DNA of 64,000 nt from Flavobacteriales bacterium UBA1494 (GCA_905182175.1 CAJJAT010000009.1:62001-126000); one strand, 5' to 3'. Positions 1 through 64,000 are shown, counted from the first letter of the stretch. The notes: generated from the letters alone by a model not told the origin. Numbers and translations: made by a program.

Positions 1-2724
1 CGCTATTGTGTCGTCTTGAAAGTTGGCAATTTGCCAGTACTCCAAAGTGATTACTTTTTCAGAACGATTGTACAGTTCTACAAAATCTACACTTCCATAT
101 CGGGAATTAAATAGAATTTCATTTATTACCAAGTCGTTACTGTCTGCGTTGTCTGGTAAGGCGATGAATCTTGCATTTTCTTCAACGGCATTGCCTGAAC
201 AATCATTTGCGTCTATAACTGAAAAGGAATAAAAGATACCCGAGTCTAATGGAGCATTGAGAGTTAATATTAATTCTTCGTAATCAGGAGCAATTGCACT
301 TTTCGATTTCAGGTTAATTGCCGGAGATAAGGCATAGGTTGCAGTTTGCAGAGACACACTGTCCATTAGCTCATTAAATCTGACTAAAAGAGTTGTGTCG
401 TTTAAAATTAAAACGTCTAACAACTTTGGTGCAACATGGTCAGGCAACGTGTCAAATGTGCTGTTTTGTGAGCCGGGAGTACCACCAATCGAGTTTGCTG
501 CTGCTATAAAATTAGCCCTACCAATACAATCTGTAAAAGGGTTGATTAGCTCTAAGGTAAACCCTCCACCTTTTTTTACATCGTCTCTAAACCAACTTTC
601 TTTGTAGTTTACAAAGTCAATTTTTTGACCATTATTGTCTTGCAATGTAATGTTGTCTTCGGTGTTATTTAACGAAGGGAAACTAGCCGGACCTTGAACC
701 GTACCATAATTAGAAAAATCTGCAACTGCTGATTGAGAGCAAAGGATTAAATACTCACCTGGTTTAATTATTTGCGAAGTAAGTGTTGCGTTAGCCGATG
801 CATCTGATAAAATCCAGCCGTCAATATTGAAGGCATGGGCTGAGGCATTAAAAAGTTCAATAAATTCATAAGCCGGTAAACCATTGCTTGGGTCAGTGTC
901 GGGGTAGAGCTCATTAATTACCAAATCTCGGTATGTGGCTATGCTTGGAATAAGAAATTCAAAAATATCAGTACTGTTTTGAATATTATTTCCATTACAA
1001 TCTCTAATGTTATCAACTGAAAGGGTGTAAATAATGCCTGAGTCCAACGGAGTTAAAAGAGATACTTTAATTGATTGAAAATCTGGGGTAACGTTGTAAA
1101 CGAGCCCCACGAGTATGTTCTGATTGATTTGGAAGATGGCAGAAACAACAGTGTTGGTGTCTATGGACTCATCAAACTCTAAAAGAAGGGTGTCTCTGGT
1201 TAATACTTTTACGCTAACAAGTAGCGGCCCAACTTGGTCAGGAACAGAATCAAATGTTGAGTTAATGCTTCCCGGAGTTCCCCCAACAGTATTTGTCGCT
1301 GCAATAAAATTACTAGCTCCAATGCAATCTGTGAAAGGGTTGATTTGTTCTAAAGAGTACCCTCCGTCATCCTTGTTGTTATCCCGATACCAAGAGTCAG
1401 TGTAATTAACAAAATCCACTGTTTGTCCTGTATTGTCTCGCAACGTAATGTTGTCTCCGGTATTGTTAAGTATTGGAAAACTAGTTTGACCTTGGACAGT
1501 AGCAAAGCTCAAAAAGTCAGCTGTAGAAGCTTGAGGACAAATAATCAAGTATTCTCCTGGGCGTAAAATATGATTGCTCAAGATGGAGCTGCTAGTTCCG
1601 TCAGAAACGACCCAATTGTTTAAATCAAACACTTTGTTGGAAGTGTTGAATAGCTCGAGAAACTCTGCATCGGGCAAACCATTACTTGGTGAGAAATCTG
1701 GATATAATTCATTTATAACAATGTCTCTATAAACGGCAGTCGCAGGAATAAAGTAAGTAAAAGTCAAGGCTGAAGTTAGCATCGTGTTACCTGCAGTATC
1801 TTGCACCTTTTGCACGCTTACAGAGTAGCTGTTGCCATTTGTAAAGACTGTAGAAAAGGTGAGTTCCACCGAACTACTGTCTACGCCTGTAAAGCTTGCT
1901 GTTGAGGGGTTTCCTATAGATTGATTTACGGTGTAGTTGTTCAGGTTTAATGCAGTAACGACATCTAGCCTTTCATTAAAAAAGATTTTAATTTTGTTAT
2001 TTGAAACTGTAGTTACTTGATTTAAGATTGGTTTTGAAGTGTCTTGAAAACTGGCACCATTAATTACAAAATCGTCAAAGAAAAACTTGTCCGACCTTGT
2101 AGATGTATAGTTGCATAGAACGCCGAAATAAGAACTATTATCAAATTTGCTTTCTGTTGACAAACCCTGTAACTGATAAGCACTTCCCACACCTGTTTGG
2201 TCTAAAAATAAGCTCCATTGATTGTTGGCGCTCTTCGTTACTCTGACCTTAACGTTAGGAGTTGTTGCAACCGTGCCACTGCTACCATCAATTAGCATGG
2301 TGTCTATTAAACCATCTTGTCGATAGAGTTTAAGATTGTCAACCGTGCCTGTTTGACCACCAATTTTAACGTAGTAACCGTTTAGTGGTGCTGTTAAATC
2401 TTGACTATCTGAAATAAGATAAACTTTTGCAAAGTTAGCAGTGGATGGGTTGAAATCTAATCGAACAGAAAACTCCCAAGAAGCACTATTAACAACAGTT
2501 GAGGTTGTGGTTAAATAAGTTTCGTTAGTACTAGTGGCTGTTATGTTGTTTAGCTGAAGCTCTTTTGTAGGGTTAATCTCAAACTTGCTAGTTTCGCCGC
2601 TCCAAACTGGGTTAGCGGTAAAATTACTGTCATTGAAATTATCAGTAAAACCCGGTTGAGCATTTAGCTGAAGGATAAAAAACGAAAAGGAGAGTAAAAA
2701 GTAGAGTGAAGTGAGTTTCTTCAT
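1..2724 (-). CDS. Lamin-tail-domain surface/secreted protein, partial (C-terminus beyond left edge)
   Basis: The frame is open from the ATG at 2724 to base 1 (908 codons), so the C-terminus lies outside the window. The start MKKLTSLYFLLSFSFF is a signal peptide with likely cleavage after LNA. Residues about 22-220 look like a concanavalin/laminin-G-type binding module. Then Ig-like domains (about 225-320, 470-590, 735-855) alternate with lamin-tail domains (about 325-465, 595-731, a third starting near 860), recognised by the pattern VINELYPD, LPxxEFxELFN, GEYLIxC and NNTxDNITL. Such multi-LTD proteins in Bacteroidota are usually exported and often carry a type IX sorting domain at the missing end. 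It is divergent from asd across 75 bp. The ligand is unknown; I infer an adhesive or surface role. Confidence 0.85.
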   Translation of the reverse strand, partial: MKKLTSLYFLLSFSFFILQLNAQPGFTDNFNDSNFTANPVWSGETSKFEINPTKELQLNNITATSTNETYLTTTSTVVNSASWEFSVRLDFNPSTANFAKVYLISDSQDLTAPLNGYYVKIGGQTGTVDNLKLYRQDGLIDTMLIDGSSGTVATTPNVKVRVTKSANNQWSLFLDQTGVGSAYQLQGLSTESKFDNSSYFGVLCNYTSTRSDKFFFDDFVINGASFQDTSKPILNQVTTVSNNKIKIFFNERLDVVTALNLNNYTVNQSIGNPSTASFTGVDSSSVELTFSTVFTNGNSYSVSVQKVQDTAGNTMLTSALTFTYFIPATAVYRDIVINELYPDFSPSNGLPDAEFLELFNTSNKVFDLNNWVVSDGTSSSILSNHILRPGEYLIICPQASTADFLSFATVQGQTSFPILNNTGDNITLRDNTGQTVDFVNYTDSWYRDNNKDDGGYSLEQINPFTDCIGASNFIAATNTVGGTPGSINSTFDSVPDQVGPLLVSVKVLTRDTLLLEFDESIDTNTVVSAIFQINQNILVGLVYNVTPDFQSIKVSLLTPLDSGIIYTLSVDNIRDCNGNNIQNSTDIFEFLIPSIATYRDLVINELYPDTDPSNGLPAYEFIELFNASAHAFNIDGWILSDASANATLTSQIIKPGEYLILCSQSAVADFSNYGTVQGPASFPSLNNTEDNITLQDNNGQKIDFVNYKESWFRDDVKKGGGFTLELINPFTDCIGRANFIAAANSIGGTPGSQNSTFDTLPDHVAPKLLDVLILNDTTLLVRFNELMDSVSLQTATYALSPAINLKSKSAIAPDYEELILTLNAPLDSGIFYSFSVIDANDCSGNAVEENARFIALPDNADSNDLVINEILFNSRYGSVDFVELYNRSEKVITLEYWQIANFQDDTIA
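340..1935 (-). repeat. 798-bp in-gene tandem duplication (Ig-like + lamin-tail unit)
   Basis: Two stretches of the surface-protein gene match in register at a spacing of 798 bp (266 codons); for example base 473 aligns with base 1271, and the segments encoding DNITL..NGQ and GG(Y/F)(S/T)LE recur. Copy boundaries are approximate. The match is imperfect, so this is an old domain duplication and not a recent one. Confidence 0.6.
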
Positions 2725-2799
2725 ACATCAAAAATAAGCTGCGTAAAGTTAGTAATTTTGGATCCTGTCCAAGTAAAGAAATAGTAAAGAATAAGATAG

Positions 2800-3789
2800 A
2801 TGAAAGTAGCAGTAGTAGGAGCAACAGGATTGGTTGGAACCGTTATATTAAACTTGTTAGAGAGCAGAAACTTCCCTGTTACCACTCTGCTACCCGTGGC
2901 TTCAGAAAACTCTGTGGGTAAAAAGATTCGCTTCAGAAATACTGATGTTGAGGTAGTGAGCATTCATTCAGCGATAGATGAGAAGCCTGATCTTGCTTTT
3001 TTTTCTGCTGGGGGTGAAGCTTCATTGGCTTATGCTGAAAAGTTTGCGGCAAAAGGAACGGTAGTAATCGACAATTCTTCTGCTTGGCGAATGGATCCTT
3101 CAAAAAAGTTAATTGTGCCGGAGGTAAATGGACACGAATTAACTGAGAATGATAAGATTATTGCGAACCCAAATTGTTCAACAATACAACTTGTAATGGC
3201 AATGGCGCCGCTACATCGAAAATATGGCATTCAGCGCATGGTAATTTCTACCTACCAAAGTATTACAGGAACAGGTGTTAAAGCTGTTCAGCAACTAGAA
3301 AATGAGCAGAAAGGAATTGAGGGGCAGATGGCATACGATTATCAAATTCACCAAAATTGCATTCCTCAATGCGATGTTTTTTTAGAAAACGACTACACTA
3401 AAGAGGAGATGAAGCTTGTTCACGAAAGCAGGAAAATTTTGGGCGCACCGAATTTAAAAGTAACAGCGACAGCGGTGAGAGTCCCTGTAGTTGTGGGGCA
3501 CTCAGAATCTGTTAACGTTACCTTCGAAAAGGAATTTGATGTAGCAGAGATTAAATCGATTTTAAATGAAACAATTGGTGTGGTAGTGGACGACAACCCT
3601 GCCAAAAACCAATATCCAATGCCCTTCTTTAAAAGAGAGAAAGACGATGTTTTTGTCGGTAGAATTAGACGAGACGAAAGTGCAGAAAACAGCCTAAATT
3701 TATGGATTGTTGCGGATAATTTACGCAAAGGAGCAGCAACAAACGCCATTCAAATTGCTGAATACTTAATTTCCACAAAAAAAACATAG
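2800..3789 (+). CDS. asd: Aspartate-semialdehyde dehydrogenase
   Basis: This cytoplasmic enzyme reduces aspartyl phosphate to aspartate semialdehyde with NADPH, the branch step to lysine/diaminopimelate, threonine and methionine. The 329 residues are the family's normal length. The N-terminal Rossmann motif VGATGLVG is at residues 6-13. The catalytic cysteine sits in NPNCST (Cys126), followed by the substrate-binding segment SITGTGVKA, and a conserved histidine lies in VVVGHSESV. The ATG at 2800 puts the glycine-rich loop where the family has it. It stands alone, divergent from the lamin-tail gene and 115 bp before the ECF sigma gene. Confidence 0.96.
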   Translation: MKVAVVGATGLVGTVILNLLESRNFPVTTLLPVASENSVGKKIRFRNTDVEVVSIHSAIDEKPDLAFFSAGGEASLAYAEKFAAKGTVVIDNSSAWRMDPSKKLIVPEVNGHELTENDKIIANPNCSTIQLVMAMAPLHRKYGIQRMVISTYQSITGTGVKAVQQLENEQKGIEGQMAYDYQIHQNCIPQCDVFLENDYTKEEMKLVHESRKILGAPNLKVTATAVRVPVVVGHSESVNVTFEKEFDVAEIKSILNETIGVVVDDNPAKNQYPMPFFKREKDDVFVGRIRRDESAENSLNLWIVADNLRKGAATNAIQIAEYLISTKKT

Positions 3790-3904
3790 CTCCCAAATGG
3801 CTTGTTTTCAGAATTATATCATATATTGTAATTTATGAAGCAGCGTTTTCCATAAACTTTGGGTCATATATTCAAGAAAGTAGGTGTAAAAACTATCACA
3901 ATTT

Positions 3905-4444
3905 ATGACCGAAGAAAGAATCATACAAGGATGTATTAATGAAGAGAAGTCTGCTCAACAATACCTGTATGAAACTTATTCACCCAAAATGTACTATGTG
4001 TGCTTGCGTTATGCAAGACATGCCTCTGAGGCTCAAGACATGTTACAAGACGGTTTCATAAAGGTTTTCGACAACATTGGCTCATTTAAATCAAACGGCT
4101 CTTTTGAGGGTTGGATTCGTAGAATTGTTGTAAATACAGCATTGAATTATTGTCGTAAATCTAGCTTCAAACAAGAACAAATAGGAATTGAAGACTACCA
4201 AGATACAGTTGTTAAATCCAAAGCGGTAAGTAATTTAGGCGAAAAAGAATTGTTGGCTTTGATACAAAAATTACCTGATGGATATAGAATGGTCTTCAAT
4301 TTATATGTAATTGAAGGATATAGTCACAAAGAAATAGGAGAGATGTTAAATGTAACTGAAAGCACCTCTCGCTCTCAGCTGGCAAAGTCTAGAAAATGGA
4401 TGCAAAACGAATTGGAAAAACTAAAAATAACAAATCATGTCTAA
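3905..4444 (+). CDS. ECF-type RNA polymerase sigma factor
   Basis: A 179-residue sigma-70 family protein of ECF size. Region 2 covers roughly residues 20-90 (YSPKMYYVCLRYARHASEAQDMLQDGFIKVF, read in parts, then EGWIRRIVVNTALNYCRK). Region 4 covers roughly 120-175 (LPDGYRMVFNLYVIEGYSH, KEIGEMLNVTESTSRSQLAKSRKWM). The gene ends inside the next gene: the TAA of the sigma gene lies in ATGTCTAA, whose ATG starts the following frame, so the two share 8 bp and are probably translationally coupled. The partner is a membrane protein with features of an anti-sigma factor, so this sigma is likely held inactive until an envelope signal arrives. The target promoters are unknown. Confidence 0.92.
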   Translation: MTEERIIQGCINEEKSAQQYLYETYSPKMYYVCLRYARHASEAQDMLQDGFIKVFDNIGSFKSNGSFEGWIRRIVVNTALNYCRKSSFKQEQIGIEDYQDTVVKSKAVSNLGEKELLALIQKLPDGYRMVFNLYVIEGYSHKEIGEMLNVTESTSRSQLAKSRKWMQNELEKLKITNHV

Positions 4445-5807
4445 CGAATTAAATGACTTTGATCAAGTCTTTCGAGATAGACTGAGTGGCCATGCGGTAA
4501 CTCCTCCTTCCGCCGTATGGGATAATATTCAGTCAAAGCGGTCTTTTGGTCATGTGGTGGCGAACCGAATTTCTAATAACTGGAGAATCTTAGGAACATT
4601 ATTAATGTTGCTTTTGGCCGGGGGTAGTTCTCTGTTGCTTTTTGGCGAAGAAGAATTAGAGCAATATACGTATCGAGCAAATAAAATAGAAGAGTTGGTA
4701 GCAAATGATCAGGCCATTGACTTATTCCACACAGAAATTGAAAATAATGTTGTGGTCGTAAAACAGCAGGCTATGGAAAATAAAAATTTCGTAGAAAGGA
4801 GCAACGTACAAGCAGCTGATTTCGATTACGATCACTTATATCCATCTCTTGACGAATTAGCTTCTTTGGCTAAAGCAGGATTTGTGCGACCACATTTAAA
4901 AGACAATGAAAACTTATCAGCTTACATTGAAAATTTACACGGTTGGGGCAGTGCAAGACCAAAGGCTTTTACAAGGTTTTATAAAATGGATTTTATGCAA
5001 ATGAAGTTTGTAAATAGAGAGTTGGCACAGGTGAATCCAGGGAAGGTTGAGATAGATTATGATTATGTAATGCCTAGAGTAGAGCGCAAAACGTTTTGGG
5101 AGCGCAGTTCTTTTATTGTTGCAATAACTCCGCATACGGTTCATAAAAGTATGAGAGCTAAATACAATTTATCGTCTTCTTATTTAAGAGACCGTGAAAA
5201 GGCAGAAAATACTCGTTTAGCTTACACTGTCAGTGGATTGTTTCAATATGAATTAACAAGGCATCGTTTCATAGAATCTGGAATTAACTATACTCAGATT
5301 TACGAGGAAATGCATTTTGAGGGGAAGAAACGATTTAGTAATCAATACAACTTTGTCGAGGTTCCGTTGTTGCTAGGATTTCAAAATAGAAATTCGAAAT
5401 GGGGATGGCAAGTTAAAGGTGGGTTAGGACTGCAAATTATGAACTCTTATAAAGGTTATATCTTGAAAAGGGTTGATGTATTTGGAGGAGAAGAGCCGGA
5501 GCTTTTAACACGAATGCACAAAGGGTCAGTAAAAGGCTATGTAAGTCAAAACCATAATTTATCGAATCGCCAATCTAGAAATGAGGTCGCTAATTTAGAA
5601 AATGAAGAAGAGAACCCATTCAAAGCAAATGGCGTTGTAAACATTCACTTGGCTGCAGGGGTTACGTACTTTTTTACGGAAAGAACTTCATTCTTAGTAA
5701 CACCAAGCTTTAGAAGAAGTATAAATTCCATTACGAAAGAAGAAGCCCGATTTACAGAGAAACTGCAATACATGGGCATTAGCTTTGGAACAAGTGTGAA
5801 GTTTTAA
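4437..5807 (+). CDS. Probable dual-membrane-spanning anti-sigma factor with C-terminal beta-barrel
   Basis: The 456 residues read as three parts. Residues 1-48 are a soluble, likely cytoplasmic head with the PPSAVWDNI motif typical of Bacteroidota sigma-partner proteins. One transmembrane helix lies at about 49-69 (ILGTLLMLLLAGGSSLLLF). A periplasmic linker follows, then from about residue 215 alternating strands ending MGISFGTSVKF, a terminal Phe as in outer-membrane barrels. There is no signal peptide, so the head should stay in the cytosol. This matches the Dma type described in Bacteroides thetaiotaomicron, where one protein crosses both membranes and holds an ECF sigma factor. The 8-bp overlap with the sigma gene supports this. 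An ordinary PorT-like barrel is the alternative, but the helix after an unsecreted head argues against it. Confidence 0.75.
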   Translation: MSNELNDFDQVFRDRLSGHAVTPPSAVWDNIQSKRSFGHVVANRISNNWRILGTLLMLLLAGGSSLLLFGEEELEQYTYRANKIEELVANDQAIDLFHTEIENNVVVVKQQAMENKNFVERSNVQAADFDYDHLYPSLDELASLAKAGFVRPHLKDNENLSAYIENLHGWGSARPKAFTRFYKMDFMQMKFVNRELAQVNPGKVEIDYDYVMPRVERKTFWERSSFIVAITPHTVHKSMRAKYNLSSSYLRDREKAENTRLAYTVSGLFQYELTRHRFIESGINYTQIYEEMHFEGKKRFSNQYNFVEVPLLLGFQNRNSKWGWQVKGGLGLQIMNSYKGYILKRVDVFGGEEPELLTRMHKGSVKGYVSQNHNLSNRQSRNEVANLENEEENPFKANGVVNIHLAAGVTYFFTERTSFLVTPSFRRSINSITKEEARFTEKLQYMGISFGTSVKF

Positions 5808-5833
5808 AGAATATAGTATTCAATTCACAAATG

Positions 5834-5874
5834 CAATAAACCTTCAAGGTCGCGAAGACCTTGAAGGTTTATTG
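5834..5874. repeat. 18-bp perfect inverted repeat, AACCT-NNN-AGGTT family, possible terminator
   Basis: The arms CAATAAACCTTCAAGGTC (5834-5851) and GACCTTGAAGGTTTATTG (5857-5874) pair perfectly around a 5-nt loop GCGAA. There is no long T-run, so it may be a mobile palindromic intergenic element that also ends transcription of the sigma/anti-sigma operon. Related pairs occur at 19388-19418 and 34539-34583. Confidence 0.85.
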
Positions 5875-6444
5875 TGTTACAGACTTTAGCATTCTTAAAC
5901 GCTTAGTTTAAGATGGAGTCTTTTCTTTAGAAGTTGTTCAAGTTAATTCGAGAATCCCCAACTTAAATAAGATCGTTTTAATTGGTTGCTATAATTTAAT
6001 TGGTTGCTATAATTAGAGGAAACCCACGTATTTTAACTGTTTTCTCGTCTTTATAAAAGATGACTGTTGGCACCTTTCGTCTAAAATATCTACCGTATTT
6101 GCATCTGGAAAGACTCGTAGGTTAAAAAAGTCTTTTCTAACGTTGGTTTCTTTTAAATTAGGTGTGTAAAGGTCAATGTTATTAATGACAATCTTTTTAA
6201 AAAGTAGCCCCCTCAAAATCGGATTAACGAGAGCATAAAACGATAAAAGCCAACAGGAAATAAGCAACAAAAGGAGTATAACCAAAAACTAGGAATTTTC
6301 GCGAGCGAAAGTTTGGAGGTCTATGTTAAGGAAGAAGACAAAAGAAAAGAGATTTACTACTTGATTAGATAGAGACTTTCTTGCCGCATAAGTCTTCATT
6401 TAATTTTACTCGGGTGGTGTGTCAATTTATAAACAACAATTAAT
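5875..6444. other. Gene-poor stretch with weak open frames
   Basis: No convincing gene. On the minus strand a 90-codon frame (6285-6013, TTG start directly after a stop) has a hydrophobic N-terminus and a plausible composition but no ATG and no recognisable family. On the plus strand a short frame ends at about 6371 with the natural-looking segment SLEVYVKEEDKRKEIYYLIR. Both may be scraps of decayed genes. Confidence 0.35.
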
Positions 6445-7089
6445 TTACGACTCTTTAACTTCACCACTCTCCTCTTCCTCTTTAAAAAACCCCCTGTGAA
6501 AGATAAGAATAGAGGCTACTCCGCAAGTAATCGCGGAGTCGGCAATGTTAAAAACTGGTCGAAAGAAAACGAAGTGTTCTCCACTCCAAACTGGAAACCA
6601 TTCAGGAAAAAACCCTTCCATTAACGGGAAGTACAACATATCTACTACACGACCATAGAGCCAAGTAGAATAACCGCCTTCTGCAGGCATAAGTGTTGCT
6701 AACTGATAGTAGCTATCGTTGAAAATAACGCCGTAAAAAGCACTGTCGATAATGTTGCCAAGTGCACCGGCAAAAATTAAAGCTCCACTAACCATTAGTC
6801 CTTTTGAAACACCCTGTTTGGGCAAGCTAAACAAATACCACCCGATTCCAGTAACAGCAATAATTCTGAAAACACTCAAAAAAAGCTTTCCCCATTCTCC
6901 GGCGAATTCCATTCCGAAAGCCATTCCGTTGTTTTCAGTAAAATGAATTATAAACCAATCTCCTATCACGGGAATCTCTTCAGAAATTTCCATGTTCAGC
7001 TTAACCCAAAACTTGGACACCTGATCGATAACTAAAACTGCCACTATTACGAGTAGCGGCAGTCCGTAAGAAGAAAATTTATTCTTCAT
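6445..7089 (-). CDS. lspA: Lipoprotein signal peptidase (signal peptidase II)
   Basis: This inner-membrane aspartic protease removes signal peptides from diacylglyceryl-modified prolipoproteins. The family landmarks are in order: VLVIDQVSKFWVK near the start, ENNGMAFG, GALGNIIDS (first active-site region, about residues 108-116), GRVVDMLYF, and FNIADSAITCG (second active-site Asp, about residue 184). There are four hydrophobic helices. At 214 residues it is longer than the proteobacterial enzyme because of an insertion between GNIID and GRVVD, common in Bacteroidota. It starts 6 bp after the DksA-like gene, in the conserved order ileS - dksA-like - lspA. Confidence 0.96.
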   Translation of the reverse strand: MKNKFSSYGLPLLVIVAVLVIDQVSKFWVKLNMEISEEIPVIGDWFIIHFTENNGMAFGMEFAGEWGKLFLSVFRIIAVTGIGWYLFSLPKQGVSKGLMVSGALIFAGALGNIIDSAFYGVIFNDSYYQLATLMPAEGGYSTWLYGRVVDMLYFPLMEGFFPEWFPVWSGEHFVFFRPVFNIADSAITCGVASILIFHRGFFKEEEESGEVKES

Positions 7090-7095
7090 GTTCTA

Positions 7096-7470
7096 TTAGC
7101 CTTGTGCGTTCTTAGCTTCAATAGATAATGTTGCATGCGGCACAGCTTTCAATCTTTCTTTTGGAATCAGTTTTCCTGTTTCTCTGCAAACTCCGTAAGT
7201 TTTATTTGAAATTCTGGTTAAAGCGTTTTCTAAATGAATAATGAATTTTTCTTGGCGTATTGCGAGGTTGCTCATCTCTTCCTTAGAAAGAGTCTCAGAG
7301 CCATCTTCCATCATTTTAAACGAAGGGGACGTGTCTTCTGTTCCGTGATCATCTTTATGAGACAAAGATCCTCTCAGGCCGTCTAAGTCTATTCTTGCTT
7401 CACTTAGTTTTCCTTCAATTAACTCTTTGAATTCTTGTAATTCTGAGTTGTCGTATTTTTCTTTTTCCAT
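7096..7470 (-). CDS. TraR/DksA-family protein with degenerate zinc finger
   Basis: The 124 residues have an acidic coiled-coil N-terminal half and the C-terminal family segment ending YGVCRETGKLIPKERLKAVP. DksA proteins normally bind zinc through four cysteines; only one Cys (in YGVC) remains, and the others are replaced (Thr/Gly, His/Ala). The fold therefore probably lacks zinc, as in many Bacteroidota members of this family. It is expected to act at the RNA polymerase secondary channel or to share only that fold. It lies in one run with ileS (39 bp upstream) and lspA (6 bp downstream). Confidence 0.88.
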   Translation of the reverse strand: MEKEKYDNSELQEFKELIEGKLSEARIDLDGLRGSLSHKDDHGTEDTSPSFKMMEDGSETLSKEEMSNLAIRQEKFIIHLENALTRISNKTYGVCRETGKLIPKERLKAVPHATLSIEAKNAQG

Positions 7471-7509
7471 GGTCTTTTATTTTGTGCTTTTATCAGCAAT
7501 TGAAAACGT

Positions 7510-10500
7510 TTACACCTTTTTTAAATGAACAAAGGTTTTGGTTTCGTTGTCAATCTCTAATAGAAACTTTTCACCTTCTAATACATCCACAAACGATAAA
7601 TCATCAGCCAATGTTTCAGAACAAATATAATTTTTATTGTTTTGGATTGCATCGTTTAGGAGAGGACTTGTTTCCAAAGAAATGTTAATCTTATCAGTTA
7701 CGTCAAAGCCAGCTTCTTTTCTAAAGTTTTGTATGCGGTTAACTACTTCTCTAGCAACACCTTCTTCCTTTAATTCTACACTCATTGTTACATCCAGTGC
7801 AACTGTATATTTTCCTTCGGTGGCAACTAGCCAACCAGGAATGTCTTCGGAAGAGATCTCTAAATCAGAGACGTCGAGCGTAATTGTCTTGTCTGATAGG
7901 ATCAAATCAATTTTTCCTTCTTGTTCTAATTCGGTAATTTGCTCTTGCGTGATTTGATTAATGGCTCCAGCAACTTGTTTCATGTCTTTCCCAAACTTTG
8001 GGCCTAACTTTTTAAAGTCCGCTTTTATCTTTTTCACTAGAACACCTGCAGTATCCTCTAAGTATTCAAGTTCTTTTACATTTACTTCAGATAGAATCAA
8101 AGCTTCTACTTCTTGTAATTGTCTTTTGAAGGTTGGGTCTAAAATTGGCACCATCATTTTTTGCAATGGCTGTCGAACTTTTAGGCTTTCTTTTTTTCTC
8201 AAGGCTAAAACCATAGAAGAAATTTTTTGCGCAATCTCCATTCGTTGCTCTAAATCCTCATCGATGTATTGCTCTTTTAATTTTCCAAAATCAGAAAGGT
8301 GAACAGAATCGACTGTTTCTTTCCCGCTGACTGCGTTTAAATCCTTAAATAATTGATCCATAAAGAATGGAGCAATTGGAGCAGAAAGTTTTGCAACGGT
8401 GATTAGGCAGTTGTAAAGGGTTTGATAGGCAGAAATTTTATCTTCTGAATAATCGCCTTTCCAGAACCTTCTTCTGCACAAACGAACGTACCAGTTACTT
8501 AAATGGTCTGTGGTAAATTCTTGAATTAAACGACCTGCTTTTGTGGGCTCGTATTCATCAAAAGCTGCATCAACATCTCTAACCAACGAGTTCAGTTTTG
8601 AAAGAACCCAACGGTCAATTTCAGGTTTGTTCTCGTAAGAAACATTGTCTTCTTCGTATTTAAAGTTATCAATGTTGGCATACAATGCAAAGAAGTTATA
8701 GATGTTGTAAAGTGTGCCGAAAAATTTCCGTTGCACTTCAGTAATTCCATCTAAATCAAACTTCAGGTTGTCCCAAGGTTGTGCATTGGTAATCATGTAC
8801 CAACGAGTAGCATCTGGGCCATATTTCTTTAACGTTTCAAAAGGATCCGCAGCGTTACCTAAACGCTTGCTCATTTTCTGTCCGTTTTTATCTAATACCA
8901 ATCCGTTTGAAACTACATTTTTATAGGCAATGGTATCAAAACACAAGGTCGCTATGGCGTGAAGCGTAAAGAACCAACCTCTTGTTTGGTCAACACCCTC
9001 GGCAATAAAATCTGCAGGGTAAAAACCATTTTCTTCAATTAGTTCTTTGTTCTCAAATGGGTAATGCCATTGAGCGTAAGGCATAGAGCCTGAATCAAAC
9101 CAAACATCAATTAAATCCGTTTCTCTTTTCATGGCTTTACCAGAAGCAGAAACTAAAATAATATCATCTACAAAGGGTCTGTGGAAATCAAACGTTTCAT
9201 AGTTCTCTTTTGACATGTTTTGTGGTTCAAAATCAGCTAACGGGTTTTTGTCCATCATGCCGGCGGCAACTGCTTTTTCACATTCAGCTCTCAACTGCTC
9301 TGCAGAACCAATACAAATTTGCTCTTCTTTATCTTCAGAAGTCCAAATAGGAATTGGAATTCCCCAATACCTAGAACGGCTTAAATTCCAATCTTGCAAA
9401 TTCTCTAACCAGTTTCCAAAACGTCCTTTTCCGGTGCTTTCTGGTTTCCAGTTAATTTTTTTGTTGTTCGCAATTAATTGTTCTTTAACCGCTGTTGTTT
9501 TAATAAACCAAGAATCAAGCGGAAAGTATAAAATTGGCTTATCGGTTCTCCAGCAATGCGGATAACTGTGCTCGTATTTTTGAACGTCAAAGGCTCTGTT
9601 CTCTTTTTTTAGCTTAATTGAAATGCGTACATCAATTGATTTGTAATCAGTAGGTTTATCTTCGTCTTTTAAGTATTGCTCTTTTACATATTCTCCTGCA
9701 AAATCAGTCACCTCAGCTTTGAACCTTCCCTGATTGTCAACCAAGTGTAACGCTCCAATTTCATTTACTTTTGCTACTTGATAATCGTCTGCACCGTAAC
9801 TTGGCGCCAAGTGAACGATTCCTGTACCGTCAGATGTGGTTACAAAATCGCCTAATAAAACTCTAAAAGCATCGCCTTCCTCAGGTTGAACATACGGCAA
9901 TAATTGCTCATATCGAATTCCTTCTAAGTTGCGTCCTTTAACTTCTGAAACAATTTCATACGGAATGTTTTTTCCATCGTTTTTGTAATCTGAAAGGAGC
10001 AAATCAGCAGCTTTTGCAGAGAACCACTTACTCAATAATTCCTTTGCTAGAATCACAGTAATCGGCTCGTGGGTGTACTTGTTGAACGATTTAACCTTTA
10101 CATAGTCAATGTTCTTTCCAACAGCCAAAGCAGTGTTCGAGGGCAAGGTCCATGGTGTGGTTGTCCAAGCTAAAAAGAATAAATCGCCATGTACATCATC
10201 AAACAAAAAGTTTGATTTATCGTCTTTGCTAATTTTAAACTGTGCTGTAGCAGAAGTATCTTTTACGTCTTTGTATGCTCCAGGTTGGTTTAGTTCGTGT
10301 GAACTCAATCCGGTTCCTGCAGCTGGGGAATAGGGTTGTATCGTGTAACCTTTGTAGATTAACCCTTTGTTGTAAAGCTTTTGCAATAAATGCCAAACCG
10401 TTTCAATGTATTTGTTTTCGTAGGTAACGTATGGGTTTTCCATGTCTACCCAATAGCCCATCTTTTTAGTCAGGCCGTTCCAAACATCGGTGTATTTTAG

Positions 10501-10875
10501 TACCGTTTCACGGCAAGCCTTGTTATACGCTTCAACAGAGATGGTTTTTCCAATGTCTTCTTTGGTAATTCCCAACTCTTTTTCTACGCCCAATTCAACT
10601 GGTAGCCCGTGTGTATCCCAACCAGCTTTTCGTTTTACTTGAAAACCTTTTTGAGTTTTATAGCGGCAAAAAATGTCTTTAATCGCCCTGCCCATAACAT
10701 GGTGAATACCCGGCATTCCATTCGCTGAAGGTGGGCCTTCGTAAAATACAAAAGGCTTATTTCCTTCACGACTGTCAATACTTTGGGCGAAAATGTCATT
10801 TTCTTCCCAGTATTTTAACACCTCGTCTGCCACCACAGGAAGGTCTAATTGCTTGTATTCTTTGTATTTACTCAT
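7510..10875 (-). CDS. ileS: Isoleucyl-tRNA synthetase
   Basis: This class I synthetase charges tRNA-Ile and edits valine. The 1121 residues are typical. The HIGH-type motif appears as GMPGIHHVMGRAIKD near residues 53-67, and the KMSKR loop is in DKNGQKMSKRLGNAADP at about 661-677. The long CP1 editing insertion lies between them, with the editing-site run TTTPWTLPSNTALAVG. The anticodon-binding part is followed by a C-terminal extension found in the eukaryote-like/long bacterial type. It is the first gene of the ileS - DksA-like - lspA run; the 1-kb upstream region holds a decayed gene on the same strand. Confidence 0.98.
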   Translation of the reverse strand: MSKYKEYKQLDLPVVADEVLKYWEENDIFAQSIDSREGNKPFVFYEGPPSANGMPGIHHVMGRAIKDIFCRYKTQKGFQVKRKAGWDTHGLPVELGVEKELGITKEDIGKTISVEAYNKACRETVLKYTDVWNGLTKKMGYWVDMENPYVTYENKYIETVWHLLQKLYNKGLIYKGYTIQPYSPAAGTGLSSHELNQPGAYKDVKDTSATAQFKISKDDKSNFLFDDVHGDLFFLAWTTTPWTLPSNTALAVGKNIDYVKVKSFNKYTHEPITVILAKELLSKWFSAKAADLLLSDYKNDGKNIPYEIVSEVKGRNLEGIRYEQLLPYVQPEEGDAFRVLLGDFVTTSDGTGIVHLAPSYGADDYQVAKVNEIGALHLVDNQGRFKAEVTDFAGEYVKEQYLKDEDKPTDYKSIDVRISIKLKKENRAFDVQKYEHSYPHCWRTDKPILYFPLDSWFIKTTAVKEQLIANNKKINWKPESTGKGRFGNWLENLQDWNLSRSRYWGIPIPIWTSEDKEEQICIGSAEQLRAECEKAVAAGMMDKNPLADFEPQNMSKENYETFDFHRPFVDDIILVSASGKAMKRETDLIDVWFDSGSMPYAQWHYPFENKELIEENGFYPADFIAEGVDQTRGWFFTLHAIATLCFDTIAYKNVVSNGLVLDKNGQKMSKRLGNAADPFETLKKYGPDATRWYMITNAQPWDNLKFDLDGITEVQRKFFGTLYNIYNFFALYANIDNFKYEEDNVSYENKPEIDRWVLSKLNSLVRDVDAAFDEYEPTKAGRLIQEFTTDHLSNWYVRLCRRRFWKGDYSEDKISAYQTLYNCLITVAKLSAPIAPFFMDQLFKDLNAVSGKETVDSVHLSDFGKLKEQYIDEDLEQRMEIAQKISSMVLALRKKESLKVRQPLQKMMVPILDPTFKRQLQEVEALILSEVNVKELEYLEDTAGVLVKKIKADFKKLGPKFGKDMKQVAGAINQITQEQITELEQEGKIDLILSDKTITLDVSDLEISSEDIPGWLVATEGKYTVALDVTMSVELKEEGVAREVVNRIQNFRKEAGFDVTDKINISLETSPLLNDAIQNNKNYICSETLADDLSFVDVLEGEKFLLEIDNETKTFVHLKKV

Positions 10876-10995
10876 AGCTGTTCTTAACTTAAAATAAGCG
10901 CTTGCGAAGGTAATAAATTGAAAGGAAAATTCATAAAGGTTTAAATTGATTTGTAGGGGACTAATTAGGAGAGAAAGCGATTTGTTTTTTAATCA

Positions 10996-11035
10996 AAAAA
11001 GCCCTTTGAGCGTTTCACACATATTCAGGCTTTTT
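10996..11035. terminator. Candidate hairpin AAAAAGCC/GGCTTTTT
   Basis: An 8-bp stem (10996-11003 with 11028-11035) spans a 24-nt loop, with A/T runs on both sides, so it could act in either direction. It lies upstream of ileS and just downstream of the decayed minus-strand gene at 11192-11750, which it may once have terminated. Confidence 0.45.
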
Positions 11036-11191
11036 AAGCCAATGTTCACTAAGCATATTGGAAGTTAATTTTCAAATTACGTGGGGAATTATTATCCATT
11101 GTCAAAAAGAGGCTTTGCTTAAGAGAAGGGTAAATCACAATTCGAGTCAATTATAACTAATCAGGAATTCGATACCGCTTCATTCCGCCAA

Positions 11192-11750
11192 TCATTCCTC
11201 AGGGTTTAAATAAGGGATGAGCTCTTCCAATTGATTTTTTTGAATCATATCTTTCCTATATAATTTCTTATCCATCTGATCGAAGTTATTTTTAAATTTT
11301 TATCAGAAATTTAAAAGTGCCTTAGCAACAAATTTATCAAGTAACAGCTCATCGGTTTCATAAATATTGCTTGGGTTAACATAAAAAAATGGGTAAACGT
11401 TATAGCTTCCATCGTTTCTTCGTCTACTTTATTTCCCGTTTTTGAAAAAGGTTTTCGTCAATTGGCTGTTCTTTTGGTTATTTAACATGTTCTTCTAGCC
11501 TCTTATTTTGTTCTTCATAAATTGAATCCATTTTTTGTCAAAAGAAGGATTCCCAATTTCTTCTTCGTTCGCTGTTGTGTCAAAAGTGACTCGCTCGTAA
11601 TCTAATTCTTCTTATTCCGCCATATCTGCAGGAAATAGAAGTGTAGGCCCGTTATTTCGACTTTACCCCGCATAAACCTTTTCGCTCGTCAACCCAAAGC
11701 ATGATTTTTCAACCTCGTCTGTCGAGCAAAATTCGTCGTTCTGAAAGAGT
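11192..11750 (-). pseudogene. Decayed gene of unknown family (multiple frameshifts and stops)
   Basis: No long frame survives, but the minus strand gives a chain of protein-like pieces in shifting frames: FQNDEFCSTDEVEKSCFGL, then GPTLLFPADMAE, a TAA at 11614-11612, then EELDYERVTFDTTANEEEIG and NPSFDKKW, a shift to DSIYEEQNKRLEEHVK, then GSYNVYPFFYVNPSNIYETD and ELLLDKFVAKALLNF, and finally MIQKNQLEELIPYLNPEE with a stop at 11192. Such acid-rich, low-complexity-free pieces do not arise by chance from noncoding DNA. I do not recognise the family. Together with the spacers it fills most of the 1-kb gap between ileS and the nucleotidase gene. Confidence 0.6.
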
Positions 11751-11899
11751 TTAGGTAACAATTACTACTTATGTTGCGCTATTTTTAACAATAGAATAAC
11801 CTTCTGTTAAAGATTAAATAAGTCATTCATAAAGCAAAGTGACGTTTAAATTAACCCCTTTCAAAATACTTTAGTGTTCTAAATAAAACTAAAAGTAGT

Positions 11900-14800
11900 A
11901 TGAAAAAATTTTACACATTTGCCTTGCTGTTTACGACATTAGGAGCAATTGGGCAAACAACATTTTACACCGAATCATTCGAGTCAAGCTCTGGGTTTTC
12001 TTATCCTAACGGAAATGGAGTAGGAACAAGCACTCAAGATTTTTTTGACAGAACAGATTCTGCCGGAGCGCCGCCTCAAGAAGTTTTTAATTATACCGGT
12101 TTCAACGGTAGTTTTTTTATAGCTGGGGAGGATATTGATGGAGCACTGACAAGTTCTTTGGGCCAGGTTTACTTAGATAACATTGATATTTCAGGGAAAT
12201 CTAATTTACAGTTAACAGCAGCTTTTGCTTCAGGAACAAACATTGATATTGATGGCACAGCAGACTCCATTAGTGTGGAAGTAAGAATTGATAACGGTAA
12301 TTGGGTTGTTGTAGGAAGATTTAGAGCCGATAGTAGCACCTTTACAAGTTCATCAGGTCCATTTAACGGTCAGTTTGCAGAGGATACCAATGGTGATGGT
12401 TACGGTGACGGAACAAGATTAACAGGAAACTTTACTGATTTTTCTTGGCCAATTATGGGTTCAGGGGATTCATTAGATGTTCGTATTTCTATGGATTTGC
12501 AATCTGGCGACGAAGAAGCAGCAATTGACCATGTAAGAGTTTCGGGTTCAAGTGCTACTCCCTCAGCAAACTACACGCTTCAGATTCTTCATGCATCTGA
12601 TTTAGAAGGGGGAGTAAAAGCGATTACAAGAGCTAAATACTTTGCAGCCCTTGTTGATACATTGGAAGGAGAATATGCCAACTCAATTACTCTTTCTGCA
12701 GGAGATAATTACATACCTGGTCCATTTTTTAACGCATCGGGAGATAGAACTACATTTAGAGATAACGGCACGTTTAACAACGTTTACAATAGACTATACA
12801 ATACAACTGCTTACGATGGTTTGAGAGAAGCTCCAGGAAGAGCAGACATTTCAATCATGAACATTATAGGTTTTGACGCATCAGCCATAGGGAATCATGA
12901 ATTTGACGCGGGATTAGATGCAATTGAGCAAATTATTGAAGAAGATTTTCGTTCTCCAAATGGACCGGCAGGGGATCGTTGGGTTGGAGCTCAGTTTCCT
13001 TACCTTAGTTCAAATTTAGATTTTTCGTTAAGTGGAGACTTAAGTAACCTATACAGCGCAACACTAAAAGAAAATACTGACTTCATATCAGGTCCTGCGC
13101 AATCGACTTCAGGAAATGGTTCAATTAGCAAGATTGCAGCAGCAACTTATATTTCAAGAGGCGGCGAAAAAATAGGTGTAGTGGGAGCAACTACTCCTAT
13201 AGTAACAACAATCTCTTCCACTGAAGAGGTAACGGTTACTGGACCTACAACAAATGACATGGTAGCTTTAGCTGCTGAAATTCAGCCTTGGATTGATTCT
13301 TTGAGAACAAATCAAGCAATTAACAAAATTATTTTAGTAACACACCTACAGCAATTAGCTTTAGAAGAGGCGCTTGCAGGCTTAGTAAGTGGTGTAGACA
13401 TAATAATAGCAGGAGGATCAGATGCAATTTTAGCGAATGCCAACGACAGGTTAATGGCAGGCGATGTAGCAGTAAGACCTTACCCTATATTAACTCCAAA
13501 TGCAGATGGCGATACATTAGCTATTGTCTCTACAAATGGAGAATATAGCTATGTTGGTCGTTTGGTGGTTCAGTTTGACGGTGCAGGAAAGCTAATCCCT
13601 TCTTCTATTGATTCAACAATTAGCGGCCCTTATATTTCTGACTCTGCTATGGTAGCAACAACGTGGGGTTCTGCAAATGCTTTTGCAAATCCAAGTGGTA
13701 AAGCTGCCTTAGTAGATTCTTTAGCATTGGCAGTTCAGGGAATTGTAGTTGTAAAAGATGGCAATATTTTAGGTAAAACTGAGGTTTATTTAAACGGGGA
13801 AAGAGCTTCGGTAAGAACAGAAGAGACCAATTACGGGAACTTAACCGCAGATGCGAACTTAATTCAGGCACAACAATTTGACCCTTCTGTTCGAGTTTCC
13901 ATTAAAAATGGCGGAGGAATTAGGGCAGCCATTGGTGAAGTAGTAGAAGTTTCTCCTGGGGTATATAATTATTTGCCTCCACAAGCAAATCCTTTATCGG
14001 GAAAGTTGGTGGAAGAAGTTAGTCAGTTAGACATTGAAAATTCTTTGAGATTCAATAACTTGTTATCTGTTTTAGACTTAACCGCTTCAGGCTTGAAAGA
14101 TGTTTTAGAACATGGTGTTGCTGCAGTAGCTGCAGGTTCAACTCCTGGGCAATTTGCACAAGTTGGTGGTGTTCGATTCAGTTATGACCCTAAATTAGCC
14201 GCAGGCAGTAGAATTATTAGTGCCATTATTTTAGATAATAACGGCACAACAACGGACACTTTAGTTAAAAACGGAGTAGTGTTTGGAAACGGGAATAGAA
14301 CTATTAAAGTTGTTACGCTAAACTTTTTAGCAGGCGGTGGTGACAGTTATCCTTTTCCGACGTTAGGCACCAATAGAGTTGATTTAGATACTTCGTCTGC
14401 ATTAACGGCAGGAGCATCTACTTTTGCGCCTGTTGGTTCTGAGCAAGATGCTTTGGCGGAATATTTAACAGCAAATTTTAGCACAACTGCTTACGACATT
14501 GAAGATACAGATATCTCAGAAGATAGTAGAATAGAAAACGTAAACGAAAGAGCAGATGATATTTTTGGAGTATCGGTTTCTTTTGATGAGGAAAATACAA
14601 GTGTAGATGAAGCAGCAGGCTCAGTAAATTTGAGTGTGAATTACAATAATCAGTCTGGTTCTGACAAAGAAATTAGATTTAGAGTATTAGGAATTAGCAC
14701 AACTGATGCATCTGATTACACAATTGCTAACTTAACTGATACGGCAAGGGCCAATACAAATGGAACGTTTAATTTTAATGTATCTGTAAACGATGATGCA

Positions 14801-16681
14801 GTGTCAGAAAATGATAAAGTTCTTTTTATTGAGTTAGACACCGATTCAACAGACTATTATGTAGCGGATGGAGATAATGCTTTTAGTGTTTTATTTATAA
14901 GAGATAACGATAACGTTGGTCCAATAGCTTCAAAAGCCGTTCAATTAAACTTATTAACGAGTTACCGAGGGCTAGTTAGCGCTGGTTCTACAGAAATTTT
15001 AGCTTACGACTCAACCTCTCAACGTTTGTTTGTAACGAATTCAAGTAACGATAGGGTTGAAATTTTAGATTTTAGTAACCCTTCTGCAATCACTAGAATT
15101 GACTCTATTGACATTTCAAATTTTGGTGCAATAAATAGTGTTGCTGTTCAAAACGGAATTGTGGCATGTGCGATACAGGCGAATTCTACAATGGCAAATG
15201 GAACAGTTGCTTTTTACGATACAAATGGAGTTGCAATTTCAAATGTTACTGTAGGAGTTTTACCCGATATGGTTGTTTTTTCTCCTGATGGAAATACAGT
15301 AATGACGGCTAACGAAGGAGAGCCGGATGACACCTATACAATGGACCCTGAAGGAAGTATTTCAATCATTGACATTAGTGGAGGAGTTGCAAGTGTTACT
15401 AATTCCAATGTTACGACATTGGGGTTTGCTTCTTTTAATTCACAAGCAGCTGCTTTGAGAATTCAAGGAGTTCGTTTATTTGGGCCGGGTGCGTCAGTTG
15501 CTCAAGACATGGAGCCGGAGTATGTCGCAATTTCAGCTGATAATACTAGAGCTTATGTTGCTTGTCAGGAAAACAATGCAGTGGTGATTGTGGACTTAGT
15601 GACCAACACCATACTTTCAATAAATGCACTGGGAACAAAAGACCACTCTCTGCCAGGAAATGGATTAGATTCCGATCGAAGGTCTGATGAAATTCATATC
15701 GCTCAAGCTCCTTTTCAAGGGTTTTATATGCCGGATGCAATTGCGCCTTACGATGCGAATGGCAACAAGTATTTTATTACGGCAAACGAAGGCGACTCGA
15801 GGGATTATGGCGGATATAGTGAGGAAGATCGGTTAGATGATTTGACATTGGACCCAACGATTTTTCCAAATGAGGCAGAAATTTTCGAAGCGTATGGCGA
15901 CATAAAGATTACGACAGCTAGTGGAGATATTGACAACGATGGGGACTATGATGTTATTCATACTTACGGAGCAAGATCGTTTACCATTTGGGATGGAGTA
16001 ACAGGAAACCTTGTGTACGATAGTGGAGATGACTTTGAGCAAATAATCAAAAATCACCCTGAATATTTTAGATTGTTTAATGTGACCGATGATGACAATG
16101 TAATTAAAAATAGAAGTGACGATAAAGGTCCAGAGCCTGAAGCGGTAACCGTAGGAATTGTGCATGGTGTGCCATATGCTTTTATAGGAATGGAAAGAAC
16201 AGGCGGAGTAATGGTGTATGACATTACCAACCCAGCTTCTCCAACTTTTGTAGAAGTGAAAATCTCTAGAGATACAGCAACGGGTGGCGGTGACCAAGCT
16301 CCAGAAGGATTAATCTTTATACCTGAGAGTCAAAGCCCAACTAACAGAGCGATGCTAATTTCGGCTAACGAAGCAAGTAATACATTAAGTATCTGGGAAG
16401 TTGATTCTAGCTTTTCAACATCGGTTTCTGAGAATATAGGGATCGATAGCAAGCTAACGGTTTACCCAAACCCAGCTGCTGGCGTTGTTTACATTACAAG
16501 TTCAAACAATGAAACGATTCAAGTAATTGAAGTTTTGGATTCGAAAGGAAGCTTAATTCAACGAATTGAATCAACGAAGAAAATTGAGAAGGTAGATGTA
16601 ACTTCTTTTGCTTCTGATGTATATATTTTAAGAGTGACAACTTCTGAAGGGATTAGAACTTCAAAGTTGATTGTAAAATAA
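11900..16681 (+). CDS. Secreted 5'-nucleotidase-like multidomain protein with T9SS sorting domain
   Basis: The 1593-residue protein starts with a signal peptide (MKKFYTFALLFTTLGAIG). The order is: an N-terminal jelly-roll-like module with a calcium-loop segment DTNGDGYGDG (about 85-215); a calcineurin-like metallophosphoesterase from about 228 (ILHASDLEGG, SAGDNYIPG, GNHEFDAG); a 5'-nucleotidase C-terminal domain (NYGNLTADANL near 645, NGGGIRAAIG near 668); a Calx-beta-like domain (about 880-1010); a beta-propeller of the choice-of-anchor-I kind (about 1015-1500, FVTNSSNDRVEILD, MTANEGEPDD); and a type A T9SS domain (LTVYPNPAAG to LIVK). It should hydrolyse nucleotides or phosphoesters outside the cell. 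The usual DxH of motif one reads DLE here. It is monocistronic, followed by a terminator. Confidence 0.9.
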   Translation: MKKFYTFALLFTTLGAIGQTTFYTESFESSSGFSYPNGNGVGTSTQDFFDRTDSAGAPPQEVFNYTGFNGSFFIAGEDIDGALTSSLGQVYLDNIDISGKSNLQLTAAFASGTNIDIDGTADSISVEVRIDNGNWVVVGRFRADSSTFTSSSGPFNGQFAEDTNGDGYGDGTRLTGNFTDFSWPIMGSGDSLDVRISMDLQSGDEEAAIDHVRVSGSSATPSANYTLQILHASDLEGGVKAITRAKYFAALVDTLEGEYANSITLSAGDNYIPGPFFNASGDRTTFRDNGTFNNVYNRLYNTTAYDGLREAPGRADISIMNIIGFDASAIGNHEFDAGLDAIEQIIEEDFRSPNGPAGDRWVGAQFPYLSSNLDFSLSGDLSNLYSATLKENTDFISGPAQSTSGNGSISKIAAATYISRGGEKIGVVGATTPIVTTISSTEEVTVTGPTTNDMVALAAEIQPWIDSLRTNQAINKIILVTHLQQLALEEALAGLVSGVDIIIAGGSDAILANANDRLMAGDVAVRPYPILTPNADGDTLAIVSTNGEYSYVGRLVVQFDGAGKLIPSSIDSTISGPYISDSAMVATTWGSANAFANPSGKAALVDSLALAVQGIVVVKDGNILGKTEVYLNGERASVRTEETNYGNLTADANLIQAQQFDPSVRVSIKNGGGIRAAIGEVVEVSPGVYNYLPPQANPLSGKLVEEVSQLDIENSLRFNNLLSVLDLTASGLKDVLEHGVAAVAAGSTPGQFAQVGGVRFSYDPKLAAGSRIISAIILDNNGTTTDTLVKNGVVFGNGNRTIKVVTLNFLAGGGDSYPFPTLGTNRVDLDTSSALTAGASTFAPVGSEQDALAEYLTANFSTTAYDIEDTDISEDSRIENVNERADDIFGVSVSFDEENTSVDEAAGSVNLSVNYNNQSGSDKEIRFRVLGISTTDASDYTIANLTDTARANTNGTFNFNVSVNDDAVSENDKVLFIELDTDSTDYYVADGDNAFSVLFIRDNDNVGPIASKAVQLNLLTSYRGLVSAGSTEILAYDSTSQRLFVTNSSNDRVEILDFSNPSAITRIDSIDISNFGAINSVAVQNGIVACAIQANSTMANGTVAFYDTNGVAISNVTVGVLPDMVVFSPDGNTVMTANEGEPDDTYTMDPEGSISIIDISGGVASVTNSNVTTLGFASFNSQAAALRIQGVRLFGPGASVAQDMEPEYVAISADNTRAYVACQENNAVVIVDLVTNTILSINALGTKDHSLPGNGLDSDRRSDEIHIAQAPFQGFYMPDAIAPYDANGNKYFITANEGDSRDYGGYSEEDRLDDLTLDPTIFPNEAEIFEAYGDIKITTASGDIDNDGDYDVIHTYGARSFTIWDGVTGNLVYDSGDDFEQIIKNHPEYFRLFNVTDDDNVIKNRSDDKGPEPEAVTVGIVHGVPYAFIGMERTGGVMVYDITNPASPTFVEVKISRDTATGGGDQAPEGLIFIPESQSPTNRAMLISANEASNTLSIWEVDSSFSTSVSENIGIDSKLTVYPNPAAGVVYITSSNNETIQVIEVLDSKGSLIQRIESTKKIEKVDVTSFASDVYILRVTTSEGIRTSKLIVK

Positions 16682-16708
16682 GTCTGTACGACTAAAGCCA
16701 TCATTTAT

Positions 16709-16756
16709 AACCCCATTTTTTGTTGAGTTAATTTTCGGCAGAAGGTGGGGTTTTTT
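16709..16756 (+). terminator. Rho-independent terminator after the nucleotidase gene
   Basis: AACCCCA (16709-16715) pairs with TGGGGTT (16746-16752) across a 30-nt loop and is followed by a run of six T. It lies 28 bp after the stop codon. Confidence 0.7.
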
Positions 16757-17321
16757 AGTTAACAGAGTCTTTTACGTTTTTTTATAAAAACGATTGAATG
16801 TAGCAGTTTTTACACGTTGTATTACTACAATTTTCCACCACAGTGGGCGGCTTTCAGAGCTTTCTGCAACTAACTCGAACCTCGGTACTATTTCTGCGGA
16901 AAGTTGATTGGCTTTTATAGTAACAATGTTGAGGTGAGGGTTTCTATAGAGCCGAATATTCAGAGCGGTTAACTTCACACGTAAGCGATTTGTTCAGCCG
17001 GTGAGCTCGTTCATTTTTACAGTCCACCCTTCAGAAAAATAGCCGTTTAACAACATTCATAGCACTACTACGTTTGCGTCACTTCGGCTGCCACAAAGGG
17101 TGTAATCTAATCAAAGAACAGATTTGGTAAAGTTTCTGGTTACACATTCCATGTATCCTTTTCTAATTTAAAAGCTTCGTTAAGCTAGACATTCATGAAT
17201 TGGGAATACTGGTAGATTAGATGGATTAACAGGCAGCTTCTAAAACTCTTTTTTACCTGTCTTAACTTCTTCAGTACAATAAAGGCTTCTTCATTTTCGT
17301 TTGTGCGAGAAACAAACCGAA
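16757..17321. other. Gene-poor stretch, possible minus-strand gene relic
   Basis: No intact gene is seen. On the minus strand one frame (16978-16772) gives LVAESSESRPLWWKIVVIQ and ends FNRFYKKT; just upstream a shifted frame gives GYFSEGWTVKMNELTG before a stop. This looks like the scrap of a decayed C-terminus, but it is short and I recognise no family. Confidence 0.3.
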
Positions 17322-18845
17322 ATGAAGAATCAACACCTTTTATTCCTACTAACTGTAGTTGGACTACTGTTATTTAACTTCCTATTTTGGCAAGAAAACA
17401 TGGGCGTAAATCTCCCTTTGTTTTCAATCTTTCTAATTGGTTTGGCCTATTACAAAAGCCCTCTAACAGGCAAACGAAAAGAATTCTATTTCGGTTTAAT
17501 TGGTGTTGTTTTAACCGGACTTGTGCTCTGCTGGCACCACAGTGAGTTCAGTATTTTTATGCACTTTGCAAGTGTTTTCATAACCTTAGCAACTTTAAAG
17601 CACAAACGGATTACTACTGTTTTTGAAGGAATAGTAGCTTCTTTAATAACCTACGCTACAGGACCTTTTACTTGGTACAAAGCACTAAAGGAAAGAGAAA
17701 AAGGCAATAAGAAATTAGCGATGACATTTTCCTTCATCAAACTGTGTCTCATCCCACTTCTTGCTTTTGTGCTATTTTTTATTATCTACAAAAATGCAAA
17801 CCCCAAGTTCGACGAATTAACGCTTACCATAACGTAGTCGATAGCAGAACTATTTAAAGACTTTAGTTTTGTTCGGTTTATGTTCCTTTTGTTTGGGTTT
17901 AGTTTCATTTCTGTTGCGCTTTTTAAACCGTATTCATCTGTTGGCTTTATTTCGCATGAAGATCAACTGAAGCGCACAAGAAATTCCGAATACGGAAAAC
18001 AGCTGAGTCTAGGAGTAATTAATTATAGGGACTTTGAGAACGAATACCGAGTGGGGCTTTTAATTTTTGGCGTGTTAAACATATTGCTGTTAATGGTAAA
18101 CATGATTGATCTTAATTGGATTTGGTTTGGGTTTGAAGTTCCTGCTGAGTTTAACCTAAAATCATTTGTACATGAAGGAACTTTCTTGCTCATCTTTAGT
18201 ATACTGCTTTCGATGGGAATCTTTCTTTACTTCTTCAGAGGAAACTTAAATTTTTATTCTCAAAACAAGTGGTTAAAAATATTGGGCAACCTTTGGATTG
18301 CTCAAAATGCAGTACTTACGATTTCTGTTTTCATTCGCAACTACCACTACATAAGTTACCATGGTTTGGCGGGAAAGCGCATTGGGGTAATTGCCTTTTT
18401 ATTAATGACAGTTTTTGGATTACTTACCTTAATTTATAAAGTAAACCGATTAAAAACAACAGCGTTCTTATTGCGCTTAAATGGGTGGTTCATCTTCTTT
18501 ACCTTAATCACGATGACGGCTGTAAATTGGGACAGGATGACGGCGCATTACAATTTAACTCACTCCAACATGGGTGAAATAGATGTGGATTATTACTTGA
18601 AATTAGATGAAAGTGTGGCTCCTTTGATTTTGAAAAATATTGCTGTAGTAGAAGCACAAATGGAGGCGCACTTAGCTCGTCAGAATAAAGAAGTGTGGTT
18701 GCGGTACACCGATATAGAAGCGTTTAAGATTCAATTGGAATACAGAGCGCAACGCTATCTTGAAAATTTGGAGGGTACCACTTGGGCATCGTGGAACGCG
18801 GCGGATTCGAAAATGAAGGGTCAGGTTGCGCGAGCAGAAAATTAA
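17322..18845 (+). pseudogene. DUF4153/DUF4173-type membrane protein gene interrupted by an in-frame TAG
   Basis: Two frames, 17322-17837 and 17880-18845, are in the same phase and are separated only by TAG at 17835-17837; the bases between them encode SIAELFKDFSFVRF without another stop. Joined, they give a protein of about 507 residues with roughly ten membrane helices (first half LLLFNFLFWQENMG, LIPLLAFVLFFIIY; second half FLLFGFSFISVALF, FLLMTVFGLLTLIY), the size and look of DUF4153/4173 proteins. The first ATG in register is 17322, not the TTG at 17301. The stop may be a real null mutation, a read error or suppressed; codons around it are unaffected. Function unknown. Confidence 0.8.
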
Positions 18846-18870
18846 ACACCTAGGCTAGGTGCTTAATTTT
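18842..18870. terminator. Hairpin terminator between convergent genes
   Basis: TTAAACACCTA (18842-18852) pairs with TAGGTGCTTAA (18856-18866) with one G-T wobble around a GGC loop, then TTTT. It overlaps the stop codon of the DUF4153/4173 gene and can also serve the opposing RidA-family gene. Confidence 0.75.
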
Positions 18871-18895
18871 GCGTTAACGCTATTTATAGAAGTAT

Positions 18896-19312
18896 TTATA
18901 TTGTTGCAATAACCTTCAATTCAATCGCAATAGGAGTGGGCAAGCTTTTAATTTCTAGTGTAGTACGGCAAGGCTGGTTGTCTTTAAAATACTCTGCGTA
19001 AAGCTTATTATAGGTTTTGAAATCGTCTTTCATGTTGGTTAAAAAAACAGTTACGTCAACAACATTTTCCCATTTAGCACCTGAATCTTCTACTACAGCT
19101 CTAACGTTATCAAAAACCGATCGGCATTGCGTTTCGATGTCGTAAGAGATAATGTTTCCATTTTCATCTAGCTCCACTCCTGGAATTTTCTTGCTTCCTC
19201 GTTCTCTTGGCCCAACGCCTGAACAAAATAATAAATTCCCAACTTTTCTTGAATGTGGATATGCTCCAACTGGTTCAGGAGCTCTATTAGAATCAAATTT
19301 TTCGCTTGACAT
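18896..19312 (-). CDS. RidA/YjgF-family protein, possibly 2-aminomuconate deaminase
   Basis: The 138 residues match the Rid family: an N-terminal GAYPHSRKVGNLLFCSG, a middle CRSVFDNVRAVVEDSGAKW and a C-terminal PTPIAIELKVIATI. Rid proteins are small trimeric enzymes that hydrolyse imines/enamines. The leading RAPEPVGAYPHSR and the GVELDENG segment resemble the subgroup annotated as 2-aminomuconate deaminase in the kynurenine route, but no other kynurenine-pathway gene is nearby, so that assignment is tentative. The arginine of PCRTTLEI near residue 113 corresponds to the substrate-binding Arg of the family. It is monocistronic. Confidence 0.85.
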   Translation of the reverse strand: MSSEKFDSNRAPEPVGAYPHSRKVGNLLFCSGVGPRERGSKKIPGVELDENGNIISYDIETQCRSVFDNVRAVVEDSGAKWENVVDVTVFLTNMKDDFKTYNKLYAEYFKDNQPCRTTLEIKSLPTPIAIELKVIATI

Positions 19313-19387
19313 GTTTTTCTTTTTTGTAAAAATAAGAAAGCAGTAACCGAATCAAAACCATTTTTTAAATCATTTTTGATTAAAAAT

Positions 19388-19418
19388 AACCTAACAGGTA
19401 CTTGTTACCTGTCAGGTT
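19388..19418. repeat. Palindromic element, AACCT-NNN-AGGT pair
   Basis: AACCTAACAGGTA (19388-19400) and TACCTGTCAGGTT (19406-19418) pair with one mismatch around a 5-nt loop CTTGT. It lies between the RidA gene and the membrane protein gene. Arm design and loop size match the element at 5834-5874. Confidence 0.75.
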
Positions 19419-19430
19419 ACATATACCTAT

Positions 19431-20108
19431 TTAAACTTGAGCGGTTTGTACCTTATTCTTCCGATCGCCCAACTTCACCTTCCACTTTCCAATAGCAACG
19501 GCCATTATGGGTGAACCAATTACCGTTGGCGCCAACCAAACAATCCAAGCAGGTTCAAAATGAATGTTTGTCAGTAGAAAAGCGGTTGAGGTGGCAATGA
19601 ACGAGCCGCCCATACGACCAATGTGAGTGTACAACCAATCATTTTTCACCCATTTTCTTTTCCACATTTTTACAGCATCTTGAACTGTCATCCAAGTTAA
19701 AAGACCTCCAAATATTAATAAGATAGGCATGGCTCCGGCGAATCCAATTCTACCAAAATTTACGGCTACCAAATACAACATGAAAAAACCACACAGCATT
19801 GAAAGAATGTTAAAGCCCCAATCTAACCAAGAGCGAACAACTTCTTTCTTGTTTCGTAAAACCCGTTTCCCTGTAAAGGCCATGTAAAAACTAAAAATAG
19901 CAATGGTCTGTAGCAACAAATTTCCCCGAAAGGAAGCAACAAAAAGCCCTGTTACAACAACAGAAAGCATCGCATAGAAGTAAATCTCGCCGCTTAAGGT
20001 GTGGTTTTTTGAGCCTTTTTTTGTGAGTATCGCAAGTATGCCGCAAAGTAGGGCAATTCCGCCTGAAAAGGCGTGAGAATAGAGAACGTATTGAACAAAA
20101 TCTTTCAT
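19431..20108 (-). CDS. Multi-pass membrane protein, DUF2306-like
   Basis: The 225 residues contain about seven hydrophobic helices, starting YVLYSHAFSGGIALLCGILA. The pattern H(A/T)xSG followed by K-rich GSKNHTLSGEIYFYAMLSVV, and the later LYTHIGRMGGS, resemble predicted integral membrane proteins of the DUF2306 group. Function is unknown; the conserved histidines could bind a metal or heme, but this is a guess. It is separated by only 17 bp from the outer-membrane protein gene upstream on the same strand, so the two probably share a transcript. Confidence 0.65.
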   Translation of the reverse strand: MKDFVQYVLYSHAFSGGIALLCGILAILTKKGSKNHTLSGEIYFYAMLSVVVTGLFVASFRGNLLLQTIAIFSFYMAFTGKRVLRNKKEVVRSWLDWGFNILSMLCGFFMLYLVAVNFGRIGFAGAMPILLIFGGLLTWMTVQDAVKMWKRKWVKNDWLYTHIGRMGGSFIATSTAFLLTNIHFEPAWIVWLAPTVIGSPIMAVAIGKWKVKLGDRKNKVQTAQV

Positions 20109-20125
20109 GATATGAGTGGGATTGG

Positions 20126-21394
20126 TTATCGAAGTTTTTTAGTAATTTTCATTCTCTCTGGATAAAAAACTACTTGTATAAAGTTGAATTCTATTTGGTT
20201 GTTGGTAAAACTCAATCTTTTCTTTTTGTAATTGAGGTCTGGAGTGAATCGTAGGTTGGTTCTTAAAAGCAAGTAATCAACATCTGAGATTCGAATGTCC
20301 CACCCAAAAACAAGTCCGTAAGCTAATTTATTTTCAGTAAAGTCTACCACTTCAGATCCTCTATCTGTTTCGTTATAGTTATAGTTGTTCAGTCCAACAT
20401 ATGGGCCAACAAAAGGAACAAAACCATGATAATTCCCTATAAATTTAAATGCTTCAAAAGCCAATGAATTGGTTTTTAATTCCGAAGTATAGCCATAAGC
20501 GGTTTCCTTTTGTTGCAACGGTCGATAGGATAGACGCACAGCAGCATCTTGTTTGTGAAAATAGTAACCTATACCAATTTCAAGGTTAAAATTTTGGGTG
20601 GCTTCTTGATTTAAAAAGGGAGTTCGTTCAGAAAATTCAATTGGTTCTAATGGAATGGTGTAGCTCAGTCCTGCGGCAAATGAAAAAGTAGACAGACCAT
20701 TTTCTTTTTCCAATGCATCCTGCGCTTTGGCAACGAATTTTTTCATTTCGTCTTTACCATAGCTTTGGGTAAAATCGAAGAGCCTTTTGTAACTCACCAT
20801 AATCGAAAATTGATTTAGGTCAACCTTTTCGAAGGTAGTTCTAGAGTTTGCGTAATTGTAGCTTTTGTTATTAAAGTACCTTACCACCAAGTCGAAAAGC
20901 TTACTGCCTTTGTGACGATACGAAAGACCTCCTTCAAAACACCACTGCCGATTGTTATCTGTTGGCCCTTCTCCTTCGCTACCCTTTGCGCTAAAATCTG
21001 TTCCGCCAAAACCTGTACCAATAAATGGACGGATAGCGTTTGGTTTAATTTTCAGTGGAAAGTATCGAAAGCCTGTTAACACTCCATTGCTTATGCTGGC
21101 ATCCTTAGAATTATTGAGAGCGAATTCTAGTACTGGAATTGAGATGTAAAAGTCAGCATGATCCCAAAAGTGTGTTCCGCCAATTACAAAACGAGCAGAA
21201 CCAAAAGAAGGAAGTTTTTTGGTGTCAAAATCTCCGCCTGAGTTTAGCGTTGTAAAAGTTGCCGATTGGGGTAAGAATTCAGTTTCTATGCCAAAGTATG
21301 TGTGCGCAAACTGATAGGGATCCCTTTGTTTTTTTTCTTGCGAAAAGGCAACGGTACTTGATAGAAGTAAAACGGTTAAAAAGTTTTTTTTCAT
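20126..21394 (-). CDS. Outer-membrane beta-barrel protein
   Basis: The 422 residues begin with a signal peptide (MKKNFLTVLLLSSTVAFS, cut before QEK). The rest is rich in alternating strands with aromatic girdles (HTYFGIETEF, FRYFPLKIKP, RPFIGTGFGG, SYRHKGSKLF, NLEIGIGYYFHKQDA, GWDIRISDVDYLLL), as in porin-like or OmpA-like barrels. A predicted helical insert near residues 215-235 (DEMKKFVAKAQDALEKENG) separates two half-barrels. It is not a TonB receptor: it is too short and there is no plug domain. The substrate is unknown. It is the first gene of a probable two-gene unit. Confidence 0.72.
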   Translation of the reverse strand: MKKNFLTVLLLSSTVAFSQEKKQRDPYQFAHTYFGIETEFLPQSATFTTLNSGGDFDTKKLPSFGSARFVIGGTHFWDHADFYISIPVLEFALNNSKDASISNGVLTGFRYFPLKIKPNAIRPFIGTGFGGTDFSAKGSEGEGPTDNNRQWCFEGGLSYRHKGSKLFDLVVRYFNNKSYNYANSRTTFEKVDLNQFSIMVSYKRLFDFTQSYGKDEMKKFVAKAQDALEKENGLSTFSFAAGLSYTIPLEPIEFSERTPFLNQEATQNFNLEIGIGYYFHKQDAAVRLSYRPLQQKETAYGYTSELKTNSLAFEAFKFIGNYHGFVPFVGPYVGLNNYNYNETDRGSEVVDFTENKLAYGLVFGWDIRISDVDYLLLRTNLRFTPDLNYKKKRLSFTNNQIEFNFIQVVFYPERMKITKKLR

Positions 21395-21713
21395 GCCTCT
21401 GATTTTCTCTGTAGTAATTGAGCCTGTCGAAATGTTGATGGTTCAAAGAAATGAGAGTTATTAGAGCGCTGCAAAAAAGGGTGATGATTGACTCGGTTAT
21501 GTGATGAATGTCAAGCAAAATGTAGGCGGTCAGATCGATTTGGGATGAATGACAAGGTAAAAGGAGGAAAGAGCTGTTATAAAATCAGATTAACTCTTTT
21601 TAAAAAGCTCCACACTTTCAAAGTTAATTTCAGTTTGTTGTGATTTGATCGGTTGAGAAAACGACCTTTTCAATTAATAACAAAAAGGTAAAAGGGTGCA
21701 GTTTTAGCTGGTT
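21395..21713. other. Noncoding gap, nothing definite
   Basis: This holds the upstream region of the outer-membrane protein gene and the downstream region of the LytTR gene, both on the minus strand. An A/T-rich near-palindrome CTCTTTTTAAAAAGCTC lies near 21594-21610 and might end the LytTR transcript; I see no gene. Confidence 0.4.
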
Positions 21714-22574
21714 TTACAAAGACTCCAAAGAAAGTCTTATTTTATTTACAAAGGCCCTCGAAACAGGAACCTCAAGAGTATTTTGTATCTCGAAACTCAG
21801 CGTTAAGCCTTGAGCGTTTCCATTAAATTTATGCACTTTTTCAAGGTTCACTAAATAACTTCGGTGGCACTTTTGAACTGAGTTAAATTCTAGAAAGGCC
21901 TCTTCCATATTTTTAAGAGTGTTTCTAATTACCTCTTTCTTTACTCTATTTTCTGAATCATGATAAACTTCAACATAGTTTTCTATAGCTTTTATTGCTA
22001 GTATGTTGTTTGAATTTAGTTGAATGTTTTCAGATTTATTTTGTGATGGGATAGTAACTAGTTGAGCTGAGTCAGCATGTTTGTGAATTGAGGTATTTAG
22101 TCCTGCAGCTGTCTTTTGCATGGTGCTTAACCTTCTGTTGTAAACTAATAACGTGCTAACAATAACAGGAAAAACACCAACTGTTAGCGTTAGACCTTGG
22201 TAAAACCAAAAGCCATCTAAGTTAAATTCAATAAAATCACGATACGTAGAGTACAGTAAATTACCAAAGCCAATTGTGAAAAACATCCACAAGGTATAGA
22301 CAATGTTTTTACCAACGGTCCACGTTTTTTTGCTGTACCAATTAGGCAGTAGGGTTTTAAACACTAGAAAATTGCTGAACAAACAAAAAGTTGTGACTAA
22401 GCCATAGCCAAAAAGTTGAATAGTTTTAGAATCGGATTGCCAATTGCTCAATCCAAAAGGTTGGAAAAATCGAAGAAAAATAAAAATAAAAAGGCCAAAA
22501 GCTACAGCAGAAATTGTGGCTCTTTTTACAGAGTCATGAAAAGGGTAGGGTTCGTAAATTACTTTCCATCGCAT
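21714..22574 (-). CDS. Membrane-anchored LytTR-family transcriptional regulator
   Basis: The 286 residues combine an N-terminal membrane part with four helices (about residues 18-145: AVAFGLFIFIFLRFF, LFGYGLVTTFCLFSNFLVF, NIVYTLWMFFTIGFGNLLY, LTLTVGVFPVIVSTLL) and a C-terminal LytTR DNA-binding domain (about 185-285: ILAIKAIENYVEVYHD, FNSVQKCHRSYLVNLEKV, EVPVSRAFVNKIR). There is no receiver domain, so it is not a classical response regulator: the membrane part probably senses or docks a signal directly. Such TM-LytTR proteins are common in Bacteroidota. It stands alone, with no obvious partner gene. Confidence 0.9.
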   Translation of the reverse strand: MRWKVIYEPYPFHDSVKRATISAVAFGLFIFIFLRFFQPFGLSNWQSDSKTIQLFGYGLVTTFCLFSNFLVFKTLLPNWYSKKTWTVGKNIVYTLWMFFTIGFGNLLYSTYRDFIEFNLDGFWFYQGLTLTVGVFPVIVSTLLVYNRRLSTMQKTAAGLNTSIHKHADSAQLVTIPSQNKSENIQLNSNNILAIKAIENYVEVYHDSENRVKKEVIRNTLKNMEEAFLEFNSVQKCHRSYLVNLEKVHKFNGNAQGLTLSFEIQNTLEVPVSRAFVNKIRLSLESL

Positions 22575-22801
22575 CCGTAAGCTAAATTAATGTTTTAGCT
22601 GTATTTTCTAGAGTTTTCGAGGAAACTTATATTGAATTTAAGAAGGAGGAAAAAGGACAACAGGACTGCGTTGTGCTTCAATCGAAAAGGGGTCTCTTTG
22701 TTAGACCTCCATTAAGAGAAGAATTTAGTTGGGTTTGTATAAACTAATTATTTATATAACATTTTGAAAATATGTGTTTAGGCAAGGAGGCCTACAAAAG
22801 C

Positions 22802-22831
22802 AAAAAAGAAGGGCTTTATAGAGCCCTTCTT
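22802..22831 (-). terminator. Minus-strand rho-independent terminator
   Basis: The stem AAGAAGGGCT (22806-22815) with AGCCCTTCTT (22822-22831) and loop TTATAG is followed, on the minus strand, by a T-run (plus-strand A-run 22802-22807). It sits 13 bp after the stop of the cupredoxin-like gene. Confidence 0.85.
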
Positions 22832-22843
22832 GGTCAACTTGTT

Positions 22844-23246
22844 TCACTTTACTGTAATGGAATAGTGTGCTGTAGAGTTCATAGGGCAAAAGAATACATA
22901 TTCTCCTGCTTCCAATATGACTTCATTACTCATTTGAGTTTCACCTTCTTTTACAGTTTTGGTTACATGTGCATTTTTTATGTGGTCTTTTTTGTTCAGT
23001 TTTTCCTTTTGGAGCAACTACAAAACCCGCCTCGTGGTCCACCCCTTTGTTTGTTACCGCAAAAACATACGGTTCTCCAGCCTCAAACTTTAACTCACTT
23101 TGGTTGAAGTCGCCTGGTGTTTGGGTTAGTTTAATCACTTTCGCCTCTTTGTCCAAAGTTCGAACATGAGCAGCACTTTGTGCAGCAGCAGAAAATCCGA
23201 TGAACAATGTTAAAATGGTTACTGTATTTTTAATCAAAATTTTCAT
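22844..23246 (-). pseudogene. Secreted cupredoxin-like protein gene, frameshifted in an A6/T6 run
   Basis: The ATG at 23246 opens a signal peptide (MKILIKNTVTILTLFIGFSAAA) and a mature domain through FNQSELKFEAGEPYVFAV and VDHEAGFVVAPKGKTEQ. There the frame breaks in a run of six T (plus strand 22988-22993). One base fewer gives KDHIKNAHVTKTVKEGE and ends VFFCPMNSTAHYSITVK with TGA at 22844. The His of VDHEAG and the Cys-Met-His cluster FFCPMNSTAH are candidate copper ligands, as in plastocyanin-like proteins. Corrected length is about 133 residues. A good terminator follows, so the gene was recently functional or the indel is a read error. Its neighbour, the AhpD-like gene, is broken the same way. 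Confidence 0.82.
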
Positions 23247-23429
23247 GTTGTTTGTGTTTAATGAAGAGACGTTATTCAAATACTTTTTGGGTTAATTTTT
23301 AATTGATTAGGACATAAGTTCCTTTTTTAGGCGAGTTAATGTAAAAAATAGAATTTATTTGAGGGGAAATGCATTTTTCAGATTTACCAGATCGTATTTT
23401 AAGCTTTAACTGCGAAGAGGGTGGTTTTC

Positions 23430-23962
23430 TTAAAGAGCCGCTGCAGCAGGAAAGTCGACAGGAACTTGAGTTGTTCCGTGTAAATAGTTGCTAACGGTTT
23501 TGTCTCCAATTAGCATAATTATATCAATAACTTCTGCCTTAGTATATCCAGCTGAAAATAAATTTGCGATACTTTCCGAGCTGGGTTTACTTCTATTTTC
23601 AGTAGCATCTTTCACGTAATGTGCTAGGGAATCAAATGTTGAGTTGAAGCTTGCTCGTCCACTTCTAATCTTTAAAATTTGGCGGTTTGTAAAACCATTT
23701 ATTATACCAATGGCAGTATGTGCTGCAAGGCAGTAAGCACTATCGTTTACTTGACTTACAACCAGATTTGCAATCTCTTTTCCTTGTGCGGAAAGGGATG
23801 TTTTTCTGTTTGCTAGGGCTAAATAGTCTGACAAAGCAGTGTCGTTATGCGCATAGGGGCATATAGGTTGGGTAAGAAACCAACAGCTTTTTCTAAATTG
23901 TCGAAAATGGCTTGTTTGTTAGGTGTTACTTCATTTCTCGTTGGAACACTAAAGTTTTTCAT
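23430..23962 (-). pseudogene. AhpD/carboxymuconolactone-decarboxylase-family gene, frameshifted in a G4/C4 run
   Basis: From the ATG at 23962 the frame reads MKNFSVPTRNEVTPNKQAIF and on to FLPNLYA, then leaves register at GGGG (plus strand 23856-23859). Adding one base gives LYAPYAHNDTALSDYLALAN and the rest of the domain, with SAYCLAAHTAIGIINGF as the redox/active-site segment, ending at 23430. Corrected length is about 177 residues. AhpD-like proteins act as peroxide- or alkylhydroperoxide-reducing carriers; here the usual CxxC is reduced to a single Cys followed by AAH. The AraC-type regulator at 24733-25584 could control it, as such pairs are common, but the HAD gene lies between them. 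Confidence 0.82.
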
Positions 23963-24098
23963 GGGGTATAACTTTTCGTTTGTTTTAGATTGATGGGACA
24001 AAGGTTGCCTTGAAATGAAGGTTGAATTAGAATCGAATTCCCGAAAAATGGAACAGAATTCCCGAATGTGTTTCAAAGCTTATTCCTAGCTTTGGAAT

Positions 24099-24758
24099 AT
24101 GACTAAAACACTCTTCATTTTCGACATTGACGATACGCTAACTAAAAGTGCAGCAATTCACATACAAGCTTTTATTGAAAGTTTGCACGAATTGGGAGTT
24201 AAAAAAATGGACACCAACTTTGGCGAATACCTTCATCATACTGACTCGTATGTTTCTAAAACTATTTACGAGAAGGAATTGTGGCAAACATTTACGGAGC
24301 AAGTGAAGGCTCAGTTTGAAAAATTGTTAAGCAATAAAATGGCAGAAGAAGAAATTATTGAAATCCCAGGAGCATCACATTTTATTAAAGAAGTGCGGAA
24401 AAACAAATCAATAGCTGTCTGCTTCGCCACAGGTTCTTTGAGACGGCCTGCAATTCAAAAATTACAATCAATAGGGGTTAAGTTTGACGATCAGCTCTTA
24501 GTGGCTTCTGATCGCCTTTTAAAGCGGGAAAGTATTGTGAAAAAAGCGATTGCAGATGCAAAAGCATTCTACCAAGTAGATAGTTTTGAAAGAATAATTT
24601 CCATTGGTGACGGACCTTGGGATTTAAAAGTCGCACAGAATTTAGGTTTGGAGTTTGTAGGAATTGGGTTGAAAAACAAGGAGAGATTGATTGATAACGG
24701 TTGTGCAAAGCACTTTGATGATTTTACAACGATCAGCCCAGTGCAGTTGTTAGACTAA
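24099..24758 (+). CDS. HAD-superfamily hydrolase (phosphatase-like)
   Basis: The 219 residues show the HAD motifs in order: FIFDIDDTLT (residues 6-15, nucleophile Asp in DxDDT), the threonine of FATGSLRRP near residue 110 as motif II, the lysine of LLKRESIVKKAI near 145 as motif III, and ISIGDGPWDLKVA near 168 as motif IV. A helical cap is inserted after motif I. It resembles phosphoglycolate-phosphatase/beta-phosphoglucomutase-type enzymes, but the substrate cannot be read from sequence. Its 3' end overlaps the convergent AraC-type gene by 26 bp. Confidence 0.88.
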   Translation: MTKTLFIFDIDDTLTKSAAIHIQAFIESLHELGVKKMDTNFGEYLHHTDSYVSKTIYEKELWQTFTEQVKAQFEKLLSNKMAEEEIIEIPGASHFIKEVRKNKSIAVCFATGSLRRPAIQKLQSIGVKFDDQLLVASDRLLKRESIVKKAIADAKAFYQVDSFERIISIGDGPWDLKVAQNLGLEFVGIGLKNKERLIDNGCAKHFDDFTTISPVQLLD

Positions 24759-25584
24759 CCTTAAATTCTTTTGGGCTTTTACCGGTATTTTTCTTAAAAA
24801 ATCGGCTAAAATAAGCAGGGTCTTCATACCCTAAATCGAATCCAACCTCTGAAATACTTTTATCCGTGTAAAGTAGTAGTCGTTTTGCTTCCAAAACCAA
24901 CCTGTTGTGGATAATTTGTTGAGGGGACTGTTGGTTGTAAATTCCAAATAGGTTGGAGATCGTTTTTGGTGATTTGAAAAGTAAATCAGCGTACTCTTTT
25001 ACGTGGCGTTTCTCTTTAAAATGAGTGTCTACTAATACATTAAACTTGCGAATAATGTCAATCTGTTTATTGTTTAACTTTTTGGAAATCAATTGGTCTT
25101 TTGCTAGTCTAACGCACTTTATAATGAAGCGTTTCAGCATCATTTGAAGCATTTCTCCTTGTATTTTATCTGGCGTTTCAAACTCATCAATAAAAACTTG
25201 GAGCAGGACATTAAACTTTGGCTGTTCAATTTGGGAAATCGTTAAAATTGGTAAATCCTGTGTCCCAAAAAATAAAATTCCGTTGCAAGAAACTTCCTCA
25301 TCGTGATCTAAAATACAATAAAATTCCCGGTTAAAAACAAAGCCGTGCAGCGGCGGACAGCCCATTCCAAAACCAATATTTTGTAAATAAGTAAGGGTAA
25401 CAATTTGGTTCGGCAGCAGCAAAAATGGTTCGCTATCTATCACCAACTTCACAGGTTCGGCATTCCTGTTCCACAACATACTCACCATGCTTTTTTTTAC
25501 AGAAAACAAATTTCTGTCAACCCTGTAATTATCGGTTAACCCAACAATAGATCCCATTTGTGCATTGTAATATTCGAATCGCAT
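24733..25584 (-). CDS. AraC-family transcriptional regulator
   Basis: The 283 residues carry a C-terminal AraC domain (about 185-280) with two helix-turn-helix units: VKEYADLLFKSPKTISNLF and the signature SEVGFDLGYEDPAYFSRFFK followed by TGKSPKEF. The N-terminal half (about 1-150) is a cupin-like sensor (VKLVIDSEPFLLLPNQIVTL, GCPPLHGFVFNREFYCI). Flavobacterial members of this type usually sit next to peroxidase-like or redox genes. The nearby broken AhpD-like gene, on the same strand and downstream, is the natural target candidate. The 3' end overlaps the HAD gene by 26 bp on the opposite strand. Confidence 0.92.
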   Translation of the reverse strand: MRFEYYNAQMGSIVGLTDNYRVDRNLFSVKKSMVSMLWNRNAEPVKLVIDSEPFLLLPNQIVTLTYLQNIGFGMGCPPLHGFVFNREFYCILDHDEEVSCNGILFFGTQDLPILTISQIEQPKFNVLLQVFIDEFETPDKIQGEMLQMMLKRFIIKCVRLAKDQLISKKLNNKQIDIIRKFNVLVDTHFKEKRHVKEYADLLFKSPKTISNLFGIYNQQSPQQIIHNRLVLEAKRLLLYTDKSISEVGFDLGYEDPAYFSRFFKKNTGKSPKEFKVSLTTALG

Positions 25585-25674
25585 ATGGTAAAGGTAAGTA
25601 GAGTTTTACTGTATGTTTTGTCGCTTTTTATTCAGTTGAACGAAAGAGGAATTGTAATGAAAGGCTTGTGTAGG

Positions 25675-26457
25675 TTAATGTTTTTTTAACTTCTCCACCT
25701 CGTTTTGTAATTTCAACATCATGCTGCTTAATTCATCCACAGAGGTTTGATTGACTTGTTTTTCTGGTAATTCGAAGGTTAAATATCCTTTTGCTTTCCA
25801 AACTTCAACAACCTCGTCTACAGGGATTTCGTAAGGGTCATACTCCATGTTGTCAGAGTGTAATTCTAAGCTTCGCTTTTCTTCAATGTTATTGGTTACC
25901 CTCTTATAAACTAACCCGTCATTTTTAGAAACGATAATATAGCACTCTCCAGATTTTACCCAATTCCAATTCTCTATGTGTTCTGTTAACACATAACTGC
26001 CGGAGGGTATCGGCAACATACTGTCCCCTGTTATTTCAAATGCGCGGTAACTGCCTTGGCTAAGTTCTTTTACTGGTAAGCCGAAGTTGGGCAATTGCTC
26101 CACAAATTCAGGGTCGGAAAAACCGTTTAGGTAGCCCGCTGCTGCTTTTGCAGGAACTAGAGAAATTCGCTCATTGTTTTCAGCATCTACCACAATAGGA
26201 AGAACTCTTAAGTTATTTCCTTCTATGTTTTTCAGGCTAATCTTTTTAGTTTGGCTCAAATCCTTTTCCAACAAGTCGTCTAGTGTTACTTGAAAAAAGT
26301 GTGAGATATTCTGAAGAGTTTCGAATTTAGGTTCTGCTCTTCCTTCTTCGTAAGATCCAATTTTGGGTCGGTTTACACCGATTTTATTGGCCAAATCGCC
26401 CTGAGTTAGAGCCTTTGATTTGCGAAGGTATTTTAAGTTTGCTTGAAAGTAATTCAA
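25675..26457 (-). CDS. XRE-type HTH repressor with S24 (LexA/CI-like) peptidase domain
   Basis: The 260 residues have an HTH_3 domain at about 4-60 (LRKSKALTQGDLANKIGVNR, PKIGSYEEGR) and an S24 domain at about 130-235. The catalytic pair is visible: Ser146 in ITGDSMLPI and Lys185 in GLVYKRV, 39 residues apart as in LexA. A likely self-cleavage site is Ala107-Gly108 in AKAAAGYLNG, 38 residues before the serine. A coiled tail (LQNEVEKLKKH) ends the protein. Such repressors cleave themselves when RecA filaments form. It is divergent from the DUF1883-like gene across 83 bp containing two palindromes, and 8-10 kb from dinB and a short dnaE, which it could also control. Confidence 0.9.
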   Translation of the reverse strand: MNYFQANLKYLRKSKALTQGDLANKIGVNRPKIGSYEEGRAEPKFETLQNISHFFQVTLDDLLEKDLSQTKKISLKNIEGNNLRVLPIVVDAENNERISLVPAKAAAGYLNGFSDPEFVEQLPNFGLPVKELSQGSYRAFEITGDSMLPIPSGSYVLTEHIENWNWVKSGECYIIVSKNDGLVYKRVTNNIEEKRSLELHSDNMEYDPYEIPVDEVVEVWKAKGYLTFELPEKQVNQTSVDELSSMMLKLQNEVEKLKKH

Positions 26458-26474
26458 AATAAATGCTAAAAATA

Positions 26475-26502
26475 TTAGTAAACTAAAAAATATAGTATAT
26501 TT
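26475..26502. promoter_or_regulatory. Two palindromes in the divergent S24-repressor / DUF1883 promoter region
   Basis: TTAGT-AA-ACTAA (26475-26486) and AAATATA-G-TATATTT (26488-26502) lie side by side between the two divergent starts at 26457 and 26541. They are the natural candidates for an operator through which the S24 repressor controls itself and its neighbour. The sequence is very AT-rich, so chance palindromes are possible. Confidence 0.45.
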
Positions 26503-26540
26503 ACGGCATAAAAGTACGCAATACTAAAATAATTAGCAAC

Positions 26541-26804
26541 ATGAAAAACATACAACATAAAATAAGAGGGAGTCAACCAGGTTTTATAGGAATTGAGTTG
26601 CCTGACAATTACAGTGTTTTATTATTGGATGAAGATAACTTTAATTCATACCGTAAAGAGGGAAGGTATTATGGTCAGAATATTGAAGTTAAAGATAGCT
26701 ATGCACACTTTCAAAAGCCGGTAGATGGTTCTTGGCATGTAGTTGTTGAGGGGAAAGAAAATTTTTTTCCAGAAAGTGTCCACATTATATACAAAGCAGC
26801 ATGA
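26541..26804 (+). CDS. Small DUF1883-like protein
   Basis: The 87 residues contain SVLLLDEDNFNSYRKEGRYY and GSWHVVVEGK, the pattern of DUF1883, a small beta-rich family (residue string with a conserved N-Y-R...YYG core and a W-H-V strand). No signal peptide or membrane helix is seen. The function of the family is unknown. It is divergent from the S24 repressor and ends 26 bp before a strong terminator, so it is a single-gene unit, possibly induced on DNA damage if the repressor controls it. Confidence 0.7.
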   Translation: MKNIQHKIRGSQPGFIGIELPDNYSVLLLDEDNFNSYRKEGRYYGQNIEVKDSYAHFQKPVDGSWHVVVEGKENFFPESVHIIYKAA

Positions 26805-26829
26805 GTGTTTCTTTTTTGAAATAAGGAAG

Positions 26830-26856
26830 AGAAACACTAAGAGTAGTGTTTCTTTT
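26830..26856 (+). terminator. Rho-independent terminator after DUF1883-like gene
   Basis: AGAAACACTA (26830-26839) and TAGTGTTTCT (26844-26853) form a perfect 10-bp stem with loop AGAG, then TTTT. A second copy of the right arm (GTGTTTCTTTTTT) lies at 26804-26816. Confidence 0.88.
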
Positions 26857-27054
26857 ATCTTTTGGTGTAAAAAGAAGTTAGAATTACTCATGTGGGGAGT
26901 AAGAAGTCCCCCTTTGTAAAGAAACTGATTTGTTACCAACACATTAGCTGGAATTTGTATTTTTAAGTCTCATTAGTCTTCATTTTACAGTATTATTGAC
27001 TTAATTCATTGCGAAAGGTCAGTAACAGTGGTAGAGAAATAAGTAAAAAATAGT

Positions 27055-27098
27055 AAAGCCTTGAACGATGAGTAAATTCACTTTTCAAGGCTTTTTTT
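27055..27098 (+). terminator. Rho-independent terminator with no gene directly upstream
   Basis: AAAGCCTTGAA (27055-27065) pairs perfectly with TTCAAGGCTTT (27084-27094) around an 18-nt loop and is followed by more T. The gap from 26805 to 27140 otherwise holds no coding sequence. With the terminator at 26830-26856 already upstream, this second one may end a short noncoding transcript of at most about 200 nt or catch read-through before the photolyase-family genes. Confidence 0.75.
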
Positions 27099-27140
27099 GT
27101 GCTCTTTTAAACCATGCTTGCTTAGCCTTGTTTTGAAAGT

Positions 27141-27275
27141 GTGAAAAAGCAATATTTACCTCAAAAAACATGCGTTGTTTGTGACAAACCTTTTACTTGG
27201 CGTAAAAAGTGGGAAAAGGTTTGGGAGGAGGTAAAGTATTGTAGCGAAAGGTGTAGAAGAAATAAAAAGACATGA
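27141..27275 (+). CDS. DUF2256 zinc-ribbon-like small protein
   Basis: A 44-residue gene with a GTG start: [20 protein letters not shown], then [20 protein letters not shown], stop TGA at 27273-27275. The CxxC ... C(x3)C pattern (CVVC, CSERC) and the FTWRKKW core are those of DUF2256. No upstream ATG exists in this frame, because a TAG lies six codons before the GTG. It overlaps the cryptochrome DASH gene by 4 bp (ATGA), so the two are almost certainly co-translated. DUF2256 genes are often found beside cryptochrome/photolyase genes; the function is not established. Confidence 0.88.
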
Positions 27276-28678
27276 GTACAGCAATAGTTTGGTTTAGAAA
27301 AGAGGTAAGAATCCATGACAACGAGGCTTTGGTAAAAGCACTCAAAAATCATGATATAATTATTCCGTTTTATTGTTTTGAAGAAACAGAGTTTGGTACG
27401 ACTGCTTTTGGATTCGAAAAGACTGGTTCTTTTCGAGCTCAGTTTTTAATCGAAAGCGTTCAAAACCTCAGAGAAAACCTTCAAAAAATAGGATCGGATT
27501 TAGTTGTAAGAAAAGGAAATACAGCAGAACAGATTGCAAGGGTTTTAGCAGAAGTAGAAGTTTCTAAAATTTATGCGTTTAAAGATATCCATTCCGAAGA
27601 GATCGCCGTTCAGCATCAAGTAGAACAATTAGGTATTCCTATTGATTATTCTTTTGGGTCAACGTTGTTTCATATAAACGATATACCACACTCTTATAAA
27701 GAGACGCCTCAAGTTTTCACACAATTTCGAAAAACAGTAGAGAAGAAGAGTTCGGTTAGGGCAGTTTTTGAAACTCCTGAAAAGTTACCACAACTAACGC
27801 TGCCATTGGACTTAGGAGATACTCCAACACTGGAATATTTTGGCTTAACTCCCGAACCAATTGATGAACGAGCTGCAGTTTTATCAAAAGGAGGAGAAGA
27901 TGAGGCTTTGAAAAGGGTACAACACTACTTTTTTGAAACGGAAGAACTCACGTGGTACAAACAAAAACGGAACGGATTGATTGGGTCTAATTATTCTTCT
28001 AAGCTTTCACTCTGGTTGTGGAACGGCTGTATTTCTCCTAGGCAAATCTATTGGGAGGTAAAGCGGTATGAAAAAGAAGTCAAATCGAATCAATCAACAT
28101 ATTGGTTAATTTTTGAATTGATTTGGCGAGACTACTTTAAATTCATTTCGTTAAAGCATGGGAATAAGATATTTTTTCAAAAGGGTATTAAGAACGAAGA
28201 GTACGAATGGTCAACTGATGAGGAAGATTTTAATAAGTGGGCAGAAGGAAGAACGGGTGTTCCGTTTGTTGATGCCAACATGCGAGAGTTGAATCAAACA
28301 GGTTTCATGAGTAACCGAGGGCGTCAAAATGTAGCCTCTTTTTTAACCAATGAGCTGGAAATAGATTGGCGAATGGGTGCTGAATATTTTGAAAGCAAAT
28401 TGATTGACTACGATGTTGCGAGTAATTATGGAAATTGGATGTACAATTCTGGTGTCGGAAACGACCCGAGAGATCGCTATTTTAATATAATCTTACAAGC
28501 AAAACGTTACGACGAAAAAGGGAAATACGTAAAAATATGGTTGCCTGAGTTAGCGGAATTAGATGCTGGAACTGTTCACCATCCGTGGACAAAATCAGAT
28601 GATTTATTTGGGAAGCCCGAATTGGACTACCCGAAGCCAATGGTGGAGCCGCAGTATTGGAAGAAGCACTATTCTTGA
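27272..28678 (+). CDS. cryD: Cryptochrome DASH-type photolyase-family flavoprotein
   Basis: The 468 residues open with the photolyase alpha/beta domain ([22 protein letters not shown]-like segment [20 protein letters not shown] and [10 protein letters not shown]) and continue into the FAD-binding domain (about 260-440: [73 protein letters not shown]). Cry-DASH proteins repair pyrimidine dimers mainly in single-stranded DNA and bind FAD and usually methenyl-tetrahydrofolate. The gene starts inside the stop of the DUF2256 gene. A second, CPD-photolyase-like protein is encoded at 51438-52745. Confidence 0.93.
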
Positions 28679-28808
28679 GAATTACGAAGATGGGAATGTA
28701 AAACTCCCAAAAGAAAACCCGAAAGACATTGAACTAAAAGATTGTAGCCAACTTAATTTGGTGATCAAGTTGGGGAAGTAAATAGTGAACCAACTCGTAA
28801 TTTGCGGA

Positions 28809-29483
28809 TTAGTAATTGATTATAAAAGAAACAACCTCTTCTCCTGCAATTACAAAAACTTGGTCTCCTTTTTTTACTTTTATCGTAGCCAAGCCGGTAA
28901 ACGAGCCAAAGGCAGGCAATAGTCCACCATCTTTACCAAAATAAAAACAAGGCAACCGGTATTTTTGGTTTCCCTTTCCTTTTAATTTTACTCCTGGGTG
29001 AATGTGCCCTGCTAAATTGTAAAACTGACTTTTTATTTCAAGGGGTTCATGTGTAAAAATAAACGGTTCTTCAATTAACGAATTGAACAGTTTGAAATTA
29101 AGTTCCTTGTATAATCTAGGATTTAAGATGTCGTGATTCCCAATCGTTAATTCAAATTGAATGGTTGGATACTCTTGGATGATTTCACTAAAAACTTCCC
29201 ATTCTTTGTTGTGAACGCTATGAAAAAGATCGCCTAAAAAGTTGACTCTTTTGGGCTGAATTTTTTGGAACAGGTGGTGTAACAAATCCCAATTTTTATT
29301 CTCTGCTGTTGCGGGAACAGCAATTCCATTTTTACGAAAGTGTGCTGATTTGCCGAGATGTAAATCAGCGATAAGTAAGAGGCTTTTTGTTTCCCAATAC
29401 ATTGCTTTTTCAGGTAACAAGAATAGTTTTTCTCCACAGATTTCAACCGTTTCAAAAGAAGAAAAAAGATCTTTGTTAAGCAT
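28809..29483 (-). CDS. pdeM: Ligase-associated DNA damage response endonuclease PdeM
   Basis: A calcineurin-like phosphoesterase of about 224 residues, with metal-binding motifs LLIADLHLGKS (DxH), NFLGDLFHS (GD), IGNHDIL (GNHD) and LAGHIHPGVKL (GHxH), then PCFYFGKDGGLLPAFGSFTG, the tail typical of PdeM. I start it at ATG 29483 (MLNKDLFSSFETVEICG); the frame is open to 29546 but the extra part is not family-like. PdeM usually neighbours an ATP-dependent DNA ligase, an exonuclease and an Lhr-type helicase. Here the helicase is 13 kb away (42333-44774) and no ligase is in the window. Confidence 0.9.
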   Translation of the reverse strand: MLNKDLFSSFETVEICGEKLFLLPEKAMYWETKSLLLIADLHLGKSAHFRKNGIAVPATAENKNWDLLHHLFQKIQPKRVNFLGDLFHSVHNKEWEVFSEIIQEYPTIQFELTIGNHDILNPRLYKELNFKLFNSLIEEPFIFTHEPLEIKSQFYNLAGHIHPGVKLKGKGNQKYRLPCFYFGKDGGLLPAFGSFTGLATIKVKKGDQVFVIAGEEVVSFIINY

Positions 29484-29642
29484 GCTGCAAAAGTCGGGAA
29501 AGTTGGGAAAAGGATTACGGTTTACTGTAAATAGTAAATGAAGCACTTTCGCTTTTGTAGTTTAAAAAAAGAGCTGGGAAGTCGGCAATCTAGTTTGAAG
29601 GAAAGCGATATGCTGATTCACAGGAAAAATCCACTAGCAGGT

Positions 29643-30273
29643 TTAATTTTCGATAAACTTGAAAACTAACACAGGATAGCTTTTTTCGTCAATTGCAACT
29701 AATCCGTAAAGGGTAGTGTTGGGAAGTATAGAGATATTAAAAATAGTATTCTCAATTAAATTAGTTTTTTGATTTTTGTTGGAGGAGTTTGTAAAAATCG
29801 CATTCCCCACTCCAATGCCCAAAGGTATTGGGTTATAGGTAACCGAGGTTTCTGTTGTGGTTGTGCCACCGAAATTACTTTGCTCTACTCTAACCCCAAT
29901 TCCGGCAATGCCATAAGCTAAGAGAAACACCTCCGAAAATTGTCGGATAGTCTGTGCATAAAGTTCGCTGTCGATGATTCTTATTGTCTTATGTGAATGA
30001 GTTTGGATAAAGAAATTATCTTTTGTTAGTGTGATAGGATATTCGCCGTTATTTTCAATTGATACCGCAATCAACTTCATCCCCTTTTTCCTTTCTTGCA
30101 TAGGGCTTGTTTTGTTCTTTATTTTGAACGTCATACAAATAAGATGTATTGACTTCATCTGTAACAGCCATCTTATTCTCATAACTATACTTAGAAGGAT
30201 CAATGCTGTGGTATTTCCTCGCACAAGAGGAAAAGATAAATGTTAAAACAAGGAATTGGAATATCTTTCTCAT
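29643..30273 (-). pseudogene. Lipoprotein gene of unknown function, frameshifted in a G4A5 run
   Basis: The ATG at 30273 opens MRKIFQFLVLTFIFSSCARK, a lipoprotein signal with the box FSSC, followed by VTDEVNTSYLYDVQNKEQNK. At CCCCTTTTT (plus strand 30081-30089) the frame breaks; removing one base joins it to MKLIAVSIENNGEYPITLTK, DNFFIQTHSHKTIRII and on to VAIDEKSYPVLVFKFIEN, with the stop at 29643. Corrected length is about 209 residues. I do not recognise the family; it should be anchored in the outer membrane facing the periplasm or outside. The next upstream kilobase has no intact gene. Confidence 0.75.
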
Positions 30274-31355
30274 ACCATTACTAATGTTCATAAATTAAGT
30301 CTTTATAGATAATGAATTCTTGGTCTACAACGTAGAATCCATTTATAAAATTGGTCGATAGCAGTGATTTTTATTGTCATTCATAGCGTAACAAAAACGA
30401 AATATCTGCATTATAAATAAGGTGTTTGGAGGTGTTACGTTTCTTGTATTTGTTTGTAGGGTGTTTAAAGTTATTGAGGGTTTAATTATCATAGTAGAGA
30501 TCACAAAAGACAAAATCCTGTTGTACACATTAAAATAATAAAGCCATTTTATCTTTTAAGAAGGGTTTGACGAACAGTAGACTTCGTGAGTAAAAATCTG
30601 TTTTAAAATCCTTTGTAAAGAGAGGTAATCAGTTCTTTAATTAATAGAGATTAAGCCTGTACTTGTCACGTTGGGATACAGGGTTATTCTTTCGTACGGA
30701 TGAATCGAATAGGGTTTTACTTGAACAGTTATTGTGTTGCATTAAGTTAGTTCGTCTTTAGCTGCTGCAAGCTCGGTTGTGTGAACTTTTGGGTCGTCGT
30801 CTAAATCTAAGTTTCGGTGCAATCAATTGTACCCGATATTCCGCTACAGATTCTATCGATGTCTTGGTTAATGGTATGGCTTCTTGTAAATCGATGGATA
30901 GTCTTGTATCAATTGCTTGAATAAGGTTAAGACTAATCTGCAAAAGGCTAATCGATCGGCCTGCTAAAATCAATTCAACGATTCAATAACTGGCGCTATT
31001 TTAGGTGTACAGATGTGGTCATTGGTTGTGTCTGTTCAAAAAACAGCGTCACTTCGGGTGAAGCTACCTATAGTTACTTCACATCATTACTAACAGCAGT
31101 TGGTTGAATAGAATGGAAACCTTTATTTTAAAACCAAATGGCAACTGTCTAAGGCAGAGTTGTGTTGGTAGTTTGGCTCTGTTGTGTTTAGAGCTCTGGT
31201 TCGTCCACGCCCTCATAGTGCGATTTCAAAAGGGTTGAATAAAGTTATACGGCTTTGGTTGTTGATTTGGGTTTTAAATTGATTAATTAGATTTATTTAT
31301 GGCAAACGTTAGCTATAAGATAGCTCAAAGGAATAGGGTGAACGTGTGAAATGTA
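30274..31355. other. Kilobase gap without an intact gene
   Basis: No intact gene, tRNA or repeat is visible. One minus-strand patch (30738-30975) looks like a decayed gene and is listed separately. The sequence TGCGATTTCAAAAGGG and the surrounding 31.0-31.3 kb contain short open frames in several phases but nothing coherent. The gap separates the broken lipoprotein gene from the dnaE-type gene. Confidence 0.4.
30738..30975 (-). pseudogene. Possible decayed gene fragment
   Basis: The minus strand reads ILAGRSISLLQISLNLIQAI, DTRLSIDLQEAIPLTKTSIE, SVAEYRVQLIAPKL and then, after a shift of frame, LDLDDDPKVHTTELAAAKDELT with a stop near 30740. Both parts look protein-like, and the switch between frames within a few codons suggests a frameshifted gene end. 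There is no start codon or family assignment. Confidence 0.4.
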
Positions 31356-34331
31356 TTACATTAAAGATTTGTTATTATACCGCTTCAAGTCGGTTACCTC
31401 TAAACTGATGTGTCCGAACTCTTCAGTTACCGTTCCTTTTAGCAAGTAGCAACCAGGGCCAATGTGTTTTATTTTGGCAACAGCATCCGGGAACATTACG
31501 GTATCTATCCAATTGCCTTTTGTATCGATAAATGTTCCAAAGTGCATGGCTTTTCCATTACTTGTTCTGGTCGTTTTTACGTGCACTCTGTAACCTGCAA
31601 TACTTACTCTTTTACCAATTTTATTTTTTAATTCTATGGCGGTTATTTCTGGTAAACTTTGTTCTTCTTCAATTAAATCGAAAGGACTGTAGCTTACTGG
31701 AAAACCCAGTAATTCAATTTCATCCATGGCTATTTCTAATGGGTTTTGAACCAATTCTGGCAATTGCCATTCTTGCGGTTTTAGCTCAAAAAGTGATTGA
31801 TTGGTTATTTTTTTTGGAGCCTTCGAAAGCAAGAAGTGAGCATCCCAAAGTAGCTTTTTTTTGTCTTGCTCTATGTTTCTAAAACAGCCTAATCGAATTA
31901 GTACAACAATTTGATCCAAAGATATTTGGGGGATTCGGTCTATAAAATTCCGAAAGGAACAGAATGTCCCGTTTTTGTTTCGTTCTTTAAGAATATACTC
32001 CATGTTTTTTGACTCAAACCCTCCGTCAATAAAAGCAAAACCAAGTGTTAACTTTTTTCCGCTAATATCGGCTGTCGCCATGCTCTCATTTACACAGGGT
32101 AACTCCACTTGTGCGCCTTTCATTCTAGCGGTGTGAACATACAATTCCCTCGAGTAAAAACCACCTCCATTGTTTAGTGTAGCTGTTAAATATTCTATTG
32201 GGTAATAGGCATGTAAATAGAGTGCTTGAAAACTTTCTACAGCGTAGCTTGCGGAGTGACCTTTAGAAAAGGCAAAATTGGCAAAACTCTCAATTTGATC
32301 CCATATTTTTTGAACGGTGCTTTGGGGAATTCGTTTACGAGCGCAATTATCGAAAAACTGCTTCTTTATTTTAGCAAATTCATTTCGCTGTTTGAATTTC
32401 CACGACATGCCTCTTCTCAGTATATCAGCTTCTGCCAAGCTTAAATCAGCGAAGTAGTGCGCTACTTTTAACACATCTTCTTGGTACACCATTACACCAT
32501 AAGTCTCTTCTAAAATTTCATATAATTCAGGCAAAGCTTTTTGTGCCTCTTCCCGTCGTTCAAGGTTTTGGAAACGAAGAATGTATTCTCGCATCATGCC
32601 ACTCTTAGCTACTCCTGGGCGAATGATGGAACTCGCAGCCACTAACCTCGTGTAATCTTCAGCTTTTAGCTTGGTCAATAACATCCGCATAGCAGGGGAT
32701 TCGACGTAAAAGCAACCAGTCAAGTCCCCTTCTCGCAGAAGGGCTTTTACTTTAGGGTCGTTTTTGATCACCTTCATGGCATGGATGTCTACTTTTACAC
32801 CGTGGTTTTTTTCTACGAACTCAACTGCATCTTTTATTTTTCCTAAACCTCGTTGACTTAATACATCGTATTTATAGAGCCCAATGTCCTCGGCAACTTG
32901 CATATCGAAATGTACGGTGGGGTAATTTTTCGGGGGCAGGTAAGTGGCAGAATAATAATGAATGGGTTTTTCTGAAATAATAATCCCACTGGAATGAATG
33001 CTCAGATTACTCGGGAAGCCCGCAATGTAACTGCTGTATTTGTGAATCAGCTGACCGTATTCATTGTCGGCAATCCCTCCGCGCTGCAGTTGTTCTATTT
33101 CTTCACTTGGTATGCCAAAAACTTTTCCCAATTCTCTAATTACAGACTTATGCTGATAGGTGGTGTACGAACCCAATAAAGCTACTTTGTCGTAGCCATG
33201 CTTTTCGAAAAGGTAGCTAGTAACATCGTTGCGGTCGGTCCACGAAAAGTCGATATCAAAGTCTGGCGGACTGCTTCGATAGGGGTTAATAAAGCGTTCA
33301 AAGTATAGGTCTAATTCAATAGGGTCTACGTTCGTAATACGAATCAGATAGGCAATAATACTGTTCGCTCCACTACCCCTCCCAACATGCGGATAACCTT
33401 TGCTCATTGCGTAACACACCATGTCCCAATTAATTAAAAAATATGCAGAAAAGCCGTATTGCTCAATTACTTGGAGCTCGTTCTCTACGCGGTTGAGAAT
33501 CTCTTGCTGCTTACTGTTTAGTTTTTCTCCTCGCATAGGGTTAAACTCGTAACGGTACGGCAAGCCCTCATAGCTGAGTTTTCTAAGCAATTGCGCATCC
33601 TCGTCGTTGCTTTCGGTAAAGTGAGCTTTGTTGTTTGGCCTGTGAAATTCGAATTTGAATTGGCATTCTAGTAACAGTTTCTCTGTACGTTCTATAACTT
33701 CAGAATGGTATTGAAACAGTTCTGATATTTCTTCAGCACTACGGTATTTATCACTTTCTTTTGCTTGGCAATTTTTATCGAGTTTACTGAGTAAGGTGTT
33801 TTCTCCAATAGCCCGAAGTAAACGGTGGGTATTGTAATCTTTTTTATGTCGAAATGTGGCAGTGCACAAGGCGATTAGTTTCTCTTTAAACAGTTTTTTG
33901 TATTGCTTAAAAATTGGTCGATTTAGTTCTTCAGGAGCAACTCCGGTATACTCATTTGCTCTTAATTCATCAAAATGCAGTGCCTTTGTAAAAGGATAAA
34001 CAGTAAATGCATGTTTAAACTCTGCTCTTTTGGGGATCGGTAATTTGCTCCGTTTATGGTGCGATAAAAATTCGTTTAATTCGTGGAAGCCTTCGTGGCT
34101 TTTAGCTAGGCCAATAAATTGTTGGTCTACTCCGTTTCGGAAATCAATGCCTACCACAGGACGAATGTTGTATTCTTTTGCCAATAGTAGAAAGGTAAAG
34201 CACTCCGATGTATTGTTGATATCGGTAAGCGCAACAGTTTTATGACCTAACAATTGGCAAGTAGCTAGGAAATCACGAATGGACAAGCAGCCGTAATTTA
34301 AACTGTAATAACTGTGGCAATTAATGAGCAT
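31356..34331 (-). CDS. dnaE2: DNA polymerase III alpha-type polymerase, short (DnaE2-like, error-prone)
   Basis: The 991 residues start with a PHP domain (NCHSYYSLNYG, VALTDINNTSECF) and hold the C-family polymerase core, including PPDFDIDFSW near residue 355 with catalytic aspartates, YPHVGRGSGANSIIAYLI before it, and the thumb/fingers segment SKGHSASYAV near 690. A helix-hairpin-helix part and an OB-fold (GKRVSIAGYRVHVKTTR) end the protein. Replicative DnaE in Bacteroidota is far longer (about 1450), so this is the accessory, probably mutagenic type. It lies downstream of dinB on the same strand, separated by a 493-bp repeat-filled gap. Confidence 0.88.
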   Translation of the reverse strand: MLINCHSYYSLNYGCLSIRDFLATCQLLGHKTVALTDINNTSECFTFLLLAKEYNIRPVVGIDFRNGVDQQFIGLAKSHEGFHELNEFLSHHKRSKLPIPKRAEFKHAFTVYPFTKALHFDELRANEYTGVAPEELNRPIFKQYKKLFKEKLIALCTATFRHKKDYNTHRLLRAIGENTLLSKLDKNCQAKESDKYRSAEEISELFQYHSEVIERTEKLLLECQFKFEFHRPNNKAHFTESNDEDAQLLRKLSYEGLPYRYEFNPMRGEKLNSKQQEILNRVENELQVIEQYGFSAYFLINWDMVCYAMSKGYPHVGRGSGANSIIAYLIRITNVDPIELDLYFERFINPYRSSPPDFDIDFSWTDRNDVTSYLFEKHGYDKVALLGSYTTYQHKSVIRELGKVFGIPSEEIEQLQRGGIADNEYGQLIHKYSSYIAGFPSNLSIHSSGIIISEKPIHYYSATYLPPKNYPTVHFDMQVAEDIGLYKYDVLSQRGLGKIKDAVEFVEKNHGVKVDIHAMKVIKNDPKVKALLREGDLTGCFYVESPAMRMLLTKLKAEDYTRLVAASSIIRPGVAKSGMMREYILRFQNLERREEAQKALPELYEILEETYGVMVYQEDVLKVAHYFADLSLAEADILRRGMSWKFKQRNEFAKIKKQFFDNCARKRIPQSTVQKIWDQIESFANFAFSKGHSASYAVESFQALYLHAYYPIEYLTATLNNGGGFYSRELYVHTARMKGAQVELPCVNESMATADISGKKLTLGFAFIDGGFESKNMEYILKERNKNGTFCSFRNFIDRIPQISLDQIVVLIRLGCFRNIEQDKKKLLWDAHFLLSKAPKKITNQSLFELKPQEWQLPELVQNPLEIAMDEIELLGFPVSYSPFDLIEEEQSLPEITAIELKNKIGKRVSIAGYRVHVKTTRTSNGKAMHFGTFIDTKGNWIDTVMFPDAVAKIKHIGPGCYLLKGTVTEEFGHISLEVTDLKRYNNKSLM

Positions 34332-34428
34332 ATTATTTAGGTAGTCAAATTTAAATCTGTGAGTAAATCAATAAAGAGTTTTTGATCATTATACTGATTC
34401 TCTTAATTCGTTCATATTCCGAGACACT

Positions 34429-34474
34429 TTTTATTGTACCCTTTGATCTGACTGTATCGAAGGGCACAATAAAA
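34429..34474. repeat. Imperfect 19-bp inverted repeat
   Basis: TTTTATTGTACCCTTTGAT (34429-34447) pairs with ATCGAAGGGCACAATAAAA (34456-34474) with two mismatches around an 8-nt loop. The right arm resembles the TGTCGAAGGGC-type intergenic elements frequent in Bacteroidota. It may form a hairpin in the dinB-dnaE transcript. Confidence 0.7.
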
Positions 34475-34538
34475 CGCTTAGTGTGACAAATTAAAAGGTA
34501 TAGAAGTGCAAACCGTTTTTCACTCTATTTTGAATAGA

Positions 34539-34583
34539 AACCTATCAGGTTATGGACTTATTAGTTTAGAAACCTTTCAGGTT
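34539..34583. repeat. Pair of AACCT-NNN-AGGTT palindromes
   Basis: AACCTATCAGGTT (34539-34551) and AACCTTTCAGGTT (34571-34583), 19 nt apart, each a gapped palindrome. They are the third example in this window of the paired motif also seen at 5834-5874 and 19388-19418. Confidence 0.7.
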
Positions 34584-34637
34584 ATTTGCTTTTTTTGGTT
34601 TTCGTTTCCCATTCGGGTGCGCATTTCGAACTTCCAC

Positions 34638-34795
34638 TGATTGATTTTTTTGTGAATAATCGGATGGATATTTTGTTTTAGTGATTGAATTTTCTGTGAA
34701 TAGTTGAATGGATGTTTTGTTTTAGTGATTGAATTTTCTGTGAATGGTTGAATGGATATTTTGTCACACTGAGTGAATTTTCTGTGAAAATTTGT
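34638..34795. repeat. 44-bp imperfect tandem repeat, about 3.5 copies
   Basis: Units start at 34638, 34682 and 34726 (each TGATTGA..TTTTCTGTGAAT..TTGAATGGAT..TTTTG), and a truncated fourth begins near 34773 with TGAATTTTCTGTGAA. Units two and three differ at only a few bases before the third diverges into TCACACTGAG, which resembles the TGTCACACTGAG intergenic element. Confidence 0.85.
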
Positions 34796-34824
34796 ATCGA
34801 AGTGTAGACAAAACTGATTTGTTA

Positions 34825-36036
34825 TCATGCTCTCCTGTGTGCAGGAATTACAATAGGTTGACCGTTGAAAGGGTTAGAAGATCTGCCAATGCCTTTTGAG
34901 CCCATCGCGACTACTCGTTTCACAGCATCCTGTCCAAAGCGGTTACGAATGTTGTCTAACGCTTGGTAAAGGTTGATGAGTTCTTCACTGTCGTCGAATA
35001 AGTTGATTTGATGGTTTCCTCCTACTAATTTGCTAAATCTAACACCAATTAAACGCACCAAAACCCTTCGACTGTAAAGTGTATTGAAAAGAGAAATAAC
35101 GGTTTCTATTAACTTGTTATCCAATGATGTATATGGAATGTGTAGCTGCTTGCTTTCGGTAATAAAGTCGGAATAACGCACCCTTACGCTAACGCAGCCA
35201 CTGAGTTTATTTCCGTTGCGAAGTTGATAGGACAGGTTTTCGGCCATAGCAGTTAAAATACTTCTCAGTTTATTAATGTCTGTGGTGTCCTTTTCGAAGG
35301 TTCGTTCAATAGAAATTGATTTTTTTTCGTGGTACGAAGTAATGGGAGTATTGTCAATTCCCTGTGCTTTCTTCCAAATAGAATGGCCATTCTTGCCCAA
35401 GACTCGAGTCATTAACTCTACCGGCATTTCCTGTATGGTTTGTATTTTTTGAATGCCCATAAGGTGAAGCTTTTGATTCGTTTTTGCCCCAATCATTGGC
35501 ATTTTACGAACGGGCAAAGGAGCTAGAAAAGATTTTTCTTCGCCTTCATCAATTTTTATAAAGTTGTTGGGCTTGGCTTCTCCAGTTCCAATTTTAGCAG
35601 TTGTTTTTCCGGTAGAAAGACCAAATGAAATAGGTAAGCCGCTTTCCTTCATAATTTGGGTGCGCAGTTCCTTTGACCACTTGTAGGTTCCGTAAAAGCG
35701 ATCCATTCCTGTAGTGTCGATGTAAAACTCGTCAATAGACGATTTTTCAAACCGTGGACTGTTGGATTTGATAACATCGGTAACGATATCGGAAAATTTA
35801 CTGTAGGTCCCGCTGTTGCCACGAATAACTACGGCATGCGGACAGAGTTGTCGTGCCATTTTCATAGGCATTGCGGAGTGCACTCCAAAAGCACGAGCTT
35901 CATAACTGCAAGAAGCAACAACACCCCTGTCTGAAGTTCCGCCAATTAATACTGGCCTATTGTTTAATTTGCTGTCCAGTAAACGCTCGCAGGAAACAAA
36001 AAAGCTATCTAAATCTAAGTGTAGGACTGATTTCAT
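34825..36036 (-). CDS. dinB: Y-family DNA polymerase IV
   Basis: The 403 residues begin SVLHLDLDSFFVSCERLL, the metal-binding aspartates Asp8 and Asp10 of Y-family polymerases. The second catalytic cluster SSIDEFYIDT has Asp102/Glu103. The thumb helix-hairpin-helix (LMGIQKIQTIQEMP) and the little-finger domain (SIERTFEKDTTD onward) follow. It performs translesion synthesis in the cytoplasm. A 16-bp perfect palindrome 17 bp upstream of the start is a likely damage-regulated operator. The dnaE2-like gene follows on the same strand, a pairing that recalls mutagenesis cassettes, although ImuA is absent here. Confidence 0.94.
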   Translation of the reverse strand: MKSVLHLDLDSFFVSCERLLDSKLNNRPVLIGGTSDRGVVASCSYEARAFGVHSAMPMKMARQLCPHAVVIRGNSGTYSKFSDIVTDVIKSNSPRFEKSSIDEFYIDTTGMDRFYGTYKWSKELRTQIMKESGLPISFGLSTGKTTAKIGTGEAKPNNFIKIDEGEEKSFLAPLPVRKMPMIGAKTNQKLHLMGIQKIQTIQEMPVELMTRVLGKNGHSIWKKAQGIDNTPITSYHEKKSISIERTFEKDTTDINKLRSILTAMAENLSYQLRNGNKLSGCVSVRVRYSDFITESKQLHIPYTSLDNKLIETVISLFNTLYSRRVLVRLIGVRFSKLVGGNHQINLFDDSEELINLYQALDNIRNRFGQDAVKRVVAMGSKGIGRSSNPFNGQPIVIPAHRRA

Positions 36037-36052
36037 TTTGTGACAATTATTA

Positions 36053-36068
36053 CGTCAATATATTGACG
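36053..36068. promoter_or_regulatory. 16-bp perfect palindrome upstream of dinB (candidate SOS-type operator)
   Basis: CGTCAATATATTGACG lies 17-32 bp before the dinB ATG (36036). A perfect 8+8 palindrome placed over the expected promoter is what a LexA-like dimer would bind. I found no second copy in the window and no match in the S24-repressor promoter, so the binding protein is open. Confidence 0.6.
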
Positions 36069-36305
36069 ATAATATAATCAAAAAATTGCATTTTGAAGTT
36101 GATGTGGGATAAAAAAGTTAGAAAAAACTGCTAGATAGTTTCAAACTTTCTGGGGTCTTTGTGCTCGGAAAAGGGGTCTTTAGAGTTCAACTTTTTTCAA
36201 GTCGGGAAGGTTGGGTAGGTTTTCATAAAGAACTACATCTGATAACTAGCATGACAAGGCTATTTTTGATAGAAATAGGAAGGCATGTTGCAGACTTTAT
36301 ACTTT

Positions 36306-36845
36306 TCAAAAAGCAACGGTAGTCTTTACCTCCCACTTCTCTTCAATCAATTCTAAAACGGCTAAACTTTCCAACCCAAAACTTCGTTGGTATTTGCGCG
36401 CTTTGAAATCTTCCCAAGCTACTTTGAAATCTCGTTTCTTTATGTCTTTGTTGGCGATTGTGATGTGAGGAATAAAAAAGTGTTTTTCAACTCTTTGCTT
36501 TATTATTTTTTGTTGGTTGAAGAGTAGTTTTAATCCTTTACAAAGTTTTTCAAAGGTCTCGTTTTTAGCTATGTCTATAAATAATGTTCTACCCTCAAAA
36601 CGTTGAAAGTTGACTAGATGTATTTTTAAATCAATTATTGATGTACCATTTAAAAACAAGCTTATTTTTTCTATAAAATCCCGTAGTTGTTGTTCTTCAC
36701 AATGAAATGGTGGAATAATAGTAACGTGTGGGGGTATTTTTTGGGCATGGACTGAGCCAAAATTAGCTTCAATCTCCTTTTGAAAGGCAATTATCTCATT
36801 TAAAATAATTGTCGAGGGAAGAATAGCGAAGAAGTATTTTGGCAC
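36306..36845 (-). CDS. 2'-5' RNA ligase / 2H phosphoesterase family protein
   Basis: The 179 residues show both halves of the 2H signature: PPHVTIIPPF with His40-Val-Thr42 and FFIPHITIANK with His-Ile-Thr near residues 126-128. Spacing and length match LigT/ThpR-like proteins, which hydrolyse cyclic nucleotides or RNA 2',3'-cyclic phosphate ends. It is monocistronic; the native substrate cannot be told. Confidence 0.88.
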   Translation of the reverse strand: MPKYFFAILPSTIILNEIIAFQKEIEANFGSVHAQKIPPHVTIIPPFHCEEQQLRDFIEKISLFLNGTSIIDLKIHLVNFQRFEGRTLFIDIAKNETFEKLCKGLKLLFNQQKIIKQRVEKHFFIPHITIANKDIKKRDFKVAWEDFKARKYQRSFGLESLAVLELIEEKWEVKTTVAF

Positions 36846-37112
36846 ATAGTAAAGGTGAGATAAAATTTAATTTTTCGAACTACTTGAACTATTACAGTTG
36901 GAAATGATGTAACTGTTTGATAAAATACCACACAACTGCGCTAGCTACATTGTCTTCGCGCGGTATCGGTAAATGTTAGCTCGGATTTTATTCAAGATAT
37001 GAGTTCTGTCAGCATGTATAATTTAGTAGTTTTAGAATGCAATTTTTTTTAAATTGAAAGTAATTCAACTTTCCAAGTTGAATTACTTGTTTTCAAAGTA
37101 AACTACCACTAA

Positions 37113-38162
37113 ATGAGAAAAACTCTCCTGAGCTTATTTCTTTTTATTGGGTTTTTAACAGCGATTAATGCGGCGGGTATATCTACTGTTAGAAAGGTCG
37201 AGCGATTTGTTTTTTTAAATGAACTTGACTCAGCTTAACAGTTAGTTTCTAAAATTGAGCAAAATGAATATGCTGATCCTTTGCTAAGAGTTATTACTAA
37301 CCAAAAGCTTTCCTATAAAGAGCAGCTAACTTTTATTAGTTCGGCGCAGTTGAGAACGAAGGTGAACGATGCGGGATTACAAGGGTATTTAGAAGATTGG
37401 TTGATTACACCCTCAAAACAATCAGAGATTGATTTGGACTATATGGAATTGAGATTCATTTAAGTAAGCAGTTTGCGAAATGGCAATAAAATTAGTCAAC
37501 CAAACAGTCTGAATAATGGGCCAGAAGATTACATAGAGTTATTTGGCACAAATACAGAAGAAGTAAAAAGAGCAAAGTTGTATGATTTAATACACGGTCA
37601 AGTGGAAGCGATGATTCAAAACAAGGGAGTGCAGTCGGAGCAACTAGGGTTAGAAAGTTTAAGAAAAGCGCAAAAGTTAAAAGACACCACCTTTGTTATT
37701 CCTGCGAACTTTTATTTATACAATACCTACAGCAAGTATAAATAATACAGAAGGAGTAATTTAAGTTATAAGACTGGCATTAGCACTTGACTAGATACGT
37801 GTTAATAAGTCAGTATATTGTTACGACAATCTCTTACACCGCGCAGATGTTAAATGCACACCAAAGTAGTAACAGCAGAAGTAAAAGGTTTATTAAAAGG
37901 TATATACGAGAATCAAAGGCGGAGGCCAAGGGGCTACGAATTAATAGCAAGGGATATTTTGGTTTCAAAAGAAGAAAAGAATCCTTAGATTTTATATTGA
38001 GTCTGGCTCAAGAGAACAACCATATTTTGATCTAAAAAGCTCAACGAGCACGGGGCTTATTTTAGTCGACAACTTCACGGTGAACCAAAATTTAAAAACA
38101 ATTCATTTTCGGTTTTTAGAGTTTTTTTTAAACACTCGGCAGCTCCAATGTTGGGAGTTTAA
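37113..38162 (+). pseudogene. Relic of a TPR sensor histidine kinase (HisKA_2 type)
   Basis: The start looks intact: a signal peptide MRKTLLSLFLFIGFLTAINA, then in-frame stops at 37236-37238 and 37461-37463 and a third at 37743-37745. Between them lie natural segments (VITNQKLSYKEQLTFISSAQ, KLYDLIHGQVEAMIQNKGVQ, LGLESLRKAQKLKDTTFVIP) as in the TPR half of such kinases. Near the end, pieces in two frames restore an HATPase C-terminus: KSSTSTGLILVD, then QLHGEPKFKNNSFSVFRVFF with a stop at 38162. The H-box and most of the catalytic domain are gone; only about 1 kb of an expected 2 kb remains. It lies before the relic response regulator, so a whole two-component pair has decayed. Confidence 0.72.
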
Positions 38163-38252
38163 TTTACTGTTTATAACGGAAAAAATGGAGTTCAGAACAA
38201 AAGTTGCATTTTGTGCCTTATAAATCGCAATTCGCAATAAATTAATAGACAT

Positions 38253-38983
38253 TTGTCTTTGGGTAAGGGGAAAGTATTAGTGGTAGAGGAAGAGGTGTTA
38301 TCTTCACATAAGCTATTCAGCTCGCTTTTGAGCTTAGGTTATGACGTAATAGAACCTGCTATCAACTATACTGAAGCTGTTAAGAAAACAGAACAAGAAT
38401 CGCCTGACCTTGCAATTTTGGATATACAACTGAGTCGAAATAAAACAGGGATTGATATTGCAAAAAATCAGTGCTGACTACCACTTTCCATTCGTTTTTT
38501 TAAGCCCTAATGTGGACAAGGAAACTGTAAATCTTGCTAAAAGCGAACGGTCTTCAACTTTCTTGGTTAGGCCTTTTACAAAAGATGAGTTATTTACAGC
38601 AATTGAAGTTGCGCTTTTTAATTACTCAGGAAATTCAAATCAGCAGAAAGAAAACACATTGGTCTCATCAGAATATCTATTTGTTAAGGAGAATAAGATG
38701 TTTTACAAAGTTTATTATAAAGACATTTTATACATTTAAATTGATCATATTTAAATAGATTTGTTTTATACAAACGGTAAAACAAACGATTAGAGGAAGC
38801 ATAAATGAATACACAGAAAAATAAGGTAAATCATTTTATTGTTGTTGCAAAAGTTACATCGTGAATATCGATTATTTGGAGCAGTTCAATAAAACCAATT
38901 TAACAATTTGGAATGTTGAGATACCAATAGTGGAGAAACGACGAACAGAGTTGTTAGAAAAACTAAAAAGAACAAATCCGTAA
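38253..38983 (+). pseudogene. Relic of a LytTR response regulator
   Basis: The first frame reads GKVLVVEEEVLSSHKLFSSL, LLSLGYDVIEPAINYTEAV and PDLAILDIQLSRNKTGIDIA, a receiver domain with its phospho-acceptor Asp. A shift near 38455-38477 continues as FPFVFLSPNVDKETVNLAKS and FTKDELFTAIEVALFNYSG, then the linker ENKMFYKVYYKDILYI and a stop at 38737. After more stops and another shift the LytTR end appears: CCCKSYIVNIDYLEQFNKTN, LTIWNVEIPIVEKRRTELLE, stop at 38981-38983. So the gene has at least two frameshifts and two in-frame stops. It follows the relic kinase by 90 bp. Confidence 0.8.
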
Positions 38984-39217
38984 CAGTTTTGAGCATTTTT
39001 AGAACAGTTTTCACAAAAATGAAGCTTTTACGCGAGTAAACTAAAGGATTAGACTTGAAAATAAGATCTTCAGCGTTAGTATTATTTTAACTATTGTTAA
39101 TTAAGCATAGTTTTATTGTTATCTTTACAATAGGAACAAGATATTGAGAAAATTGCAGAACTTGTTTCATAAAGGTAGTAGTAGCCAGTTAGTAATTATT
39201 CGGTTCTGTAATAGATC

Positions 39218-39249
39218 ACCCAAGCCCGTTTACGGTCTTGGGTTTTTTT
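39218..39249 (+). terminator. Rho-independent terminator downstream of the relic regulator
   Basis: ACCCAAG (39218-39224) pairs with CTTGGGT (39237-39243), followed by a run of seven T. Its orientation fits the plus-strand relic two-component genes, so the terminator has outlived them; it also sits at the 3' end of the minus-strand methyltransferase gene. Confidence 0.75.
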
Positions 39250-39913
39250 ATGTCGCCTTTTCGTATTTTTTTGCAATTACTATGTATTGGTAATCAAGTG
39301 TTTTTATATCTATAACTACTTTGATAAAACCAGCTTTCTGTAGTTCTCGCATTACCTTAAAACCATCAATTCTCAATTCTACAGGTGGGCCATTCGGAGT
39401 CTTCTCCTTTTTAAAATCCACAACCATTAGCTGTCCCCCCGGTTTAATTCCACGCCAAACATCTCTAAAATATTCATATCTGTTTTCAATGTGATGATAG
39501 GTATTAACAATTATTACAGTATTAACTTCTGCACTATCGAGTTGCGGGCTATTAAAAGGGACTTTTCTAGTCGTAATATCTAAGCTATCCTGTGAATGAG
39601 TGTTAATGTAATTCAAGAATTGATCGTCTACATCAAGAGCAATTATGGAGGCTCCCTTTTGAGCCAATCTTCTGCTAAAGTAACCGGTGCCTGCACCAAT
39701 GTTCGCAATTTTTTTACCGGCGATGTCTCCTAATTTCTGTATAACTAAATCAGGTTTTTGCCATTCTTCCCTTTCTGGATCTTCAAATTTTTTCGACAGC
39801 TCTTCAAATGAGCTTTTATGCATGTAGTGGTTAGCGATGCCTTTTTCATGAGTTGAGCTCCCACAACCGCATAATGCCATAATAACTGAAACTTTAATAA
39901 TTGCTTTTACCAT
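39248..39913 (-). CDS. Class I SAM-dependent methyltransferase with lipoprotein signal
   Basis: The 221 residues carry a methyltransferase fold: motif I in IANIGAGTGYFSRRLA, motif II LDVDDQFLNYI, post-motif VIIVNTYHHIENRYEYFRDV and motif III-like IKPGGQLMVVDFKKE. Unusually, the protein starts MVKAIIKVSVIMALCGCGSS, a good lipoprotein signal with the box L14-C15-G16-Cys17. That would place a SAM-using enzyme outside the cytoplasm, where SAM is not expected, although lipoprotein-like members of this group do recur in Bacteroidota. It ends a minus-strand operon after marR and a TPR histidine kinase (2-bp gap). Confidence 0.85.
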   Translation of the reverse strand: MVKAIIKVSVIMALCGCGSSTHEKGIANHYMHKSSFEELSKKFEDPEREEWQKPDLVIQKLGDIAGKKIANIGAGTGYFSRRLAQKGASIIALDVDDQFLNYINTHSQDSLDITTRKVPFNSPQLDSAEVNTVIIVNTYHHIENRYEYFRDVWRGIKPGGQLMVVDFKKEKTPNGPPVELRIDGFKVMRELQKAGFIKVVIDIKTLDYQYIVIAKKYEKAT

Positions 39914-39915
39914 AT

Positions 39916-41862
39916 TTAACTAAAATTACCTTCAATACTCAACCAAAAGCCATGTTCAACATCTTTGGCTTCTTTGTATTCAATCTTTGCGTCCAATTGT
40001 TTGGCAAGAAGATGAATTAATGTAACGCCTATTGATGAGTCTGACTCTTTCATTAATTCTGTATTTTGAACGCCAACACCATTGTCTGTGTAGATAAACT
40101 TTTCCTTGCCATTTAGTTCTTCGTACAGTACTTTTATTTGTAATGAATCGTGTCGCCTTGCATGTTGAATGGAGTTGGTAAATAATTCGTTAAAAATAAG
40201 TCCAAGAGGAATTGCAGACTCGATTGAAATAGGGTTTCTCAATATTTCGATACTTAAATTTACATCGTTAGGGGTAGCATTAAATAGTTCATCAGAAAAG
40301 TCTCTTAAATACTCTTCAAAGTCTAAACTGTCTATGTTATTAGATTGGTAAATTTTCTTGTGAGCCAAAGAGATCGAGTAAATCCTGTTTTTGGCATCTC
40401 TAAATACCTGTTCCGTCTCTACTTTCATGCCGCTTGCGTTCAATTGCAAATTAAATAGACTATTAATAATTTGTAAGTTGTTTTTTACTCTATGGTGAAG
40501 CTCCTTTAATAATATTCGATTTCGTTCATTAGAATCGGATGTTAATTGATGCGACTTTTTGAGCTCATTATTTTTTTCTTCTAACTTTAGGTTGTTTGAC
40601 TTTAATCTATTGCGATTTCGAAAATAGACGCTTATTGTTAAGGTCATTAGTAGAATAATTATCGTTAACCCGACTACCGTGTAAACAAGTGAATTAGTTT
40701 TGTTTTTTAATAGGTCATACCGTTTTTTTGAATCTTCCGTGGTTTTAAAAATTTCTAATAATTGAGATACTTGCAGTTCTTTTTCTACCGCATTAATTTT
40801 TTGGGTTGTTTTTAGACTGTCGCTGTAATAAAGATAGGATTGAAGCAGATTGGATAAATCAGTCGTTTTTTCATTCACGACAGATATGTTTATCAATTTT
40901 TCATAAGCTGTAATAAGAAGAGGGAGGTTTTTGTTCTTTTTGGCAGTTTTAAGAGTTAGGTGGTAGTATTTCTTTGCTGAATCTATCTCGTTTTTAATTT
41001 CAAAGATTTTTCCTATTCCGAAATAGGTATTTTCTAATCCCTCATCTGAGGGGATTGCATTCATTATTTTAATCTCTTTTCGCATGTAAAATAGCGCTGA
41101 ATCATAATCCCCCTCTGCTGATAAAAGGGTGCCATAGTTTCCAAATGAGAAGGCGTGAATAACGGGGTTTAGACTTGCGTATTTTTTATTTTGATTATTT
41201 ATGAAAACGGCTCTAGCATTGTCGTACTTCCCAAGTTTGATATAGATAAAGCCGAGACTGTTTAAGGTATTATAGATTTCATATATTTCATCGTTTTTTT
41301 CGTAGCGACTTAGGTTGTCTTTGTAAACTTTTTCTGCTAGCTCTAAGCTATCAATTCTAATCAACAAGCCTGCATAACTATTGATTAAGGAATTGCTTAT
41401 TTTAGGATTATCAATTTCTTTAAATATATCGGGGAAAACAGGTTTTATGTAGTTGTGAGCAATTAAGGGTGTTCCCATGTAACTTATCGATGTGCCGAGC
41501 AATAGTCTGATGTATAATTCCTCTCCTTTAGTTCGGTAGCATTCGAATTCTAATAAAGTGTTTAATTGCTTAATTGCTTCTAACTGATTTCTCTGATCTT
41601 TTTGATTTTGGGTTGACTTTGCTTGGAAAAGAGCTCTCTCAAATTCTGTAACATTTTCAGGAATAGTTACCTGTTTCTTTGCAGTAAGAGAGGTTTCAAT
41701 AATAGTTACAATTTGATCTAACGAATAGTTGACAAGGTTCCTTTCCTCTTCTATTTTTTGAAAATCAATAGATGGAAGACTAGACTGAGCTGTAACAATT
41801 GATGGAAAAACCAGAATAAATGAAAGACAAAATCTAAAAAAAGATTGAAGGACGGAAATCAT
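39916..41862 (-). CDS. TPR-containing sensor histidine kinase (HisKA_2/HWE type)
   Basis: The 648 residues run: signal peptide (LSFILVFPSIVTAQ, about 1-26); a TPR-rich periplasmic domain (about 60-340: IYNTLNSLGFIYIKLGKYDN, FSFGNYGTLLSAEGDYDSAL, YFGIGKIFEIKNEIDSAKKY); a transmembrane helix (about 392-411, LVYTVVGLTIIILLMTLTIS); a coiled coil; the H-box ELHHRVKNNLQIINSLF near 450-466; and HATPase (NELFTNSIQHARRHD, IYTDNGVGV read as FIYTDNGVGV, GVTLIHLLAKQLDAKIEY). There is no receiver domain, and no intact response-regulator gene adjoins it; the relic regulator at 38253-38983 is of the type that would pair with it. It starts 1 bp after marR. Confidence 0.92.
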   Translation of the reverse strand: MISVLQSFFRFCLSFILVFPSIVTAQSSLPSIDFQKIEEERNLVNYSLDQIVTIIETSLTAKKQVTIPENVTEFERALFQAKSTQNQKDQRNQLEAIKQLNTLLEFECYRTKGEELYIRLLLGTSISYMGTPLIAHNYIKPVFPDIFKEIDNPKISNSLINSYAGLLIRIDSLELAEKVYKDNLSRYEKNDEIYEIYNTLNSLGFIYIKLGKYDNARAVFINNQNKKYASLNPVIHAFSFGNYGTLLSAEGDYDSALFYMRKEIKIMNAIPSDEGLENTYFGIGKIFEIKNEIDSAKKYYHLTLKTAKKNKNLPLLITAYEKLINISVVNEKTTDLSNLLQSYLYYSDSLKTTQKINAVEKELQVSQLLEIFKTTEDSKKRYDLLKNKTNSLVYTVVGLTIIILLMTLTISVYFRNRNRLKSNNLKLEEKNNELKKSHQLTSDSNERNRILLKELHHRVKNNLQIINSLFNLQLNASGMKVETEQVFRDAKNRIYSISLAHKKIYQSNNIDSLDFEEYLRDFSDELFNATPNDVNLSIEILRNPISIESAIPLGLIFNELFTNSIQHARRHDSLQIKVLYEELNGKEKFIYTDNGVGVQNTELMKESDSSIGVTLIHLLAKQLDAKIEYKEAKDVEHGFWLSIEGNFS

Positions 41863-41863
41863 A

Positions 41864-42289
41864 TTAGTGAAGGTTGTTTTGCATTTTAGTTAATGTCGAT
41901 GTAAGGGTTTTTTGTTCGTCTTTTGTGAGGATTTGACTAATGTTTTTAGTTAGTTTTTGCAGCGAAATACGCATTCTATTTACCAACCTGTTTCCTTCAA
42001 CTGTTAAGTAAACATCAAAGGTTCGGCGGTCGCTTTTTGAGGCTTGACGTTTTGCGAAACCCTTGTGTACCAAAATGTCTAACATTCTCGTTAAGGCTGC
42101 AGGGTCTTTAAAAGTATCTTTTGCTATGTCTTTCTGATTAGAGCCTTCTTGTTCAGCTATTCGCTCTAAAATCATCCACTGATCTTTAGAAATCGGAAAG
42201 TTTTTTTCTTTAAAAATAGCTAATGACCTACCTTTAATTAGGTGGAGGGTTTTTTCGAGTTCAAAAGTGATATTTTCTTTATAGTCCAT
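41864..42289 (-). CDS. MarR-family transcriptional regulator
   Basis: The 141 residues show a winged helix of MarR type: FPISKDQWMILERIAEQEGS, NQKDIAKDTFKDPAALTRML, DILVHKGFAKRQASKSDRRT (the wing with a basic tip) and LTVEGNRLVNRMRI. It likely binds its own promoter as a dimer and responds to a small ligand. It heads the operon marR - TPR kinase - lipoprotein methyltransferase with 1- to 2-bp spacings, so the whole unit is probably under its control. Confidence 0.9.
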   Translation of the reverse strand: MDYKENITFELEKTLHLIKGRSLAIFKEKNFPISKDQWMILERIAEQEGSNQKDIAKDTFKDPAALTRMLDILVHKGFAKRQASKSDRRTFDVYLTVEGNRLVNRMRISLQKLTKNISQILTKDEQKTLTSTLTKMQNNLH

Positions 42290-42332
42290 TTTTGATGAGT
42301 AGATAATTGATACATCATTAAAGTTAGGAAAA

Positions 42333-44774
42333 TTAATCTAATTCCAATTTCATCTTTCTAATCTTGTCTTCTAATTTCTCAGAACTTAGTTTTTCTCTAT
42401 TTAAACGGTCTACCATAATTGGAAAGGAAAAAGGGCTCGGTTTTTCTAACTTTTTTAAAACAATTGTTTGATTTGCAATTCTTCTCATCGCTTCTCGCAT
42501 TCTGGTCTCTTCTAACTGAAACTCCATTACCTCTTCAAATGCTTGCAAATAAAGGAGGTTGTTCTTTTCATAGTCTGCAAACACATCAAAAAACAATTGC
42601 GAAGAGGCTTGTATATGTTTGTCTTTTTTATTTTTTCCGGGGAAACCTCTAAAGACCAAACCTGAAATAGAGGCAATGTCTCTAAATCTACGTCGAGCCA
42701 TTTCTGTCGAATTTACGGAAGCTTGAATGTCATTAAACAGGTTTTCTTCGGTAAAAATATTGTTTTCTAATGCCTGTACTAGCGGAATAGGCTGATCGGA
42801 AAGTAACTCAAAACCATAGTCATTTAAGGCAATGGAAAAGCTGATGGGCCGTAAAAGTGAAATTCTATAACCAATTACTGAAGCCATTCCTTCGTGCACA
42901 AAACGGCCTTCAAAAGGGTAGAAATAAGCATGATATCCATCCTTACTTTCAAAAGTTTCTATTAAAAATTCGTCGAGTTGAGGTACATGAGATCGCTCTG
43001 CCTGCATTTGAATTAGTGGTGCTACACTTTGCAATTCTATTTGGGATTCAGGATTAGTTTGGCATTCCATTATTTTCGTTCGCAGCATGGCAGAGAGCTG
43101 TGATGAAAGGGGCATTCTACTGCCCTTCCATGAAGGTACTCTCCCTTTTTTTTCTTTCGAAAGCTTTACAATTCCACTGGTTCCTTTGAGTTGAATGAAC
43201 TCTAAATTTCTTCCTGCAAAAGAGAAAACTGCTCCGGGTTTCAAAGAGGCCATAAAATACTCTTCGATGGTGCCAATGTATTTACCGCTCATGAAAGTGA
43301 TTTTAATGTCAGGTTCACTAACAATCGTACCCATTGAGAGTCGATGCCTTGTAGCAATGGTTCTGTCAACTACTCTGTAAACTCCCTCCTCGTCTATAAT
43401 TACTTTTTTGTATTCATCGTAGTTGTCTAGTGAATCTCCTCCATTAACAATAAATTTCAATACCCAATACCACTCTTCTTCAGAGATAGTCGAATAACTG
43501 AACGTTGATTTTACCTCGTTATAAAGTTCGTCTGGCTTAAAGCCATCAGAAATTGCAAGTGTAACGAGGTATTGAATAAGAACATCAAATGATCGGAAGT
43601 AAGGTATTCTTCGTTCCAATGTTCCTTCCTTTATGGCCTGACCTAGAGCTGCTGATTCAATAATTTCGAGAGAATGAGTTGGAACAAAGTAGATTTTTGA
43701 AGTTGCTCCCGGTTGGTGACCACTTCTTCCTGCTCGTTGCAAAAATCTGGCAATACCTTTAGGGCTGCCAATTTGCACAATAGTTTCCACTGGCCGAAAA
43801 TCAACTCCCAAATCAAGGCTTGAAGTGCAAACAACAGCTTTCAGCTTTTCACCATGCAGAGCATTTTCAACCCACTCTCGTAACTCCTTTCCGATGGAGC
43901 CATGATGCATTGCTATTTGGCCTGCTAAGTCCGGCTCTTCTTCCAAGAGCCGTTGATACCAAATTTCACACTGAGATCTGGTATTAGTAAAAATGAGTGT
44001 GGTTTTACTTTTTCGAATAACAGGGATTACTTGTTTCAACATTTTAATTCCCAAATGACCTGCCCAAGGAAATTTTTCCACTTCTTTTGGAATTAAAGTT
44101 TCGAGGTTAATTTTCTTTTTAATATTTGCGATAACCAATTCATGATTTCCATGGTAATAATCATCGCCTAAGAGTACCTCAACGCCTTCCTCCATGTTTC
44201 CAATGGTAGCGGAAATTCCCCAAATTTTCAGCTTTGGGCAAACTCGTTTTAATCTAGATTGAGCGAGTTCCATCTGCACAGCTCTTTTTGTTCCTAGTAG
44301 TTCGTGCCACTCATCGTTTACAATACACTTTAATCCTTTAAATTGCTGTTGATAGCCTTTGCTTGCTAAAAGTAGCTGCAAACTTTCAGGTGTAGTAATT
44401 AATATTTGAGGTAGTTTCTTTTTCTGTTTTGCTCGTTCGGAAGCGCTTGTGTCTCCCGTCCGTTTAGCTACATCCCAAGGAATATCTAGTTCCGCGCAAG
44501 CTGTTGAGAGAGAAAATTCAATTTCTTTTGCTAAGGCACGAATCGGCGTAATCCAAATGGCTTGAATTCCTGTTTGATGATCTTTTGAGTCTTGGTTCTC
44601 TAAATATTCTGCGAGAATCCCTAGCCCCATTGCATAGGTCTTACCAGAACCAGTCGGTGCGTTTAACATGCCGTCCTTGCCACTTAAATAAGCATTCCAA
44701 GTTTGTTTTTGAAAAGGAAAAGCTTTCCACTTTTTAGCAGAAAACCAATTTTCTATTTGTTGTAGCGCAGTCAT
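42333..44774 (-). CDS. Ligase-associated DNA damage response DEXH-box helicase (Lhr-like)
   Basis: An ATP-driven helicase of 813 residues if started at the ATG at 44774 (MTALQQIENWFSAKKW); the frame extends to 44801. Landmarks: Walker A NAPTGSGKTYAMG, box II IVNDEWHELLG, GISATIGN (motif III), CTSSLDLGVDFRPVE, and motif VI in RFLQRAGRSGHQPG. The C-terminal part (GTIEEYFMASLKPGAVFSFA) is of the Lhr type. The name is used for the helicase that works with PdeM, a ligase and an exonuclease in DNA-end repair. PdeM is in this window but 13 kb away, so the usual cluster is split. Confidence 0.9.
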   Translation of the reverse strand: MTALQQIENWFSAKKWKAFPFQKQTWNAYLSGKDGMLNAPTGSGKTYAMGLGILAEYLENQDSKDHQTGIQAIWITPIRALAKEIEFSLSTACAELDIPWDVAKRTGDTSASERAKQKKKLPQILITTPESLQLLLASKGYQQQFKGLKCIVNDEWHELLGTKRAVQMELAQSRLKRVCPKLKIWGISATIGNMEEGVEVLLGDDYYHGNHELVIANIKKKINLETLIPKEVEKFPWAGHLGIKMLKQVIPVIRKSKTTLIFTNTRSQCEIWYQRLLEEEPDLAGQIAMHHGSIGKELREWVENALHGEKLKAVVCTSSLDLGVDFRPVETIVQIGSPKGIARFLQRAGRSGHQPGATSKIYFVPTHSLEIIESAALGQAIKEGTLERRIPYFRSFDVLIQYLVTLAISDGFKPDELYNEVKSTFSYSTISEEEWYWVLKFIVNGGDSLDNYDEYKKVIIDEEGVYRVVDRTIATRHRLSMGTIVSEPDIKITFMSGKYIGTIEEYFMASLKPGAVFSFAGRNLEFIQLKGTSGIVKLSKEKKGRVPSWKGSRMPLSSQLSAMLRTKIMECQTNPESQIELQSVAPLIQMQAERSHVPQLDEFLIETFESKDGYHAYFYPFEGRFVHEGMASVIGYRISLLRPISFSIALNDYGFELLSDQPIPLVQALENNIFTEENLFNDIQASVNSTEMARRRFRDIASISGLVFRGFPGKNKKDKHIQASSQLFFDVFADYEKNNLLYLQAFEEVMEFQLEETRMREAMRRIANQTIVLKKLEKPSPFSFPIMVDRLNREKLSSEKLEDKIRKMKLELD

Positions 44775-44902
44775 AGATAAAAATAACAGAATTGAGGGCA
44801 AAAGGTTAATTTATACTGTTGCAAATCTTTTGTTATCTTATTTTTTTAACCGCAAAGCGTTCTAACACCTGTTGCCGACTATTAATTTTTACCGTCTAAT
44901 TT

Positions 44903-46705
44903 CTATGGGGTATTAAAATACTGCCAAACCGCTTGTGCCCTGTTCAAAGGAACAACCTCCTGTAAATCCTTTAAAGTAGCTTCTTTTACTCTTTTCACAG
45001 ATTTGAATTTTCGCAATAAATCTTCAATTGATTTTTCCCCTACCCCCTCAATGTTTGAAAGTTCTGTTTGTATGCTGTTTTTAGAGCGTTGGTTTCTATG
45101 AAATGTAATTCCAAAACGGTGCGCTTCATTTCTTAAATGCTGCATTACCTTTAAACTTTCAGAGGTTTTGTCTAAAAACAAAGGATACTTGTCTCCTGGA
45201 TAGAATATTTCTTCTAAGCGCTTAGCGATGCCTACAATCGCAATCTTGCCTCGAAGTCCCAATCGTTCTAGCGCTTTTAAAGAAGACCCTAATTGGCCCT
45301 TGCCACCATCAATCACGATTAACTGCGGGAGTGGTTGGTCTTCGGCTAATAGTCTCTTATACCTTCTGTAAACCACCTCCTCCATTGAAGCAAAGTCATC
45401 TGGGCCAACAACTGTTTTAATATTAAAGTGGCGGTATTCTTTTTTACTTGGTTTACCGTTTTTGAATACGACACAAGCTGCAACTGGGTCGCTTCCTTGA
45501 ATATTGGAGTTATCGAAACATTCAATATGAACTGGTAATTCGCTTAGGCGCATGTCTTTTTTAATTCCCTCTAAAATACGTTTGGTGTGTCTTTCAGGAT
45601 CTATTTTTTCATGTTGTTTCCTGCGTTCCAACATATAATATTTTGCATTTCGTTCTGACAGTTCTAACAATTTTCTCTTGTCTCCTCGCTGAGGCTGGTG
45701 AAATTGCAACCCTTCCATTTCAAACTCAGGAATAAACGGTACTATCATTTCTGTCGAGGTGCTGTTAAAACGAGCTCTCATTTCAGTTATGGCAATTTCT
45801 AAAAGTTGACTCTCGCTTTCATCCAATCGCTTTTTTAATTCTAAGGTATGTCCTTGAATAATGGCTCCATTACTAACCTTCATGTAGTTTACGTAAGCAA
45901 CGTCATTGTCGGTTAAGAGCGAGAAAACATCAACGTTGTGAATGGTAGGGGAGACAACGGTAGACCTTGATTGAAATTTTTGAAAGGCTTCAAGCTTTGT
46001 CTTTAATACTTGAGCCTCTTCAAAATCGAGTTCCCCCGCGGCTCTTTTTATTGCCTCTCTTAGCTCTGCTTTTACAACGTTTACATTGCCTTTTATAATG
46101 TTTCTTATTTCAGATATGTTATGATCGTATGCTTCTTTTGATTGTAAATTTTCACAAGGGGCTTTGCAATTACCAATATGGTACTCCAAACAAATTTTAA
46201 ACTTGCCACTGTCGATGTTATCCTTTGTTAGATGATAAGCACAGGTTCTGAGCTTGTAATTTTTTCGTATTAAATCCAGAATAGTATTCATCATGCTCAC
46301 CGAAGCATACGGGCCGAAGTATTCAGAGCCATCTTTGATTAAGGCTCGAGTTTTGAAAATTCTAGGAAAAGGTTCATTTTTAATACAAATCCAAGGGTAG
46401 GTTTTGTCATCCTTTAACATTACGTTGTAGCGGGGTTGGTGTGTTTTAATGAGATTGTTTTCTAGCAGCAGGGCATCCATCTCTGATTCGGTAAGAATGT
46501 ACTTAACGTCTCGTATTTTGCTTACCAACAGACGTATCCTTCCACTTTTGGTATTGTCAGAAACGAAATAAGAGGCTACTCGATTTTTTAGATTTTTAGC
46601 TTTTCCCACGTACAAGAGCTTCTCGTCTTTATCGTAATATTGATAAATTCCGGGTTTCTTTGGAGCAGCCTTTACTTTGTTTGATAATTCTTCAGAAAGT
46701 TTCAC
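44903..46705 (-). CDS. uvrC: Excinuclease ABC subunit C
   Basis: This subunit makes both incisions around bulky DNA lesions together with UvrB. The 600 residues contain a GIY-YIG domain (KPGIYQYYDKDEKLLYVGKA, residues about 17-36), a UvrB-binding helical hairpin (ELDFEEAQVLKTKLEAFQ near 211), the RNase H-like C-terminal nuclease (HIECFDNSNIQGSDPVAACV, LIVIDGGKGQLGSSLKAL) and a double helix-hairpin-helix (IEGVGEKSIEDLLRKFKSV). It is divergent from the CarH-like regulator over a short gap with a putative half-operator. Confidence 0.97.
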   Translation of the reverse strand: MKLSEELSNKVKAAPKKPGIYQYYDKDEKLLYVGKAKNLKNRVASYFVSDNTKSGRIRLLVSKIRDVKYILTESEMDALLLENNLIKTHQPRYNVMLKDDKTYPWICIKNEPFPRIFKTRALIKDGSEYFGPYASVSMMNTILDLIRKNYKLRTCAYHLTKDNIDSGKFKICLEYHIGNCKAPCENLQSKEAYDHNISEIRNIIKGNVNVVKAELREAIKRAAGELDFEEAQVLKTKLEAFQKFQSRSTVVSPTIHNVDVFSLLTDNDVAYVNYMKVSNGAIIQGHTLELKKRLDESESQLLEIAITEMRARFNSTSTEMIVPFIPEFEMEGLQFHQPQRGDKRKLLELSERNAKYYMLERRKQHEKIDPERHTKRILEGIKKDMRLSELPVHIECFDNSNIQGSDPVAACVVFKNGKPSKKEYRHFNIKTVVGPDDFASMEEVVYRRYKRLLAEDQPLPQLIVIDGGKGQLGSSLKALERLGLRGKIAIVGIAKRLEEIFYPGDKYPLFLDKTSESLKVMQHLRNEAHRFGITFHRNQRSKNSIQTELSNIEGVGEKSIEDLLRKFKSVKRVKEATLKDLQEVVPLNRAQAVWQYFNTP

Positions 46706-46726
46706 ATGGTAAATTTAGAGTCAATC

Positions 46727-46745
46727 TTTGTTTAATTCGATTAAA
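46727..46745. promoter_or_regulatory. Operator-like half-site between uvrC and carH-like gene
   Basis: TTTGTTTAA (46727-46735) repeats the core of the operators at 47730-47775, and TTTAAT-TCG-ATTAAA (46731-46745) is a perfect small inverted repeat overlapping it. It might let the regulator control its own gene and uvrC. The match is short in AT-rich DNA, so confidence is low. Confidence 0.35.
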
Positions 46746-46862
46746 AGTATAATTTTTGCTGGTCGAACTATTTCAGAGATGTTGTGTTTAACTCATGACT
46801 CAGACCGAACCTCACAGAATTTTACCCAACCAACTAAGTTTTTAACATTTTGCTCCAAATAT

Positions 46863-47720
46863 ATGGGAAAGTATTCTATCAAAGAATTAGAGAGGTTATC
46901 AGGAATTAAGGCTCACACCTTAAGAATCTGGGAGAAGCGTTACAACCTTTTTGAGCCTGATAGAACAGAAACTAATATTAGATGCTACTCAGATACTGAC
47001 TTGAAAAAGTTATTGAACGTAGCAATGCTTTCAAATCATGGGACAAAGATTTCTAAAATAGTTCTGTTGGATGATATGCAGCTTAAAAAGGCCGTGTCTC
47101 AAATTCAAGACCAAGATGTGGTGAAGCAAAAGCGCATCGACGATCTTATCTTTCCTATGTTACAATTTGATGAAGATGAGATTAATAGGCTATTAGAGTC
47201 TTATTACACTGAAATGGGAGCGGAACGAACATTCACCGATGTGTTGTATCCATTTATGGAAAAAATCGGAATATTATGGTTGACCGACGAAGTTGATCCG
47301 GCTCAAGAGCACTTTATGACACATCTAATTCGTCAAAAACTATCTGCTGCTATTGATGCCTTGCCAAGTAACTCTGAAAGTTCGAAAAAAGTGATTCTTT
47401 TTCTGCCGGAAGGTGAGTATCATGAATTAGGCTTGTTGTTCTATGCGTATTTGTATAAGAAAAAAGGGGTGAGAGTCTATTACTTTGGCCAATCAGCTCC
47501 TATTGATCAAATAAAAAAAGCTGCAAGAGTTATTAAACCGAATTGGGTATTAACTTACACAGTAGTTAGCCCACCTGGAGGGTTACAAGGTTTGATAAAG
47601 GATTTAGGAGATTGTACTTCTGATGAGAATTACTTCTTAGTAAACAGTTTTCAGCGGGATGCAAAAATAACATATCCGCCTAATGTTAGGAGAATTACAT
47701 CGTATGCAGAGGTAATATAG
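46863..47720 (+). CDS. carH: MerR-family regulator with B12-binding domain, CarH-like photoreceptor
   Basis: The 285 residues (ATG at 46863; the open frame reaches 46728 but the family begins here) start with a MerR domain (MGKYSIKELERLSGIKAHTL, RIWEKRYNLFEP). The middle is the four-helix B12-cap, with the light-sensing signature Trp139-x9-Glu149-His150 (WLTDEVDPAQEH). The C-terminal cobalamin-binding domain has Glu185-x-His187-x2-Gly190 (EYHELG), the lower cobalt ligand motif. All CarH landmarks are thus present, so it should bind adenosylcobalamin, repress in the dark and fall off DNA in light. The downstream sigma-carotenoid-photolyase operon and the inverted repeat at its promoter are the likely targets. 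Confidence 0.9.
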   Translation: MGKYSIKELERLSGIKAHTLRIWEKRYNLFEPDRTETNIRCYSDTDLKKLLNVAMLSNHGTKISKIVLLDDMQLKKAVSQIQDQDVVKQKRIDDLIFPMLQFDEDEINRLLESYYTEMGAERTFTDVLYPFMEKIGILWLTDEVDPAQEHFMTHLIRQKLSAAIDALPSNSESSKKVILFLPEGEYHELGLLFYAYLYKKKGVRVYYFGQSAPIDQIKKAARVIKPNWVLTYTVVSPPGGLQGLIKDLGDCTSDENYFLVNSFQRDAKITYPPNVRRITSYAEVI

Positions 47721-47729
47721 CTTCTAAAA

Positions 47730-47775
47730 AAATGTTTTGTTTAAGTTTTTTAACAAAATATTAAACAAAACATTT
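47730..47775. promoter_or_regulatory. Perfect 15-bp inverted repeat, candidate CarH operator, plus downstream third site
   Basis: AAATGTTTTGTTTAA (47730-47744) and TTAAACAAAACATTT (47761-47775) are exact reverse complements 16 nt apart. A third copy of the core, TTAAACAAAAC, lies at 47815-47825, between the promoter and the sigma gene start. Repeated sites are what MerR-type CarH tetramers bind. The right arm ends on the -33 element. Confidence 0.8.
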
Positions 47776-47803
47776 GTGTGTATTGACATATTGTTTATCT
47801 TTG
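47773..47803 (+). promoter_or_regulatory. Bacteroidota sigma-A-type promoter of the carotenoid operon
   Basis: The -33 TTTG (47773-47776) and the -7 TATCTTTG (47796-47803, consensus TAnnTTTG) are spaced by 19 nt, as in Bacteroidota housekeeping promoters. Transcription would start near 47810, about 37 bp before the sigma gene ATG. The -33 box overlaps the right operator arm, so a bound repressor would block it. Confidence 0.75.
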
Positions 47804-47846
47804 ACTCGAAATAGTTAAACAAAACGTCACTCAAACATACAAAGTT

Positions 47847-48350
47847 ATGACTGCAATAGAATTCAACCAGCAATTAATATCCTTTCAAAACCCATTGAAA
47901 TATTTCGCGTTAAAATTAACATCTGATAATGAAGATGCGGAGGATTTACTTCAAGAGACATTCTTAAAAGCACTTAAGTATAAAGATAAATTTCAAGAAG
48001 CTACCAACTTAAAAGCATGGTTGTATACCATCATGAAGAATACGTTTATCAACAATTACAGAAGAAATGTTCGTAAAAGAACAATCATGGACAATACCGA
48101 TGATGATTATTTTGTGAACTCAACAAAGAAGGTTTCTCCAATAACACCAGATTCTGAATACAATCATAAAGATATATTGAAAACAGTTGATGCATTAAAT
48201 GATGAGTGCAGAATTCCGTTTCAAATGCACTTCGATGGATATAAATACAAAGAAATTGCTGATGAATTAAAAATGCCAATTGGAACCGTAAAAAGCCGTA
48301 TTTTTCTTGCTAGAAAAAAATTGACCGATGCATTGAGAGACTTCGCATAG
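47847..48350 (+). CDS. ECF-type sigma factor of the light/carotenoid operon
   Basis: The 167 residues contain sigma region 2 (FALKLTSDNEDAEDLLQETF, LKAWLYTIMKNTFINNYRRN) and region 4 (IPFQMHFDGYKYKEIADEL, PIGTVKSRIFLARKKLTDAL). No anti-sigma gene is adjacent; crtI begins 3 bp after its stop. Control therefore probably lies in transcription, through the CarH-like repressor at the operator just upstream, as in the light-induced LitS arrangement of actinomycetes. It may amplify the operon or light up remote genes, for example the cryptochrome DASH gene or the carotenoid genes missing here. Confidence 0.92.
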   Translation: MTAIEFNQQLISFQNPLKYFALKLTSDNEDAEDLLQETFLKALKYKDKFQEATNLKAWLYTIMKNTFINNYRRNVRKRTIMDNTDDDYFVNSTKKVSPITPDSEYNHKDILKTVDALNDECRIPFQMHFDGYKYKEIADELKMPIGTVKSRIFLARKKLTDALRDFA

Positions 48351-48353
48351 TCA

Positions 48354-49844
48354 ATGAAAAAATATAAATCTGTGACAGAAAATATTATAGTTATAGGATC
48401 AGGATTTTCCTCCTTGGCAGCTGCTACTAGTTTAGCAAGTGAAGGAAAGAAAGTTACAATTCTAGAAAAAAACTCACAAACCGGAGGAAGAGCTAGGCAG
48501 TTCACAACCTCCGGTTTTACTTTTGATATGGGACCCAGTTGGTATTGGATGCCTGATGTTTTTGAAGCATACTTTGAACGTTTTGGGAAAAAAGTATCTG
48601 ACTATTATGAATTAGTTCGGCTAGATCCGAGTTATCAAGTCGTTTTCGATGACAAAGAATTTGTAGACATCCCTGCTGCCTACGAGGAATTAAAGGCTCT
48701 TTTCGAGAAATACGAAAAGGGAGGTGGTGCTGAATTGGATAAATTCCTAGCAGAAGCGGAGTATAAATATAGAGCTGGAATGGACGAGTTTGTTCACAAG
48801 CCTAGTCAATCTATTCTTGAATTTGTAAAATGGAAAGTAATTTCAGGTGTTTTTAAGCTTCAATTATTTACCTCGATGACTTCTCACATCGCAAAGCACT
48901 TTAAAAATTCAAAACTGATTGAATTGCTGGAGTTTCCTGTTTTGTTTCTAGGAGCAAAACCACAAGACACTCCCGCATTGTATAGCCTTATGAATTTTGC
49001 TGATATTAAGTTAGGCACCTGGTATCCAATGGGTGGAATGCACAAAATAGTGGAAGGAATGACCGCTCTCGCCAAAGAAAAAGGGGTAGCGTTTGTGTTA
49101 GACTGTGAGGTTAAAAAACTTGAAGTTAGAAATGGTAAAGTAGCGAAAGCTATTACCACAAAAGGAGACTTCGAAGGGACGCACTTTATTTCAGGTGCGG
49201 ATTATAACCACACCGACAAACATTTGTTGGATCCAGAATTCCATAACTACACTGAAAAGTATTGGGACACGAGAAAAATGGCCCCTTCTAGTTTGCTGTT
49301 TTACCTTGGAGTGAACAAAAAAGTAGAAAAATTAAGACACCATAATCTTTTTTTCGACAAGTCTTTTAATCAACATGCTATTGAAATTTACGACGATCCT
49401 CAATGGCCAAGTAATCCGCTCTTCTATGTTTGCGTGCCTTCATTAACAGACAAAACTGTAGCACCTGAAGGAAAAGAAAATGTATTTATTTTAGTGCCAG
49501 TTGCACCGGACTTGGAGGACAATGAAGAAACTCGAGAGAAATACTACCACATGGTAATGGACCGATTAGAATCGTTGACCAATCAGAAAATTAGAGATCA
49601 CGTGATTTATAAAAAGTCCTATGCTCATGCAGACTTTAAAGCGGATTACCATGCGTTTAAAGGAAACGCTTATGGCTTGGCAAATACACTAACACAAACT
49701 GCTATTTTAAAGCCCAATCTTAGAAATAAAAAACTAAAAAACTTATTTTATACAGGGCAGTTAACAACTCCCGGCCCTGGGGTGCCTCCTTCACTTATTT
49801 CAGGTCAAGTAGTCGCAAAAGAAGTTTTAAAAACCTTAGCTTAG
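48354..49844 (+). CDS. crtI: Phytoene desaturase
   Basis: This FAD-dependent enzyme introduces double bases' worth of desaturation into phytoene, up to lycopene. The 496 residues begin with the dinucleotide fold VIGSGFSSLAAATSLASEGK (about 16-35) and EKNSQTGGRARQFTTSGFTF, and end with the family signature YTGQLTTPGPGVPPSLISGQ (about 463-482). Length and motifs match bacterial CrtI; homologues such as 1-hydroxycarotenoid desaturase (CrtD) are possible, but the direct pairing with crtB (4-bp gap) favours CrtI. It is the second gene of the operon. Confidence 0.93.
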   Translation: MKKYKSVTENIIVIGSGFSSLAAATSLASEGKKVTILEKNSQTGGRARQFTTSGFTFDMGPSWYWMPDVFEAYFERFGKKVSDYYELVRLDPSYQVVFDDKEFVDIPAAYEELKALFEKYEKGGGAELDKFLAEAEYKYRAGMDEFVHKPSQSILEFVKWKVISGVFKLQLFTSMTSHIAKHFKNSKLIELLEFPVLFLGAKPQDTPALYSLMNFADIKLGTWYPMGGMHKIVEGMTALAKEKGVAFVLDCEVKKLEVRNGKVAKAITTKGDFEGTHFISGADYNHTDKHLLDPEFHNYTEKYWDTRKMAPSSLLFYLGVNKKVEKLRHHNLFFDKSFNQHAIEIYDDPQWPSNPLFYVCVPSLTDKTVAPEGKENVFILVPVAPDLEDNEETREKYYHMVMDRLESLTNQKIRDHVIYKKSYAHADFKADYHAFKGNAYGLANTLTQTAILKPNLRNKKLKNLFYTGQLTTPGPGVPPSLISGQVVAKEVLKTLA

Positions 49845-49848
49845 ACAT

Positions 49849-50685
49849 ATGGAAGCTTTGTATCAAGAGGCATCTTTACTTTCGAGTAAAGTTGTAACCA
49901 ACTGTTATAGTACCTCATTTTCAATGGGCATTAACGCGTTGGGCAAAGAAATTCATGATCCAATCTATGCTGTTTATGGTTTCGTTCGTTTAGCAGATGA
50001 GATCGTGGACACCTTTCATCAACAAGACAAAAAAACATTACTAGATGAGTTTGTAAATGAAACTCATCTTGCTATAGAAAGAAAATTAAGTTTAAATCCT
50101 GTTTTGCATTCTTTTCAATGGGCGGTTAATAAGTACAACATTGAACGGGAATTAATTGATGCTTTTATAAAGAGCATGGAATGGGATTTAACTAAAATTG
50201 GCTACAACCGTTCAGAATATGAAGAATACATTTATGGTTCAGCAGAGGTCGTTGGACTGATGTGTTTACGAGTTTTTTGTAGAGGTGACGAAAAGCAATA
50301 TCAGGAATTAAAATATGCCGCAAAACGCTTAGGTGCAGCTTTCCAGAAAATTAACTTTTTGCGGGACTTAAAAGATGATTTCGATGACAAGGGAAGAACG
50401 TATTTTCCTGATGTGACAATAGAAAGTTTTAACGACAAACAAAAGCAAGAAATTGAAGCGGATATCCTGAAAGATTTTCAAGACGGTTATGAAGGAATTA
50501 AAGGCCTACCGAAAAACTCGAAATTTGGAGTTTATACAGCTTACAGGTATTACCTCGCTCTTTTTGAAAAAATCAAAGGCATTAAAGCTGACAGAATTCG
50601 CAGCGAAAGAATTCGAATAACCGACGGAAAGAAGTATGCGATTTTAGCGCAGTGTTTTTTAAAGGACAAAGCAGGCATGCTTTAG
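49849..50685 (+). CDS. crtB: Phytoene synthase
   Basis: This enzyme condenses two geranylgeranyl diphosphates head-to-head into phytoene. The 278 residues show both magnesium-binding motifs of squalene/phytoene synthases: RLADEIVDTFH (DxxxD, Asp50-Asp54) and FLRDLKDDFDDKGRTYFP (second Asp-rich motif near 172-182). A start with SYxxSFxxA-like CYSTSFSMGI fits too. It is the third gene of the operon; a short hairpin (CAAATAAT/ATTATTTG, 50693-50717) separates it from the SDR gene. The window has no lycopene cyclase or hydroxylase, so the end product is unknown. Confidence 0.95.
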   Translation: MEALYQEASLLSSKVVTNCYSTSFSMGINALGKEIHDPIYAVYGFVRLADEIVDTFHQQDKKTLLDEFVNETHLAIERKLSLNPVLHSFQWAVNKYNIERELIDAFIKSMEWDLTKIGYNRSEYEEYIYGSAEVVGLMCLRVFCRGDEKQYQELKYAAKRLGAAFQKINFLRDLKDDFDDKGRTYFPDVTIESFNDKQKQEIEADILKDFQDGYEGIKGLPKNSKFGVYTAYRYYLALFEKIKGIKADRIRSERIRITDGKKYAILAQCFLKDKAGML

Positions 50686-50748
50686 GTGATTCCAAATAAT
50701 AACTCAAACATTATTTGAAACACCTTGTTTCATTGAAAAAACAGAACC

Positions 50749-51438
50749 ATGGAAAAAAATATTTTAATTATCGGTGGCAGTTCAGGTATTGGAGAGGCTT
50801 TAGCCAATCAGCTAAATGACGGATCCAATCAATTGTATTTGGCGTCGAGATCAGAGAGCGAAGTAACTGGAGAAAAAGTACATTACCAGCATATTGATGT
50901 GTTAGAAGATTTCCAGTTAGACCTACCCGAACAATTGGATGCCGTAGTATATTGTCCTGGGTCAATTAATTTGAAGCCTTTTCATAGGTTGAAAGAAGAA
51001 GATTTTTTAGCTGACTTTAAGGTGAACCACATTGGCGCAGTTAAAGTAATTCAGCAATCATTGAAAGCGCTTAAGAAATCAGAGAATGCCTCTATCGTAC
51101 TTTTTAGTACCGTGGCTGTTCAAACCGGATTAAGCTTTCACTCAAGTGTAGCTTCAGCGAAAGGAGCTATTGAAGGATTGGGAAAAGCGTTGGCTGCTGA
51201 ATTAGCTCCAACAATCAGAGTAAATGTTATTGCTCCTTCATTAACAGATACTCCTTTGGCTGAGCGACTATTATCTAGTGACGACAAAAAGAAAGCCAAT
51301 GCTGACAGACACCCTTTAAAATCTATTGGAACTGCTGAAGATATGGCAAATACCGCTCGTTTTCTACTCGGTGACGACTCTCGTTGGATGACAGGCCAAG
51401 TAATTGCCGTTGATGGTGGAATGGGAAGTTTGCGATAA
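50749..51438 (+). CDS. SDR-fold protein lacking the catalytic tyrosine
   Basis: The 229 residues have the cofactor loop IIGGSSGIGEA (residues 7-17), the NNAG-like YCPGSINL and the C-terminal IAPSLTDTPLA and MTGQVIAVDGGMG of classical short-chain dehydrogenases. The active-site YxxxK, however, reads Val134-Ala-Ser-Ala-Lys138 in FHSSVASAKGAIEGL, so the proton-donating tyrosine is missing while lysine and a serine remain. It may bind NAD(P) without ordinary redox catalysis or use another residue. Its stop overlaps the photolyase ATG (TAATG), so the two are coupled; the role in the light operon is unknown. Confidence 0.88.
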   Translation: MEKNILIIGGSSGIGEALANQLNDGSNQLYLASRSESEVTGEKVHYQHIDVLEDFQLDLPEQLDAVVYCPGSINLKPFHRLKEEDFLADFKVNHIGAVKVIQQSLKALKKSENASIVLFSTVAVQTGLSFHSSVASAKGAIEGLGKALAAELAPTIRVNVIAPSLTDTPLAERLLSSDDKKKANADRHPLKSIGTAEDMANTARFLLGDDSRWMTGQVIAVDGGMGSLR

Positions 51439-52745
51439 TGGGTAAACAAAAAGTCAGTATTTTTTGGTTTCGGAGAGACTTGCGATTAGACGATAATCGT
51501 GGATTGTATAAGGCTTTACGAGGGGAGTTCCCGATATTCCCGATTTTTATATTTGATAAACATATCTTGAATGATTTATTGGATAAAAAAGATGCTAGAG
51601 TTTCGTTTCTACATCAAGAGTTGAGTGAAATAAATGGAGAGTTAGAATCCAAAGGTGGGCGTTTGAATACCTTTTACTCTACTCCCGAAGAGAGCTTTAA
51701 AGCGTTGCTTAATCAATACGACGTTCAAGAAGTGCATGCCAATAGAGATTACGAACCATACGCTACTGCAAGAGACGAGAAAGTAAAGGAAGTCCTAGGT
51801 CGTAATGTTCAATTTATTACGCACAAAGATCAAGTCATTTTTGAAAGTAACGAGGTGCTGAAAGACAATGGAACTCCTTATTTGATGTACACTCCTTACA
51901 GTAAAAAGTGGTTGTCTAAAGTGACGGGAAAAGACTATGAATCTTATCCTTCAGCTTTAGAGTCTAACAATTGGATCAAAACCAGTTTTAAGAATATTAT
52001 TTCTTTAGAAGAAATGGGTTTTGAGCAGACTGAAATAAAATTGCCTAGCAAAAAGTTAAAAACTGAAACTGTTGATAAATACGCCGATGAAAGGAATTTT
52101 CCTGCAAGAGACAGTACTTCACACCTAGGATTGCATTACAGATTTGGAACGGTAAGTATACGAAAAATGGCTAAAAAGGCATCTAAAAGCGAGGAGAATA
52201 CCTACTTAAAAGAGCTGATTTGGAGAGAGTTTTTTATGACAATTCTCCATCATTTTCCAAGGGTGGTAGAAAACAATTACAGTAAAAAATACGATGGAAT
52301 TGAATGGAGAAATAACGAAGAGGAGTTTGAAAAGTGGAAGACTGGCAATACAGGTTATCCGTTAGTGGATGCCGGCATGCGAGAGCTTAATCAAACAGGG
52401 TTTATGCACAACAGAGTGCGCATGTTAGTGGCTAGTTTTTTAACGAAGCATTTATTGATTGATTGGAAATGGGGTGAAGCGTATTTTGCAGAAAAGCTAT
52501 TGGATTTTGATCTATCTTCTAATAATGGGAACTGGCAGTGGTCCGCTGGAACAGGAGTTGATGCTCAGCCTTATTTTAGAGTATTTAACCCAACGACACA
52601 AATCGAGAAGTTTGATAAGGACAGAATTTACATTAGAAAGTGGGTGCCAGAATTTGGAACAGAACGTTATCCAAAGGAAATGGTAGAGCACAAAATGGCT
52701 CGCGAAAGAGCGATTGCTGAATTTAAAAGAGCAGTGAACCTCTAG
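51438..52745 (+). CDS. phrB: Deoxyribodipyrimidine (CPD) photolyase
   Basis: The 435 residues begin VSIFWFRRDLRLDDNRGLYK, the alpha/beta antenna domain, and hold the FAD-binding helical domain (about 220-420: [94 protein letters not shown]). The run of Trp and Asn around WQWSAGTGVDAQ is that of class I CPD photolyases. It uses blue light to split cyclobutane pyrimidine dimers. It is the last gene of the light-regulated operon. Confidence 0.93.
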   Translation: MGKQKVSIFWFRRDLRLDDNRGLYKALRGEFPIFPIFIFDKHILNDLLDKKDARVSFLHQELSEINGELESKGGRLNTFYSTPEESFKALLNQYDVQEVHANRDYEPYATARDEKVKEVLGRNVQFITHKDQVIFESNEVLKDNGTPYLMYTPYSKKWLSKVTGKDYESYPSALESNNWIKTSFKNIISLEEMGFEQTEIKLPSKKLKTETVDKYADERNFPARDSTSHLGLHYRFGTVSIRKMAKKASKSEENTYLKELIWREFFMTILHHFPRVVENNYSKKYDGIEWRNNEEEFEKWKTGNTGYPLVDAGMRELNQTGFMHNRVRMLVASFLTKHLLIDWKWGEAYFAEKLLDFDLSSNNGNWQWSAGTGVDAQPYFRVFNPTTQIEKFDKDRIYIRKWVPEFGTERYPKEMVEHKMARERAIAEFKRAVNL

Positions 52746-53232
52746 CAGACAAAACCAAAAAGTTCTTTCGTTTTTTCTGTGTGGAATCTAATATCTTTTT
52801 TGGCCCACCATGAGTGATAATTTGTTCAACCATTTAGACTAAAAAGGCCAACAGAACTTTGTTATTTTGGCATTCCGTTATCGGCATTAAAATGACCCTG
52901 ATGGTGTAATGTCTTTCACGTACCAATCCGTCTTTCCTTGATAAAAATTCATGTATTTTATCTGGGAGATGTCGGTGGGTTCACTTATTCTATTGCCTAG
53001 CGATGGACTTGGGTTTTTAGTAATGATTTAATTGTATAAAATTTGTGCTTTTAAAAATTGAGAAGTATAATGGGGTCTCAATATTTTAAAGAGGTGTTTC
53101 TTAGACATTATTTGAGGCAGAGAAGAAATTTCACGTTTATTTTACGGATATTGGAAGTTGAATCATTTGTTTTAAACAGGGCGGAATCTAAATTTTAGAC
53201 CTAACAATTTAGCGTTAATTTGTTTTATTAAT
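52746..53232. other. Gap after the light operon
   Basis: No intact gene. The minus strand has a stop-free segment (about 53025-52893) reading KNPSPSLGNRISEPTDISQI and KYMNFYQGKTDWYVKDITPS, without a credible start; it may be the scrap of a lost gene. TTTGTTTTAAAC (53166-53177) resembles the operator core with one extra T, 56 bp before the next gene, and could link that gene to the same regulator. Confidence 0.35.
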
Positions 53233-54678
53233 ATGAGAATTCTTATAACAGGTGCAAATGGCTATATCGGTCGCAGATTACTGCCTATTTTATTGGCTGA
53301 AGGGAATGATGTAATAGCTTGTGTTAGAGACAAAAACACACTGCGTTTGTCAGAGGAAGAAAATGGCAAAGTTACCATAATTGAAGTTGATTTTTTAAAC
53401 GAAAAGTCATTGGATGATTTACCGAAATCAATTGATGTTGCTTATTTTTTAATGCACTCTCTCACCACTAGTGGCAAAGAGTTTTCGGCAAAGGAAGACC
53501 TTTTAGCCCAAAATTTTGTGCGCTATATCAACAAAACGACCAGCAAACAAATTATTTACCTAGGAGGAATTAGCAATGATGAAAACCTTTCGGATCATTT
53601 AAAGTCTCGTCAAAAAACGGGAAGTATTCTAGGAACGTCTATAGTCCCGCTAACAGCGCTAAGAGCTGCAATTATTATAGGGTCAGGTGGCGCTTCCTTC
53701 GAAATAATTCGTGATTTAGTCGAAAAGCTTCCTGTTATGATAGCCCCAAAATGGTTAAACACCAAGTGTCAACCAATTGGGATTCGAAATGTAATGGATT
53801 ATTTATTAGCATGCTGCGGGAATGAAAAGGTTTTTAATAAAACTTTCGACATTGGAGGTCCCGAAGTGCTAACCTATAAGGAAATGCTTTTGCAGTTTGC
53901 TTCGGTGAGGAAAATGAAGCGTTGGATTGGTACAGTTCCAATCATGACTCCTAAACTATCTTCTTATTGGTTGTATTTTGTTACCTCCACATCTTATTCG
54001 TTAGCAGCTAATTTAGTAGACAGCATGAAGAACGAGGTTATTGTAAAGGAAGGGAATATACAAGAGTACATTCAATTAGATTTAATTCCGTACAAAGAAA
54101 ATGTAGCCTTGGCCTTTATGCGAATAGAGCAGAATATGGTTGTCAGTAGTTGGACAGATGCAGAGTTATTACGGAAAGGTCAATCACTAAATCATTACAT
54201 TACAGTTCCGGTTAATGGCACCTTTAAAGACCAGAAAGAAGTTACATTTGGAGAAAATAACAGGGGAAAAGTTCTAACAAATATATGGTCCATAGGGGGA
54301 CAAAATGGATGGTACTATGGCAACTGGATGTGGAAAATTAGAGGTTATCTAGATAAGTTGTTTGGAGGAGTAGGTTTAAGAAGGGGACGACGAAGTCCAA
54401 CTGAAATATTTACAGGAGATTCATTAGATTTTTGGAGAGTTATTTTAGCAGATAAAGAAGGACAGCGTTTACTGCTTTTTGCTGAGATGAGACTACCCGG
54501 AGAGGCATGGTTGGAATATAAAATTGAACCATCTGGGTTAGAATACAAAATGGTTCAGACGGCAACTTTTCGACCTAAGGGTGTTTTTGGAAGGATCTAC
54601 TGGTACTCTATGTTACCATTTCATCATTTTATTTTTGGTAACATGGCTCGTAATCTAGTCGAATTTAGGTCCAATTAA
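53233..54678 (+). CDS. NAD(P)-binding SDR-like protein with C-terminal DUF2867 domain
   Basis: The 481 residues start with an extended-SDR Rossmann domain (MRILITGANGYIGRRLLPIL, DVAYFLMHSLTT, IIYLGGISND in residues 1-120), followed by a long middle part and a DUF2867 region from about 320 (GWYYGNWMWKIRGYLDKLF, GGVGLRRGRRSP, LLFAEMRLPGEAWLEYKIE). Such two-part proteins are often found beside photolyase and carotenoid genes in Bacteroidota. The function is unknown; the fold suggests a quinone- or lipid-linked reaction. Its 3' end overlaps the convergent ABC gene by 14 bp. Confidence 0.85.
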   Translation: MRILITGANGYIGRRLLPILLAEGNDVIACVRDKNTLRLSEEENGKVTIIEVDFLNEKSLDDLPKSIDVAYFLMHSLTTSGKEFSAKEDLLAQNFVRYINKTTSKQIIYLGGISNDENLSDHLKSRQKTGSILGTSIVPLTALRAAIIIGSGGASFEIIRDLVEKLPVMIAPKWLNTKCQPIGIRNVMDYLLACCGNEKVFNKTFDIGGPEVLTYKEMLLQFASVRKMKRWIGTVPIMTPKLSSYWLYFVTSTSYSLAANLVDSMKNEVIVKEGNIQEYIQLDLIPYKENVALAFMRIEQNMVVSSWTDAELLRKGQSLNHYITVPVNGTFKDQKEVTFGENNRGKVLTNIWSIGGQNGWYYGNWMWKIRGYLDKLFGGVGLRRGRRSPTEIFTGDSLDFWRVILADKEGQRLLLFAEMRLPGEAWLEYKIEPSGLEYKMVQTATFRPKGVFGRIYWYSMLPFHHFIFGNMARNLVEFRSN

Positions 54679-56386
54679 AGTGGACTCTAGGAATGGCTTC
54701 AATTAATCTTTGAGTGTATTCAGATTGCGGGTTCCTATAAATATCTTCTGCGATTCCCATCTCTTCAATTTGTCCTTCCTTCATTACAATCATTCTGTCG
54801 CTCATGTATTTTACAACAGACAAGTCATGCGAAATGAAGATATAGGTAAATGAAAATTTTGCTTTTAATTCGTTCAATAGGTTCAATACTTGAGCTTGAA
54901 CGGAAACATCAAGCGCAGATACAGATTCGTCACAAATAATGAATTTTGGGTTCATAGCCAATGCCCTAGCGATACAGACTCTTTGTCGCTGTCCTCCCGA
55001 AAATTCATGAGGATAGCGATCAAATAGGTTTGCATCAAGCCCTACAACCTCCATTAAGTCAATTACCTTTTCTTTCCTTATACTATCATTACTTTCTATT
55101 TTATGAACCTTCATTGGCTCCAAAATTGCTTTGCCAATTTTCATTTTGGGGTTTAGTGAAGAGTAGGGGTCTTGAAATATAATTTGCAAGTCTTCCCGTT
55201 TAGCTCTCATGGCAGAAGAGTCAAGTGTTGTTAATTCTTGTCCGTTATATTTAATGCTACCACTAGTCGGTTCAACTAATCTCAAAATACTTCTACCGAG
55301 AGTTGTTTTTCCGCAACCTGATTCCCCTACCAATCCTAGGGTCTCCCCCTTGTGTACATGAAAGGAAACCTTATTTACTGCCTTGACGTAACCAACTGTT
55401 TTTCTAAAAACTCCTTTGTGGATAGGGAAGTGAGTGTTCAAGTTAGAAACTTCAATTATTTTATTTTGTGCAAGCACTGAGTTGAGCTTATTCTGCTGAT
55501 CCTGTTTGCTCATTTTTAATTGGTTAATGAATTGTGCTACAGGTTGATCAAGAGACAAAAAATCCTCCACAATGGGGAGTTTTTTCAGTCTAAAGTCCAT
55601 GGGAGGTCGACAAGCAAGAAGGCCTTTAGTGTACGGATGTTGAGGGTTTTCAAATAGTTTTTGAGTAGTTTCGCTTTCAACTTTTTCTCCACTTTTCATG
55701 ACCACCACGTTGTCTGCAACTTCAGCAACTACCGCTAAGTCGTGGGTAATAAAGATTACACTCATGTTGCGCTTTTGCTGCAATGATTTAATGAGGTCTA
55801 AAATTGTTTTTTGAACGGTTACGTCTAGCGCGGTGGTTGGTTCATCTGCAATCAGCAATTTTGGCTCACAACTTATAGCCATGGCAATCATTACCCGTTG
55901 TTTTTGACCACCGGAAATTTGATGTGGGTATGAATCATAAATTGATTCAGGTCTTGGCAGTTGAACTTCCTTAAAAAGTTCAATCGTTTTCTCCCGTGCC
56001 TCTTTTCTCGAGAGGTTTTTATGCAATCGAAGAGCTTCTGCAACTTGCTCTCCGTTTTTAATAACGGGATTTAGTGAAGTCATGGGTTCTTGAAAAATCA
56101 TGGCAATATCATTGCCCCGAAATTTTCGCATTTCTTCATCTTTCAGTTTTAGCAGGTCAATCGTTTGTCCGTTGAGATGAAAAAGTATCTCACCGGAATC
56201 TATTTTTGCAGAAGGGTGCAATAGTCCCATAATTGAAAGGGAGGTCAATGATTTCCCCGAACCTGATTCCCCAACAACACCTAAGGTCTCACCCTCATTA
56301 ATAGAGTAGGATAAATGGGTGATAGTTTTTCGTGCACCAAAACTGATGCATAAATTTTTAATTTCAATTAAAGGCTGCTTTCTCAT
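54665..56386 (-). CDS. ABC transporter ATPase with two nucleotide-binding domains (oligopeptide/dipeptide type)
   Basis: The 573 residues hold two complete ATPase domains. Domain 1 (about 1-270) has Walker A GESGSGKSLTS, the signature ISGGQKQRVMIA and Walker B LLIADEPTTALD. Domain 2 (about 305-565) has GESGCGKTTLG, FSGGQRQRVCIA and FIICDESVSALD, plus the peptide-importer mark IMGLLHP / ILRLVEPTSG. This is the fused form of DppD-DppF/OppD-OppF. No permease or binding protein is nearby, so those must be elsewhere. The ATG overlaps the exonuclease stop (TAATG). Confidence 0.92.
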   Translation of the reverse strand: MRKQPLIEIKNLCISFGARKTITHLSYSINEGETLGVVGESGSGKSLTSLSIMGLLHPSAKIDSGEILFHLNGQTIDLLKLKDEEMRKFRGNDIAMIFQEPMTSLNPVIKNGEQVAEALRLHKNLSRKEAREKTIELFKEVQLPRPESIYDSYPHQISGGQKQRVMIAMAISCEPKLLIADEPTTALDVTVQKTILDLIKSLQQKRNMSVIFITHDLAVVAEVADNVVVMKSGEKVESETTQKLFENPQHPYTKGLLACRPPMDFRLKKLPIVEDFLSLDQPVAQFINQLKMSKQDQQNKLNSVLAQNKIIEVSNLNTHFPIHKGVFRKTVGYVKAVNKVSFHVHKGETLGLVGESGCGKTTLGRSILRLVEPTSGSIKYNGQELTTLDSSAMRAKREDLQIIFQDPYSSLNPKMKIGKAILEPMKVHKIESNDSIRKEKVIDLMEVVGLDANLFDRYPHEFSGGQRQRVCIARALAMNPKFIICDESVSALDVSVQAQVLNLLNELKAKFSFTYIFISHDLSVVKYMSDRMIVMKEGQIEEMGIAEDIYRNPQSEYTQRLIEAIPRVHFNWT

Positions 56387-57105
56387 TATTCAATAATATC
56401 TACCTCAGAGTCTTTTAGTTGCTTAAATCCTTTATAAGCTAAAATTAGCTGTGCAACAGCCAGCGTATCGTTTCGGCAATAGGTAACAATCTTGTCTAGG
56501 TTGTCTTCTTCCCAAAAGACTCTTCCCACATCGCTGCCATCCATATTATTTTTTGGAGATTTTATTTTAAAAAGTTCGCAAAGCAGTTCAAGCGAAGTGT
56601 AGTTTTTATAGTCTCCAAATTTCCAGAGTTGTAGGGTGTCGAGGTGTTGAACTTCCCACGGTTTTCTTCCGGCGATGTCTAAAATATAGGGTAAAGGGAG
56701 GTTGTTTACTAAAATTCGTCTGGCTAAAAATGGAAAGTCAAATTCTTTGCCATTGTGGGCGCACAGTATGAAATCTGTCGATTGAAAGTTTTTTGTGAAT
56801 AAGGAACAAAACGGTTTGAGAACATCTTTTTCATTTTTACCGTAAAAAGACTTTATTCTAAACGTCCTCTTTTCTTTAAAATCGCGGTAGATTCCAATCG
56901 AGATACATATTACTTTGCTAAACTCGGCGTATATTCCGGCTCTTCCATAAATGTCCGCAGCGGTTTGCTCTTCAGTTCTTAAATAGATTGATTTTTTGTC
57001 CCACAGGGATTTCCATTTTTTAGATAGGTTTGAGAACTCTTTTTCTTTCGAAACAGTCTCAATATCGATAAAAATAACCTTGTTGAGCTTTAGGTTGTCC
57101 AGCAT
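56386..57105 (-). CDS. Predicted 3'-5' exonuclease (DEDD/RNase H-like fold)
   Basis: The 239 residues show a DEDD-type exonuclease: VIFIDIETVSKEKEF (first Asp-Glu pair, near residue 13), CAHNGKEFDFPFLARRI (second Asp), HLDTLQLWKFGDYKNYTS and CRNDTLAVAQLILAY (last acidic residue, near 216). The family is annotated as a polysaccharide-biosynthesis-associated 3'-5' exonuclease or DNA polymerase B-like exonuclease domain, both by resemblance. The protein has no membrane segment. It shares one base with the ABC gene and begins 34 bp after the phosphatase gene. Confidence 0.85.
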   Translation of the reverse strand: MLDNLKLNKVIFIDIETVSKEKEFSNLSKKWKSLWDKKSIYLRTEEQTAADIYGRAGIYAEFSKVICISIGIYRDFKEKRTFRIKSFYGKNEKDVLKPFCSLFTKNFQSTDFILCAHNGKEFDFPFLARRILVNNLPLPYILDIAGRKPWEVQHLDTLQLWKFGDYKNYTSLELLCELFKIKSPKNNMDGSDVGRVFWEEDNLDKIVTYCRNDTLAVAQLILAYKGFKQLKDSEVDIIE

Positions 57106-57139
57106 TTTCTAAAGGTAACAAATTCTGTAAAGGTGAAAG

Positions 57140-58927
57140 TTAAATTTTAACTCCTATAACAATTATGTCATCCACTTGCTCTTCATCTCCCATCCAATCG
57201 GAGAGGTGATCTCTAAGCAAGTCTTTTTGTACGGAAAGGTCTTTGTGGCTATTGGCAATTAAGGTGTCTCTGAATTTTTTATACATCATTTTTTTACCTT
57301 TAGGTCCTCCAAATTGATCGGCGTAACCATCTGAGAATATGTATAAAAGATCACCATCTAGAAGTTGTATTATATTGTTGGTAAAGTTTGGTGTTTCCCC
57401 GTCTAGAAATGAACCAATTGGAAATTTGTCTCCTTTGGTTTGAATGATATCTCCATCCCTTAACAAGTATAGCGGATTAAATGCTCCTGCGTATTGGAGT
57501 TCTTTTGTCTTACGATTCAAGCAGCAAATTGCAACATCCATTCCATCTTTTGATGTTGAGTTTTCATCCTTTTGATGAAGTGTTTCAGAAACTCCAACAT
57601 TTAGGTGATCTAATATTTCTGCAGGCGTACCATTGTTTGTTGTAATTAAAGCCTGTTTTAATTGGTTGTAACCAATAATACTCATAAATGCACCAGGAAC
57701 TCCATGCCCTGTGCAGTCAACAGCAGCAAAATAGACTTCATCCTCGGAGGCTCCAAGCCAATAAAAATCTCCACTGACCATATCTTTCGGTTTGTAAAAA
57801 ATGAAAGAATCCGGCAATAATTTACGTACGTAGCTTTCAGGAGGCAAAATTGCTTCTTGAATTTTTTGAGCATATTTGATGCTATCAGTAACTTCTATGA
57901 AATACTCTTCTATCTGCTCTTTTTGAATATCAATTTCTTCCTTTTGTTTTACTACTTCTGCAGTTCTTTGTCGTACCTTTTCTTCAAGGAACCTTTCATT
58001 TTCAGCTAAATCGTCACGCATTTTTAATAATGCTTTTCCTAAGCTATCTTTACTCGAAAGTGGTTTGTAATCTGTGTCAAAATTACCTGAGCCTACCTCT
58101 TGTGCAAAGTCCTTCGTTCGTTTTAGACCGTCAACAACGTTGTTCATCGCTACTGACATTTCTCCAATTTCGTCATTACCGGCGGATGTTGCCTTATCTG
58201 GGAAAACACCTCTTCCCAATTTAACAAGCACATTCTTTAGTCGATAAATAGGATCTACGATGTTTTTGGTTGTAATAATAGCAACGATTACGCTGATTAC
58301 TATGAGTGCTATACCTAAACCAATAACCAAATTTTTAAGAAAATCAAACAGTTTGTACATGCTGTCGTTAGCAGTATTGGAGACTTGCTTTTGATTGGCA
58401 ATTAGACTGCTTAGTTGGTCTAGAATATTAGAAGTCATGGTATGAATTTCGCCACCTTCTTCTAGGCTGTATTTTGCTATAAATTTACTTGATCCATCTT
58501 CATAGTCTGAAAAGGACTGTAAACTGTTAATTAAATCGTTGTTTTGTTGCGTAAAAAGCAAGTCAATCTCTGAAAACAAAGCCTGCAAAGTGTCTTGTTG
58601 ATCTTGATCCCAATATACTCCGAGTTGTGTTAGCTCGTATTTCAACTTTGGATAATCGTCATTTCTAAATTTTATGAGGTTATCCTTGTCTTGGTGAGCC
58701 TTGTTTTCTTTAAGCCAAGTCTCTAAAAACACCTTTGTTTCTAGTATCGAAAACTTAAGTTCTTGTAAAGCTTTTACAGAAGGAGTGTTTACGCTACTAA
58801 TTCTATCGTTGGTGGTCCTAGATCGCTCTAGAGTAACATAGGTTGTTATGAATACAATCATGGTCAGTATAATTAATATACCAAAGCCAGATGCAATTTT
58901 TTTGCCTATTGTAAATCGAAAGTTCAT
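57140..58927 (-). CDS. Membrane HAMP-SpoIIE serine/threonine phosphatase (PP2C)
   Basis: The 595 residues run: transmembrane helix 1 (FGILIILTMIVFITTYV, about 14-30), a four-helix periplasmic bundle (about 30-185), helix 2 (LVIGLGIALIVISVIVAI, about 197-217), HAMP (about 218-270, DPIYRLKNVLVKLGRGVFP), a coiled coil (about 300-355, EEKVRQRTAEVVKQKEEID) and a SpoIIE/PP2C domain (about 370-595: YKPKDMVSGDFYWLG, VDCTGHGVPGAFMSIIGYNQ, DGMDVAICCLNRK, LLYIFSDGYADQFGGPKG). It should dephosphorylate serine/threonine on an anti-anti-sigma-like or other partner in response to a periplasmic signal. It is 25 bp after a TPR protein gene and in line with a YfiR-like gene, likely its sensor. Confidence 0.92.
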   Translation of the reverse strand: MNFRFTIGKKIASGFGILIILTMIVFITTYVTLERSRTTNDRISSVNTPSVKALQELKFSILETKVFLETWLKENKAHQDKDNLIKFRNDDYPKLKYELTQLGVYWDQDQQDTLQALFSEIDLLFTQQNNDLINSLQSFSDYEDGSSKFIAKYSLEEGGEIHTMTSNILDQLSSLIANQKQVSNTANDSMYKLFDFLKNLVIGLGIALIVISVIVAIITTKNIVDPIYRLKNVLVKLGRGVFPDKATSAGNDEIGEMSVAMNNVVDGLKRTKDFAQEVGSGNFDTDYKPLSSKDSLGKALLKMRDDLAENERFLEEKVRQRTAEVVKQKEEIDIQKEQIEEYFIEVTDSIKYAQKIQEAILPPESYVRKLLPDSFIFYKPKDMVSGDFYWLGASEDEVYFAAVDCTGHGVPGAFMSIIGYNQLKQALITTNNGTPAEILDHLNVGVSETLHQKDENSTSKDGMDVAICCLNRKTKELQYAGAFNPLYLLRDGDIIQTKGDKFPIGSFLDGETPNFTNNIIQLLDGDLLYIFSDGYADQFGGPKGKKMMYKKFRDTLIANSHKDLSVQKDLLRDHLSDWMGDEEQVDDIIVIGVKI

Positions 58928-58952
58928 TTAGTAGACTTTTATCAACAGTTAG

Positions 58953-59873
58953 TTATTGTTTGTTTAGGGAATCGATCTCCTGGCGTTCATCTTCAACAGG
59001 TTTTATATCCAACGCTTCAATTTTCTTTTTAAACAACTCGGATTTTTCTGCATCGTTCATACTAAAGTATATACCTTGAAGTCCCGTTAAAGTTTCTCTT
59101 CTATTTGGGTTTAAATCGTGAGCTTTTTTCATGAAGGGTAAAGAGGTTCTGAAGATCTCGAACAATTGATCTTGCAGCATAGTTAACTCAAGTAGATCCA
59201 GACCATAATCCATTTTATTCACAATTTCAACTCCTTTGTTGTAATAGATAATGCCAATATTATAATTTGCACTGAAGTTGTTGGAATCTAAAATTAAGGC
59301 TTTCTTATACAGTTTTATTGCTTTATCTAAATAAACAGAAGCGTTGTTTGTGTCAATCGAAGAAATCCGACTGTAGGTCGCGGCCAATGCAAGGCTAAAG
59401 TTTGTATTCTTCTCTGTGAAATCTGCATTAGGCATCACGCTTTTTATTAACTCTTTATATCTCGAAAAGGAGTTAATTGCGATTGTATAGTCACTGGGAT
59501 TTGTAGAAAGAGCAGCTTGGTTGTAAAAAGTTTCTGCAAAGTATTTAATTGCATTTTCGCAGCCTTTTGCATACGGTCCTTCCTTTTCTAAACTAATTGA
59601 TTTTTTAAAGTATTTAATAGACGTTTCTCTAAGAGCAGACTCTTTATCGGATTTCTCGTCTCGCTTAAAGAGGTCTTTATAAATAAAACCCCTATAATAC
59701 CAAGTGGATGCTTTATTAATGAACAAACTATCTTCTGCAGCAGCATCGATTAATTCCTTCGCTTTATCTAGTTGGTTTTCTTTTAGGCTATAAATTGCAT
59801 TCGCTAATTTATTCTGGCCAAAAACTAGGTTTGTGCAAAACAATAAAAAAGCTATGTAAAATATTTTTTTCAT
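58953..59873 (-). CDS. Exported TPR-repeat protein
   Basis: The 306 residues begin with a signal peptide (MKKIFYIAFLLFCTNLVFG, cut before QNK) and are mostly helical repeats of TPR type: KLANAIYSLKENQLDKAKEL, ASTWYYRGFIYKDLFKRDEK, NNFSANYNIGIIYYNKGVEI, PNRRETLTGLQGIYFSMNDA. No enzymatic motif is seen, so it probably acts as a scaffold in the periplasm or on the membrane. It is 1 bp after the YfiR-like gene and 25 bp before the HAMP-SpoIIE gene, an arrangement that suggests it links the two. Confidence 0.85.
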   Translation of the reverse strand: MKKIFYIAFLLFCTNLVFGQNKLANAIYSLKENQLDKAKELIDAAAEDSLFINKASTWYYRGFIYKDLFKRDEKSDKESALRETSIKYFKKSISLEKEGPYAKGCENAIKYFAETFYNQAALSTNPSDYTIAINSFSRYKELIKSVMPNADFTEKNTNFSLALAATYSRISSIDTNNASVYLDKAIKLYKKALILDSNNFSANYNIGIIYYNKGVEIVNKMDYGLDLLELTMLQDQLFEIFRTSLPFMKKAHDLNPNRRETLTGLQGIYFSMNDAEKSELFKKKIEALDIKPVEDERQEIDSLNKQ

Positions 59874-59874
59874 T

Positions 59875-60411
59875 TCAATTCACTAAAACAGCAATATTAG
59901 CTAACGTTGAAGAAACTTTCAGGTTATTTGATTCTGCTGTTAATTTATTTAATTCAAATTTCTGCCTTCCACCCAAAATAATGAAATTGATAGATGCTCC
60001 TTTGCCTGCATGTCCTCTTGTCTCCGTAACAATAAGTGCACTCTTCCCTTTTGTATTTACTACTGCTTTTGCTAGATTAGAACTATTTTCATTTGGTATG
60101 TAAACAATATGGGATTTACCAATTTCGCTTACATCACTAATTAATTTTATTTTGAATGGCTTATTATCTACTTTCTTTACCTTCGACATGTTGGTCAATT
60201 CATTATAAAGAGATTGGTTATCTCCTAGAATCGCAATAGTAAAGTCGCTAGCTTGGTAGTCGGCGGGCCACTCTATATACTTGGTAAAGTTGTAAATAAA
60301 AACCGCCTTAATTTTCGCCTTAGTATCTACCTTATCCTCTGGCAAATCAGGGGTAAAGGAAGGCGTTAATGCAATCAAACTAACGAATAAAATTATTAAT
60401 AACTTCTTCAC
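59875..60411 (-). CDS. YfiR-like periplasmic protein (DUF4154)
   Basis: The frame is open from 60495, but the family begins near the GTG at 60411 (KKLLIILFVSLIALTPSFTP, a signal peptide); 178 residues is normal. The DUF4154 features are IKAVFIYNFTKYIEWP, FTIAILGDN, KSHIVYIPNEN, KSALIVTETRGHAGKGASIN and STLANIAVLVN. YfiR of Pseudomonas is a periplasmic sensor that inhibits the diguanylate cyclase YfiN and is controlled by disulfides. This one has no cysteine after the signal, and no GGDEF gene is near, so it would regulate something else. The operon with TPR and HAMP-SpoIIE genes points to the phosphatase. Confidence 0.88.
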   Translation of the reverse strand: MKKLLIILFVSLIALTPSFTPDLPEDKVDTKAKIKAVFIYNFTKYIEWPADYQASDFTIAILGDNQSLYNELTNMSKVKKVDNKPFKIKLISDVSEIGKSHIVYIPNENSSNLAKAVVNTKGKSALIVTETRGHAGKGASINFIILGGRQKFELNKLTAESNNLKVSSTLANIAVLVN

Positions 60412-60495
60412 AAATACTTTGTCTATCAGTTGATAAAGGTAATAAATTTTTGCAGTGTTAAACATACTGCTGATACAACTATTTTCCTTTCCCAA

Positions 60496-60882
60496 TTATT
60501 TCTTGCGAGCATTGAATAAGTTTTTATTTCCTCTTCCCCCTCCTGCATTTGATTTAGAGCGACTTCCCGAGCTTTTCATTCTTCTTCTTGGTAAGGATCT
60601 TTTTTTACCAAAAGTCCTGCCAGGTTTTTTTGATTTGCGGAATGTTCCATTTTGTGTCTGTTTTCGACGAAAAAGTTTCCTTCTTTTTTTCTTATTTTTA
60701 TTTAGCTTCGCCTTCGCACGGCCTTGAAAAGGGTTGGCTCGACTAAAAATAGTGGGGTTCTTGAATTTACCAGACGGAGCAACCTTACGGACAGATTTGC
60801 TCGTATTGTATATACTACCTCCAGGACTGCAGGCTGCAAGAGCACAAACAAGTAAAATTAAAATAAAATGCTTTCTGTTCAA
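60496..60882 (-). CDS. Small, highly basic lipoprotein
   Basis: The 128 residues start MNRKHFILILLVCALAACSP, a signal with the lipobox LAAC. The mature part is extremely rich in Lys and Arg (NKNKKKRRKLFRRKQTQNGT, KKPGRTFGKKRSLPRRRMKS) and ends in glycine-rich GGGRGNKNLFNARKK. No known domain is visible. A cationic tail in the periplasm or at the surface could bind lipopolysaccharide, DNA or peptidoglycan; that is inference. It lies directly before the YfiR-like gene, so it may be the first member of that operon. Confidence 0.8.
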   Translation of the reverse strand: MNRKHFILILLVCALAACSPGGSIYNTSKSVRKVAPSGKFKNPTIFSRANPFQGRAKAKLNKNKKKRRKLFRRKQTQNGTFRKSKKPGRTFGKKRSLPRRRMKSSGSRSKSNAGGGRGNKNLFNARKK

Positions 60883-60927
60883 AAGAGTCGCTTTAATTGC
60901 GAGGCAAAATTAGTAAAAGCACGGTAT

Positions 60928-61752
60928 TTATTCGTCCATTACAAGTAAAGGAATTTCACTTCTAAAAGATAGTTTGTTCGTTAGGGATTCGGAGAATAGC
61001 CTGTCGAACAATGTATGCTTTCTTGATAGCATTGCTAGCATGTCTGGCTTTTCGGTTGCTACATACCTGCTTAAGCCTTCAATTATATCCGTGTCGGTAA
61101 TAATGTGAATGTTTGAAGATGCTTGTGAAGCAAATTTTTCAAGGAACATAATTTGGTTAAAGCGATCTTTAGTGCTATCCTGGTCATCTGGATGCATAAC
61201 GTGCACAAATTCAATAGAAGCTCTGCAAATCTTTGCCATTTCCAGCAAAGGTCTCAATTGCTCGGGGTCCTTAATTTTTTTCAAATCCACAGCCATTGCG
61301 ATTTTGTCCACTTTATTATTTTTGGCCTTCTCAGGTACCGTTAAAATCGGAATTTTAGTGCTTTGGATTACTTCTAATGTATTTGTGCCGATAAAGATTT
61401 CTTTTAGGCTGTTAGCTCCTTTTGTTCCCATGACAATTAAGTCGCTCTTAAACTCATCTGCGACATTTGGAATAAGGGAAATAAAGTTACCAGAACGGGA
61501 AGTAATGGTAATCTTCAAGGTTTTATACTTTTCTTTTGCCAAAGCCTCCTTTTTTAAACGCTCTAAGTCATTATTCGAATCTTCTTTCATTCGATCGAGC
61601 AAACTAGTCATTACGTTGGATTTTGAGTGAGGTAGTCTGTAGGAGTTAAAAATAACCAAGTCAGCACCAAGCAAGTATGCTATATCTAAAGCATACGGAA
61701 AAGCTTGATCCGAGTTAAACGAAAAATCAGTTGGAAATAAAATATTTTTCAT
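60928..61752 (-). CDS. Universal stress protein with two UspA domains
   Basis: The 274 residues begin MKNILFPTDFSFNSDQAFPYA, the start of a Usp domain, and contain the ATP-binding type motif LIVMGTKGANSLKEIFIGTN near residue 102. A second, shorter Usp-like half starts near 150 (VDKIAMAVDLKKIKDPEQLR) and ends PDMLAMLSRKHTLFDRLFSE, SLTNKLSFRSEIPLLVM. Tandem UspA proteins are common in Bacteroidota and respond to starvation or envelope stress; the exact role is unknown. It stands between the two-component pair and the lipoprotein gene. Confidence 0.92.
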   Translation of the reverse strand: MKNILFPTDFSFNSDQAFPYALDIAYLLGADLVIFNSYRLPHSKSNVMTSLLDRMKEDSNNDLERLKKEALAKEKYKTLKITITSRSGNFISLIPNVADEFKSDLIVMGTKGANSLKEIFIGTNTLEVIQSTKIPILTVPEKAKNNKVDKIAMAVDLKKIKDPEQLRPLLEMAKICRASIEFVHVMHPDDQDSTKDRFNQIMFLEKFASQASSNIHIITDTDIIEGLSRYVATEKPDMLAMLSRKHTLFDRLFSESLTNKLSFRSEIPLLVMDE

Positions 61753-61800
61753 GGTTCTAGCTTTTCATGGTTCCTACCAAATTTAACTTAAAATTGACGA

Positions 61801-62499
61801 CTAATCAACAAGCAGTTTAAACCCTTTGCCGTGGCTGTTGATGATTTGAATATTTTCGTCCTCTTTGAAAATTTTCCGCAGTTTAGTAATGTATACGTCC
61901 ATACTCCTTGAATTAAAATAGTTATCATCACCCCATACCATGTTAAGAGCATCATTTCTATCTACAACGTTGCCCATGTACATACAGAGTAACCTTAACA
62001 GTTCGTTCTCTTTTGAAGTTAGCTTCTTTTCGAAGTCTCCTCTGATGATAAGTTGCTTTTCAGGATAAAACTTGTACTCGTTTATGTCAAATTCTTTCTT
62101 GTGTAAGAGGTTGTCTTCGATTTGATTTATTCTTCGCATAATGGCCTCAATCCGTAACATTAGCACCTCCATGCTAAAGGGTTTGGTAATGTAGTCATCT
62201 GCTCCCGACTGGAAACCCATTTTTAAATCTTCTTCCATTGTTTTGGCACTCAGAAAAATAACGGGGACGCTTGACTTCAAGCCTCTTATCTCTTTCGCTA
62301 AAGTAAAGCCATCTTTTTTTGGCATCATTACATCTAGCAAGCAGAGGTCTACTTCGCTTTCAATAAATCCTTTTAGTCCTGCTTCGCCATCTCTTTTTAG
62401 AATTACTTCAAATCCTTTTACTTTTAGATAATCTGAAAGCATTTTTCCTAGGTTTTCATCGTCTTCAACGACGAGTATCGTCGTGTTTTTATTTTCCAT
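61801..62499 (-). CDS. OmpR-family response regulator
   Basis: From the ATG at 62499 (MENKNTTILVVEDDENLGKM) the 232 residues hold a receiver domain (DLCLLDVMMPKKDGF with the phospho-acceptor Asp near residue 53, VPVIFLSAK, ADDYITKPF) and a winged-helix DNA-binding domain (LTSKENELLRLLCMYMGNVV, GDDNYFNSRSMDVYITKLRK). It pairs with the histidine kinase whose end overlaps its start by about 11-20 bp. The pair resembles RprX/RprY of Bacteroidota, which I would only call a likeness. Confidence 0.95.
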   Translation of the reverse strand: MENKNTTILVVEDDENLGKMLSDYLKVKGFEVILKRDGEAGLKGFIESEVDLCLLDVMMPKKDGFTLAKEIRGLKSSVPVIFLSAKTMEEDLKMGFQSGADDYITKPFSMEVLMLRIEAIMRRINQIEDNLLHKKEFDINEYKFYPEKQLIIRGDFEKKLTSKENELLRLLCMYMGNVVDRNDALNMVWGDDNYFNSRSMDVYITKLRKIFKEDENIQIINSHGKGFKLLVD

Positions 62500-64000
62500 G
62501 AGTTGCAATTTTTATATTTATTGTTGTTCCTTTATTCTTTGCACTGTCTATGCTGATTTCTGCATGGTGCAGGTCTATAATTCGCTTCACGTAGCTCAAT
62601 CCAAGACCAAACCCCTTTACGTCATGAATATTACCTGTTGAAACTCTGTAAAACTTATCGAATATTTTTTTCTGATTTTCTTTGCTAATACCAATGCCAT
62701 TATCACTAATTGAAAGAATGAGGTCGGTTCCTTCATTTCGAGTAGCGATTGTTATTCTTGGAGTTTCTGGGCTATATTTATTTGCGTTATCCAACAAGTT
62801 GTAAATAACATTTGAAAAATGAACTTTATCTGCTCGTATACAGCTTTTTTCTGCAGTTAAATTTAACTTTAATTTTCCATTTCTGTTTTTAACTTGAATA
62901 TCAAAGTTTTGACTTACTGTTTGTATGATTTCATGGGAGCTAATCTTAACAAAATTCAATTGTAATTTTGTTGAATCCCAAACGGCACTTTTTAGAACGT
63001 TATCCACCAAAACGGACAAACGTTTGTTTTCTTCCTTTATCATTCCGACATAACTTGACTGTCTTTTGTCGTCTAGCATCAGGGTTTTATCGCTTAGGGC
63101 CTCACAAGCTAAAGAAATGGTTGAAATAGGAGTTTTTAGTTCATGTGTCATGTTGTTGATAAAGTCATTTTTGACTAAAGATAGTTTTTTCTGTTTATAA
63201 ATAGTTGAAATAGAGCTATAAAACAACCCTATTAGTATAAATATTAATAGGATGGAGATTAAAAGAACCTTCCAGCTGTTTTTAATAATGAGCGAATCCT
63301 TATCGGGGAAGTAAAGAAGTAATTCATCGCTTTCCAATAGGAAGGCATTTGGGAAAAGAGCAATGCGGTAAGGAGAGTCTCTTAGCTCACTAGATCCTGT
63401 TTCCTCTTCAGTAAAAGTTAAGCGGTTTGTTTCGACGTCTAAAATATCAAATATATAGTCGGCTTTTATTCCATGAATTATTAATTCTTTGGCGAAAAGT
63501 GAGTCCATCTTTTCATAAGAAACTAGGTCAGTATGATTTTTACTAATCGTAATAAGAGCAATTTCATTGACAAGGTCGTTCACCAAAGTTGCTTTTTTTC
63601 TGAATTGATTTTTCAGTAAAGTATCATTGGCGTAAAAATCTCTAATCGATGAACTTAGTACTCTTTTCTTAGTTTCTCGAATAATAAAATAGGAGGAATC
63701 GTTTTGAGGAGGTGGATTAAATTTTATTTGCAAGTAATCTGAAGGAATTCTAGCGATATTGTTGTTAAGAATAATGCTTTCATTTTCTTCTCTTTTTGGT
63801 TGCACATTAAGCAGAGAGTCGGAGCTTAATCCTGAGAATAGTTCTTCGCCGTCAAGTAATGAGCTTGTAATTTTAGTAACAGCCTCTTCGCGCTCTAACT
63901 TTCGAACTACATTGTTCATGACGTCCATTACCATCTGGTCGAATTGCTTTTCTTGTGTTTCCGTACTTTTTTTAACCCAGTAAGCTTGCAAAACAATAAG
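62489..64000 (-). CDS. Sensor histidine kinase, partial (N-terminus beyond right edge)
   Basis: The frame is open through base 64000, so the true start lies outside. About 504 residues are visible: the end of a first membrane segment (IVLQAYWVK), a periplasmic sensor (to about residue 240), helix 2 (SWKVLLISILLIFILIGLFYS), then the H-box FINNMTHELKTPISTISLAC, N-box VIYNLLDNANKYSPETP, and the ATP lid ISDNGIGISKENQKKIFDKFY, GFGLGLSYVKRIIDLHHAE. It is a class I kinase (HisKA and HATPase_c), overlapping the response-regulator gene, so the two form one operon. Confidence 0.93.
   Translation of the reverse strand, partial: LIVLQAYWVKKSTETQEKQFDQMVMDVMNNVVRKLEREEAVTKITSSLLDGEELFSGLSSDSLLNVQPKREENESIILNNNIARIPSDYLQIKFNPPPQNDSSYFIIRETKKRVLSSSIRDFYANDTLLKNQFRKKATLVNDLVNEIALITISKNHTDLVSYEKMDSLFAKELIIHGIKADYIFDILDVETNRLTFTEEETGSSELRDSPYRIALFPNAFLLESDELLLYFPDKDSLIIKNSWKVLLISILLIFILIGLFYSSISTIYKQKKLSLVKNDFINNMTHELKTPISTISLACEALSDKTLMLDDKRQSSYVGMIKEENKRLSVLVDNVLKSAVWDSTKLQLNFVKISSHEIIQTVSQNFDIQVKNRNGKLKLNLTAEKSCIRADKVHFSNVIYNLLDNANKYSPETPRITIATRNEGTDLILSISDNGIGISKENQKKIFDKFYRVSTGNIHDVKGFGLGLSYVKRIIDLHHAEISIDSAKNKGTTINIKIATHGK

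Follow-up and report, generated by a model that had tools for sequence, protein, structure and literature searches.

A YfiR-like, TPR and SiaA-type phosphatase gene trio suggests an envelope signalling route without c-di-GMP in Bacteroidota

Three adjacent genes, which encode a periplasmic YfiR-like (DUF4154) protein, a TPR protein and a membrane-bound HAMP-PP2C phosphatase, form a real, widespread and uncharacterised signalling unit in Bacteroidota. This suggests a route by which an envelope signal could enter the cell that needs no c-di-GMP. We analysed the trio in a 64,000-nucleotide stretch of DNA (the window) from Flavobacteriales bacterium UBA1494, a 3.33-Mb draft genome to which, among named relatives, Vicingaceae (Flavobacteriales) come closest. 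The explanation that we favour, with somewhat better than even confidence and from sequence comparison, is a YfiR-type control of a SiaA-type phosphatase that would act on SiaC in a cell without SiaD. YfiR and SiaA have both been studied in Pseudomonas as controllers of c-di-GMP and biofilm formation; if our explanation is true, each would be a switch that can be moved between pathways and that also serves protein phosphorylation, here in a GGDEF-free lineage.

Open reading frames and Pfam searches recovered the three genes on the minus strand with the spacing described in an earlier note on this DNA, that is, 1 nt between the DUF4154 and TPR genes and 25 nt between the TPR and phosphatase genes. 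The long DUF4154 reading frame abuts the gene of a basic lipoprotein (0 nt), and alignment with relatives points to the GTG at 60411 as the likely start; because the relatives begin at this position, about 84 nt lie between the two genes. The TPR protein has a signal-peptide-like N-terminus, which ends in FGQ and in which no lipobox was seen. The Pfam search assigned no family to the basic lipoprotein.

Table. Features of the trio and its lipoprotein neighbour in the window.
Feature	Position	Strand	Basis
Trio DUF4154/YfiR-like – TPR – HAMP-PP2C	57140-60411	-	
Receptor phosphatase, 595 aa	57140..58927	-	Pfam SpoIIE and HAMP; SiaA model; AlphaFold2/Foldseek; conserved trio
PP2C catalytic domain, aa 370-594	57146..57820	-	Invariant residues
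HAMP domain, aa 220-269	58121..58270	-	Pfam PF00672, 4.6e-7
Phosphatase ectodomain, aa 34-199, all-helical	58331..58828	-	Goes with DUF4154 across genomes
TPR protein, 306 aa	58953..59873	-	Pfam TPR_11, 5.6e-8; middle gene of 71 trios
YfiR-like DUF4154 periplasmic protein, 178 aa	59875..60411	-	Pfam; YfiR fold; start alignment
DUF4154 long ORF	59875-60495	-	
Basic lipoprotein, neighbour outside the core module	60496..60882	-	Position kept only within Vicingaceae

Gene order was examined in a sample of 46 genomes from one family, 44 of which contain DUF4154, and gene maps of this sample revealed 39 loci with DUF4154, TPR and PP2C genes in the same order and on the same strand. A wider scan with the DUF4154 alignment against 84,980 species genomes yielded 178 relatives; nearly all of the best 80 of these belong to a trio, and many come from Flavobacteriales, Cytophagaceae and other Bacteroidota. 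We collected 71 distinct complete trios from the Vicingaceae family and other Bacteroidota, with median gaps of 1 and 24 nt and phosphatases of 589-622 aa (median 595). The arrangement is far beyond chance, and these counts bear out the proposed adjacency of DUF4154 and HAMP-SpoIIE genes in this phylum.

The upstream HK-RR, USP, ferritin and basic-protein genes and the downstream exonuclease and ABC genes are kept only inside the family, and we therefore take the trio itself as the module. None of these flanking genes was accepted as a module part, because outside Vicingaceae they are variable or missing; this includes the basic lipoprotein that the earlier note had counted as a member of the unit, as the trio occurs without it outside this family. 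No clear signal of internal promoters was found in the upstream regions of the trio genes: perfect Bacteroidota -33/-7 matches are present in 2/39 regions for YfiR, 2/39 for TPR and 0/39 for PP2C, and sigma-70-like sites are no more frequent than expected by chance.

The phosphatase is laid out as TM1 (aa 15-33), a helical ectodomain, TM2 (aa 200-218), HAMP, a linker, a signalling helix and a SiaA-type PP2C domain, with the region between TM1 and TM2 all-helical in the AlphaFold2 model. The window ectodomain alone matched no Pfam family, 4HB_MCP_1 (PF12729) reached 19.9 bits against the phosphatase (cutoff 27), and a PDB sequence search with the ectodomain gave nothing credible. With a profile of the window ectodomain we detected 45 copies in 44 of the 46 family genomes. 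For 44 of these copies, a DUF4154 gene is found 147-1149 nt upstream on the same strand; the remaining copy is at the start of a contig. The two other genomes (87% and 66% complete) have neither ectodomain nor DUF4154. Among 247 genomes of the phylum, DUF4154 is present in 29 and the ectodomain in five, all five within the 29. At one locus, a trio-type ectodomain beside DUF4154 carries an MCP output, and at two others a HAMP-GAF-PAS output; the latter two were rejected as trios lacking the TPR gene, for they combine the shared ectodomain with GAF-PAS and have no PP2C. Ectodomain copies thus adjoin DUF4154 with differing outputs, meaning that DUF4154 goes with the ectodomain while the output is exchanged.

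Judged by this genomic evidence, the link between the YfiR-like protein and the ectodomain is well supported. In addition, pairwise distances among the YfiR-like proteins track those of the ectodomain best (partial r after correction for PP2C 0.57, versus 0.33 for TPR), a pattern that fits direct contact of the two, although shared ancestry confounds it. The three genes could instead be merely co-transcribed envelope-stress genes whose YfiR-like and TPR products make no contact with the phosphatase, as might be argued from two genomes in which the ectodomain protein and DUF4154 are encoded apart. We regard this as highly improbable given the swapping of outputs on the same ectodomain beside DUF4154, the matched presence and absence of the two, and independent DUF4154-PP2C fusions.

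Such fusions were found at no fewer than 11 loci of the same family (one confirmed by Pfam), as single reading frames of about 610-690 aa in the order signal peptide, DUF4154, coiled coil, one TM and PP2C. Their PP2C domains fall outside the trio group in a PP2C tree with moderate support (89/92), which is disturbed by a long RsbU branch. DUF4154 and PP2C were therefore probably joined more than once, and a single origin of all their couplings was rejected at that moderate level of support. The earlier note had proposed that periplasmic sensing is passed to a cytosolic Ser/Thr phosphatase; this idea is partly supported, by the conserved adjacency, the YfiR fold, the two-TM receptor, the intact PP2C site, the GGDEF-free genome and the natural DUF4154-TM-PP2C fusions.

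The YfiR-like protein matches DUF4154 (PF13689, YfiR-HmsC-like) with 109.6 bits against a gathering threshold of 24.9 (E 1.8e-31). It also matches the TOL_0243 family (NF053591) over the whole DUF4154 domain with 109.9 bits, below the 125-bit equivalog cutoff. A PDB sequence search with the YfiR alignment returned nothing credible; in Foldseek, the predicted structure (pLDDT 88.7) comes closest to structures of YfiR (E about 2e-6, TM 0.64-0.67 by query). YfiR of P. aeruginosa contains two pairs of cysteines (PMC4655355), whereas the mature form of the window protein has no cysteine, so a redox switch of the Pseudomonas type is impossible, as had been argued before. Across the 71 YfiR-like proteins, cysteines number 0 in 24, 1 in 34, 2 in 11 and 3 in 2, and as 58 proteins have none or one, the group cannot share a conserved disulfide switch. 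A C-terminal patch of the YfiR-like proteins (INF...QKFELN...LKVSS) is conserved.

The same structural search bears on whether the unit is a chemoreceptor, in which the YfiR-like protein presents a small molecule to the ectodomain, and not a release-of-repression switch. The substrate-binding proteins 8wgl and 5z6v were matched as well (TM about 0.56), and many DUF4154-kinase pairs of other Bacteroidota have a TonB-receptor-like gene in front of them. Both matches nevertheless rank after YfiR, itself an allosteric repressor, and neither a ligand nor a binding pocket was identified here, which makes a chemoreceptor unlikely. The repression-type mechanism that we prefer is probable by its likeness to YfiR-YfiN; as the ectodomain is not CHASE8, the known contact between YfiR and YfiN cannot be mapped onto it at the level of single residues.

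On the cytosolic side, the phosphatase matches the SpoIIE/PP2C family in Pfam (1.2e-19) and the SiaA model with 218.5 bits over aa 264-594, short of the full-length equivalog cutoff of 700. Its nearest solved sequence is the SiaA-PP2C 6k4e (1.1e-33), which is also the nearest structure to the AlphaFold2 model in Foldseek (9.5e-17, TM 0.89 by target; next match 1.7e-9). D387, D404, G407, D533, G534, D586 and D587 are invariant in 41 PP2C sequences, and the residues equivalent to SiaA D457, D474, G477, D600, G601 and D653 (reference residues from PMC7647112), among them the metal-binding aspartates, are invariant in the 41 sequences. The signalling helix is highly conserved, with 85% mean column identity. 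The source genome has seven SpoIIE-family matches, of which four are intact and of SiaA type, one is RsbU-like and two contain an in-frame TGA; the trio phosphatase scores highest against the SiaA model.

Two SiaB-SiaC gene pairs are located elsewhere in the source genome. The first SiaB passes the family cutoff (160 bits versus 85) and SiaC is above its Pfam cutoff; the position equivalent to T68 is a Thr in the first SiaC, where the NTSS motif aligns, and a Ser in the second. SiaC is present in all 46 family genomes and in 35/35 genomes with a trio or related loci elsewhere; this includes two family genomes without a trio, so the co-occurrence is not specific. Since siaBC is unlinked to the trio and three other intact SiaA-type PP2Cs exist, the substrate cannot be assigned by elimination, and SiaC is a plausible leading candidate rather than a specific one. 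The YfiR-like protein might thus control a phosphatase with another phosphoprotein as substrate, for example a STAS-type anti-sigma antagonist or a target of a Hanks-type kinase. The distant siaBC genes, the several other SiaA-type PP2Cs and the service of PP2C domains in RsbU and SpoIIE pathways speak for such a substrate. We think it rather unlikely, because SiaA is the closest relative in both sequence and structure, well ahead of SpoIIE, RssB and RsbU types, and because every genome tested (81/81) has SiaC.

The absence of GGDEF domains from the unit, as reported in the earlier note, extends to the whole source genome, in which PF00990 found none, and to 43 of the 46 family genomes. Three family genomes have matches; one of these comes from a contig of 3.3 kb that carries a DUF4154 gene and a CHASE8-GGDEF-EAL gene of its own, and this contig is probably contamination.

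The trio combines features of two known systems. With YfiBNR (TpbB/YfiN) of P. aeruginosa it shares a periplasmic YfiR-fold protein beside a two-TM HAMP receptor. However, the ectodomain of YfiN is of the CHASE8/PAS type and its output is GGDEF, whereas the receptor here has a helical ectodomain without Pfam match and a PP2C output, with neither CHASE8 nor GGDEF. The place of the OmpA/Pal-like lipoprotein YfiB is taken by a TPR protein, no neighbour has an OmpA domain in Pfam, the cysteine pairs of YfiR are missing, and the lineage is without GGDEF. With SiaABCD of P. aeruginosa (PMC7647112, PMC8457831) the trio shares a HAMP-PP2C of SiaA type and, in the same genome, a SiaB kinase and a SiaC phosphoprotein with a T68-equivalent. 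It differs in that SiaD is missing, as is any other GGDEF protein, siaBC lies outside the trio operon, the phosphatase ectodomain is linked to a YfiR-like protein, and several SiaA-type phosphatases occur per genome.

We propose the following working model. The periplasmic YfiR-like protein would bind the helical ectodomain and set the state of the phosphatase, probably by inhibition, as YfiR inhibits YfiN. A single conserved surface of P. aeruginosa YfiR binds YfiB and probably YfiN too (PMC4655355). The TPR protein may be a periplasmic helper in place of YfiB that captures or scaffolds the YfiR-like protein, although its role as a scaffold or sequestering factor is a guess. A change in the envelope would alter binding between the YfiR-like protein and the ectodomain, and the resulting release or conformational change would reach a SiaA-type PP2C dimer by way of TM2, HAMP and the signalling helix. 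The phosphatase would then dephosphorylate a SiaC-type protein at the Thr equivalent to T68, where a SiaB-type kinase would phosphorylate it. Free SiaC would presumably act on a target other than SiaD because the genome has no SiaD-type diguanylate cyclase.

More tentatively, and with a little less than even confidence, we suggest that a second, unrelated receptor ectodomain lets a YfiR-type regulator drive PP2C, MCP or GAF-PAS outputs, and that in Bacteroidota it feeds a c-di-GMP-free Ser/Thr switch of the SiaABC type, in which several phosphatases would feed into a small number of SiaB-SiaC pairs. The model names a specific candidate for what acts on the SiaBC switch; the searched literature contained nothing on the role of SiaC in Bacteroidota. 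The new ectodomain family would, moreover, predict YfiR partners.

Kinase and MCP outputs of YfiR modules have been published: the main text of Malone 2012 (PMC3375315) describes outputs of the GGDEF-EAL, HPT, histidine kinase and MCP types without mentioning PP2C or Bacteroidota. In the literature that we searched, we found neither YfiR together with SpoIIE or PP2C, nor a PP2C output of a YfiR module, nor the present ectodomain; this output and this ectodomain are what is new here. Kinase outputs occur in Bacteroidota as well. DUF4154 is joined to histidine kinases at three loci of the family, and in the wider phylum it mostly precedes CHASE8-HAMP histidine kinases, so that the diguanylate cyclase named in the earlier note as its usual partner mostly gives way, within Bacteroidota, to these kinases.

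The number of SpoIIE-family matches reaches 37 per genome in the 46 family genomes, whereas each holds few SiaC genes, which suggests that several inputs converge on a small number of SiaB-SiaC switches. The genome from which the window comes also encodes SiaA-type PP2Cs at L242 and L245, but both of these genes contain an in-frame TGA and are either paralogues in decay or assembly errors.

In most Vicingaceae loci, an RprX/RprY-like pair lies upstream of the trio of DUF4154, TPR and HAMP-PP2C genes, with USP or ferritin in between. Downstream of the trio, many loci encode large exported proteins of about 850-1600 aa (L052, L054, L058, L140, L186); most of these carry an N-terminal 'PE.INYQAVAR' motif, and they are possible surface proteins.

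The only GGDEF match of the compared genome G031 probably comes from locus L048, whose contig is probably proteobacterial contamination. In other Bacteroidota, DUF4154 genes precede, or are fused to, histidine kinase genes (L204-L218, L220-L224), several of these loci having a TonB-receptor-like gene immediately upstream. At L211 (G191:C14), where no receptor gene is adjacent, a tandem pair of DUF4154 genes adjoins a cobalamin-binding-like gene.

Positions of features in the window, its genome (G000) and G031
Feature	Position	Remark
RprX/RprY-like two-component pair	window 61801-64000	upstream of trio
SiaA-type PP2C gene L242	G000:C27:8075-8671	in-frame TGA
SiaA-type PP2C gene L245	G000:C9:131923-132519	in-frame TGA; ~6 kb past window
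L048, DUF4154 adjoining CHASE8-HAMP-GGDEF-EAL	G031:C25	3.3-kb contig of fragmented MAG
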